Shown piece after piece: positions 1 to 45,536 of a DNA stretch of 45,536 nt. The notes beneath the pieces were generated by a model, which was given only the letters and a program-made list of their open reading frames with translations, searched no databases and was not told where the DNA came from. The stretch is taken from the NCBI GenBank assembly GCA_947630455.1, contig CANRHP010000009.1, forward strand, positions 1 through 45,536. Reading direction: 5' to 3'. A program made the translations under genes and the position numbers. Position 1 is the stretch's first letter. Each line of letters begins with the position of its first letter. The stretch comes from an uncultured Clostridia bacterium (GTDB lineage Bacteria; Bacillota; Clostridia; Christensenellales; CAG-314).

Positions 1-39
1 TGATTGTATCGCAAATATACGATTTTGTCAAACAAAAGC

Positions 40-1425
40 TCAGCTTTGCGACTTTAACGGTTTTTCACGCTTGGCAAAACATATCGTCGCACACGCGATA
101 ACGGAAGCCGTCAATATTGCCGCTCCCACCAAAAAAACGGGGGCGGAACAATAATACCCTACCACGCAACAAACTACGCCAACGCCGAGAGGGATCAGTC
201 CCCACAGCCAGATCTTTCGATAAAGTCGGGCATTGCGCTTCATTGTGCTTTTCAACGAGTCGGAGGCGTGCCGTATCAGATCGACATGAGGCAGTACGCA
301 CCCCAAAACAAGCGTTATCAACGATGACAGAACAACGGTGATTATCACTGCGGTAAAGGGCGTATCGTTGCTGAAATAATCTAACCGATCGGATGGCGTA
401 CTCACAGATACGGCAAAAAAACCAAGGGACACGGCAATAAAAATCAACGATGTCAACAAGATAACTATTGTACAAAGCGTGCCGTAAAACAATTGACCGT
501 CCGTTTCGCTGTATTTGTAAATATATATGCGCTCGAACAGCATGACAAACAATATCAAAACAAAGGTCAATGCGTAAACAACGGCAGCATAGATAAGCAG
601 CTTGGACCAAACTTGATCGGCGGCAAAAAGCAGTACGGAAAATATCGCAACGCAAAGAACGGTTATCGCTATTACCGCTATCCACAGCTTGGAAATTGTA
701 CTCCTGTCCAGCTTGTTCCATTTCGCAGCAGCATACGTATGCAGTATCAATCCGCACGCCCCAACAAAAATGCCGAATACAACGTAAGCGGTTATTCCTA
801 CCGTTGCAAATATAAGGTTGTAGACCAACAGCGACAACGTCAAAGAACAAAGCAGCGAGCTGAAGGACCAAATATACAAATAAACAAACACGGGAGTATA
901 AAGCTTGTAAAACAATTCATCATTGCCTTCAATTGGCGTCAAGGCGCTTTCGGTGCTTTTCCAAAGCGCAAGCAATACCGCAGTGCAGACGACCGTCAAA
1001 GCAAGACCCAAAAATTCAAACACCGTCCAAGTAATGTATATGCTGTCATCGGTGTTTATCCTACTGTTCAGATAGCCCATACAAAGCAGTATTTGTCCTA
1101 AGATAGATACTCCCAACAAAATGTAAGCCTGCAAAATATACTTTGAGACTTTTTTGCGATGCATTGACAACTCCGTTTGTTTGGAAAATATCGGCATATC
1201 GGATAAATTGCGTTCTATGCGGCTTCCGCGCAGCAATTCGTCCACCGTTACGCCGTACAGTTCGGCAATTGCAGGCAGCAGCAAAACGTCCGGTACAGCA
1301 TTGTCCCTTTCCCATGCGGAAACGGTTCGATTGGAAACGTTTAGCTTGTCGGCAACCTCCTGCTGAGTATAACCATGCGCATGTCTCAGAGACGAAAGAA
1401 ATTCACCCATAGTTTGTTTGGTCAT
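40..1425 (-). CDS. XRE-family helix-turn-helix regulator with multiple C-terminal transmembrane segments
   Basis: N-terminal HTH (LRHAHGYTQQEVADKLNVSNRTVSAWERDNAVPDVLLLPAIAELYGVTVDELL) followed by many hydrophobic segments; SD-like AGGAGG upstream. Confidence 0.9.
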   Translation of the reverse strand: MTKQTMGEFLSSLRHAHGYTQQEVADKLNVSNRTVSAWERDNAVPDVLLLPAIAELYGVTVDELLRGSRIERNLSDMPIFSKQTELSMHRKKVSKYILQAYILLGVSILGQILLCMGYLNSRINTDDSIYITWTVFEFLGLALTVVCTAVLLALWKSTESALTPIEGNDELFYKLYTPVFVYLYIWSFSSLLCSLTLSLLVYNLIFATVGITAYVVFGIFVGACGLILHTYAAAKWNKLDRSTISKLWIAVIAITVLCVAIFSVLLFAADQVWSKLLIYAAVVYALTFVLILFVMLFERIYIYKYSETDGQLFYGTLCTIVILLTSLIFIAVSLGFFAVSVSTPSDRLDYFSNDTPFTAVIITVVLSSLITLVLGCVLPHVDLIRHASDSLKSTMKRNARLYRKIWLWGLIPLGVGVVCCVVGYYCSAPVFLVGAAILTASVIACATICFAKREKPLKSQS

Positions 1426-1643
1426 AAAAGTGCCCTCCTTATTTTCTCATTCTACTCTCTACCGAATTATTTTGCAATGCAAGCGTATTGGAAATTCTCC
1501 AACAGCGGTAGAATAGGGCGTTCTCCGACCTCGATCGAACAAATCGTCAATACATACATTTAACACAAAAGCGAAAATTTAAAACAGCGGCATCCGATTT
1601 TCCAAGAAAACTGAGGCAATCACTCAATTTTGATTTTACACAG

Positions 1644-2279
1644 CTACACCGATTTATCGACGTTAGTTTCCTCAACATACCGGTAAAATGTTTGTTTGGG
1701 TCCCGTATCCCGCATGAGCGTTGCGGGATCGCGAAGCTTGAACAAATACAGACAAGCATCGTACAGATCGCCCACACACCCTCCGACGTGCATTCCCAAC
1801 AAAAAGGAGAAAATAAGTTTGTCCGCATAATATGGCAGGAAAAATATCGGAATCAAAAATACGGGCAGAAAAACGCAGAATGGCGCAAGCAATGAAAGCA
1901 GGGCGACAGTACGGTAAATATATATGTCGGGTACGCCGCAATATGCCGCGGTAAGAGTCAATCCGAATGACAGCTTTTGTTTGGTGAACAGCTTGTAAAC
2001 CAAACCATGCGTCAGCTCGTGCAAAACGATATAAATCACACTGACAACAGCAAAAAAGATAAGCCGCAACATATCGTGCCACAAATTGTCGGATCTAAGC
2101 TTGTCTATGCACATAGCAAACGGCTGCGTTCCGAACATTGAAAACCAAGCTGTTACTATCGTTATAATAATTGTCGAAGCGGCAATCAGATTGAACGCGA
2201 TCGCAATTTTTTTGTTTTTGACGTCTACCGTCTTTACTTCTACATAGCCATCCGGCAGCTTTGTTTCAAATGCTTTCAT
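1644..2279 (-). CDS. DUF3267-type putative zinc metallopeptidase, integral membrane
   Basis: HExxH-like motif in VIYIVLHELTHGLVYKLF with flanking TM segments. Confidence 0.8.
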   Translation of the reverse strand: MKAFETKLPDGYVEVKTVDVKNKKIAIAFNLIAASTIIITIVTAWFSMFGTQPFAMCIDKLRSDNLWHDMLRLIFFAVVSVIYIVLHELTHGLVYKLFTKQKLSFGLTLTAAYCGVPDIYIYRTVALLSLLAPFCVFLPVFLIPIFFLPYYADKLIFSFLLGMHVGGCVGDLYDACLYLFKLRDPATLMRDTGPKQTFYRYVEETNVDKSV

Positions 2280-2370
2280 CTGTTTTTAGTCACTCTCCAA
2301 AATCATATTGTACTACTTGGATTTCGCCAAGCCGTCATATCGCAAACCGTCACATAGTTGTTCCGTTTGA

Positions 2371-3006
2371 TCAGTGCAAAACGCAGTGTGCGGCAATAAA
2401 TTCGTCGGCGGGAACGTCGTCCACAAAGGCGGCAAGCTTGATAATTCGGTAGTCGCCGACAAGACCGTATTTTTTCATCAGATATAACAACAGACGGTCG
2501 GGACGCAGATTGTCGTTGCCGATTGCAAGCGTAACCTGGGCAGCGTCGTCATCGACGCGGTTAGCGGCGAAAATCCGTGACGAAACATCCTTTGTGACCT
2601 CTTTGCCGCGTTCTTCGTAGGTAATGGAATAACCCGGGGATGTAATTTCCTCGATAACGCTGCCGATACCTGTTGCCGAAAGCTTATACTGCGCACGATT
2701 GATCGTGGCGGCAAGATTGATATTTGCATTCCACTGTGCAACAAAAGAGACGCCTGCGGGACTGACGGCGTTGAGTCGTTCAGTCAGCTCGGAAGTTTCG
2801 GAGGTCTTGACGGAAACATACTCCGCAAGAGATTCCACACCCAAAGCAATGGGCGCGGAAAATCCCAACTCCATGTGAGGGTTGAAGCCTTGAGAGTAAT
2901 CTACTTCCACACCCGCTCGACGCAGAATATATGTGACAGCACGCAAATTGTCCACGTGAGATACAAGCGCCGCCGATTGAGTTTTGGTAAATTTAAATAT
3001 AAGCAT
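2371..3006 (-). CDS. TIGR03936 / DUF2344 radical SAM-associated protein
   Basis: MLIFKFTKTQSAALVSHVDNLRAVTYILRRAGVEVDYSQGFNPHMELGFSAPIALGVES is family-typical; start taken at the internal Met (3006), not at 3225. Confidence 0.85.
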   Translation of the reverse strand: MLIFKFTKTQSAALVSHVDNLRAVTYILRRAGVEVDYSQGFNPHMELGFSAPIALGVESLAEYVSVKTSETSELTERLNAVSPAGVSFVAQWNANINLAATINRAQYKLSATGIGSVIEEITSPGYSITYEERGKEVTKDVSSRIFAANRVDDDAAQVTLAIGNDNLRPDRLLLYLMKKYGLVGDYRIIKLAAFVDDVPADEFIAAHCVLH

Positions 3007-3122
3007 AGTATTGAAAATTTTATGATATTTATTGACAGAAAGGCATTGTCCTCGGCAAATCGAAGTGTAAACGGTGCGCAACAATATCACTATGTGCGTT
3101 GCGATACTCTTGCCGTATAATA

Positions 3123-4931
3123 TCAATTGATTTTTGTGTTGCCGTGAGAATCCTTGCAGTAGCCGTATTTGGCAAGTCCGCAGCCGTTGCACCGCTTGTT
3201 GCAAGAGGGGGTCGTTGTGCCGCACATCGCTTTATTGTATTCGTTTTCGAGATATGTTTTGCTGACGCCGATATCGACAAAATCCCAAGGCAAAACCTCG
3301 CGCAGATCTTTTGCGCCCACTATTTGCCCGATATCGGTGCCGCAAGCCTCAAAAGCTTTGCGATAGTGTTCAAAGTCAAAATGTTCACCCCAGGCGTCAA
3401 ATCGGGCGCCATCCTTGTAGGCAAGATAGAGCGCGTCCGCAACGCTTCGTCCGCCGCGCGCCAGCACCGCCTCCATCAGACTGCTGTCGTAATCGTTGTA
3501 GCTGAACTCTATACCGCTCTTTTTACAGGAGTCCATCAAGTATTTTTGCTTTGCCGTCACATCATCGCGATCAACAAAAGCACACCACTGAAACGGAGTA
3601 AAAGGTTTGGGAATAAAGGTGGAAGTGCTTACATACAATCGTAAAGGCTTTGCGGATGTACGCGTTTTTTTGTATAGTGCCTTTACGCGGCATGCGAGAG
3701 AATAAATTCCCTCAACATCCTCCATCGTTTCCGTGGGAAGTCCCAGCATAAAGTAGAGCTTGACGGAGGAGTATCCCTGTTGAAAAGCTTCCGCAAGCGT
3801 GTCGAAAATATTTTCCTCGGTGATATTTTTGTTGATGACGTCCCTGAGACGCTGCGTGCCTGCCTCCGGAGCAAAGGTAAGGGAACTTTTGCGATTGCCC
3901 TTTGCCATTTGTCCCTTGAAGCTGTCTAAGCGCAGGCTGGGCAGATTGAGCTGCACATGGTGCGCCTCCGCATAGGGGTACAGCTTGTCCAAAAGCGCTT
4001 GCAGACCGCTGTAATCGCTTGTGGAAAGACTGTTCAGCGACAACTCGTCGTAGCCCGTGCTCTCCAACAGATTTTTGCACAACTCGAATGCGTTGTCCGG
4101 TGAGCGCTCTCTCACGGGACGATAGATAAAGCCCGCCTGACAGAAACGACAGCCATTGGCACAACCGCGAAATAACTCGGCGACCGCACGGTCATGCACT
4201 ATTTCCATTGAAGGTACCAATTGCGTTTGCGGAGTGAATACCGTGTTCATATCCGGTTCGATATTGCGCCATGCACGCGTTTCGGGGATTTTTACAACTC
4301 TGTCGCCGTCATATACTGCCGGGTGCAGACCGGGCACATAGATACAGTCGTAATGCTTGTCCACATAGCGCAAAAAATCATTCTTTTTGACATTGCACTG
4401 CGTTTTTTGCAGCTTGTAATCCTCGATTATCTGTTTCCACGGAGTTTCTCCCTCGCCTATGAAAAAGAAATCAAAATACTTGTACATAGGTTCGGGATTG
4501 ACCGTACACGGACCTCCGCCGACGATGAATGGATAGCTATCGTCGCGATCCTCAGCGCATACCGGTATTCCTGCAAGCTCCAGCATGTAAAACACATTGC
4601 TGTAACACATTTCATAGCCCATGGAAAAGCCTACGAAATCGAATTCGGACAACGGCGTTTGCGTCTCGAGACTGCACAGAGGCAAACAATGTTCTTTTAG
4701 ATATTGTTCATAATCGGCAAATGGGGCATAGCAGCGCTCGCATATCACCTTGTCGATGGAATTGAAAAGATAATATAAAATGCGAACGCCCAAATTGGAC
4801 ATTCCCACTTCGTAGCTGTCCGCGACGCACATACAAAAGCGCACGTCTGCGGGCTTTGTCATATCCGGAGTGTTGTATTCCCCGCCGAAGTAACGGTAGG
4901 GCTTTGCTACACTGTCTGTCAGTTTTGTCAC
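3123..4931 (-). CDS. TIGR03960-type B12-binding-like radical SAM protein
   Basis: ELFRGCANGCRFCQAGFIYRPVRERSP (CxxxCxxC radical SAM motif); N-terminal KPYRYFGGEYN; adjacent to its usual DUF2344 partner. Confidence 0.9.
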   Translation of the reverse strand: MTKLTDSVAKPYRYFGGEYNTPDMTKPADVRFCMCVADSYEVGMSNLGVRILYYLFNSIDKVICERCYAPFADYEQYLKEHCLPLCSLETQTPLSEFDFVGFSMGYEMCYSNVFYMLELAGIPVCAEDRDDSYPFIVGGGPCTVNPEPMYKYFDFFFIGEGETPWKQIIEDYKLQKTQCNVKKNDFLRYVDKHYDCIYVPGLHPAVYDGDRVVKIPETRAWRNIEPDMNTVFTPQTQLVPSMEIVHDRAVAELFRGCANGCRFCQAGFIYRPVRERSPDNAFELCKNLLESTGYDELSLNSLSTSDYSGLQALLDKLYPYAEAHHVQLNLPSLRLDSFKGQMAKGNRKSSLTFAPEAGTQRLRDVINKNITEENIFDTLAEAFQQGYSSVKLYFMLGLPTETMEDVEGIYSLACRVKALYKKTRTSAKPLRLYVSTSTFIPKPFTPFQWCAFVDRDDVTAKQKYLMDSCKKSGIEFSYNDYDSSLMEAVLARGGRSVADALYLAYKDGARFDAWGEHFDFEHYRKAFEACGTDIGQIVGAKDLREVLPWDFVDIGVSKTYLENEYNKAMCGTTTPSCNKRCNGCGLAKYGYCKDSHGNTKIN

Positions 4932-4939
4932 GTCAACTC

Positions 4940-6190
4940 CTAATCCAACACCATTGTCGCCATCAACGTACCGACAAGGTTTAGTTCTTCTCCCTGCAAC
5001 AGTTTGTATTCAATGCCAAAGCTGCTCAAAATTTGCGTAAGATAGCTTTCAAAATAACTGCGGTAGTTGGGCAGCTTGTTGAAGGTCGTACCCTCCGCCA
5101 CTATTGCCACGGGCAGGCGTTTGTCTGTGCAGGAGGCAACGGCAAGCGCTCCGTTGACGATTGCGCCAAGCTTTGCCGCACGACGCACAAGACCGTCGCA
5201 AATCTCTGACGCAAACTCAATATCCCGACTGTCCTCAAACATTCCGGGCAGTCCGTTGCCGGACAAAAATGCGCTCACGTCCCTGAGATTAAAAGAGTGA
5301 ATATGCGTTTCTCCCACAAAATGCCCTTCTTGCCGTGCGACGCAAAATGCCTCGTGAACAATATCCGCCAAATACTTGCCGCTGGTCATCTTTTCAAAAA
5401 GCTGACGATTGGGATTGTCGGTACGCTCGCTTGTCGCCCGATCGAAGTCGCCTCGCGGGAAACCGTCGAAGGTGCCGCACTCTGTATTGATGAGCATCCT
5501 GCCTTGAGGCAATCCTTCGACCTTGGTGATATTGGCGGTATCCTCTATGTAACAAACATTTGTACCTGTGCCGTATATATATCCCAGATAGGCGGAAAAA
5601 TGCTCTTGCGTGCTCGCCATGCCGCCCAAAAGCGTTGCAACAGTGTCGTTGAGTATCACAATACTGCGCGATTTGCCGTCCAAAGCCTTACATGCGGCAA
5701 CGGTTTCCTTGCCAACCATAGTGCCCACTACCTCCGGTGCCTTGACCTCTTTGGTAAAGGGCTGCACTATACCGTCCACATCCTTGCTCATATCGACCGG
5801 ATAGGAAAAACAAAATCCAATCTGCTGCGATTGCGGCAGCAAGCGGGAAATATCGGCGGCGATCTGTGCGTAAAATTGCTCTTTAGACAAATATTTGTCC
5901 GACGCAGGCATTTGTGTCTTGGCAAGCTGTTCGATAACGGCGCTTCCGTTGTCGTCAAAGTAGCCCAACGCACTGCGAAAATTTGTGCCGCCTGCGTCAA
6001 TCAATATACGCTTAGCCCCTTTTTTGATGCGGCTGCGATCCACGTCCATCAAATATGTGGGTATCATAGGCATACCGCCCTCACCTGCAAGTCCCTGTTT
6101 CATCTCAAGCCAAAATCCGCTGAGAGAATCGGCTACGTTTACATTGTCGGCGCTTTGTCCGTGCCTGTACAAAAACTCCTCTGCACTCAT
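4940..6190 (-). CDS. Hexokinase (eukaryotic-type hexokinase fold)
   Basis: ILIDAGGTNFRSALG, GFCFSYP, ILNDTVATLLGG, IYGTGTNVCYIE, INTECGTFDGFPRGDFDR, LFEKMTSGKYLADIV. Confidence 0.85.
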   Translation of the reverse strand: MSAEEFLYRHGQSADNVNVADSLSGFWLEMKQGLAGEGGMPMIPTYLMDVDRSRIKKGAKRILIDAGGTNFRSALGYFDDNGSAVIEQLAKTQMPASDKYLSKEQFYAQIAADISRLLPQSQQIGFCFSYPVDMSKDVDGIVQPFTKEVKAPEVVGTMVGKETVAACKALDGKSRSIVILNDTVATLLGGMASTQEHFSAYLGYIYGTGTNVCYIEDTANITKVEGLPQGRMLINTECGTFDGFPRGDFDRATSERTDNPNRQLFEKMTSGKYLADIVHEAFCVARQEGHFVGETHIHSFNLRDVSAFLSGNGLPGMFEDSRDIEFASEICDGLVRRAAKLGAIVNGALAVASCTDKRLPVAIVAEGTTFNKLPNYRSYFESYLTQILSSFGIEYKLLQGEELNLVGTLMATMVLD

Positions 6191-7131
6191 AAATTTTCCT
6201 CCAAAACCTCCTCAACGGTTACGATCTCGATTAGTCCATGCGCCTTCAGCTCCGCGACGCGTTTTTCACGCATTACGTCCGCCTGCGTAGGCTCACCGCC
6301 TGCCACATAATAGTTGCCCTTGAATAATTTGGGCGTGTATCTGCCGCCTTGCTCGGCTATCTTGGTTAGCAGCGCACGCAGCTCATCTCCGTCGCTCAGC
6401 TCCAACGCTCGGGACAGACAAAAGGTCTTATTTTTATACCGACTGCCCCGTCCGGGAACGTCGGCGACAAATTCTTTGATATGCTGTATCGCAAGCTGCG
6501 TTACATTCCTTTTAGATACCTGTCCAATGAGAGAAACAGGACGCGTAAGTTCGAATTCATAATTGGAGCCGCGACGTATGCGGTACTTTTCAATAAGCTC
6601 GTTTACGCCGAAGCCGCTTTGCTCCACCAACCATTTCAGCGTCATCATCGAAGCGTAAGCATCCTCCTCGGAATTGTGTTGTGTGAAGGTGAGTCCTATT
6701 TCGTCGGCAATTTTGCCCAGTCCCTTGACCTCTTTTTCTCCCATATACAGCCGATACAACAGCTGCGAACAAATAAATTCGAAATTGATGGACGGCAAAC
6801 GGTAGCGTTCGCATGCTTTGTTGAGCATACGGACGTCGCTGTCCACAGCATGTCCCAATACAAGATACTGCGGATCGGTGAGCAAAGCCTTGAGACGAGG
6901 ATATACTTGTCGGAAATCCGGAGAAGCTGCAAGCAATTTCTTGTCCAAATGCAGATCTATTCCGACATTTGCACGCGTGCCGTTTAGATTGTACTTGGTG
7001 CGAGGGTTTATCCATATATTTTCGCGGCTCAAAACATTGAAATGTTCGTCGGCGATCACTACCCCCACGCTGCACACGCTGGATAGCATATAGCCGTTTG
7101 CCGCTTCTAAATCGAAAGCCAAATATTTCAT
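6187..7131 (-). CDS. 3'-5' exonuclease (DNA pol III epsilon-like, DnaQ fold)
   Basis: YLAFDLEAANGYMLSSVCSVGVVI (ExoI DxE), LGHAVDSDVRMLNKA (ExoII), TQHNSEEDAYASMMTLKWL (ExoIII); overlaps the downstream hexokinase start. Confidence 0.8.
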   Translation of the reverse strand: MKYLAFDLEAANGYMLSSVCSVGVVIADEHFNVLSRENIWINPRTKYNLNGTRANVGIDLHLDKKLLAASPDFRQVYPRLKALLTDPQYLVLGHAVDSDVRMLNKACERYRLPSINFEFICSQLLYRLYMGEKEVKGLGKIADEIGLTFTQHNSEEDAYASMMTLKWLVEQSGFGVNELIEKYRIRRGSNYEFELTRPVSLIGQVSKRNVTQLAIQHIKEFVADVPGRGSRYKNKTFCLSRALELSDGDELRALLTKIAEQGGRYTPKLFKGNYYVAGGEPTQADVMREKRVAELKAHGLIEIVTVEEVLEENL

Positions 7132-7209
7132 CAAAAAAATCCCTGCCAATATGTTAACATATTTGCACGGGTTTTTGCAAGAAAAAAAACAAAATTACAC
7201 GGAAGCTCT

Positions 7210-7653
7210 CTACTGCAATTGATTTTTTGTTTTGTTCGTCTGCGCCGACGTTGAATTTTGTTTGGAAGCGTTTTTCTGGATTTTCTGCGTTATTGCAAAT
7301 TTGACTGCGACCACAAGCTGCCATGCGCCTACCGCGCACAAAAACGCCGCAAAACAATAGCGAAGCACATCGTTGCTCGCCTTGTCCGCCACCAACGCGC
7401 CCACTACCGCGAGCGCAAGCGCGGGTAATACCAGCCATAAAATATTTTGCTTTACCAACAATTTGTTTTTAGCATGAAAAATCAGTGCCACACAGCACAT
7501 CGGCAAAAAACTTACAAGATTGATTGCCTGAATTGTTTTCTGCGGAATATCCAAAAACGACAACAAAGGTACAAGCACGGTGCCGCCGCCCATACCCATG
7601 CCGCCTACTATCCCTGCGAGAAATCCGAACAATATAAGCAGAAAAATTTGCAT
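7210..7653 (-). CDS. TauE/SafE family half-size membrane transporter
   Basis: GFLAGIVGGMGMGGGTVLVPLLSFLDIPQKTIQAINLVSFLPMC, TauE/DUF81 motif. Confidence 0.85.
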   Translation of the reverse strand: MQIFLLILFGFLAGIVGGMGMGGGTVLVPLLSFLDIPQKTIQAINLVSFLPMCCVALIFHAKNKLLVKQNILWLVLPALALAVVGALVADKASNDVLRYCFAAFLCAVGAWQLVVAVKFAITQKIQKNASKQNSTSAQTNKTKNQLQ

Positions 7654-7661
7654 TGCAACTC

Positions 7662-8027
7662 CTAAAAAAACATTTTTATGCCGCCGGCAATCAATACCAG
7701 AGCAAAGATTATTTTGGCGACATTGCCTTTAAGCTTGTTGAGCAGCAATGCGCCCGCCGCGCCTCCGGCTATGACTCCCAAGGTAGCCCAAAGAGTAGGC
7801 ATCCAATCAACGTTTCCTTTGAAGATATATACGGCAGCACTGACTGCCGTAAGAGGCAAGATCACAAGCAATGCCGTTGCCTGAGCATATTTTTGATGCA
7901 GCTTGACCACCGCAAGCAACAAAGCGACAACGATCACTCCGCCCCCGCCGCCTAAAAATCCGTTGACAAAGCCCGCCACGGCAGATAAAGCCACCAATAA
8001 CCATTTGTTTTTTGCCGATAGATTCAT
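7662..8027 (-). CDS. TauE/SafE family half-size membrane transporter
   Basis: AGFVNGFLGGGGGVIVVALLLAVVKLHQKYAQATALLVILPLTAVSA; adjacent to the second half with an 8-bp gap. Confidence 0.85.
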   Translation of the reverse strand: MNLSAKNKWLLVALSAVAGFVNGFLGGGGGVIVVALLLAVVKLHQKYAQATALLVILPLTAVSAAVYIFKGNVDWMPTLWATLGVIAGGAAGALLLNKLKGNVAKIIFALVLIAGGIKMFF

Positions 8028-8162
8028 TTTTTTTCGTCCTAATTTATTTTGGTTGCTGTTTTTGATTGATTTTTATTTTAGTTTGTATTAAAATAGAAAT
8101 ACGTATGTATTGATACATACCGAAATTGGTAAAAACATTTTGAAAAAGGTATTGAAACTACT

Positions 8163-10907
8163 ATGAACAACAAATCTAAAACAACAGTAAAACCGTTGTC
8201 GGAAAACACGCGCAGGGCGATCATCATTACTGCAATCATCGTGGTTGCGGTTATCATTTTGTCCGTGGCGCTTGCTTTGATATTGAAGCCCGGGCAAAAC
8301 ACTCCCGCCGACAACAACTCCGGCAGCACGGGAAGCTCGTCGCTCACCATTCGTAACGGCGACTTCTACTACACCACATCGGATGATACGGCCTATCCCA
8401 AGACTGCGCAAAACTGGTCAAAATACGGCTACAAAGCCAAAACGGACAGCAGCCACGACTTTGATTCCATATCCACTAACGAAAAAGCGTTGATGGGCGT
8501 TGTCACCACCGCTACCGAAGGGGACGGCGATACCTGGGATACCGTACTCGAGGATCTCAAGGTTGAAGGCATAATCAATGCCACAAACCCGGGTAAACAC
8601 GACTCGGAGTTGGAGGACGACAACGTGTACATGATCGCTGCCAAGGAGGCGACAACGGCAAGTATTCTGTCCGACAGCTTCAGTGTGTCCAGCGGTAAAT
8701 CCGTAAAAATAACCGTATGGCTCAACACCGCTCAGCTCGCGGAGGGCAGCAAGGCCGTCGTCATGGTTCAGGAATCCACTCAATCCGCAATGGCCAAATA
8801 TTGGTATGCGTATGACTTTGATGTCGAAAAGACAAATATCGCAGACGCCAACGGCTGGACAAGTCGCGAATTTTACATCTTCAACCGCGAAACAAGCACC
8901 AAATATATACGCGTAAGTGTTGGTTTGGGCAATGTTTACAGCGGAGAAGAAGGGCTTGATCTTGTGGGCGACGGCGATGAAAAGCAGCCCATTACCGGCG
9001 AAGGTATTTTGTTTGTGGACGATATAACCTACGAGGAAGTGACTGCAAACGACTATCGCGAAACAGTCGACGCTCCCGACGCCGCAAACAGCACACGTTT
9101 CAAGGTAATTGAAAACGAAGATATCGAAGATGAAAGCATCTATCTCGATTGGGATAAGCAGAGCACGCTTGGAACGGAAGCCGTTTACTCAACATCCGAA
9201 GAGTTCCAAAACAGCGGCGAAGAATACTTCCCCTTTACCGACAGAGACGACTTCTACAAAGACGCCGAAAAGAGTGATTCCGGCGAAACGGAACCGGAAC
9301 GCGTTGCAACCGAATTTAAAATTCACAAGCTTGTTTACGATGGAAGCAATCCCGGGGAAATTATAAGCTATCGTCTAAATGCCGCCAAATTGTCAGCCAA
9401 TGCAGGCGCGCAAAACGGCATCAACACTCTGTACAGCTTGTGGTCCAAAGACCATCACCATGTAAGCTTTTGGCTGAGAGTGACGCAACAAAACGAGGTG
9501 GCGGAAGCAAACATTTACGTACAAACATACGATAACGAAGCCGGCGAATGGAAGGACGTAAACAACGGAAGCTGGACAAGCATTGTTACAAGCAAGGAAA
9601 TCGACACCGATGCAAATTGCGGCTGGCTGAAATATGATGTGTATGTCAAGCCTTCTGCAGTTGAACAGGAGGTCAGCATTCTCGTAACTTTGGGCAACAA
9701 GGATTCCTACACGGATAAGGAAATCGAACAGAGTCTTGTACCCAAGGGAACACTGTATATCACTACTCCCTCCTACGAAAAAATTTCTTCGAGAGACTAC
9801 AACAACGCAAGCAGCGGCAGCTACGCCAAGAAGCTGGACCTCATCGGAGTATCCGCAAGCACCAGCGTAACAAACGGATCGTTTTCCTCAACGGACAACA
9901 CCGTAACGCAGCCCTCCAATTGGTCTCCCGCATTTGCAGGTGACAGCATGCTCTACCGTGACGGCAAGGATACGGAGGCTATTGAAGGTATCGAGAGAAA
10001 ACGCAGCGATGTGACGGGCAGTCAAGTTTTACGCGGTATCGAGGAGGGACTCGGTTACGGCGACTACGACGACGAACAGAGAAACGTTCTGCGTATCAGA
10101 AACAACGTTGCAACAAGCTTCGGATATTTCTCCAATGACATAACACTCTCCACAAGAACAGTTTACGTATTTTCTGTTTTAGCGAAAGGAGACAACGCAA
10201 ACTTCTACCTGATGAACACCGACACAACTCTCAACAGAGCGGACAGAGTGATTGCAACGGGCAAGGAAGTGACAGAAAATGAAACGTCCTTCGGACAACT
10301 GATCCAACACAGCGATTTGCAAAACGGTTGGTCGCGTTATTACATTATGGTAATCACTGGCGACGAAACGCAGACTGTCCGTATCGCACTGTTTAACGGC
10401 AGCCTTGACGGTACAAAGCTCAATCAAGGCGACGTGTACTTTGACGCAGTTCAAATGACCTCGCTGGGATCCTTCTCCACAGCGGAAAACACCGAAGATG
10501 AGGACGCAGAAAAATACATCGTCAATTGGTCGATGGGCAACTACGAATTTAACGGTGAGACAATCACCATTCAGGATCTGCTTACCAAAGAGCAGGTTGA
10601 GCTGCTTGTAAAGGTAGGCGCGCTTGAGCTTGACGAAGGCGAACAAGCTGCTGACGGTGCACTGAGCGCGCTGCTTGCCGACAGCAAATACGTTCCCTCC
10701 GAAGAAGATTGGACGGAGATGCTCAAGGTTCCCGAAACGAACGACGAGAGCAATGGCGACGAGAATGAAACACCCGTTGAACGTACACCCGTAGACGTAG
10801 GACTGTTGCTGTCGGTAATTTCCAGTGTGGCGCTCGTTGCGGCATTGCTGGTCGTTATCGTAGTAAAAATGTTCAAAAACAAAAAGAATTTAAAGAAAGC
10901 TGCCTGA
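8163..10907 (+). CDS. Large extracytoplasmic protein with N-terminal TM/signal and C-terminal TM plus Lys-rich tail
   Basis: N-terminal RRAIIITAIIVVAVIILSVALALIL; long acidic, beta-rich ectodomain; C-terminal LLLSVISSVALVAALLVVIVVKMFKNKKNLKKAA; no LPXTG seen. Confidence 0.85.
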   Translation: MNNKSKTTVKPLSENTRRAIIITAIIVVAVIILSVALALILKPGQNTPADNNSGSTGSSSLTIRNGDFYYTTSDDTAYPKTAQNWSKYGYKAKTDSSHDFDSISTNEKALMGVVTTATEGDGDTWDTVLEDLKVEGIINATNPGKHDSELEDDNVYMIAAKEATTASILSDSFSVSSGKSVKITVWLNTAQLAEGSKAVVMVQESTQSAMAKYWYAYDFDVEKTNIADANGWTSREFYIFNRETSTKYIRVSVGLGNVYSGEEGLDLVGDGDEKQPITGEGILFVDDITYEEVTANDYRETVDAPDAANSTRFKVIENEDIEDESIYLDWDKQSTLGTEAVYSTSEEFQNSGEEYFPFTDRDDFYKDAEKSDSGETEPERVATEFKIHKLVYDGSNPGEIISYRLNAAKLSANAGAQNGINTLYSLWSKDHHHVSFWLRVTQQNEVAEANIYVQTYDNEAGEWKDVNNGSWTSIVTSKEIDTDANCGWLKYDVYVKPSAVEQEVSILVTLGNKDSYTDKEIEQSLVPKGTLYITTPSYEKISSRDYNNASSGSYAKKLDLIGVSASTSVTNGSFSSTDNTVTQPSNWSPAFAGDSMLYRDGKDTEAIEGIERKRSDVTGSQVLRGIEEGLGYGDYDDEQRNVLRIRNNVATSFGYFSNDITLSTRTVYVFSVLAKGDNANFYLMNTDTTLNRADRVIATGKEVTENETSFGQLIQHSDLQNGWSRYYIMVITGDETQTVRIALFNGSLDGTKLNQGDVYFDAVQMTSLGSFSTAENTEDEDAEKYIVNWSMGNYEFNGETITIQDLLTKEQVELLVKVGALELDEGEQAADGALSALLADSKYVPSEEDWTEMLKVPETNDESNGDENETPVERTPVDVGLLLSVISSVALVAALLVVIVVKMFKNKKNLKKAA

Positions 10908-10936
10908 CAACGGCAAAACAGAAATTAATAGTTGAC

Positions 10937-10969
10937 AAAGGACGCAAACCGTAAGGCTGCGTCCTTTTT
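10937..10969 (+). terminator. Rho-independent terminator
   Basis: AAAGGACGCA-aaccgtaaggc-TGCGTCCTTT followed by TT, directly after the 8163..10907 gene. Confidence 0.85.
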
Positions 10970-11025
10970 ATATGTTTAAGCAGATTAATTATTATACAAT
11001 ATTATAAAAATCCTTTTTATTGGCA

Positions 11026-11532
11026 CTATCGTTTGTTACAAACTTTTTTTAACATATTAAGCAATTGTGCGGCAACCTGCTCGGGAGTGAACTCGTCGGT
11101 TGCAATAGCAATATCCGCATAGGTGCCATACAAGACGGAACGCTGTTGGATAAAGGCGTTGAGTTGGGAAACCGTCAGTCCGTCAAAAAGAGGTCTACCG
11201 CCGTTGAGTCTACGATGAATGATATCCGCACTTGCTTGCAGCCACACCACCCTGCCGGTTGCAGCCAATTGGGAAAAACTATCGCAAAGAACACTTCCGC
11301 CTCCGCATGCTATTACCGCAGCCTTGCTTGTCAGTTTGCTTAATTCGTGGTTTTCCAGCGAACGAAAATACTGCTCTCCATCCTGCTCGAGTATGCGCTG
11401 CACACTTTTACCGGCAACACTTTCAATCTCGTGATCCACATCAATAAACTCTGTTGTCAACTTATCGGCGAGCAAAGCACCTACCGTGGATTTGCCCGTT
11501 GCAGCAAACCCGATGAGAATAATCTTGTCCAT
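11026..11532 (-). CDS. aroK: Shikimate kinase
   Basis: IILIGFAATGKSTVGALLADKL (Walker A), FIDVDHEIE, AVIACGGGSVL, GRPLFDG. Confidence 0.95.
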   Translation of the reverse strand: MDKIILIGFAATGKSTVGALLADKLTTEFIDVDHEIESVAGKSVQRILEQDGEQYFRSLENHELSKLTSKAAVIACGGGSVLCDSFSQLAATGRVVWLQASADIIHRRLNGGRPLFDGLTVSQLNAFIQQRSVLYGTYADIAIATDEFTPEQVAAQLLNMLKKVCNKR

Positions 11533-11599
11533 ATCACTTTACCTTATACAATAACAAAGCAAAATCCACTTCCGCAGCATTCCGCATTTCATATTATCT

Positions 11600-12025
11600 C
11601 TATCTGTGTTTGCCGACGAAAAAATCCACCGCGTCAATATAGCTTTGTATTCCTTTTCCCACAAATCGAGCGGCACACACATCGGCAAGTACGTCAACAT
11701 GTCTGAATGCTTCACGTTTCATAATATCCGTCATATGCACTTCTGCAACCGGTACGTCTATGCACTCGATACAATCCCTCAACGCGTAGCTGTAGTGACT
11801 GTAAGCGCCGGCATTGAAAATTACGCCATCACAGCTTGTTTGCTGCAAAATATCTACCAGCTCGCCCTCACTGTTGCTGTGACGGCAATATATTTCTACG
11901 TTTTGCGTCGCGGCGTAGCTGCGCAGCTTGTTTTCCAGCTCGGACAGCGTATCGCTTCCGTATAATTCGGGATTACGCTTTCCAAGCATATTAAGATTTA
12001 CTCCATTGAGAATCAGCAGTTTCAT
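11600..12025 (-). CDS. aroQ: Type II 3-dehydroquinate dehydratase
   Basis: LLILNGVNLNMLGKRNPELYGSDTL, CRHSNSEGELVDILQ, FNAGAYSHYSYALRDCIE, PVAEVHMTDIMKREAFRH. Confidence 0.95.
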   Translation of the reverse strand: MKLLILNGVNLNMLGKRNPELYGSDTLSELENKLRSYAATQNVEIYCRHSNSEGELVDILQQTSCDGVIFNAGAYSHYSYALRDCIECIDVPVAEVHMTDIMKREAFRHVDVLADVCAARFVGKGIQSYIDAVDFFVGKHR

Positions 12026-12034
12026 ATTTATTCC

Positions 12035-14038
12035 TTAAATATAATCGAATTCCTTTACGTAAGCAAGGTAGCCCTCGTAGTCGTCCTGAACAGGAGTTCC
12101 TGTCCACAAGGAAAAACCGACAGTACCCTGAAAATAGTTCATTTCAAAGCCGTCGACAACAGTCAAGCCGCGTGCTTCTGCCTTTTCCCGAATGGCACTG
12201 TAACCCATATAAGCCGAAATAAACACAAATTTACAACTATTTGGCAGAGATAAACCCTGCTCATAGGTACACTCCGGTATAAAAGTCAACATTCCGACCG
12301 GATCCGCGACCTCATCGGGCAGACCGTATCTATCGCGAAGCAACCGCGCATTTTGAGCGGTTCTGTTGAATACTCGCATTTTACAGCCGTAGTTGAGCAG
12401 TTCCGAAACGCATGATTGCGCTGCGCCGCCGGCACCTACTATCCAAAGAGGTTTGTTGACAAAATCCACCCCGTGTTTTTGCAGAGAATGCACAAGCCCA
12501 TAGCCGTCCGTGGATTGCGGCACAATGCCCTTGCCTACCGTGTTTACCGCAGGTATATCCGCGTTCAGCAGCTGCGCCACTCGGATTTTGAAGGGCATTG
12601 TCACATTTAGACCGTCATAAGAGTCTATTACACGCAAAAGCTCCGCGTCGGAGACATCCGCGGCAAGCGTGACGATACCGTAGCTGCAGCATACTCCTGC
12701 CTGCATAGCAAGATAAGTCTGCATGCGCGGAGAAACGCTTTGAAGTATATTTGTCCCGATCAGCCCCAATTTAAGAGGGCGTATACCGAGAGAATCGAGA
12801 AACTGCGGATAAGAAATATCAAACGGGGCGCTGTCTATACAACCGCTGCCTGCAATAATGGATAGTACTGCTCCACACATGGCAATACGATGGTCGTCGA
12901 ACGTTTTGAACCGCTTGCCGCAGGGCACAACACCGTCAGAAATAACCGTAAGATTTGCACCGTCAAAGCTGCATTGCTGATGGACAACGTTTGCCATATG
13001 CTCTATCGCTTCAACGCGGTTACATTCCTTGTGAACAAGCTCCCCAACACATTCAAAATGATGCTCGCCCTTGATAAATAACGCCATTGTAGCAAGCAGC
13101 GGAATTTCGTCAATACCGTCACATACGTCATGCGCCGTAGCAGCAATGGGAGACAGCGTACTGCATTTTACGCATATATCCCCTACTTGTTCGCCCAAAA
13201 CCGTATGAATATTACAAATGCTCAGTTTTGCACCACTGCGTTTCAGCACATTGTAAAAGCCCATACGCGTAGGATTTACCAATACATTTGTAAAGGTATT
13301 TTCCTGTCCTCGCAGCAGTGCCAAAGCCACAGAATAGGCTGTAGCGGAAGGATCGTTTGGCAATTCCACATCAAAGGCGTTGGGACGACTTTTTTTCACG
13401 CTAACGGAATACTTGCCATTTTTGTATGAGGTTTTGATATCGGCGCCGAGTTCGGCAAGAAGCAATTCGGTGTGATTGCGCGTCGGCATTTGCTCGATAT
13501 ACTCGGTTTGTCCTTCGGCGAAAAGTCCTGCAAGCAAAACCGCGCTTTTTACCTGCGCGGAATTTACTTCGGCATTGATAACGGCGCCGTGCAGAGATCC
13601 GCCTTGGCATACAAATAAGCTGCCGGGTTTATATTCGATCTGCGCGCCTAAACGCCGCAACGGTTCCACAACGCGCCTCATAGGGCGTTGGATCAAACTG
13701 TCATCACCGACAAACACGGCTTTCACACCCAACCCTGAGACAAGTCCGGCAAGCAGACGTGCCGTTGTACCGCTGTTTCCGCAATTGATAGTTACTTCAC
13801 TCTTGGGCAAGGCGATCGGCTTGACTGCTGCGGAATTGCCTTCTATACGAATTTCCGCGCCTAAAGCTTCCAATGCGCGTATTGTTGAAACTACATCCTG
13901 CGAAAAAGTCACATTGCTTATCGTGCTCACTCCGTCGGCTATGGCAGCCAAAATAAATGCACGATGAGTCAATGATTTGTCGCTGCATCGGATATTTGCA
14001 GCGAGATCAAATTTGTCGTTGAATGCGATCATACTCAT
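12035..14038 (-). CDS. Fused EPSP synthase (AroA, N-terminal) and shikimate dehydrogenase (AroE, C-terminal)
   Basis: Uninterrupted 667-aa ORF. AroA: SDKSLTHRAFILAAIADG, INCGNSGTTARLLAGL, QRPMRRVVEPLRRLGA, TFDDHRIAMCGAVL. AroE from about residue 425: LKLGLIGTNILQSVSPRMQTYL, NVTMPFK, GAGGAAQSCVSELL, NRTAQNARLL. Confidence 0.9.
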   Translation of the reverse strand: MSMIAFNDKFDLAANIRCSDKSLTHRAFILAAIADGVSTISNVTFSQDVVSTIRALEALGAEIRIEGNSAAVKPIALPKSEVTINCGNSGTTARLLAGLVSGLGVKAVFVGDDSLIQRPMRRVVEPLRRLGAQIEYKPGSLFVCQGGSLHGAVINAEVNSAQVKSAVLLAGLFAEGQTEYIEQMPTRNHTELLLAELGADIKTSYKNGKYSVSVKKSRPNAFDVELPNDPSATAYSVALALLRGQENTFTNVLVNPTRMGFYNVLKRSGAKLSICNIHTVLGEQVGDICVKCSTLSPIAATAHDVCDGIDEIPLLATMALFIKGEHHFECVGELVHKECNRVEAIEHMANVVHQQCSFDGANLTVISDGVVPCGKRFKTFDDHRIAMCGAVLSIIAGSGCIDSAPFDISYPQFLDSLGIRPLKLGLIGTNILQSVSPRMQTYLAMQAGVCCSYGIVTLAADVSDAELLRVIDSYDGLNVTMPFKIRVAQLLNADIPAVNTVGKGIVPQSTDGYGLVHSLQKHGVDFVNKPLWIVGAGGAAQSCVSELLNYGCKMRVFNRTAQNARLLRDRYGLPDEVADPVGMLTFIPECTYEQGLSLPNSCKFVFISAYMGYSAIREKAEARGLTVVDGFEMNYFQGTVGFSLWTGTPVQDDYEGYLAYVKEFDYI

Positions 14039-14065
14039 TGTTTTAGTCCTGTTTACACCTGCTTT

Positions 14066-14986
14066 TTAATACAATAAAAGCTCTTTTAAGCTGTCAAGCG
14101 GCAAATACGTAAGATCGAAAGTTGTAGGCAGCGCAAATGCCACGCTTCCTTCTTTATTTTTCTTGTCTTGAAGGGTCAAATCCAAAATTTTCTCGGTAAG
14201 AGGACTTATGGAAAATGATTTTTCCGTCTCGCCGCACCACGTTGACGTATATTGCTTGGAACACAAGCCCAAGCTTGCAGCAAGTTTCGTTTCGTAATAG
14301 ATCCCGTTTGCAACAGCACATCCATGGTAAAGCCCCAGAGCAAGCTCCATGGCGTGCCCAATTGTGTGTCCGAAATTCAACGCATTGCGCTTTCCTCTGC
14401 AATAGGGATCCTCTGCACAAATTTCCTGTTTAAATCGAACGCATGCCGCAATGACGGATTGCAAATTTTCTCCATTGGTAACACAGTTGTCTATTTCTTT
14501 GTTAAGCATACGGTATTTGAGTATTTCACCGGCGCCGCTTTTCAGTTGTTCTTCATCAAGCGTGTGCAAAAAATCCGGATCAATCAAAGTATCGAAATTG
14601 AAGAAATAACTGCCCACGGCATTTTTGACTCCGTCGAGATCTATCGCTGTTTTACCGCCTATTGCACTGTCCACCATTGCGATGAGCGTTGTAGGAACAT
14701 GCAAAAGACGGATTCCGCGTTTGAAAATACTGCAAGCAAAACCAACTGTGTCACCCACACTGCCGCCGCCGACAGCTACAACCAACCCTGCGGGAGTAAG
14801 CTGTTTGGAAAGAAACCATCTACAAAGTGCAGCAACATTGTCGAAGCTCTTTGCCTGTTCGCCGCGCGGCAATAAAAACACGTTGTCTCCGGCAATGCCA
14901 TAAAGCTCGGCAATGTACGGATCCGTCACCACAAGTGCATGTTTGTAACGAGAAAAAACAAAATTATCAAAATAAACGTCACCCAT
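14066..14986 (-). CDS. aroB: 3-dehydroquinate synthase (short form, 306 aa)
   Basis: VVAVGGGSVGDTVGF, HVPTTLIAMVDSAIGGKTAIDLDGVKN, LNFGHTIGHAMELA. Confidence 0.93.
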   Translation of the reverse strand: MGDVYFDNFVFSRYKHALVVTDPYIAELYGIAGDNVFLLPRGEQAKSFDNVAALCRWFLSKQLTPAGLVVAVGGGSVGDTVGFACSIFKRGIRLLHVPTTLIAMVDSAIGGKTAIDLDGVKNAVGSYFFNFDTLIDPDFLHTLDEEQLKSGAGEILKYRMLNKEIDNCVTNGENLQSVIAACVRFKQEICAEDPYCRGKRNALNFGHTIGHAMELALGLYHGCAVANGIYYETKLAASLGLCSKQYTSTWCGETEKSFSISPLTEKILDLTLQDKKNKEGSVAFALPTTFDLTYLPLDSLKELLLY

Positions 14987-14987
14987 A

Positions 14988-16031
14988 TCAGATACCTTGC
15001 TTTAGCAATTGATCGGCAATGACATACGCCAAAATATTTTCCGCAATAACTCCCACATTAGGAACAACGCAAGAGTCGGCACGTTCGTAATGTTGAGCAA
15101 CCTGTTGATGTGTTGCAGCATCCACCGTTTGCACCCCTTTGACAGTGGGCACAGGTTTAACTGTGAGATGACAAATAATGTCCTCGCCCGTGGTCAAGCC
15201 AGAAACTATCCCGCCGCACTTGTTTGTTGCGTAGACAATTTTGTCCTCTTTGACAATGAGTTCGTCGTGCGCTTCAACTCCTGTCAATGATGCGTATTTG
15301 CTTCCGATTCCGAAGCTGATACCTTTAACGGACGGTATTCCGACAAGATTTGCCGCAATAACGGCATCAAGCCGTTCGGAATAGGGGGCAATCTCGCCGA
15401 GTCCCATCGGCACACCGGTGGCGCCAACGGCTACAATGCCTCCAAGACTGTTGCCCTGTTCGCGGGCACGATCGACAGCCTGCCTCATCAATTCCGTCGC
15501 ATATCGACACGGACAGTGCAAAATTGCGAAATGAGGTTCCTTTTGCGATATACCGTAACGAAAACGATTGCGCGAAGATATACCTCCCAGCTTTTCCACG
15601 TAACTGTAAGTAAATATTCCTCTTTGTGCAAGAAGCTGCTTGCAGACTGCGCCCAATACTACATAACAGACACTGCTGCGCGCACTTGTGCGCTCTGCAA
15701 GCTGTCTCGCGGTCAACGCGGGAAAACGGCTTTGCCCAACGACATCACTGTGCCCGCTGCGCAAAGCGGTTATATCCGGTCGCGTTTCTACGCATTTGTT
15801 TGCAATAAAAAAATGCATTTCTCCGTCAACCGTTACGTTGTCGCCAACCATGCCCTGCCACACAGCAATGTCCTCAAATTGCTGACGTGTGCTGCGGCCA
15901 TAGCCTTGCTTGCGCAGCGCCAACTGTTTGTTGACCTCGCTTGCGGAAAAGGTAAAGCCTTGGGGCAACCCGCAGATGATACCCTTGTAGCACTCGCCGT
16001 GAGAAGTACCGTCGAAAGAAAAAGTTATCAT
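14988..16031 (-). CDS. aroC: Divergent chorismate synthase
   Basis: FSFDGTSHGECYKGIICGLPQGF, RKQGYGRSTRQQFEDI, RSGHSDVVGQ, ERTSARSS; ATG overlaps the upstream stop as ATGA; position within the aro operon. Confidence 0.85.
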   Translation of the reverse strand: MITFSFDGTSHGECYKGIICGLPQGFTFSASEVNKQLALRKQGYGRSTRQQFEDIAVWQGMVGDNVTVDGEMHFFIANKCVETRPDITALRSGHSDVVGQSRFPALTARQLAERTSARSSVCYVVLGAVCKQLLAQRGIFTYSYVEKLGGISSRNRFRYGISQKEPHFAILHCPCRYATELMRQAVDRAREQGNSLGGIVAVGATGVPMGLGEIAPYSERLDAVIAANLVGIPSVKGISFGIGSKYASLTGVEAHDELIVKEDKIVYATNKCGGIVSGLTTGEDIICHLTVKPVPTVKGVQTVDAATHQQVAQHYERADSCVVPNVGVIAENILAYVIADQLLKQGI

Positions 16032-17230
16032 AATGTGCTCCACTGTTCGGGTAGTATTCTATTAGTTTTGAACCACTCGGTATCCTTGAGTTTGCTGTCG
16101 TCGGCGGAAAAATACATAGAAATCCTTCCGTCGGTGCAGGTAAACACAACATCGCCGTTGAGCGCATGATATCCCGTGTCCATGTACCGACCGTTGTTTC
16201 CGTCCATAACCACGTCGGCGCAGCCCGTGACAAAAACATTGTCGGTATAACGAGCTGCTCGATTTATAAACTCCTGCGTAGGGAATGTGCTCAGTGCATT
16301 TTGAGTGTACTCCACACTGCCCGCAATGCAGCAAACGCAAACATATTGAGGTTTGATTGCGTCAAGCAGCGGCAAGCTTCCGGAGGTAGAGGAGCCGTGA
16401 TGCCCTCCCTTATACAGAGTAACCTGACCGAGAGTAGGATTGTTTGCTAAAAGAGATGTCTCGCCCGCCTCAGCCAAATCACCCGTAAACAAATAGCAGT
16501 TTTCGTTCTGCCTGATCGCAATACACACCGAACAGTCATTTTCTTCTGCCGTAAGCTTTTCGTAGTAATCCTGATAAAGCACTTCCATAGTGACTCCGCT
16601 GCCCAGGTCGTACACCTTTTGCGCACCGTTTTGCTCATTGCAGCATTGTAACGCCGTATAGCAACTGGCGCCTTTGGCTATTTCGTCGTCACGCGCTTTA
16701 CAATAAGCGAGAAAAACATCGCCCACAGCATGCGTTTGGGAAAACTGTATTATTGTACGGCAATCGTAACGTGAAAAAATTCCCTTGACGACGGTGGTTC
16801 CTACAAAACCGGCGAGGTGATCTGCGTCGCCATGCGTTGCAACGACATACTCCAACACACCGTCCGTACAGTACCTGTCCAAATATTGCGCAACAGACGC
16901 CGCACCCTCGAGAGAGGGACCTGCGTCGATGAGAACATCAGTGTCGCCGACTTTTATGTAGATGCAATCGCCGTTGCCGCCATAGGTTTGAAGAAAATGT
17001 ATCGAAAGCTGCTCGGAAGCAATAGCATTTACATTATAAATCCGTTTGTCGTAGCCATGCAGACCGTAAACTCCGCCCCACCAGCCGAGGTAATATCCCG
17101 TCAAAACCAATAAAAGAAGCAATATCGAACTAACCGCTCCGCAAATGAGCAACAGCACCTTGCGCCAACGCGCGGTCAAGGTGCCTTTTTTGTTAAGCTC
17201 GACTGTTGTGGAGGAATTGGTTTTGTTCAT
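16028..17230 (-). CDS. Membrane-anchored ComEC/Rec2-like MBL-fold hydrolase, no ComEC channel domain
   Basis: N-terminal TM (VLLLICGAVSSILLLLLVLTGYYLGWW); GDTDVLIDAGP, ATHGDADHLAGF (HxDxDH), NCYLFTGDLAEAGE, YKGGHHGSSTSGS. Confidence 0.88.
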   Translation of the reverse strand: MNKTNSSTTVELNKKGTLTARWRKVLLLICGAVSSILLLLLVLTGYYLGWWGGVYGLHGYDKRIYNVNAIASEQLSIHFLQTYGGNGDCIYIKVGDTDVLIDAGPSLEGAASVAQYLDRYCTDGVLEYVVATHGDADHLAGFVGTTVVKGIFSRYDCRTIIQFSQTHAVGDVFLAYCKARDDEIAKGASCYTALQCCNEQNGAQKVYDLGSGVTMEVLYQDYYEKLTAEENDCSVCIAIRQNENCYLFTGDLAEAGETSLLANNPTLGQVTLYKGGHHGSSTSGSLPLLDAIKPQYVCVCCIAGSVEYTQNALSTFPTQEFINRAARYTDNVFVTGCADVVMDGNNGRYMDTGYHALNGDVVFTCTDGRISMYFSADDSKLKDTEWFKTNRILPEQWSTL

Positions 17231-17270
17231 TAGTGCTTTTACGTTTTATCCGTTTGCCGACCGCAGCGGA

Positions 17271-19397
17271 CTATGAATTTCTCCAAGCGTTGGGCATTGT
17301 ACGATTTTGTTTGAACCAATCGGTATCTTTCAATTTCAAATTGTTGTTTGAAAAATACATGGTTATCTGTCCATTTGTGCATGCGTAAACTATATTGCCG
17401 TTGGCTGGCAAACAGCTGCTGCTATTTTTGTACTTTGTGCCGTCTGATGTACAGTAAACTCTGTCGGTGTACTGCGCAACGCGATCGACAAATTCCTGCG
17501 CGGGGAAAATGTGTTTTCCCGAAGAAGTATATTCGGTAGTACCCATACATGTACAAATGCAAACTGTTTCGGGCTGTATCTTTGTAAGTAGAGCGGTGTT
17601 GCCCGCCGTATACGAACCGTGATGACCGCCCTTCCACAGCTTCACTTTAGGTAGATTGGAATTGAGTTGCGCAAGAGATGCCTCACCATCATCTTCAAGA
17701 TCGCCGGTGAAGAGGTAGTTGTTTTCGCCTTGCTTTATCATCAGACACACGGAATAGTTGTTTTCGTTGCTGGTGTTTTGATGATAGTACTTTTGGTCGA
17801 GTATTTCCATGGTAATTCCGTTGGCAAGAGTATATTCTTTTTGGGCACCGTTGGCGTTGTTTACACAATCGGCGGCGGTAAAGACGTTGACCCCTTGTTT
17901 CTTCATTTCATCCAATTTGTTCATAAACAGCTTGCTTATGTTGGAATCTGTTGATTTTCTTGCAAATCTTATAATATTTTCAACCTTGAATCTATCCAAC
18001 ACACCACCGCCATTGTTGCTGCCATTCACAAATGCCTCAATGTGATCCTGGTGTGCATGTGTTGCAACTACATATTCCAAAATTCCATCGCTGCAATACT
18101 GCGAAACATAATTGTAAATTGTGCTTGCGCTATTGTAACGTGAACCAGCGTCAATCAAGATATCTGTTTCTCCTGCCTTGATGTATACACTGTCTCCCGT
18201 GAATTTGTTGCCAAGCATCAGAAAATGCATGGACAAATTTTCGTTCTTGATAACATCGACATTGTATTCGCCTTCAGTGGGTTCACCGGGCTGTGAGACT
18301 TCAACAACCATGATGTTGACTGTTGCAGTGCGCTCGACGCCGTTTTCCGAATAAATGACCTTGCAGGGTTTTTGACCCGCTTGGCTGCTGTCAAACTCCA
18401 GGGTGAAATCGGTGACCCTCTTGCTGTTGCCGTCGCTGTAAAATGCGGTAACGACAAAATCCACCTTGTTGGGCTGTGCGTTGACGATCACATCGCCGCC
18501 ATTATAAGCTGCGGAAATGGATTGCAATTCCACAACGGAAGGCGTTGTCCCCTGCGGCACAACATTGACCGTGAAGGTGCAGGTTTTGGAAATGTCTCCC
18601 TCAACGTATGTAACGGTGACGGTCTTGGCACCTGCTGTTGAGCTGTCAAAGCCGCTTATCGTCCAGCCGTCCACTACTATCCAACTGCTGCCGTCGCCAT
18701 ACGTTGCCGTGACGGTGATTGCACTGATATCGAGCGTACCACCTATAACAATATCGCCGCCATTATAAGCTGCAGAAATAGATCGCAATTCCATAACGGG
18801 AGGGATTGTTCCCTGCGGCACAACATTGACCGTGAAGGTGCAGGTCTTGGAAATATCTCCCTCACTGTATGTGACGGTGACGGTCTTGGCACCTGCTGTT
18901 GAGCTGTCAAAGCCGCTTATCGTCCAGCCGCCCTCTACTATCCTGCTGCTGCCGTCGCTATACGCTGCCGTGACGGTGATCGCACTGTTATCGAGCGTAC
19001 CACCAACAACGACATCGTCTCCGCTGTAGCTTGCCGATACTGAGGACAATATAACATCGGGTTCCGGTTCTTCCACCACATTTACCGTAAAAACGGCAGT
19101 AAGAGTTTTATTACCTTTTGAGTAGGTTACAGTAACGGTTTTCGGCCCCGTAGCAGAGCTGTCAAAGCCGCTTAACGTGTACTCGCCTTCACCGAGACGA
19201 GTGGTTCCCGTCATGTCGGTTATTTCCACAAAAAGCTGCGAACGGTCAAGCTCTCCGCCGACAGGTATATCTCCTCCTCTATACTCCGCTTGCAGTTGAG
19301 CTTCAAACAAATTACACGCAGATAGCGCCAATGTGAAAACCAATACGCAGACAATGATCACCAGATAGATAAATTTTTTATTACAGCCGTGTTTCAT
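17271..19397 (-). CDS. Putative lipoprotein with tandem bacterial Ig-like domains and a C-terminal ComEC-like MBL-fold domain
   Basis: Lipobox LALSAC at the end of the signal peptide; four Ig-like repeats (TISGFDSSTAGAKTVTVTYSEGDISKTCTFTVNVV); MBL motifs DILIDAGSRYN, ATHAHQDHIEAF, YLFTGDLEDDGE, GGHHGSYTAG. Confidence 0.88.
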   Translation of the reverse strand: MKHGCNKKFIYLVIIVCVLVFTLALSACNLFEAQLQAEYRGGDIPVGGELDRSQLFVEITDMTGTTRLGEGEYTLSGFDSSATGPKTVTVTYSKGNKTLTAVFTVNVVEEPEPDVILSSVSASYSGDDVVVGGTLDNSAITVTAAYSDGSSRIVEGGWTISGFDSSTAGAKTVTVTYSEGDISKTCTFTVNVVPQGTIPPVMELRSISAAYNGGDIVIGGTLDISAITVTATYGDGSSWIVVDGWTISGFDSSTAGAKTVTVTYVEGDISKTCTFTVNVVPQGTTPSVVELQSISAAYNGGDVIVNAQPNKVDFVVTAFYSDGNSKRVTDFTLEFDSSQAGQKPCKVIYSENGVERTATVNIMVVEVSQPGEPTEGEYNVDVIKNENLSMHFLMLGNKFTGDSVYIKAGETDILIDAGSRYNSASTIYNYVSQYCSDGILEYVVATHAHQDHIEAFVNGSNNGGGVLDRFKVENIIRFARKSTDSNISKLFMNKLDEMKKQGVNVFTAADCVNNANGAQKEYTLANGITMEILDQKYYHQNTSNENNYSVCLMIKQGENNYLFTGDLEDDGEASLAQLNSNLPKVKLWKGGHHGSYTAGNTALLTKIQPETVCICTCMGTTEYTSSGKHIFPAQEFVDRVAQYTDRVYCTSDGTKYKNSSSCLPANGNIVYACTNGQITMYFSNNNLKLKDTDWFKQNRTMPNAWRNS
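18490..19030 (-). repeat. Tandem direct repeat (period 261 bp / 87 aa) encoding near-identical Ig-like domains
   Basis: CCTGCGGCACAACATTGACCGTGAAGGTGCAGG recurs at 18551 and 18812; high nucleotide identity between the two units. Confidence 0.85.
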
Positions 19398-19410
19398 AGT
19401 TCGTTCTCCA

Positions 19411-20229
19411 TTACTTTAAGCCCAGCAATTTCTTTATTTCGGGCATTTTTTGCTTGGCTGCACGGTAACCTTCCGCAACCATTGCGTCGATATTGTTGAG
19501 ACTTGTACGATTAAATTCCTGAAGCTCGGGTTCGATAATAATGTCGCTGTTTTGCTGTCCTTTGTACATTGTGGATTTTGTAGTTATTGTCCACGTTGCC
19601 ACAAGAATATCCTTTATTTTTTGCGAACGTGCTCCGGAGCCGCGGCTATGGTCGAGATCGACTCCAATAACAATGTCGGCGCCCATAGTCCGACAAACAT
19701 CCGCAGGCATGTTGTTAAGCAAGCCGCCGTCCACAAGCAGCTTTCCTTCTAAAGCTACGGGGTGAAATAAAACGGGCACGGCGCAGCTTGCGGAAACAGC
19801 CTTAGCTACACTGCCGCTGTTGAGCACAACCTCGCTTCCACTGTTGATATCCACCGCAACGGCGGCAAAGGGCAGCGACAATTCGTCGAATGTTTTGTCC
19901 ACAAGCAGCCTGTTTACAATTCTCTCAATGTTGGAGGGATCGGAATTGAGCCACAAACGGCTCACAATTTCTCTACGTGAAACAAGCCTTGCTTCCTCCA
20001 TAATTGCTTCTGTGCCCACACCGGCGCAATACATTGAGCCGATCAAGGATCCGATAGACGTTCCGACAACGCAGTCAAATCCGATACGCTCTTCGTTGAA
20101 GGCTTTGAGAACGCCGATATGAGCAAATCCGCGCGTTCCTCCACCCGAAAGCGCCAATCCCAGTTTGCACTTAAGCTTGACATTTTGCAAATTAGATGAA
20201 GTGTATTTCTTTTTTCTGTTAAACATCAA
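19411..20229 (-). CDS. Patatin-like phospholipase (NTE/RssA family)
   Basis: GLALSGGGTRGFAHIGVLKAF, VVGTSIGSLIGSMYCAG (GxSxG), LLVDGGLLNNMPADV (DGG). Confidence 0.95.
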   Translation of the reverse strand: MMFNRKKKYTSSNLQNVKLKCKLGLALSGGGTRGFAHIGVLKAFNEERIGFDCVVGTSIGSLIGSMYCAGVGTEAIMEEARLVSRREIVSRLWLNSDPSNIERIVNRLLVDKTFDELSLPFAAVAVDINSGSEVVLNSGSVAKAVSASCAVPVLFHPVALEGKLLVDGGLLNNMPADVCRTMGADIVIGVDLDHSRGSGARSQKIKDILVATWTITTKSTMYKGQQNSDIIIEPELQEFNRTSLNNIDAMVAEGYRAAKQKMPEIKKLLGLK

Positions 20230-20305
20230 TTACACCTTCCATTTTCTTGATGCTTTTGGCTGATTTGGCAAAGCGTTTGGTTTTCAAGCCGTTTTATTAT
20301 TTTAT

Positions 20306-20334
20306 ATTATACAACATAATGAATACTTGCGCAA
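20306..20334 (-). promoter_or_regulatory. Sigma-A-like promoter with palindrome on the -35, upstream of the patatin gene
   Basis: Minus strand TTGCGC-N17-TATAAT; 12-bp perfect palindrome ACTTGCGCAAGT at 20325-20336 covers the -35. Confidence 0.55.
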
Positions 20335-20556
20335 GTGCAAATTAGAACAACAATATAGGGCAAAGCTTTCGACAAAGCGACCATTTCCATTGGCTGTTAG
20401 CTTGAATTTGAGCATGTTACGTCTTTCAACTCAGAATACTATAGTAATCAAATATAGGCTTACACACTTTTGCCGAACATAGAATAAGCGATTTGACAAC
20501 CGTCAAACCGCCTGATTCCAATTACATTTGTTTACAACCTTTTCCTGAAGCTTACA

Positions 20557-21099
20557 CTATTTTTTAAAATAGCGATTGTACAGACCCAAAAATGCTTTGC
20601 CGTGACGCGCTTCGTCACGTGCCATTTCGTGAACGGTGTCGTGGATAGCATCCAAGCCTAATTCCTTGGCACGCTTTGCAAGCTGCGTTTTGCCCATTGT
20701 GGCGCCGTTTTCCGCTTCAATACGCATTTGTAAATTTTTAGCGGTACTGTCCGTTACAACTTCGCCCAACAGCTCGGCAAATTTAGCTGCGTGTTCTGCC
20801 TCCTCGTAAGCCGCCTTTTCCCAATAGAGACCTATCTCGGGATAACCTTCACGGAAAGCAACGCGGCTCATGGCAAGATACATTCCCACCTCGCTGCATT
20901 CACCGTTGAAATTGGCTCTGAGATCGTCGATAATATCCTGGGGAACACCCTTGGCAACTCCCACAACGTGCTCGGACGCCCAAGTCATTTCCGAAGTCTG
21001 CGCCACAAACTTTTCCTTGGGGGCACGGCATTGGGGGCATCTTTCAGGGGCCTCGTCACCTTCATACACGTAACCGCAAACTGAACAAACAAATTTCAT
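20557..21099 (-). CDS. Reverse rubrerythrin / NADH peroxidase-type protein (N-terminal rubredoxin domain plus ferritin-like domain)
   Basis: N-terminal [31 protein letters not shown], then a four-helix di-iron region ([30 protein letters not shown]). Confidence 0.92.
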
Positions 21100-21146
21100 A
21101 ATTTCTTCTCCTTGATTTTATTAGTCGCAAAACCCTTGCATGGGGA

Positions 21147-21257
21147 TCATTCTTCCTCGGGGGAAAACTCTTCGGAGCCGACGCCGCAAAGCGGGCAAAC
21201 CTCCGGCGGCGTGTCACCTTCGTGAACATAGCCGCAAACATTGCAAATCCACTTCAT
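21147..21257 (-). CDS. 36-aa mini-rubredoxin-like protein
   Basis: ATG at 21257: MKWICNVCGYVHEGDTPPEVCPLCGVGSEEFSPEEE*, two CxxC motifs, SD AAGGAGAAGG upstream; below the length cut of the supplied ORF track. Confidence 0.85.
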   Translation of the reverse strand: MKWICNVCGYVHEGDTPPEVCPLCGVGSEEFSPEEE

Positions 21258-21348
21258 ATTCCTTCTCCTTTTAGTTAGATTAGTTACTTAGATAATATCA
21301 TTTTTGTGCCGTTTTGTAAATAATCAAAGAAATAATTTTTAAAAAAAC

Positions 21349-21377
21349 TTGCAAAAAAGCGAATGGCATTATACAAT
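21349..21377 (+). promoter_or_regulatory. Sigma-A-like promoter of the ttcA-like gene
   Basis: TTGCAA-N17-TACAAT; ATG begins 6 nt after the -10. Confidence 0.6.
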
Positions 21378-21383
21378 TGTAAT

Positions 21384-22121
21384 ATGGAACTCAACAACTT
21401 GCTTTCGCCTTTTAGACGGGCAATAAACGAATATCGTATGATAGAATCGGGCGACAAGGTGGCTGTCGGCGTAAGCGGCGGCAAAGACAGTCTTGCACTG
21501 CTAACGATGCTTGCCGCATATCAAAAGTACTTTGGCGTACCCTTTGATCTTTTGGCAGTTACTATAGATATGGGATTTGAACAAAGCGACTTTGATCCCG
21601 TTGCCCGATACTGCGAACAGCTCGGGGTAAATTACAGCATTGTTAAAACCGACATAGCCGAAATAATATTCAATGTGCGTAAGGAGAAAAACCCATGCAG
21701 CCTTTGCGCCAAAATGCGTCGCGGGGCACTGAATACCGAAATTTGTAACCGCGGCTTCAATAAATTGGCGCTGGGACACCATCGCGACGACGTTGTGGAT
21801 ACATTCCTATTAAGTTTGTTCTATGAGGGGAGACTGAATACCTTTCAACCGGTCAGCTACATGTCACGAAGCGGCGTCACGCTTATACGCCCGATGATTT
21901 ATATTCCCGAACGCGACCTTGTAGGCTTTGCAAAACAGCTTCCTGTGGTACAAGCTCCCTGTCCCGCAAACCGTCACACGGAACGCGAGCATATGAAACA
22001 GCTGTTGAAGGAGCTTGCCAAAACAAACCCCGGTATCGAAGAAAAATTTGCCAACGCCATAATGCATCCGGAGCGATACAACCTGTGGACTCCTCCGCAG
22101 GGAAATCAACCAAAGGAGTGA
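21384..22121 (+). CDS. TtcA/TilS-like PP-loop ATPase, probable tRNA 2-thiocytidine biosynthesis protein
   Basis: VAVGVSGGKDSLALL (PP-loop), PCSLCAKMRRGALN (CxxC), LALGHHRDDVVDTFLL, CPANRHTERE; start chosen at MELNNLLSPFRRAINEY. Confidence 0.88.
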   Translation: MELNNLLSPFRRAINEYRMIESGDKVAVGVSGGKDSLALLTMLAAYQKYFGVPFDLLAVTIDMGFEQSDFDPVARYCEQLGVNYSIVKTDIAEIIFNVRKEKNPCSLCAKMRRGALNTEICNRGFNKLALGHHRDDVVDTFLLSLFYEGRLNTFQPVSYMSRSGVTLIRPMIYIPERDLVGFAKQLPVVQAPCPANRHTEREHMKQLLKELAKTNPGIEEKFANAIMHPERYNLWTPPQGNQPKE

Positions 22122-22125
22122 TTAT

Positions 22126-23208
22126 ATGAGCAAACGCATTGCCAATGAGGTTGATTGCAAACAACCCAAACAATTGACGGATATTGCTGCCGATCAACAA
22201 AGAAAAATTTCGTCCGAACAAAACGGTAAAATGAGCATATATGAATACGAACAAAAATACACACGACGCCAAAATGTAAGAAGCGCACGTCTTTTTTTGT
22301 ACATGGGCGCGGCTCTTGTAGGCGTTGTACTGTTCGTATGCCTGTTTTTCCTGACCATGCGCGTATATGAAATAAACGAATACGCAGGCTACGGCGTCGG
22401 AGCTGCATGTCTTGTACTGTTTATATGCGTATTTATTGTTCCCCTCGTCAAAATTCTCAAAACAGGCGCTTTTGTAACAAACGTGACTGTTATGACAGCT
22501 AAGCAAGCCAAACGTCACAACAAAAAACTTCGCCATGAAATTTCCGAAAAAATTATAGACTTTACAGGCAAGGTGGAGGGCACAGGTTGGTATGACAGTG
22601 AAGTTGTCGGACGCCTTGCCATTGCGCTGAAACTTGGTGATGAGGAAAAGCTCAAGTCAACGCTGACTGAGCTGTATCAAGGCTCCGTGAAGAGAAACGC
22701 CAAGGATATGATTTTCAAATGCAGCCTAAAATGCGCCGCATACTCCGCCATTTCCCAAGCCGCAAAAGTAGATACGGCACTTGTGATCTTTCTCAACCTA
22801 CAGTTGATCAAAGATTTGGTGTTTCTTTACGGATTCCGTCCCTCCGACGCCAGACTGGCACGCATTGTTGCCAGAGTACTGCAAAATGCCTTGATTGCCT
22901 ACGGCATAGGCGGAATGAATATCGGGCACAGCGTTGTTCAGACAATGGGTTCGGCGGTTAAGGGTATTCCTATTCTCGGAAATGCCATTGCTGCCATTGT
23001 GGACAGCTCCGTACAGGGCCTCGCCAACGGTACCCTCACTACGGTTATCGGTTACCAAACAATACGATACCTCAACACCGAGTACCGTCTGCAAAACATA
23101 TTGGACGGAATAGACGTCGGTGAAACGCCGGAGGAATTGGCAGAGGCTTGCAATAACTTGGAAAAAGAACTGAAATCAAAAAAACGCGGCGCAAGGACCG
23201 CTGTTTGA
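22126..23208 (+). CDS. Membrane protein with DUF697/YcjF-like C-terminal region
   Basis: Two N-terminal TM helices; glycine-rich C-terminal segment AYGIGGMNIGHSVVQTMGSAVKGIPILGNAIAAIVDSSVQGLANG; 4-nt gap from the ttcA-like gene. Confidence 0.6.
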   Translation: MSKRIANEVDCKQPKQLTDIAADQQRKISSEQNGKMSIYEYEQKYTRRQNVRSARLFLYMGAALVGVVLFVCLFFLTMRVYEINEYAGYGVGAACLVLFICVFIVPLVKILKTGAFVTNVTVMTAKQAKRHNKKLRHEISEKIIDFTGKVEGTGWYDSEVVGRLAIALKLGDEEKLKSTLTELYQGSVKRNAKDMIFKCSLKCAAYSAISQAAKVDTALVIFLNLQLIKDLVFLYGFRPSDARLARIVARVLQNALIAYGIGGMNIGHSVVQTMGSAVKGIPILGNAIAAIVDSSVQGLANGTLTTVIGYQTIRYLNTEYRLQNILDGIDVGETPEELAEACNNLEKELKSKKRGARTAV

Positions 23209-23232
23209 CAAAATAAAAGGGCAGGAAAATTC

Positions 23233-23478
23233 CTACCCTTTGTATTTGTTGTGGGTGGAAATTCCACCGCGAACATACCTGTCGTTCCAATTGTTTGCAA
23301 GAATAGCAGCTATGATCTTGTAACGCTCTGGATCGACTTGCGGCAAGCGCTCGGCGAGATCCTTGTGCGCAGTGGATTTACTTACGCAAAAGACGTCGGC
23401 TACGGCGCGCACCGTACATTTGTGCGCAATAAGGTAGTCGGCGATTTCCATCACACGCTCTCGTATGTACTCTTTCAT
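23233..23478 (-). CDS. spoIIID: Sporulation transcriptional regulator SpoIIID
   Basis: MKEYIRERVMEIADYLIAHKCTVRAVADVFCVSKSTAHKDLAERLPQVDPERYKIIAAILANNWNDRYVRGGISTHNKYKG; start corrected to 23478. Confidence 0.95.
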   Translation of the reverse strand: MKEYIRERVMEIADYLIAHKCTVRAVADVFCVSKSTAHKDLAERLPQVDPERYKIIAAILANNWNDRYVRGGISTHNKYKG

Positions 23479-23503
23479 ATCTTGCTCCGAAGCTGATTGA
23501 TAT

Positions 23504-23533
23504 ATTTGATGCGCTGTTTCGGCAAAATATGAC
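23504..23533 (-). promoter_or_regulatory. Sigma-E-type sporulation promoter upstream of spoIIID
   Basis: Minus strand GTCATATT-N14-CATCAAAT, close to the sigma-E consensus (kmATATT-N14-CATACAnT). Confidence 0.65.
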
Positions 23534-23628
23534 ACAAATTGTCTCAAAAATACCGCAAGATGACAACCCGCATAATCAATAAGGCTCAAAGCATATAAAA
23601 TATTAATTTTGGTTGAGGGAAGAAAGCC

Positions 23629-24282
23629 TTGAAAAACATAATTTGGAAAAATCTTCGCTACGTGGCGCTTGGCGACAGCATAACCTTTGCATTGGACGGA
23701 ACAAGAGATTGCGAGCAAATACTCAAGCCTTACTGCGAGCTTGTTAAGGATGAGCTTGGACTGCAATCGGCAACAAACTACGGAATAAACGGCTCGACAA
23801 TCGCTTCCTACAACAGATTAGGCGACGCTTATATGCCAATGTGCGAACGATACGCCTTGATGGAGGACGCCGATATCGTATCTGTGATGGGAGGAACAAA
23901 CGATTTCGGACGACTGTGCATGCTCGGACATCCCGAGGATACCGATACAAACACCTTTTTCGGCGCTTTGAATATACTCTGCAAGGGACTGAAAGACAAA
24001 TATCCCAACGCATTTATTTTCTTTATGACTCCGCTCAAGCTGCAGCTTTTCGGCGACAGCGCCGCCGAGTCGAAACTCAACGATTTTTGCAATGCTGTCA
24101 AATTGACGTGCGCAAGCTTTGACATACCCGTGTTGGACACCGCAAAGGAGGCGAATTTCGCCATTGAATACGACTCTCCCGGCTACTACGGTGACGGGCT
24201 GCACCCATCTGCGCAATTTCACCGCGAGGTGCTTGCACCGCTGATCGTCCGATTTATCCGCGACCGATATCCAAATCAATGA
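23629..24282 (+). CDS. SGNH/GDSL-family hydrolase (TTG start)
   Basis: YVALGDSITFALDG, VMGGTNDFG, DGLHPSAQFH (blocks I, III, V). Confidence 0.9.
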   Translation: MKNIIWKNLRYVALGDSITFALDGTRDCEQILKPYCELVKDELGLQSATNYGINGSTIASYNRLGDAYMPMCERYALMEDADIVSVMGGTNDFGRLCMLGHPEDTDTNTFFGALNILCKGLKDKYPNAFIFFMTPLKLQLFGDSAAESKLNDFCNAVKLTCASFDIPVLDTAKEANFAIEYDSPGYYGDGLHPSAQFHREVLAPLIVRFIRDRYPNQ

Positions 24283-24294
24283 TAAAAAAATTAC

Positions 24295-24365
24295 CGCTCT
24301 CAGATGATGTGAATTAAATTCCAAAGCCTTTCAAAAAACGGCACATCAATAGAGAGCGTTTTTTT
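24295..24365 (+). terminator. Long-stem terminator after the SGNH hydrolase
   Basis: CGCTCTCAGATGATGTG / CACATCAATAGAGAGCG (14 of 17 paired) followed by T7. Confidence 0.65.
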
Positions 24366-24399
24366 AAGAAATTTTGTTTTACGTCAAATGCAAATAATT

Positions 24400-24467
24400 A
24401 AAAAACAGGCAGCCTTATCGCCCGAGTACACAGTTGCTGAACACACATTCGGGAAATACCGACTGCC
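24400..24467 (-). terminator. Long imperfect-arm terminator after the DUF2804 gene
   Basis: Minus strand GGCAG..TAT..CCCGA-loop-TCGGG..ATA..CTGCC followed by TGTTTTTT. Confidence 0.6.
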
Positions 24468-24479
24468 GTATATGTAAAA

Positions 24480-25481
24480 TTACCATTTGTTTTGAGCGTG
24501 CTCACAAAACGCTACAAACGGAGGTATCTTCAATTTGGTGCCGTCGTCCAACACAACATGTCCTGTCCATTTGCCAAAAATTTGATGACATTTGTTGTGG
24601 ATCCACAGAACGTTGAGCTTTGTGAAATTGTCAAAAATGGGCTCGACATTGAACACAAAACGTTTGTCCGTATCGGTGTAATGATAGATATCTCCCACCT
24701 TTGTTTCCTGCACCTCACCCAGCTTGTACATCACGTTGTCATAGAAAAAAGCGTTTTCCGTTGCGGCGTCGGCGTTGCCGAATCCCCAGCCGATGTTGAA
24801 GCCGAAATTTTTCCCGTCAACGGTTGTACCGCCGTTTCCCCACGTCCACTCATGACTGTAGGGCCAAACGCCTCTGCCCCAATCCATCAGACCGAAACCG
24901 TTTTTTATTTGATATGCTACGTCCTCTATACGCACATAACCATTGACGATAAAACAGTTTTCTTTGTAATTGAGATACCAATGCTTCGGATTGTCAAAGG
25001 GAGTGGTAAGGACTATCTTTTCCTTCGACTTGCTAACGTTTGTCAGCATGAGATTGATTTCCGCGCGAATTCCACGATAATCGTTGCTTGTAAACGCAAG
25101 ACGGCGGAATTTGTCCGTTGTTTCAAACTGTACGCACAGGTTGTGAGAAAAATATTGCAGCGTGTGCGCTACCTCAGGATTGGTAGGCATATTGCGCTTG
25201 AAAGAAGGCTTGACGGAAGCCATCTTGCCGACGGAATGCTTGTCGCCCGTTGCAAGGTCGATAAGTGTAGCCGCAGCCTGCATTGCATAAGACACATGTC
25301 CAAGTGTAAGCTGCAGTACATAGCGGCTGTCGAAGTGGATTTGGTAAAAATCCCACTCCTTTAGACGGGACGATCGAGCGTGCTTTTTGTCCAAAACAAA
25401 ATTCATATGGCGCGAGTAACCCGTCGCCTTTAAATTGCCCTTTTCATCCAAAAGCTGTTGCGGACTAACGATTTCTGTCAT
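24480..25481 (-). CDS. DUF2804 domain-containing protein
   Basis: GFGLMDWGRGVWPYSHEWTWGNGGTTVDGKNFGFNIGWGFG and MNFVLDKKHARSSRLKEWDFYQI are family-typical. Confidence 0.85.
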   Translation of the reverse strand: MTEIVSPQQLLDEKGNLKATGYSRHMNFVLDKKHARSSRLKEWDFYQIHFDSRYVLQLTLGHVSYAMQAAATLIDLATGDKHSVGKMASVKPSFKRNMPTNPEVAHTLQYFSHNLCVQFETTDKFRRLAFTSNDYRGIRAEINLMLTNVSKSKEKIVLTTPFDNPKHWYLNYKENCFIVNGYVRIEDVAYQIKNGFGLMDWGRGVWPYSHEWTWGNGGTTVDGKNFGFNIGWGFGNADAATENAFFYDNVMYKLGEVQETKVGDIYHYTDTDKRFVFNVEPIFDNFTKLNVLWIHNKCHQIFGKWTGHVVLDDGTKLKIPPFVAFCEHAQNKW

Positions 25482-25484
25482 AGC

Positions 25485-26306
25485 TTATTTGTTTTTGGAT
25501 ATGCCAACCAGCATAATAATACGCAGAAGCAACTCCAAAATCTCCATGTAGAGATAGATTAAACTTGTTGTCAGACTGAACGCAAGTATCCACTCATATT
25601 TTTTGTCGGCGCCGACCTGTACCATATAGTCGATATTTTGTATATCCCAAAACACTGTTATGGTAGCAAAAATAACACAGAAAAATGCAATACCCGCCTG
25701 CACACCCAACAATAAAGCGACGTTGCCTGCGGAAGCGGCCAATAAATATACAATCGGAACACAAATGATCTCCACCAGTACAAAGCAGAGCATGGCAATA
25801 ACCAGTCCCAATGCAAAACGGCTGCTTATACGGGCGCCTAACGTTTTGTAAAACAACAAGCAAGCGGAAAACACGATTCCTGTACCCAAAAGCGCCGCAA
25901 GTGATACGCCCGGCACATAAAGATTGAGCATGCCCGCAATTGCGCCCAAAAACACGCCTTGCATTACACAATAAAGCGATCCGACAACCTTTGCCGCAGC
26001 GGGATTGAAAATAAGCACAATCGCCCCGATGAACATGGCAACACCGGCGACGCCGGCAAGGACAGCACCAACAGTAATCACCCGGAAAAGCTTATCCGGT
26101 TCAAGATTGCCCGCCGCAACATTATAGAGAGTAAGCCAAAGAGCCACCTCTGTGACTATGGCAATGCCTATCGTCAACAGCACCAAAAACACGCTTTTCC
26201 CCGTTACGCCCTTGTAAGTCGCAGCTTCCTGCTCTACAACCATTTCGCCGCGATTCTGACTGCGTACCCACCGCCGCATATATGGATTTCCGTATCTACT
26301 GTACAT
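25485..26306 (-). CDS. Bax inhibitor-1/YccA family membrane protein
   Basis: Seven hydrophobic segments; FLGAIAGMLNLYVPG and FSLTTSLIYLYMEILELLLRIIMLVGISKNK are BI-1 typical; SD GGAGGTTATT before ATG at 26306. Confidence 0.85.
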   Translation of the reverse strand: MYSRYGNPYMRRWVRSQNRGEMVVEQEAATYKGVTGKSVFLVLLTIGIAIVTEVALWLTLYNVAAGNLEPDKLFRVITVGAVLAGVAGVAMFIGAIVLIFNPAAAKVVGSLYCVMQGVFLGAIAGMLNLYVPGVSLAALLGTGIVFSACLLFYKTLGARISSRFALGLVIAMLCFVLVEIICVPIVYLLAASAGNVALLLGVQAGIAFFCVIFATITVFWDIQNIDYMVQVGADKKYEWILAFSLTTSLIYLYMEILELLLRIIMLVGISKNK

Positions 26307-26401
26307 AATAACCTCCTTGATTGCTTTGCACAGTTGTAGTTTCAACAAATTACTTGTATAGTATAACATACAAGTCTATTAAGTGCAAGGCATTTTTTTA
26401 C

Positions 26402-26430
26402 TTGACAAATTTGTGTTCAAAAACTACAAT
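26402..26430 (+). promoter_or_regulatory. Sigma-A promoter of the GlyRS gene
   Basis: TTGACA-N17-TACAAT. Confidence 0.75.
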
Positions 26431-26459
26431 GAAAGCACGAAATTACAGGGAGAAATACT

Positions 26460-27848
26460 ATGGCAGAGCTTACTATGGACAAGCTTGTAAATTTGTGCAA
26501 AGGACGCGGTTTTGTGTACGCAGGCAGCGAAATTTACGGCGGACTGAGCAACTCATGGGACTACGGTCCTTTGGGCGTGGAAATGAAAAACAACATCAAG
26601 CAAGTGTGGTACAGAAAATTCGTAAAGGAAAATCCGCTGAATGTCGGTATTGATTCGGCGATATTGATGAACCCCAAAACATGGGAAGCCAGCGGACATC
26701 TGAGCGGTTTCAGCGATCCCCTTATGGACTGCAAAAGCTGCAAAACCAGATATCGCGCGGATAATCTGATTGAGGAATATCAAGCAAAGCACGGCGTAGA
26801 TGTAAACGTAGCCTCGATGACCAATGAACAAATGCAGGACTACATCACAGAACACAAGATACATTGCCCCGTATGCGGCGAATGTGATTTTACTCCCATA
26901 CGCAAGTTCAATCTGATGTTCAAAACCTTTATCGGCGTTACGGAAAACAGCACTTCAACGGTGTATCTGCGTCCCGAAACGGCACAGGGTATATTTGTAA
27001 ACTTCAAAAACGTTTGCCGCACCACTCGCAGAAAACTGCCCTTCGGTATCGGTCAAATCGGCAAATCCTTCCGCAACGAAATCACTCCCGGTAATTTCAT
27101 CTTCCGCATACGTGAATTTGAACAAATGGAGCTGGAATTCTTCTGCAAGCCCGGCACCGACCTCGAATGGTTTGACTATTGGAAAAAGTTTTGCAAGGAT
27201 TGGCTGCTTGCTCTCGGAATGAAGGAAGAAAATCTGCGCCTGAGAGACCACGACAAAGAGGAGCTGTGTTTTTACAGCAAGGCAACCACGGATTTCGAAG
27301 TCAAATTTCCATTTGGCTGGGGCGAACTGTGGGGGATCGCCGACCGAACCGATTACGACCTGACACGGCACTCGCAAGTAAGCGGCGAAACACTCGACTA
27401 CACCGACCCAGTAACCGGTGAAAGATACATTCCCTATGTAATAGAGCCAAGTCTCGGCGCCGACAGAGCTTTCCTTGCATTCCTTGTAAATGCCTACGAC
27501 GAAGAGGTTGTCGGCGAGGGCGACACTCGCATAGTGCTGCACCTGCATCCGGAGCTTGCGCCCTTCAAAGCCTGTGTGCTGCCCCTTTCCAAAAAGCTTG
27601 CCGAGCCTGCAACAGCTCTTTACAACGATCTGCTCAAAGAATTTACCTGCGACTACGACGAAGCGGGCAGTATAGGTAAGCGCTACCGCCGTCAGGACGA
27701 GATCGGCACGCCTTTCTGCATCACAGTGGACTTTGACACGGCAACAGACAACTGCGTTACAGTGAGAGACCGCGACAGTATGCAGCAAGAACGTGTGCCC
27801 ATCGTCGAACTGAAAGAATATCTTAAAAAGAAAATTTTTATTTACTGA
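26460..27848 (+). CDS. glyS: Glycine--tRNA ligase, single-chain class II type
   Basis: [96 protein letters not shown]. Confidence 0.97.
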
Positions 27849-27862
27849 AAATAACATACTAA

Positions 27863-27908
27863 AGAGCTGTCGTAAGCGGAAAAAATTCGTTTGCGGCAGC
27901 TCCTTTTA
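27863..27908 (+). terminator. Terminator hairpin downstream of the GlyRS gene
   Basis: GAGCTGTCGTAAGCG-gaaaaaatt-CGTTTGCGGCAGCTC followed by CTTTT. Confidence 0.8.
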
Positions 27909-27926
27909 TTATTACCTGTTAGATGA

Positions 27927-27960
27927 TAAGGGCCGCCGCTTGACGCGACAGCCCTTTCTT
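27927..27960. terminator. Second hairpin between convergent GlyRS and surface-protein genes
   Basis: AAGGGCcgccgcttgacgcgacaGCCCTT followed by TCTTT on the + strand. Confidence 0.5.
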
Positions 27961-27990
27961 TATACTTTTACAGTCGAATTGCTTAGTTGG

Positions 27991-30900
27991 TCAGCTCTTT
28001 TTTCTTTTTACTATTACTACCACAATAAGTACGGCTACGATTATTATTTCTGCTATGCAGATACAAAGCAATGCAACTTCCAAGCCGTTGCCGTCTTGTT
28101 CTTGAGAAGCAAGGACTGCTTTTGCCTCGTCAACCTTGGCACGTGCGGCTGTCAATGCGCTTGTTGCAGATTGTTCATCTGCTGCGCTCTCGATCGCTGC
28201 AAGTCCATCCGTTACGGATTTGTCGCTCAGAGACACACCGTTGCTTGCCGCATACAGTTTAAGCTCGTTTGCAGCCTGCTCCTTCGTTTCTTTGAGCACT
28301 TGTGCAGCGTCATTTGCCGCCTTGACCTCGTTTACCTTGGACTGAGCATCTTTCGATGCTTTTTCGACAGATTCCTCGTTTTCTGCGCTCTCAATTGCCG
28401 CAAGTCCGTCCATCACGGATTTGTCCTGCAATGAAAGTCCCAAGCTTGCAGCATATAGCATCAAGTCGTTTTCAGCAGCTTTCTTGGCTTCCGCAAGCTT
28501 GCGTGCAGCTTCTTCCTGTGCCTGCTTGTCCGCAGCCTCTTTGTCCAAAGCCGCTTTTGCGTCGTCTATACTCTTCTTCGCTGCCTGCAGTGCGGATGCA
28601 ATACCGCTTCCGTCAAGAGCCGTCTCGATAGCGTCGAGACCATCGGTTACGATTTCATCCCGCAGCGAAAGTCCCAGACCGGCAGCGTATACCATCAATT
28701 CGGTTTGAGCTTCTTTTCTTGCCTCCGCAAGTCTACGAGCTGCTTCGTTCTGTTCCTGTTGATCGCCGACTTCTTTGTCCAAAGCCGCTTTTACGTCGTC
28801 TACGTTCTCCTTTGCTGCCTGCAGCGCGGAAGTTATACCACTTTCGTCAGCAGCCTCGATAGCCACGATTCCGTCGGTCACAGACTTGTCTTGAAGAGAT
28901 ACGCCGAGACTTGCAGCGTACAACATAAGTTCGTTCTCAGCCGTTTTTCTTGCTTCCGCAAGCTTGCGTGCAGCTTCTTCCTGAGCCTGTTTGTCTGCCG
29001 CTTCTTTATCCAAAGCCGCTTTTGCGTCATCTATATTCTCCTTTGCTGACTGCAGTGCGGAAGTTATACCGCTTTCGTCAAGAGCATCCGCGATTGCGTC
29101 CAATCCATTGGTAACGGTTTCGTCCTGCATGGACAAGCCCTTGCTTGCCGCATAAAGCAGCAGGTCATTTTCGGCAGCGGTCTTTGCCGCGGCAAGCTCT
29201 TCGTCCTGAGTGAATACGGAGTTCATTGCTCTGCGCGCGTTGTTCACTATTCTACGCACCTGCTGCATAGTAAGCTCATCGGTAACCTCAAGCGCCTGCG
29301 CAGCGTCGGCATAGATAGCGTCGAATTGCGCCGAAGCGTCGGCGGAATAGGGATAGTCGTTGAGCAGCTGTTCTTTTTCATTGCCGAGCTCGGCAAGCAA
29401 GCTTTCAACATACGCAGAGATCTCGCATACCACGAAGCCCTCTTCATCTTTCATATAGCAGTAACCCTCTGCGATCATGCTTTCGTCAAATTCCGTCTTG
29501 GATTTGCCAGCAATGATCTTGTCGCCTTTGACAAGGGCGCTCTTATTCTTTGTTACTTCGTTTCCGTCTGCATCGCGTACGATCACTTTTTCCTCATCGA
29601 GCACATACGAATCGGACGGGAGCTTCTCTTCTCCGAAGTTCACGGAGAAGCCGCCGCCCGCAGTTTCTTCTTCGGTTGTGGGAACAGTGACTTCGGGAGC
29701 CAGTTCGTGGCTGCCATAGAGAGGATTTTTCTTCACCGCGGCGGTGCCTTTCGCCGTAATATCGGTTCCTGCGCCTTTGATCTCGATCTTTTTATCTGCG
29801 GTACCGGCATCAGCCCCGCCGACTAAATAACTATCAGGAGCTTCGATATCACAGCTTTCAAGCGTTAGGGCTTGACCGACCAATTGTCCCATAACCGAGC
29901 CGACATAACTGCCGCCGCAGCGATCCACAAAGTTTTTGACGGAGCCGTTCTTCACCGTTACAGAAGCCTCGGTGAAGCCGACAATACCGCCCATCTTCCA
30001 ATTGCCGTCCAGCGTGATTCCGTCTATCTCTATACCATCGATAAACAAATTGCTCCAAGTCTGACCTATAAAGCCACCGCCCATGATGTTCCCGGAATCC
30101 TGTGCCTGTGCAATAGTGACGTTGTGTATCTTGATATTTTTTGCAGCGGCTTCAAGGGAGTTGTGTCCTTGGTTGCCCTGTGCGATAACGCCGCCTACAA
30201 ACACCCAGCCTTTTTCAGTATTGTATTCATCAAAGTACCCGACTCCGCTGCCTCCTTCAAACTTGGAGTTCATTACGGTGACATTGCTGATCCTTGCCTC
30301 GCTGTTCGTTCCACCGAACAAGCCCGCGTTGATCTCAATTACATGGATGCCCTGGATGATGTAGTTTTCGCCATCTCCCTTTGCTCCGTCGAAAGTACCC
30401 CTGAATCTATTTGTTTGGTTGCCGACGGGGAAGAAGTCCTCTTCGTTATTCTGCACACCATAGGCAGCAAGGGCAATGGACGCATTGTCGGGTCTGTACC
30501 CAAAGTCGAGATCGGCTTTCAGACATACGGTCTTGTTGAGGAAAGAATCAACTCCGCTTGAAACATACAGCGCAAAGGCGTTCCAATCGCTGATCGAGTG
30601 TATCTCAAATGTGCCGCTTTCACTATATTTCTTATACCATTCCTGCGCTTTGAGATTGGGCGCGATCTTCACTTCATACAAAGTTTCATCACTGTATTGC
30701 TGCCCGGCTTCAATATATGCACCGTGCGTCTTCGCAAAATATTTGTCGAGAGATTCGATTTGACTGCCCTTGAAGAAACCGCCCGAAATATCCAGCACGG
30801 CGCCGTCGGAGACATTGAATGAGCCCTCATATATACCGCTCGGAATGGTGAGTTTGCCGCTCTTTACCGCAATGTCGCCCGTGACGGTCACATTCTGCAA

Positions 30901-33318
30901 CGCCGCGTCTCCTTCAATCGTAATGTCGCCTACGAGCTTGCCGTTGCGAAGAGTTGCACCGTTTTTAAGGGTGAGCGAGCCGCCGTCCTCAATCGTGAAT
31001 TGGCAACCAAGATAGAAGTCGAGGTCGAGTGTGACATCTTCGAGTTCCAGCGGCTCATTGAGCGTGGCGTTTCGAAGGAAGCTGACGACGCCGTCTGCGG
31101 CTTTCGCGGCTTCGATCGCGGCTTTGAGCTCTTCATATCTTTCGCCGCCCGCAATGAAGTTGTCTGTCTCTTCGAGGTGCGTGAGCGCAAATTTGCTTGT
31201 CCCCATCGCGATATATGTAAATTCCTCGAACGTGCTGCTGATATCTCCCCAATACGGGTCGGTGCTCTTCAGATCCCATGAAAACACGCTCGTGTGACCC
31301 TCTTCGATGATGAACTCATGAAGATCGAAAACAAACTTACTCGCTTTATTGGGGAAGCTGTAATTGTATGTATCGTTGTCCTTGACCTGGAAATTGATGT
31401 TTTTATAGGTATTGTTCGCTCTGCCGTCATCCCAAGCCACAAGGACGGGCGATGACGTGAGTTCGCCGTGTGCGCTTTCCGTGCCGAAATAGATCTCGGA
31501 GAGGATATTGCCGCCCTTGATCGTGACGACCGCATTCTCGACGGTTTTAAGGTTCTCTCCGATACAGAAGATCGCCTTTGCCTGACTTTGCCCGCCGTTT
31601 CCACCCTCAATGTCGGTATAGCTATTTTCATTGGGGAAATAGCCCGTCTGGCGGATAGTTCCGCTTTGAAGCTCGAACGACGCATATTGATTTTTGATAT
31701 TGATACCGCGTGCCCCAGTAGGTTTCGACTGACTCCCCTCAACGCTTGCGATGTTGAAAATCAGTTCACCCTCTTGCTTTGGCGTGCCGTCTTTTATGAT
31801 CAACTTAAACGGTTTGTCGGCGCCGAGATTACTGTCGTTTTCAAGAGCGATGGCAGCTCTGGACCCGTTAATAGAGGGGGCGTCCTTATCGGTGTATGTC
31901 AGCTTTTTACCGTTAAGGTCGATCGTCACGGTACCCGGCTTTGCATAGATATAGGTGTTTGTACCGTCCCACAGGTTCAACTGATCAAACGCAGCATCTT
32001 GTTCTGCCCTTATTGTGCGTGTGCCGTCTAAATTTCTGGTGGCATACAGCCATGCGGCGTTAAAATTCGAAAATTGCTTCTCGATGTCGCCTTCGGCGGT
32101 TACGGTAGCCACGACGGAGTTTTGGTCGATTGTCGTAACGCTGTAATAGTTCCCGATCTCGTCGGCAGGCTGCATCCACATATTCGGAGCGCAATAGATC
32201 GTGTAGTCCGTTTCCCATGTGCCGCCCGAAATAGTAACCTTATTTTCAAAGGTCTCGTCTATTTCATAAGAAGTAAGGGAGCCATAGTATGCGGGTATAT
32301 TGCATGTGACTTTGCTTCCGAGCGTGATGTTCTCGAGCCGCCCATTCGACCCGATAAACTTACCGCCCTCAATGACCACTTCGCAACCGCGATAAGGCTT
32401 GTAAGCCTCCAAGTACTTACCAAGTTTATCTTGTATATCATTCAGTAATTTCTCTTTTGTGCTGTCATTGAAAAAATCCCCGTCCTTGTTCACATCGGTC
32501 GAACTCCAAGCATAAGTATTCGTAGTAAAGATCGAACGGGTGAGAGAGCCGTCTTCGTCACGCGAAAACGAAATATCCTTAATCGTGAGGTCGGAGTCTA
32601 TCAGCTCGATGAACGCTCCGCTCTGCGGACCGAGAAATGTGCCGCCCTCGATCGTGACCGACGGCTTTTTCGTCCACTTGGTTTGATAGTCCCCATTGTC
32701 CACGTCTGCTTTGCTCGGATTTGTCGAACTCTTGATCATCGCGTAGGTGTTAAAGGAATAACCGTTAGGATTGTGGTAGGTCGGATTCGTCATGTTCACG
32801 TTCGTGATCAACGTGCCGTAGTTGTAGACGAGAACATCGCCCGGTTCATCATTTGTGATCAAGCCCGACTTGTCGGGAGATGTATCGATTAGTTCGAGTT
32901 TGCCGTCGATGTTGGAAACCGAAATGACCCACCATCCGCCTTCACGCTTCATTGTGTGACCGTTGAGGTCGATCACGAGGTTTCTCGCCCCTGTGCGAAG
33001 ACCGTATCGTTCGTCATTGGATTCCGTGTTTCCGTCGCCGTCTTTGTTACCGACCACAACATAGTCGTCCGCCGTGCCGATCACGATATCCGCCCCGAGA
33101 CGTATCTTATAGGGCGTATCCTGCCTCACATCAACCTTGAGAACTGCCTCTTTAAGCTCTTTCGCGCTGTTCACGGTGATGTCGGGCACGAACGTTTCTT
33201 CAGCATGACCTTGCTGAACGGAGCCGCATAAGCTGATGACTGCAATAGCAATCAACAAAAGCGCCAGCAACACAATAAAAACCGTTTGCAAAGTCAGTCT
33301 CAATTTTGTTTTGCTCAT
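27991..33318 (-). CDS. 1775-aa surface protein: signal, beta-helix/GLUG-like ectodomain, five C-terminal alpha-helical repeats, C-terminal TM with KRKKS tail
   Basis: N-terminal hydrophobic signal (TVFIVLLALLLIAIAVISLCG); repetitive beta-strand segments; repeats such as LAEARKTAENELMLYAASLGVSLQDKSVTDG; C-terminal VALLCICIAEIIIVAVLIVVVIVKRKKS; SD AAAGGAGG before ATG. Confidence 0.9.
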   Translation of the reverse strand: MSKTKLRLTLQTVFIVLLALLLIAIAVISLCGSVQQGHAEETFVPDITVNSAKELKEAVLKVDVRQDTPYKIRLGADIVIGTADDYVVVGNKDGDGNTESNDERYGLRTGARNLVIDLNGHTMKREGGWWVISVSNIDGKLELIDTSPDKSGLITNDEPGDVLVYNYGTLITNVNMTNPTYHNPNGYSFNTYAMIKSSTNPSKADVDNGDYQTKWTKKPSVTIEGGTFLGPQSGAFIELIDSDLTIKDISFSRDEDGSLTRSIFTTNTYAWSSTDVNKDGDFFNDSTKEKLLNDIQDKLGKYLEAYKPYRGCEVVIEGGKFIGSNGRLENITLGSKVTCNIPAYYGSLTSYEIDETFENKVTISGGTWETDYTIYCAPNMWMQPADEIGNYYSVTTIDQNSVVATVTAEGDIEKQFSNFNAAWLYATRNLDGTRTIRAEQDAAFDQLNLWDGTNTYIYAKPGTVTIDLNGKKLTYTDKDAPSINGSRAAIALENDSNLGADKPFKLIIKDGTPKQEGELIFNIASVEGSQSKPTGARGINIKNQYASFELQSGTIRQTGYFPNENSYTDIEGGNGGQSQAKAIFCIGENLKTVENAVVTIKGGNILSEIYFGTESAHGELTSSPVLVAWDDGRANNTYKNINFQVKDNDTYNYSFPNKASKFVFDLHEFIIEEGHTSVFSWDLKSTDPYWGDISSTFEEFTYIAMGTSKFALTHLEETDNFIAGGERYEELKAAIEAAKAADGVVSFLRNATLNEPLELEDVTLDLDFYLGCQFTIEDGGSLTLKNGATLRNGKLVGDITIEGDAALQNVTVTGDIAVKSGKLTIPSGIYEGSFNVSDGAVLDISGGFFKGSQIESLDKYFAKTHGAYIEAGQQYSDETLYEVKIAPNLKAQEWYKKYSESGTFEIHSISDWNAFALYVSSGVDSFLNKTVCLKADLDFGYRPDNASIALAAYGVQNNEEDFFPVGNQTNRFRGTFDGAKGDGENYIIQGIHVIEINAGLFGGTNSEARISNVTVMNSKFEGGSGVGYFDEYNTEKGWVFVGGVIAQGNQGHNSLEAAAKNIKIHNVTIAQAQDSGNIMGGGFIGQTWSNLFIDGIEIDGITLDGNWKMGGIVGFTEASVTVKNGSVKNFVDRCGGSYVGSVMGQLVGQALTLESCDIEAPDSYLVGGADAGTADKKIEIKGAGTDITAKGTAAVKKNPLYGSHELAPEVTVPTTEEETAGGGFSVNFGEEKLPSDSYVLDEEKVIVRDADGNEVTKNKSALVKGDKIIAGKSKTEFDESMIAEGYCYMKDEEGFVVCEISAYVESLLAELGNEKEQLLNDYPYSADASAQFDAIYADAAQALEVTDELTMQQVRRIVNNARRAMNSVFTQDEELAAAKTAAENDLLLYAASKGLSMQDETVTNGLDAIADALDESGITSALQSAKENIDDAKAALDKEAADKQAQEEAARKLAEARKTAENELMLYAASLGVSLQDKSVTDGIVAIEAADESGITSALQAAKENVDDVKAALDKEVGDQQEQNEAARRLAEARKEAQTELMVYAAGLGLSLRDEIVTDGLDAIETALDGSGIASALQAAKKSIDDAKAALDKEAADKQAQEEAARKLAEAKKAAENDLMLYAASLGLSLQDKSVMDGLAAIESAENEESVEKASKDAQSKVNEVKAANDAAQVLKETKEQAANELKLYAASNGVSLSDKSVTDGLAAIESAADEQSATSALTAARAKVDEAKAVLASQEQDGNGLEVALLCICIAEIIIVAVLIVVVIVKRKKS
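28080..29215 (-). repeat. Five tandem coding repeats, about 231-234 bp each (last copies degenerate)
   Basis: CCGCAAG...GCAGCTTCTTCCTG block recurs at 28491, 28725 (variant) and 28956; protein unit about 77 aa. Confidence 0.85.
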
Positions 33319-33385
33319 ATTGTTTCCTCCTTTTGATTTTATCTACTTTCAAATAGCAAATTTACCTACTTTTGCTATAGTATTT

Positions 33386-33415
33386 ATGATACCCCCCCCC
33401 CGTCGAAAATGTCAA
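33386..33415 (-). promoter_or_regulatory. Promoter of the 1775-aa surface protein with G10 spacer tract
   Basis: Minus strand TTGACA-ttttcgac-GGGGGGGGGG-TATCAT (18-nt spacer), about 68 nt upstream of ATG at 33318. Confidence 0.7.
33392..33401. repeat. Homopolymer C10 (+) / G10 (-)
   Basis: Direct reading: gat a CCCCCCCCCC gtcg. Confidence 0.9.
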
Positions 33416-33540
33416 TAATTTATTAGCGAAATATCCGATTATTTTTTCGTTTTTTTTTAAGTTTATTTACAGAATTTGACGCTCTCTTTCGGCAAAAAAA
33501 GGCATTGAGACAACGGCAAAAGTTTTTTCGCGGCAAGCAA

Positions 33541-33569
33541 TTGCTTATTTGATGCTTTTTTGGTACAAT
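33541..33569 (+). promoter_or_regulatory. Sigma-A-like promoter of tex
   Basis: TTGCTT-N17-TACAAT, then SD TAGGAGA before ATG at 33597. Confidence 0.65.
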
Positions 33570-33596
33570 ACAAACAGACATTTTTAGGAGATATAT

Positions 33597-35741
33597 ATGG
33601 ATATAATACAAAAAATAACGGAAGAGCTAAACGTAGCCAAATGGCAGGTGGACGCGGCTGTCAAGCTGATAGATGACGGCAACACCATACCGTTTATATC
33701 TCGCTATCGCAAGGAAGCGACGGGAGAACTAAACGACGAACAGCTGAGAAAGCTGGACGAGAGGCTGACCTATCTGCGGAACCTTGAGGACAAAAAAGAG
33801 CAGGTGATAAAAAGCATCGACGAACAAGGGCTGCTGACAGACGAGCTGCGCGAACAAATTGAAGCGGCAGAGACTCAAGTCGCAGTGGATGACCTCTACC
33901 GCCCCTATCGTCCCAAACGCCGCACACGGGCGACTATCGCCAAGGAAAGGGGACTGGAGCCGCTTGCAAACATAATTTTACTGCAAATGACGGACGTACC
34001 CGTGTCAGAGACAGCTAAGGAGTACATTGACGCGGATAAAGGCGTAAACAGCGCCGACGACGCAATAGCAGGAGCATTGGACATAATAGCGGAGCTTATA
34101 AGCGACAACGCGACCTACCGCTCCGCTATCAGAGATCTGACCCTTCGACTGGGCAAGCTGACTTCCGTTGCCAAAAAGCCGGATGTAAAGACCGTTTACG
34201 ACAATTACTACAACTACGAAGAACCACTGGAAAAAATCCAAGGGCATCGCGTGCTTGCGGTAAACCGCGGCGAGGCGGAGAAGGTGCTGACAGTGAAGGT
34301 GGCGGCTCCGACAGAGCTTATCAACGATTACTTGGTTCGCCATGTTGTAACACGTCAAAATCAATACACCGAGCAGCTTTTGAGAGACGCCGTTTCGGAC
34401 AGCTACAGCCGTTTGATAGAACCCAGTATCGCTACAGAAGTGCGAAATATGCTTACGGAAAAGGCTGAGGACGGCGCAATTGCCGTGTTCGGTAAAAATT
34501 TGGAGCAGCTGCTCATGCAGCCGCCTATTGTAAACAAAGTAGTGCTCGGTTGGGATCCGGCATTCCGTACGGGCTGCAAGCTCGCGGTTGTAGACTCCAC
34601 CGGAAAAGTGCTTGATACCGCAGTAATATATCCGACAGCTCCCACCACACCCGAAAAAATTGCACGAGCAAAGCTGACGCTGACTGCGCTGATAAAAAAA
34701 TACAACGTTTCCCTCATATCCCTCGGCAACGGCACCGCTTCGCGCGAAAGTGAACAGGTGATCGTGGATCTGCTGCATGAAACGGGACTGCCCGTACAGT
34801 ATGTGATTGTCAACGAGGCGGGCGCAAGCGTATACTCCGCAAGCAAATTGGCGACGGAAGAATTTCCGGAATTTGACGTAGGACAACGCAGCGCAGCAAG
34901 TATTGCCCGCCGTTTGCAGGATCCATTGGCGGAATTGGTGAAAATCGATCCGAAATCCATAGGCGTCGGACAATACCAGCATGATATGAACCAAAAGAAG
35001 TTAGGTGAGGCATTGCATGGAGTGGTAGAGGACTGCGTAAACCGCGTAGGAGTGGACCTCAACACTGCAAGCGCACCGCTTTTGCAATATATTTCCGGAG
35101 TAACGGCGTCCATCGCCAAAAATATAGTTGCTTACCGCGAGGCGCACGGACGCTTTACGGATCGCCGACAACTGATGAGCGTGGACAAGCTCGGCGCCAA
35201 AGCGTATCAGCAGTGCGCGGGATTTTTGAGGATAAGCGGAGGAGATAATTTCCTCGACGCTACGAGCGTTCACCCCGAAAGCTATCCTGCGGCATTGAAG
35301 CTTATGCAGATACAACACATATCCCCCGAAAACATCGGCAATCTGCAAGGGCTGAGCAGATCAAAAATCAACTATGAAAAGCTCGCAAAGGAGCTGGATA
35401 TCGGAGAACCGACGCTTAGGGACATAGTTGCCGAATTGGAAAAGCCCGCGCGCGATCCGCGCGACGAAATGCCCAAGCCCATTTTGCGCAGCGACGTACT
35501 GAATTTAAAAGACCTAAAAGAGGGAATGATATTGAAGGGTACCGTGCGCAACGTAATTGATTTCGGTGTGTTTGTAGACATCGGCGTACACCAGGACGGC
35601 TTGGTGCATATTTCACAGATGTCTGCCGGCAAATTCGTCAAGCATCCGTTGGAGGTCGTCAAGGTGGGAGATATCGTCGATGTAAAGGTGCTGTCCGTTG
35701 ACCTTGAAAAAAAGCGTATCGCTCTGACGATGAAAATTTGA
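33597..35741 (+). CDS. tex: Tex family RNA-binding transcriptional accessory protein
   Basis: TIPFISRYRKEATGELNDEQLRKLDERLTYLRNLEDKKEQVIKSI; VLGWDPAFRTGCKLAVVD; VGQYQHDMNQKKLGEAL; C-terminal S1 domain. Confidence 0.97.
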   Translation: MDIIQKITEELNVAKWQVDAAVKLIDDGNTIPFISRYRKEATGELNDEQLRKLDERLTYLRNLEDKKEQVIKSIDEQGLLTDELREQIEAAETQVAVDDLYRPYRPKRRTRATIAKERGLEPLANIILLQMTDVPVSETAKEYIDADKGVNSADDAIAGALDIIAELISDNATYRSAIRDLTLRLGKLTSVAKKPDVKTVYDNYYNYEEPLEKIQGHRVLAVNRGEAEKVLTVKVAAPTELINDYLVRHVVTRQNQYTEQLLRDAVSDSYSRLIEPSIATEVRNMLTEKAEDGAIAVFGKNLEQLLMQPPIVNKVVLGWDPAFRTGCKLAVVDSTGKVLDTAVIYPTAPTTPEKIARAKLTLTALIKKYNVSLISLGNGTASRESEQVIVDLLHETGLPVQYVIVNEAGASVYSASKLATEEFPEFDVGQRSAASIARRLQDPLAELVKIDPKSIGVGQYQHDMNQKKLGEALHGVVEDCVNRVGVDLNTASAPLLQYISGVTASIAKNIVAYREAHGRFTDRRQLMSVDKLGAKAYQQCAGFLRISGGDNFLDATSVHPESYPAALKLMQIQHISPENIGNLQGLSRSKINYEKLAKELDIGEPTLRDIVAELEKPARDPRDEMPKPILRSDVLNLKDLKEGMILKGTVRNVIDFGVFVDIGVHQDGLVHISQMSAGKFVKHPLEVVKVGDIVDVKVLSVDLEKKRIALTMKI

Positions 35742-35867
35742 AGCTGCCCCTTCCCCAAAAGAGCAATCACCCATTTGCGCTTTTGGGGAAATACAGAAAT
35801 AAAAATCGACAACATTTTCGATCGTTCGTGACAGCTTGCCGCTATTATCTAATTTATCGACAACTTG

Positions 35868-35896
35868 TTGACATCGATATCCAAAACAACTATAAT
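35868..35896 (+). promoter_or_regulatory. Perfect-consensus sigma-A promoter of the GT2 gene
   Basis: TTGACA-N17-TATAAT. Confidence 0.85.
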
Positions 35897-35925
35897 AGGA
35901 TTTAACAATTCTTATTTGAGGATGT

Positions 35926-37428
35926 ATGCAATTTTTCGAGCAATATATCGTTCATTACAAAAATATAGCAAACTGGGGTTATGTAGACTGGGTCAACTTT
36001 GTCAACTCAGTCATCAGTTTGCTTATCGGTTTGCTGACCGTTCATTTTGTTGTTTTTGCAATAGTCGGTATTTTTGCACATAAAAAATATCCACAAACGG
36101 ATAAAAAACTTAAATACGGCGTTATCATTCCCGCACGAAACGAAGAAAAAGTAGTAGCAAATTTAATAAAAAGCGTACAACAAAGCAGCTATCCGCAGGA
36201 TAAACTGACGATTTTTGTCATTGCACACAACTGCACTGACAAAACCGCAGAGGTAAGCCGCGATGCCGGCGCCGTGGTATATGAATACACAAATCCCGAC
36301 GAATGCACCATGGGCTACGCTTTCAAATATCTGTTTTCGCAAATTCACAAGGACTACGATGTGAAAAGCTTTGACGGCTTTTTCCTGTTTAATGCCGACA
36401 ATGTCGTGATGCCCGATTACTTCGACAAGATGAATGACGCCTTTGTCTATTACGACAGCAAACAGGTGGTAACATCACTCAGAAACACAAAAAATTTCGG
36501 TGACAATGCGCTTTCCGGCTGCTACGGAGTGATGTTTTTGCAGGGCTGTATCGCCGAGGCAAGAGGCAGAACGCTCTTGGGCTGCTCTACCCGCGTGCAG
36601 GGAACGGGCTACGTAATCAGCAGCGAGGTAGTCAAGGACGGTGTGTGGCCCTATGTGACACTGACGGAGGACTGGGAATTTTCATCCGATCAAATTTTAC
36701 AGGGAAATAAGATAAAATACTGCGATGAAGCTATGTTCTACGATGAACAGCCGACCAATCTCAAAATAATGTGGAGGCAACGCCTGCGTTGGGCAAGAGG
36801 ACATCTGCTTGTTACACTGACGAAAAGCTGGCCGCTGTTTAAGGCATTGTTTAAACGCAATACCAAAAACAGAGGCTCGGTTTACGATATTTGGGTAAAT
36901 ATATTGCCAATAAGCATAATTTCGGGTTTTCTGCTTGCATTGCAGCTGATTTTGTTGGGGTTGAGCCCCGTTTTCAACGAAAATATTTTAACGGTATTTT
37001 TGAATAACTTGAAAAGCTTCGGTATAAACTTTGCACTCCTGTACATATTTGGATTACTGTACGGAATTGTTATAATGATCGTAGCCGGCAAACGATTGCC
37101 CAAAACCAACTTTTGGAACAAGCTCGTCACTGTTTTGACATTTCCGTTATTTGTAGCACTGACCCCGATAATAGCATTTATTTCGTTGTTTTGCAAAAAT
37201 CTCGGTTGGAAAACGATACCGCACAAATCGGATGTAAAAATAGAAGATATAAAGCTGATGGGCGGCTTTGCTGCAGTAAATGACGAAACGGCTGTAAACA
37301 AAGAGTCGTCTTTGTCGAACGGGACGGCGGCAACCGCAATCGAACAGCAATACTGCAATATACAAGAGAATGCCGACGGCAACGAAAATACAGAAGAAGC
37401 CCTTACTCCTCCCCCTATAAACACTTAA
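35926..37428 (+). CDS. Membrane-associated family 2 glycosyltransferase
   Basis: KYGVIIPARNEEKVVANLIKSVQQ, LFNADNVVMPDYFDKM, TEDWEFS, RQRLRWARGH (QxxRW), C-terminal TM segments. Confidence 0.92.
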   Translation: MQFFEQYIVHYKNIANWGYVDWVNFVNSVISLLIGLLTVHFVVFAIVGIFAHKKYPQTDKKLKYGVIIPARNEEKVVANLIKSVQQSSYPQDKLTIFVIAHNCTDKTAEVSRDAGAVVYEYTNPDECTMGYAFKYLFSQIHKDYDVKSFDGFFLFNADNVVMPDYFDKMNDAFVYYDSKQVVTSLRNTKNFGDNALSGCYGVMFLQGCIAEARGRTLLGCSTRVQGTGYVISSEVVKDGVWPYVTLTEDWEFSSDQILQGNKIKYCDEAMFYDEQPTNLKIMWRQRLRWARGHLLVTLTKSWPLFKALFKRNTKNRGSVYDIWVNILPISIISGFLLALQLILLGLSPVFNENILTVFLNNLKSFGINFALLYIFGLLYGIVIMIVAGKRLPKTNFWNKLVTVLTFPLFVALTPIIAFISLFCKNLGWKTIPHKSDVKIEDIKLMGGFAAVNDETAVNKESSLSNGTAATAIEQQYCNIQENADGNENTEEALTPPPINT

Positions 37429-37467
37429 AAAAGAAGCCTGAAATCAGGTAGAAGCTACAATTATATT

Positions 37468-37494
37468 GGCACAGCTTTAAAGCTGTGCCTTTTG
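37468..37494. terminator. Bidirectional terminator shared by convergent GT2 and acyltransferase genes
   Basis: Perfect palindrome GGCACAGCTTTAAAGCTGTGCC followed by TTTTG on +; contains the minus-strand stop codon. Confidence 0.75.
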
Positions 37495-38757
37495 TTGTAA
37501 AATTTTGTATATTTCCTCGGCGGCAAGCCGTGCCTTTACGACGGGCAACGAGTCCGCAGGCATACAGTAAAATTGCTTTTCGTTGTCGCCGAAGCCTATT
37601 ACGTCGCCCAGCTCGTACCACAAAAAATCCGCTATGACGGAATAGGACGTTTTGGCAGGATGTACATAATTCAACTCGCCGTCAGGTGTTGTGAGATGAA
37701 AGCCTTCGATCGTGTGTGTGAGATGTCCGCGTCCGATGTCGTAAACTGCCTTGGTGCCGCGCACAACATAGATGCTCACATCCGTATCCAATCGGTAAGT
37801 ACCCGACTCTATTTCCTTTCGTACACACTCGCGCTCCCAAGCATACCAATCGGGAATGTGTTCTATTTCCGTCACATTGTCTGCAGCTCGCATATATCCC
37901 AGCTCCGTAAGCTGATATACCTTGTGACATTCGTGACAAATCAGCTTATCGCCACTGCCCTCCATACGCCCTTCGCTTCCACAGCAGGGGCACTTGTACA
38001 ATACACGCTCCAAATTATCGGCACGGAACGATTCCGCGACAACGGTACCCGATTGCTGCTGATGACGGAAATTGTCAAAATCAAAACGCTTTGCAACCTC
38101 GGCATTTATTTCTTCAACGGACATTCCGGCTATCTGCTCGGCAGTAAGCATACATTCCATCGTAGTAAAGACGTCTACATTGCGTTGCTGCAAGCCGTTG
38201 TACAAAGGGTCATACAAAAAATCACCGTATGTCGTGATCATAACCACCGGCACTCCAAACAGCTTGATGCACTTGCCCAATCCAAAGGGCAGCACCGTTG
38301 TCGTGCCATCTATGCTGTAACCCGCCTCGGGATACATAAGCACGGAGATATGAAGCTTATCAAAACAGTATTTCATCTGCCTAACAAGCTTAACGTCGGT
38401 GACGAACTTTGTTGTGGGAATACATCCCAATGCGGAAAGCAGCCCACGCTTACCCACAAATGCGTCGTAGGTGGCAACTATGTTGAAGCGGCAGGGAATC
38501 ACCCGCTCGGCGATTTTGAGATCGAGAAAGCTGGAATGATTCATTAAATAAAGACAAGGCCGTTTACGCAGCTGTTCCATACCATGGCTGTCGCATCGAA
38601 AATTGAGTTTTTTCAACTCACCGGCACATATTACGTTTATCAAAGCACGAAGAAGCCTGCTCGCGCGTCGCGTTTTGATAGGACGCTCTGCGGGCAATGC
38701 CATCACTTCTTTGTAGGGCAGCTTTCTTACTTTTGTTTTCAAGGCAATATCCCCCAA
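37477..38757 (-). CDS. PlsC-like 1-acylglycerol-3-phosphate acyltransferase with zinc-ribbon and extra C-terminal domain
   Basis: YLMNHSSFLDLKIAERVIP (HX4D), YPEAGYSIDG, CPCCGSEGRMEGSGDKLICHECHK (2x CxxC). Confidence 0.82.
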   Translation of the reverse strand: MGDIALKTKVRKLPYKEVMALPAERPIKTRRASRLLRALINVICAGELKKLNFRCDSHGMEQLRKRPCLYLMNHSSFLDLKIAERVIPCRFNIVATYDAFVGKRGLLSALGCIPTTKFVTDVKLVRQMKYCFDKLHISVLMYPEAGYSIDGTTTVLPFGLGKCIKLFGVPVVMITTYGDFLYDPLYNGLQQRNVDVFTTMECMLTAEQIAGMSVEEINAEVAKRFDFDNFRHQQQSGTVVAESFRADNLERVLYKCPCCGSEGRMEGSGDKLICHECHKVYQLTELGYMRAADNVTEIEHIPDWYAWERECVRKEIESGTYRLDTDVSIYVVRGTKAVYDIGRGHLTHTIEGFHLTTPDGELNYVHPAKTSYSVIADFLWYELGDVIGFGDNEKQFYCMPADSLPVVKARLAAEEIYKILQQKAQL

Positions 38758-38791
38758 TTTTTTTAGTTTAAATCAATTTGCAAAATGTCCA

Positions 38792-38816
38792 CAAAAAAGA
38801 GCAGCTTGACTGCTCT
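38792..38816 (-). terminator. Rho-independent terminator after the 38834..39271 gene
   Basis: Minus strand AGAGCAG-tcaag-CTGCTCT followed by TTTTT. Confidence 0.8.
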
Positions 38817-38833
38817 CCTTTCTCCTCTTTTGT

Positions 38834-39271
38834 TTATTCCGACAGGGCAGCGGCCTCTTCCCCTGCCTGCTTGCGTCTTGCATACGAGACGCAACCCGCT
38901 TCAACAGCAATCACCGTAATCATATGCACCAAAGCCACGCCAAAAGGAACCAATACCAATATATCCAGATCTACGCCTATACGATAATATAATACCGGTA
39001 TAGCTATGACGAGCAGCACAGTCCACATATAGCCCAATAATTGCAAAATAAACATCGGCACAATTACACCGAAATTTTTGACATCTCCGGTATCCTTCTT
39101 GTCGCCGATCCCCACAAACAAAAACGCAGGGAACCTTACCTTTATACGACGAAAATACTTTGGATCAATGTGCAAAAAGCGTTGTCGCACAGGAACGGCT
39201 ATCGACGTAAAAGCCGCAGCCAAAAGTGTTGCAAATACTACAATAAAAATCATCAATGGGTCGTTGTTCAT
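38834..39271 (-). CDS. Hypothetical integral membrane protein
   Basis: Three or four hydrophobic segments; SD AGGTG before ATG at 39271. Confidence 0.7.
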   Translation of the reverse strand: MNNDPLMIFIVVFATLLAAAFTSIAVPVRQRFLHIDPKYFRRIKVRFPAFLFVGIGDKKDTGDVKNFGVIVPMFILQLLGYMWTVLLVIAIPVLYYRIGVDLDILVLVPFGVALVHMITVIAVEAGCVSYARRKQAGEEAAALSE

Positions 39272-39341
39272 ATTTTCACCTGTCAATATTTTAGCGCAAA
39301 GCTCGCAAAAGTCAACTTTTTAACGGATATTTCTTGCAGCT

Positions 39342-40772
39342 TCAATCGTTGTTGCCATTGCTGCGCTCATCCGCAACAGGCTGCTCCGCTGTTTCGTTCT
39401 GTTCGTCCGCGCCGCTCCGCACGGCTTTTACGTCGGCGTGTATCTCCGCAAGCTTCGCCTCGCGGAATTTTTTGTTTTCGCGACGTACGAAATAGGTGGG
39501 AATAAACATCAGCGCCGATACCGCAGCCGCAAATAAAAACAACTCAAAAGGATAAACGTGATCCTTTAGTTGATAACCTTCAGCCATTTGCGGAATAGGA
39601 AAATATCCCGGAGCCGGCGCTACGCCGAATTGTTCCACCGTGGGACCGAAACCGTTGATGATGAGCGGACAAAAAATGCTGGCTATCACCATGGGCAGCG
39701 TCACGAAAATTATTATCCTCACGCCCTGAAAACAACCGGCCTTTTCCGCGGGGGTATAGTCGCGTGCAGTGGCGTTGAACAGTCCCGCCGCAAGCAGAGA
39801 AGCGCTTTCAACAAGCGTGCCGCCTATTATAAACAACACGTAGGTAGCCGCCATATTGTTGTTGACAAATTTGACAAGGTAAACAAGTAATCCCCCTAAC
39901 ACGCCTGCGACAGCCATAGCCGCGGAGAGCAAAATTACAGCGGCAAGAGGAATCACAAATCCCTCGCCAAACCCCAATGTATACTGTAAAATCATTATCA
40001 TATAGGGCTGCCAAAGCTGCATAGCAAGACCGGAAAGCATCATGCCTATCAGGCAGATGTAGATCATTTTGTGTTTTTTGACATTTTGGGGACGAAAGCC
40101 GTACACCACCTCGGACAGATACTTGCCGGAACGATCGGGCTTGAGATGCGGACTGTCCTTCATCAAAAACAATCCTACAACACCCGCAAGCGAGGTCATG
40201 CCGCCGAGAATTATGAAAAACAAAGTCCATTGACCGTTATCCGTCAAGCCATTGAAGCCGACGAATATTATCATAAGTGCCGCAACGGGCATTATCGAAA
40301 GAATGACGTCTACAAAACCGCGATTGGTAATGTCGGTGACATCCGTGACCCAACTGCTGAATGCAGCGTCATTGGAAATGGAACCAAATACAGTCATTAC
40401 GCAATCCATTACAACAAATATTGCCACAACCCACACCACGTCCTGCTCGGAAAAGTGCTCGTTGCCGAAGAAAGCAAAGCTTGCCGTAACCAAACCCCAT
40501 ATAATATAGCCCCACGAAACAAATACCTTGCGTTTACCTATGCGGTCGGACAACACACCGCCGAAAATGGTGACCAATGCTGCCACAACTGCGCTTGCCG
40601 CAACTGTTGCGCTTGTAGCCCAGCCGCTGGTTGTAATCTGCTTTTGAATATATGTGGAAAAATACATATTTTCCACCATCCAGGCAAGCTGTCCCATCAA
40701 TCCGAAAATGACTATCGACAACCAAACGCGCGCTCCAAGCTTGTTGGATTTTTTTATTACTACCTCTGCCAT
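39342..40772 (-). CDS. MFS transporter, GPH/sugar-cation symporter-like
   Basis: About 12 TM segments, GGVLSDRIGKRKVFVSWGYIIWG motif; SD AGGAG before ATG at 40772. Confidence 0.85.
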   Translation of the reverse strand: MAEVVIKKSNKLGARVWLSIVIFGLMGQLAWMVENMYFSTYIQKQITTSGWATSATVAASAVVAALVTIFGGVLSDRIGKRKVFVSWGYIIWGLVTASFAFFGNEHFSEQDVVWVVAIFVVMDCVMTVFGSISNDAAFSSWVTDVTDITNRGFVDVILSIMPVAALMIIFVGFNGLTDNGQWTLFFIILGGMTSLAGVVGLFLMKDSPHLKPDRSGKYLSEVVYGFRPQNVKKHKMIYICLIGMMLSGLAMQLWQPYMIMILQYTLGFGEGFVIPLAAVILLSAAMAVAGVLGGLLVYLVKFVNNNMAATYVLFIIGGTLVESASLLAAGLFNATARDYTPAEKAGCFQGVRIIIFVTLPMVIASIFCPLIINGFGPTVEQFGVAPAPGYFPIPQMAEGYQLKDHVYPFELFLFAAAVSALMFIPTYFVRRENKKFREAKLAEIHADVKAVRSGADEQNETAEQPVADERSNGNND

Positions 40773-40801
40773 AAAAAGCTCCTCATTAGGGGATATAAAC
40801 C

Positions 40802-40830
40802 ATTTTAACATATATTACCCTACATTTCAA
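40802..40830 (-). promoter_or_regulatory. Sigma-A-like promoter of the MFS gene
   Basis: Minus strand TTGAAA-N17-TAAAAT; downstream of the ORF-track start at 40811, supporting the 40772 start. Confidence 0.6.
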
Positions 40831-40838
40831 TAGTGAAA

Positions 40839-40883
40839 TTTCGACGTTTGAACTTTAGTAAAGTCGAAAATCAAACGCGAAAA
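40839..40883. repeat. Nested inverted repeats upstream of the MFS promoter (putative operator)
   Basis: Outer arms TTTCGACGTTTGA / TCAAACGCGAAA (one-base bulge), inner perfect palindrome ACTTTAGTAAAGT. Confidence 0.6.
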
Positions 40884-40919
40884 GCATTGCATGGGGTACA
40901 GTTGATGTGAAGGGTTTTC

Positions 40920-41205
40920 ACGATATACAGAGGGTGCGACTGCTAAAATGCCGCTTGCATCGGAAACAGCAATCCGCTACTTGGTTGGACAACAGCAACC
41001 TAAAGGACCTCTTTGACAGACTGAAATCAGAGTTGTACTTTGGCGAGGAATTTCTACCGACGAAAGAGCTTATACAAAAATCAAAGGAGTACATATAAAT
41101 ATTACAACAAGAGAAGGCTAAAATTAAAAGAACTGAGTCCTGTACAATACAGGACTCAGTACGAAGCAAAATCCGACTTATTTTTTGTCCGACTTTTGAG
41201 GTTCA
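40920..41205 (+). pseudogene. Degraded, frameshifted 3' remnant of an IS3-family OrfB transposase plus likely right terminal repeat
   Basis: Frame 1: QQSATWLDNSNLKDLFDRLKSELYFGEEFLPTKELIQKSKEYI; next frame: YKYYNKRRLKLKELSPVQYRTQYEAK (IS3 OrfB C-terminal signature SPVQYRTQ); TTTTTGTCCGACTTTTGAGGTTCA resembles an IS150/IS3-type right end. Confidence 0.85.
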
Positions 41206-41231
41206 CATCCATCGTTTCACCCCATTTTATG

Positions 41232-43016
41232 TTATTTTACCAATTCCTCCAGCTGAGCAAGTGTGTCCTCAAAGGATTTGGTGACTATATCGAAGGGTTC
41301 GCTCGAGGTGAGATCGACGCCCGCAACCTTCAGCTCGGAAACAGGATCCATAGAGCCGCCGAGAGAGAGGAATTTCTTGTAGTCGGCAACGGCAGGAGCG
41401 CCTTCCTTCAATATTTTTTCCGCAATACAAACAGCAGAAATGATACCCGTGCTGTACTTGTAGACGTAGAATGCGCGATAGAAATGAGGAATACGCGCCC
41501 ATTCGTATTTGATTTCATCATTGTGGTGAACCGCGTCGCCGTAATACATTTTATTGAGCTTGAGATACTCGTTGCACATTGCCTCAGCAGTGAGAGGCTG
41601 CCCTGCCTCCACCATAGCATGCGAGATCTGTTCGAACTCGGCGAACATCGCCTGACGGTACATTGTTGTACGAAGCATGTCGAGATAGTACTGCAGCAGA
41701 TATTTCTTGACGTTGACGTCCTTTTCCGTTGCAAGCAGATATTTCAACAGAAGCACTTCGTTGCAGGTACTTGCCACCTCTGCGACAAATATCTTGTATC
41801 CTTCCTTGGAAAAGGGCTGCGCCTTGCTGCTGTAGTAAGTATGCATCGAGTGTCCCATTTCGTGCGCAATGGTAAAGATGTCGTGCGTTGTTTTTTGGTA
41901 ATTGAGCAGCATATAGGGGTGTACTCCGCTAACGCCGCTGCTATATGCGCCGCTGCGTTTGGTGGGCGTTTCATGAACGTCTATCCAACGGTTGTCAAAG
42001 GCTTGCTGCACCACATCGAGATAGTCCTTGCCAAGAGGAGCAAGTCCTTTCTTGACAAGCTCGCATGCTTCTTCGTACTCGCAGGATATGTCGGCATCCT
42101 CGAAAATCGCAACGTACAAATCGTACATGTTGAGAGTTTCCACACCCATCAATTTTTTGCGAAGAGCAATGTATCTGTGCAAAGGAGCAAAGCTTGTGTG
42201 CATGCACTTGATAAGATTGTCATAAACAGATTTGTCCACTTGCTCGTAGAACAAAGCCTTTTCCATTGCGCTGCCGAAATTACGCGCCTTGGCAGAGAAG
42301 CAGTCCGCTTTCACACTGCCCTCATAGAGACCTGCAAGCGTGTTGATCTTTTCTATATATGCCTTGTAGTAGGTTTCGAATGCCAACTTACGCACTGCCT
42401 GATCCTTGTGCTGCAACAACATGGAATAGGTGCCATGTCCCAGCTGCACTTCCTGTCCGTCAACGATGATTTTGTCAAACTTGATGTCTCCGCTGTCCAA
42501 ACGGTTGAACACTTCGTGGAACTGTCCGCTGAAGCTGCCGACGCCTGCAAGCAGCCGTTCCTCTTTTTCCGACAAAATGTGCGCCTTACCGCGAAGCACG
42601 TTTGCCAACGCTACATCGTAGTCGGAAAATGCCGGATCGTCGATGAAGGATTGCAGCTTTTCGTCGGGGATTGCACTCAGCTCCGGACTGACAAAGCTTG
42701 TAGCTTCGCTGTACTTGGTTAGTAAACCATACACGCGAGAATAACGTGCCTGCTTGTCGGGATCCTGCACGTCGCTGTCGTAGTCCATGTGAGCGTAGCC
42801 GAACAGTCTGTCCAGCTTGAGTTCCACTTCGTCTGACAGCTTTAGAAAATCCAACAAGCTGTCACGGTCGGAAAGCTTGCCCTGAAACTCCACCAGCTTG
42901 GGGTATTCAGCCGCAAATTCGGCAAATTCCTTTTCCCAATCTGCCGGAGTAGGGTAGATATCGCCGAGATTCCATTTGTATTTTTCGGGGATGTCACTGC
43001 GTTTTGTATAACTCAT
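41232..43016 (-). CDS. pepF: Oligoendopeptidase F (M3B)
   Basis: TIAHEMGHSMHTYYSSKAQPF (HExxH), RSGAYSSGVSGVHPYMLLNYQ. Confidence 0.96.
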   Translation of the reverse strand: MSYTKRSDIPEKYKWNLGDIYPTPADWEKEFAEFAAEYPKLVEFQGKLSDRDSLLDFLKLSDEVELKLDRLFGYAHMDYDSDVQDPDKQARYSRVYGLLTKYSEATSFVSPELSAIPDEKLQSFIDDPAFSDYDVALANVLRGKAHILSEKEERLLAGVGSFSGQFHEVFNRLDSGDIKFDKIIVDGQEVQLGHGTYSMLLQHKDQAVRKLAFETYYKAYIEKINTLAGLYEGSVKADCFSAKARNFGSAMEKALFYEQVDKSVYDNLIKCMHTSFAPLHRYIALRKKLMGVETLNMYDLYVAIFEDADISCEYEEACELVKKGLAPLGKDYLDVVQQAFDNRWIDVHETPTKRSGAYSSGVSGVHPYMLLNYQKTTHDIFTIAHEMGHSMHTYYSSKAQPFSKEGYKIFVAEVASTCNEVLLLKYLLATEKDVNVKKYLLQYYLDMLRTTMYRQAMFAEFEQISHAMVEAGQPLTAEAMCNEYLKLNKMYYGDAVHHNDEIKYEWARIPHFYRAFYVYKYSTGIISAVCIAEKILKEGAPAVADYKKFLSLGGSMDPVSELKVAGVDLTSSEPFDIVTKSFEDTLAQLEELVK

Positions 43017-43187
43017 AGCAAAAGTCTCCTTATAATAAATATTGTTTCTATTATATACCGATTTTACCGATATGTCAAAATAAAAAACGCCGCTAATTGA
43101 CTGCTCGACGTCGACGTGATCGTATGATATTTTTTAACCGCCGTTTGGCATATTGTATATCTTTAACAAAAGTTTGTTTGCCAACGT

Positions 43188-43220
43188 AAAAAGAGAGATC
43201 GAACACAACCGATCCCTCTT
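43188..43220 (-). terminator. Terminator of the sleB-ypeB operon
   Basis: Minus strand AAGAGGGATCG-gttgtgtt-CGATCTCTCTT followed by TTT. Confidence 0.75.
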
Positions 43221-43242
43221 ACATCGTACCTTGCTGTTTATA

Positions 43243-44577
43243 CTACATCACCGTGAAACCTTCGGTATTTTCTATCACCTTGAATATATCCGCTTCCTTT
43301 CCTGTGCGGCTGTCTACATACACATAATACTGCCTGTCGCCCATCTCCGCTTCAAATTCGTAACAAGGAATATAGTCACCATTTTTTTCGATGAGGGCTT
43401 TGGCAACATTGGTCACCTTGAGGCTGTCGCTAATGGCTTTTTGCGCATCTTCTTGACTTATTTCACCGAAATTGACATCCCAATCACGGTGGTTTATTAC
43501 AAATGCCTTGGCTTCCAAGCCCACCACCTTGCCGTCGGAGCCGACAGCCACCTTGATAAGATCGGGATATACGATAACATCGTCAATAACAGTTGCACAA
43601 TTGACGTAAGTGACAAAGTCCTGCGTTTTGCTCACCCACACGCCCTTGACGTCGTAGCCCAACTTGCCGCAAAACTCTTCGGCAATGGCAATACACTCGT
43701 CGCCGTTCTTTTCGCCGGAGACGGATTCCGTGTAGGTTTCATACTGCACCACATTGCCACGGCAGTCGGTGAGCACCCTGCCGTTTTGCACATCAAAGAC
43801 ATACATAACTCCCTTGCTGCTGATTTCTCCGGTAAATTTTGCTTCGCCAAACAGCTCTTCTAACTTGCTTGCCGCTTCCTCGTAAGAGATCTTTCCCTCA
43901 CAGCCAAGCGTTTTTTCCTCTACACTTTCGGAGAAGGGTCCGTCATAAATAAGCTTTTCATACGTGAAGGCATTTTCATCCACTTCGCCGAGACTGTCGG
44001 AAAGTGCGCCGACATTATTTACGCCGTTGCCGTTGGTAATAAACATACCGCTGTCGCTTTCGCTGTATTCTTCGAGAAATCCGTACAAACGCGTTGCAAC
44101 ATTGTCGAGATCCATCAACGAAGCACGTTCCTCGACGGAAAGCTGCTTGCCCTCGGAAAGCTTTCCGAGAAGATAGGCTGCATAGTCCTGCGTTTGATTG
44201 ACAAAGCGCTGACACGCCATCAGGTTGTCACTGTCCTCAATCGGCAAATCGGCAAGATTTTGATTGACGGCATTGGCGTGAATCACGACATCCGTGAGCA
44301 TTTGCGTTTGGTGCCCGACGTCGTTGGACATTGCAATTTTTCCCAAATTGGCGTCCAGATTTTTCATGCTGTCACATGCAACGTACAAGGCACGTTTATA
44401 GCCGTTTTCCCGCGAAATCTTGTAAACGTTTTCGTCAGTCACCTGCGACATGCGCATACGGGCAATTTTTTGCGACATAATTGTACTCAAAATCACTGCG
44501 GAAGCTATAGCTAAAAGTGCTACTGTGCCGAAAAATATCATCCAAAAATTTTTTATTGTTTTGTTTTGTCTTACCAT
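43243..44577 (-). CDS. ypeB: Spore germination protein YpeB
   Basis: N-terminal TM; PepSY-like C-terminus; directly downstream of sleB. Confidence 0.92.
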   Translation of the reverse strand: MVRQNKTIKNFWMIFFGTVALLAIASAVILSTIMSQKIARMRMSQVTDENVYKISRENGYKRALYVACDSMKNLDANLGKIAMSNDVGHQTQMLTDVVIHANAVNQNLADLPIEDSDNLMACQRFVNQTQDYAAYLLGKLSEGKQLSVEERASLMDLDNVATRLYGFLEEYSESDSGMFITNGNGVNNVGALSDSLGEVDENAFTYEKLIYDGPFSESVEEKTLGCEGKISYEEAASKLEELFGEAKFTGEISSKGVMYVFDVQNGRVLTDCRGNVVQYETYTESVSGEKNGDECIAIAEEFCGKLGYDVKGVWVSKTQDFVTYVNCATVIDDVIVYPDLIKVAVGSDGKVVGLEAKAFVINHRDWDVNFGEISQEDAQKAISDSLKVTNVAKALIEKNGDYIPCYEFEAEMGDRQYYVYVDSRTGKEADIFKVIENTEGFTVM

Positions 44578-44585
44578 TGTTCACC

Positions 44586-45287
44586 TCACGCGCAGAAAAT
44601 GTGCTTGCCGATAGTTATAAGCTGAGGACGGGACCATATCCATTTGCTGGTGGCGGTTGCGGGATTGAAATAATAGATCGCACCACCCGTAGGATCCCAA
44701 CCGTTCATTGCATCCTGAGCAGCGCGCGTGCACTCGTCGTTGGTGCCCATGTTTATCTGTCCGTCGGATACACAGGTAAACGCTCCCGCTTGGTATATCA
44801 CGCCGGAAATGCTGTTGGGAAAGGCACTGCTCTTGACGCGGTTGAGAATTACCGCCGCCACAGCGACCTTGCCCGTATAACTCTCGCCGCGCGCCTCACC
44901 GTAGACACAGCAGCTTAGTAAATACAGATCGCTGTTGCTCAACTTTCCGGACGAAGTCGTACCGCCGCTTGACGCCGTACCCGAAAGAGTGATACCCATT
45001 GCCTTTGCCGTTGCACTGCCCACTATACCGTCGGCAGTAAGTCCGTTTCGGCGCTGAAAGTACTGCACTGCGGACTTGGTCTTTGCTCCGAATATGCCGT
45101 CCACACTGCCTGTGTAGTACCCCCAACGCTTAAGCTTTGTTTGTATTGTCTTTACTGTGGCGCCGGTGCTGCCCACCTTGACAGTCGCCGCGTTAGCATT
45201 TGGCAGCGCCATCACTGCAAGCAAGATGGCAAGAGTCAAAAACGCCAGCGCCAACGCCACAAGTTTGATCGTTCTTGATTGTGTCAC
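44586..45287 (-). CDS. sleB: Spore cortex-lytic enzyme SleB (GTG start)
   Basis: Peptidoglycan-binding domain (VKTIQTKLKRWGYYTGSVDGIFGAKTKSAVQYFQRRNGLTADGIVG) plus hydrolase_2 domain (YGEARGESYTGKVAVAAVILNRV); SD AGGAGG. Confidence 0.95.
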   Translation of the reverse strand: MTQSRTIKLVALALAFLTLAILLAVMALPNANAATVKVGSTGATVKTIQTKLKRWGYYTGSVDGIFGAKTKSAVQYFQRRNGLTADGIVGSATAKAMGITLSGTASSGGTTSSGKLSNSDLYLLSCCVYGEARGESYTGKVAVAAVILNRVKSSAFPNSISGVIYQAGAFTCVSDGQINMGTNDECTRAAQDAMNGWDPTGGAIYYFNPATATSKWIWSRPQLITIGKHIFCA

Positions 45288-45312
45288 ACAAAAGTCCTCC
45301 TGAATTTTTTGT

Positions 45313-45341
45313 TAGTATGAGTGTTTGTTCGACTAATATTC
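45313..45341 (-). promoter_or_regulatory. Sigma-G-type promoter of sleB-ypeB
   Basis: Minus strand GAATA-N17-CATACTA, matching the sigma-G consensus (gnATR ... CATnnTA). Confidence 0.75.
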
Positions 45342-45352
45342 TTTCAAGCATG

Positions 45353-45382
45353 CAAAAACCCACGGCTAAACCGTGGGTTCGT
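45353..45382 (-). terminator. Terminator hairpin of the upstream partial gene
   Basis: AACCCACGG-ctaaa-CCGTGGGTT; on the minus strand followed by TTTTG. Confidence 0.75.
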
Positions 45383-45425
45383 TGATGAATACAGTGTTTT
45401 TGCAACATTTATTATATTTTGTGGT

Positions 45426-45536
45426 TTACCAATGTGCGTCGCCATGAGGAGGCTTGGAGTAGTGCTGTTCGTTGAAATCATCCGGTTCCTCCCAATCGGC
45501 GTCGGTGAGTTGCTCAACTATCACAGAGTTGAAGCC
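45426..45536 (-). CDS. C-terminal fragment of an unidentified protein, truncated by the window edge
   Basis: Open minus frame GFNSVIVEQLTDADWEEPDDFNEQHYSKPPHGDAHW* followed by a terminator hairpin. Confidence 0.55.
   Translation of the reverse strand, partial: GFNSVIVEQLTDADWEEPDDFNEQHYSKPPHGDAHW

Follow-up and report, generated by a model that had tools for sequence, protein, structure and literature searches.

The window analysed here is the whole 45,536-nucleotide stretch of contig CANRHP010000009.1 (assembly GCA_947630455.1), from an uncultured Clostridia bacterium of the Christensenellales. Its minus strand carries an open reading frame of 1775 aa (27991..33318, with the ATG at 33318), preceded by a Shine-Dalgarno sequence, AAGGAGG, that is read directly at 33326..33332 (CCTCCTT on the plus strand). 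The translated protein begins with a signal peptide or membrane segment by our hydrophobicity rule (about residues 1-41; 33196..33318), and its C-terminal part contains five tandem, stalk-like repeats of ~75 aa each (28069..29163), in which the motif LYAAS-G-S recurs at residues 1386, 1464, 1541, 1619 and 1686. It closes with a hydrophobic segment and a KRKKS tail, a putative anchor (27994..28086). These features agree with the preliminary description of this DNA, which had called the product a repeat-rich surface protein; a Pfam search at 1e-3 returned no match for it.

The divergent neighbour on the plus strand is tex (33597..35741; Pfam Tex domains), which lies outside the proposed switch and has orthologues in all 25 genomes of the genus, providing an anchor for synteny. 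A divergent poly-G promoter adjoins tex in three genomes only (the window, G018 and G021), and the gene behind it is different in one of them, so that a conserved syntenic gene at this locus was rejected. In G018, which belongs to another species, the promoter reads TTGACA-TTTGGACT-G10-TATAGT and stands before an MSKTK-type gene, with the remaining spacer changed.

Upstream of the 1775-aa gene, direct reading of the minus strand gives the -35 hexamer TTGACA (33415-33410), the eight-nucleotide non-G part of the spacer TTTTCGAC (33409-33402), a homopolymer of ten Gs, the proposed slippage tract (33401-33392), and the -10 hexamer TATCAT (33391-33386). The hexamers are separated by 18 nt, ten of which are G, exactly as the preliminary description had read them, and the promoter scan scored the site at 11/12 consensus identity. 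This TTGACA-TTTTCGAC-G10-TATCAT arrangement is the architecture expected of an SSR promoter spacer. The tract is also longer than chance would provide, as dinucleotide shuffles of the window yielded a mean of 0.12 G9 matches, and it is the only G or C run above 5 in the window, all others being of 5 or fewer.

Two other regulatory readings of the upstream DNA were examined. An UP element had been suggested from A9 and A6 tracts; the tracts exist, but gaps of 34 and 26 nt, respectively, separate their ends from the -35 hexamer. A canonical UP element abuts the -35, and the intervening DNA, while AT-rich, holds no A/T tract immediately 5' of it; the proposed role was therefore rejected, the tracts being too distant. 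Phase variation by an invertible promoter was likewise ruled out, as a search for inverted repeats flanking the promoter found none, the only palindrome being one of 9 nt at 33535-33546, outside the promoter.

To place the site in a wider context, we surveyed the genus, the order and beyond. The sequence GGGGGGGTATCAT, in which a poly-G run is followed directly by TATCAT, occurred 26 times in 11 of the 25 genus genomes and in 0/126 others, with no match for the reversed control. TTGACA, which formed no part of this query, was found 6-9 nt 5' of the tract, the place that it occupies in the window, in 21 of the 24 genus sites with upstream DNA. Across the order, the pattern TTGACA-poly-G-TATNAT was detected at 139 sites in 68/396 genomes from 25 genera, compared with 0 for the reversed pattern, and 18 of the 23 genomes of the window's own genus in this survey were positive. 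Outside the order, 2/398 genomes of a phylum sample were positive, against a control of 1 match. A scan of GTDB species genomes recovered at least 118 stretches; among the matches listed, uncultured gut Clostridia and Bacilli were the main sources, and unrelated phyla contributed some. One carrier of the design in the order is a cultured species, Pumilibacter muris (CLA-AA-M08; G131), with sites at C2:101970, C6:4683 and C7:132311. Within the genus, Spo0A is present in 24/25 genomes, which is compatible with the earlier label of 'spore-forming' and is not proof of sporulation; one genus genome (G009) is itself a MAG named 'uncultured Clostridia', Lapin-032__bin16.

The same design recurs within the genome from which the window comes, a 1.39-Mb MAG in 53 contigs, of which we examined the stretches around tracts. 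It contains 27 runs of G9 or longer, about 12 of which occupy promoter-like spacers and mostly stand in front of giant adhesin-like paralogues; tracts in these spacers range from G9 to G12, where in a MAG lengths of G9-G10 may be wrong by one at some sites. The pattern TTGACA-N3..11-G8-N0..4-TATNAT identified seven sites in this genome. Further likely promoters lie on contigs C41 (with TTGAAA), C50 (where the contig end cuts the tract) and C18, and on the pair C19/C47 (TTGACT-TTAGC-G11 or G9-TG-TACAAT). From TATCAT onward, a stretch of 24 nt is common to seven of the genome's promoters, with 0 reversed-control matches. About 120 bp upstream of two poly-G promoters, within partly conserved sequence, are C9 runs (G9 on the minus strand; L012:5008-5016 and L023:4986-4994).

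Behind six of this genome's poly-G promoters are ORFs of more than 1000 aa, most of whose bodies share about 30-43% identity (BLASTP) and two of which have InlB-like or PKD-like domains; other giant proteins behind poly-G tracts carry InlB-repeat, MBG, PKD and Glug domains. The 1775-aa protein has no kin among the genome's other giants at 1e-5 (BLASTP), and its membership of their family by this measure was rejected, although those giants are kin to each other; the promoter design is common to both despite this. Contigs end in or near repeated promoters and genes at several places (C40, C41, C44, C49 and C50 of this genome; G006:C39; G005:C2; G071:C2/C4). Because many contigs end in repeated giant genes, the full repertoire probably exceeds what the assembly shows, and assemblies undercount the family.

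Across the survey, poly-G promoters preferentially precede genes for exported products. By the hydrophobicity rule, 66 of the 87 first downstream ORFs with a Shine-Dalgarno sequence are signal- or TM-like, compared with 131/401 background ORFs, and the products are mostly secreted proteins or lipoproteins, so that, together with the InlB-repeat, MBG, PKD and Glug proteins, surface-exposed or secreted products are the main class behind these tracts. The exceptions are a few sites before cytoplasmic proteins, including ABC transporter ATPases and a fructose-bisphosphate aldolase-like gene in sister species (L203, L204 and L199). In a sister species, a G9 run lies within an ORF that carries the DPFAGSGTT motif of a DNA methyltransferase (L037; G003:C8:293161-293173), and this enzyme is possibly phase-variable.

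The composition of the spacers points to a constraint on their total length. Tracts range from G8 to G18, with G9 (81) and G10 (39) commonest and G8 found only 10 times, although a chance series would run G8 > G9 > G10. Across the order, the spacer parts before and after the tract trade length against each other (correlation -0.59), and the variance of the total spacer is 3.7, compared with 8.7 in permutations, 0/5000 of which were as low; the distance from hexamer to hexamer therefore matters, while the query pattern, which itself limits the lengths, could account for part of this compensation. Ordinary promoters in the same DNA, defined as those without a G run of 5 or more, show a sharp peak at 17 nt (26/39). 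Poly-G promoters instead number 24, 13, 40 and 38 at spacers of 16, 17, 18 and 19 nt, with a dip at 17. This dip is significant in the order set (11/75 among spacers of 16-18; p=0.0002) and outside the genus (p=0.006), and it was repeated among the matches listed in the GTDB genome scan, which is largely separate and shares a few genomes with the order set (p=0.005); with each genus counted once it is weak (6 genera at 17, 10 each at 16 and 18). The distribution suggests that poly-G promoters rest one or two slips away from a 17-nt optimum.

Tract length also differs between natural copies of the same promoter. In two species of one genus, an orthologous lipoprotein promoter has G10 and G9, respectively, in an otherwise identical -35, spacer and -10, and two promoter copies in the genome of the window have G11 and G9 between near flanks that are 97-100% identical. 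Overall, 6 of 17 near-identical promoter pairs were unequal in tract length. This variation, a hallmark of SSR loci, belongs to homologous promoters, as distinct from the window site itself.

Loss of mismatch repair was considered as a cause of the richness in poly-G. MutS_I and MutL_C were detected in 24/25 genus genomes, including that of the window, and we rejected this explanation; slippage in this genome is thus not due to lost mismatch repair, and MutS and MutL may hold single-G slippage modest. The only genus genome with neither match (G019; L046; 97% complete) has the longest promoter tract, G18, in a spacer of 25 nt, and its runs of G12 or longer are not otherwise enriched. Since the relatives carry mutS and mutL near each other, an assembly gap is possible in this genome.

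Combining these results, we consider it highly probable that the G10 promoter is subject to transcriptional phase variation, in which slipped-strand events change the length of its spacer. The preliminary description had guessed such a switch from the one site, and the guess has gained strong support from the recurrence of the design, the compensation within spacers, the enriched gene class, the length variants and the avoidance of 17 nt, all of them properties of assembled DNA. The rate of slippage, its effect on transcription, display at the surface and any benefit to the cell are elements that we infer, and they might combine as follows. The G10 run would serve as the slip-prone spacer of a vegetative promoter of the sigma-70/sigma-A type, and replication slippage would add or remove Gs, moving the -35/-10 distance, 18 nt in the assembly, within about 16 to 19 nt. 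As RNA polymerase would bind best near 17 nt, each one-base step would raise or lower transcription of the 1775-aa gene, and cells that differ in its expression would coexist in the population. With giant paralogous adhesin-like proteins each behind a tract of its own, cells would further differ in the surface proteins that they display, and throughout the order the same element would drive mainly secreted proteins and lipoproteins.

A broader proposal, to which we give an even chance, is that the whole order, whose gut Clostridia are mostly uncultured and include the cultured Pumilibacter muris, has a surface repertoire made phase-variable at many loci by poly-G spacers poised off the 17-nt optimum, such that most cells would express each protein weakly and single-base slips would turn individual proteins up.

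Among other explanations of the locus, the one that fares best accepts the promoter as real and takes the poly-G as a fixed structural spacer, whose stiff, A-like poly(dG) geometry would set a constant and perhaps low promoter strength and whose length would rarely change and switch nothing. Conservation of the design within the genus and the presence of mismatch repair genes are compatible with such a spacer, and a shifted optimum of 18-19 nt could reflect the helix geometry of a G run; yet near-identical promoters differ in tract length within an overall range of G8 to G18, the spacer distribution has two peaks (16 and 18-19) rather than one shifted peak, and only the pure G run is conserved while the non-G spacer sequence is not. 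We therefore regard a fixed spacer as unlikely.

G runs can also bind regulators or adopt unusual structures, and the tract could act mainly beyond spacing, through a G-quadruplex or a poly-G-binding regulator. To our knowledge, one G run cannot build the usual intramolecular quadruplex, which requires four, and the site has a single run; in addition, the run lies between two hexamers, -35 and -10, whose overall spacing is under constraint. Such an action thus appears very improbable, even though at other promoters, in Treponema, a CRP homologue acts jointly with the length of the poly-G (PMC7864442). That the tract is neutral, a homopolymer fallen by chance into a spacer of a poly-G-rich genome, would fit the fact that more than half of the genome's 27 runs of G9 or longer lie outside recognisable promoter spacers, but it is already largely refuted by the forward and reversed counts in the 396 order genomes. 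The correctly spaced TTGACA at sites chosen without it, the compensation between spacer parts and the secreted-protein genes downstream also speak against it, and we give it hardly any credence.

Phase variation by spacer length, the reading that we prefer, has precedents in other bacteria. In Neisseria meningitidis, homopolymer length in the promoters of porA (poly-G) and opc (poly-C) sets transcription of surface proteins, according to a summary of both (PMC7864442) and, for opc, PMC3960869; the parallel had been drawn beforehand and stands as a known mechanism similar to the one proposed. These cases share with the window site a homopolymer in a surface-protein promoter, but they concern single genes of a Gram-negative pathogen in which switching has been demonstrated, whereas here the design precedes many giant paralogues in an order of gut Clostridia and is known from sequence. 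In Treponema pallidum, tp0126 likewise has a poly-G run between -35 and -10, and its transcription is optimal with a 17-nt spacer (PMC7864442); it is a single OmpW-like spirochaete gene, unlike the giant Gram-positive adhesin-like proteins and lipoproteins described here, at which assembled lengths avoid 17. A case in a Gram-positive is PPA1880 of Cutibacterium acnes, a secreted adhesin-like protein whose poly-G promoter spacer holds G11, G13 and G15 in three strains, giving spacers of 18, 20 and 23 nt that match its secretion (PMC3224659); it differs in being a single gene of an Actinobacterium, and the mechanism there is suggested rather than proven.

Two further systems resemble the proposed switch in part. 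In the gut commensal Bifidobacterium breve UCC2003, slippage at tracts of G10-G11 switches a surface structure, the pilus, and changes in the mouse gut, with ~10-12% additions or omissions (PMC9187656); the tract there is intragenic and switches the reading frame, and G-tracts in promoter spacers are mentioned in that paper, unstudied. In a Firmicute, Streptococcus pyogenes, a one-base indel in an intergenic T-tract changes the transcript level of the repeat-rich surface protein Spy1336/R28; this tract lies between divergent genes and, in the portion of the paper available to us, is not described as a -35/-10 spacer (PMC7098570). Within the collection of papers that was searched, none describes a switch of this sort for Christensenellales or Pumilibacter. 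The mechanism is thus already known, and the apparent novelty lies in the lineage, in how many loci are involved, in a promoter design common to giant paralogues and in the avoidance of 17 nt.

A 2025 review found multi-locus simple-repeat phase variation documented mainly in pathogens and named database bias as one suggested reason (PMC11868660). Here, a commensal clade has the same device before many secreted-protein genes, visible in public assemblies. If the switch operates as proposed, populations of gut Clostridia would contain cells in different surface states, a mixture missed by metagenomics at the species level, and this would bear on interactions with phages and the immune system and on the comparison of strains. 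The off-17 spacer signature could be used to recognise poised promoters by a simple test on genome sequence, and because Pumilibacter muris is in culture, the question can be tested there.

Poly-G runs in other positions were also observed in the genome of the window. A G18 run (L009:4991-5008; G000:C2:78590-78607) lies immediately 5' of a giant ORF, at least 1662 aa long, or inside its start if translation begins at an upstream ATG, and is a candidate translational switch. A G10 run one base 5' of the ATG of another giant ORF, of at least 1526 aa and with MBG domains, has no recognised promoter spacer and is perhaps a translational switch as well (L022:4582-4591; G000:C30). Finally, a G9 run (L013; G000:C7:22866-22874) falls within a 388-aa ORF whose product, judged by eye, resembles a glycosyltransferase of the monogalactosyldiacylglycerol-synthase type, and there it may form a reading-frame switch.
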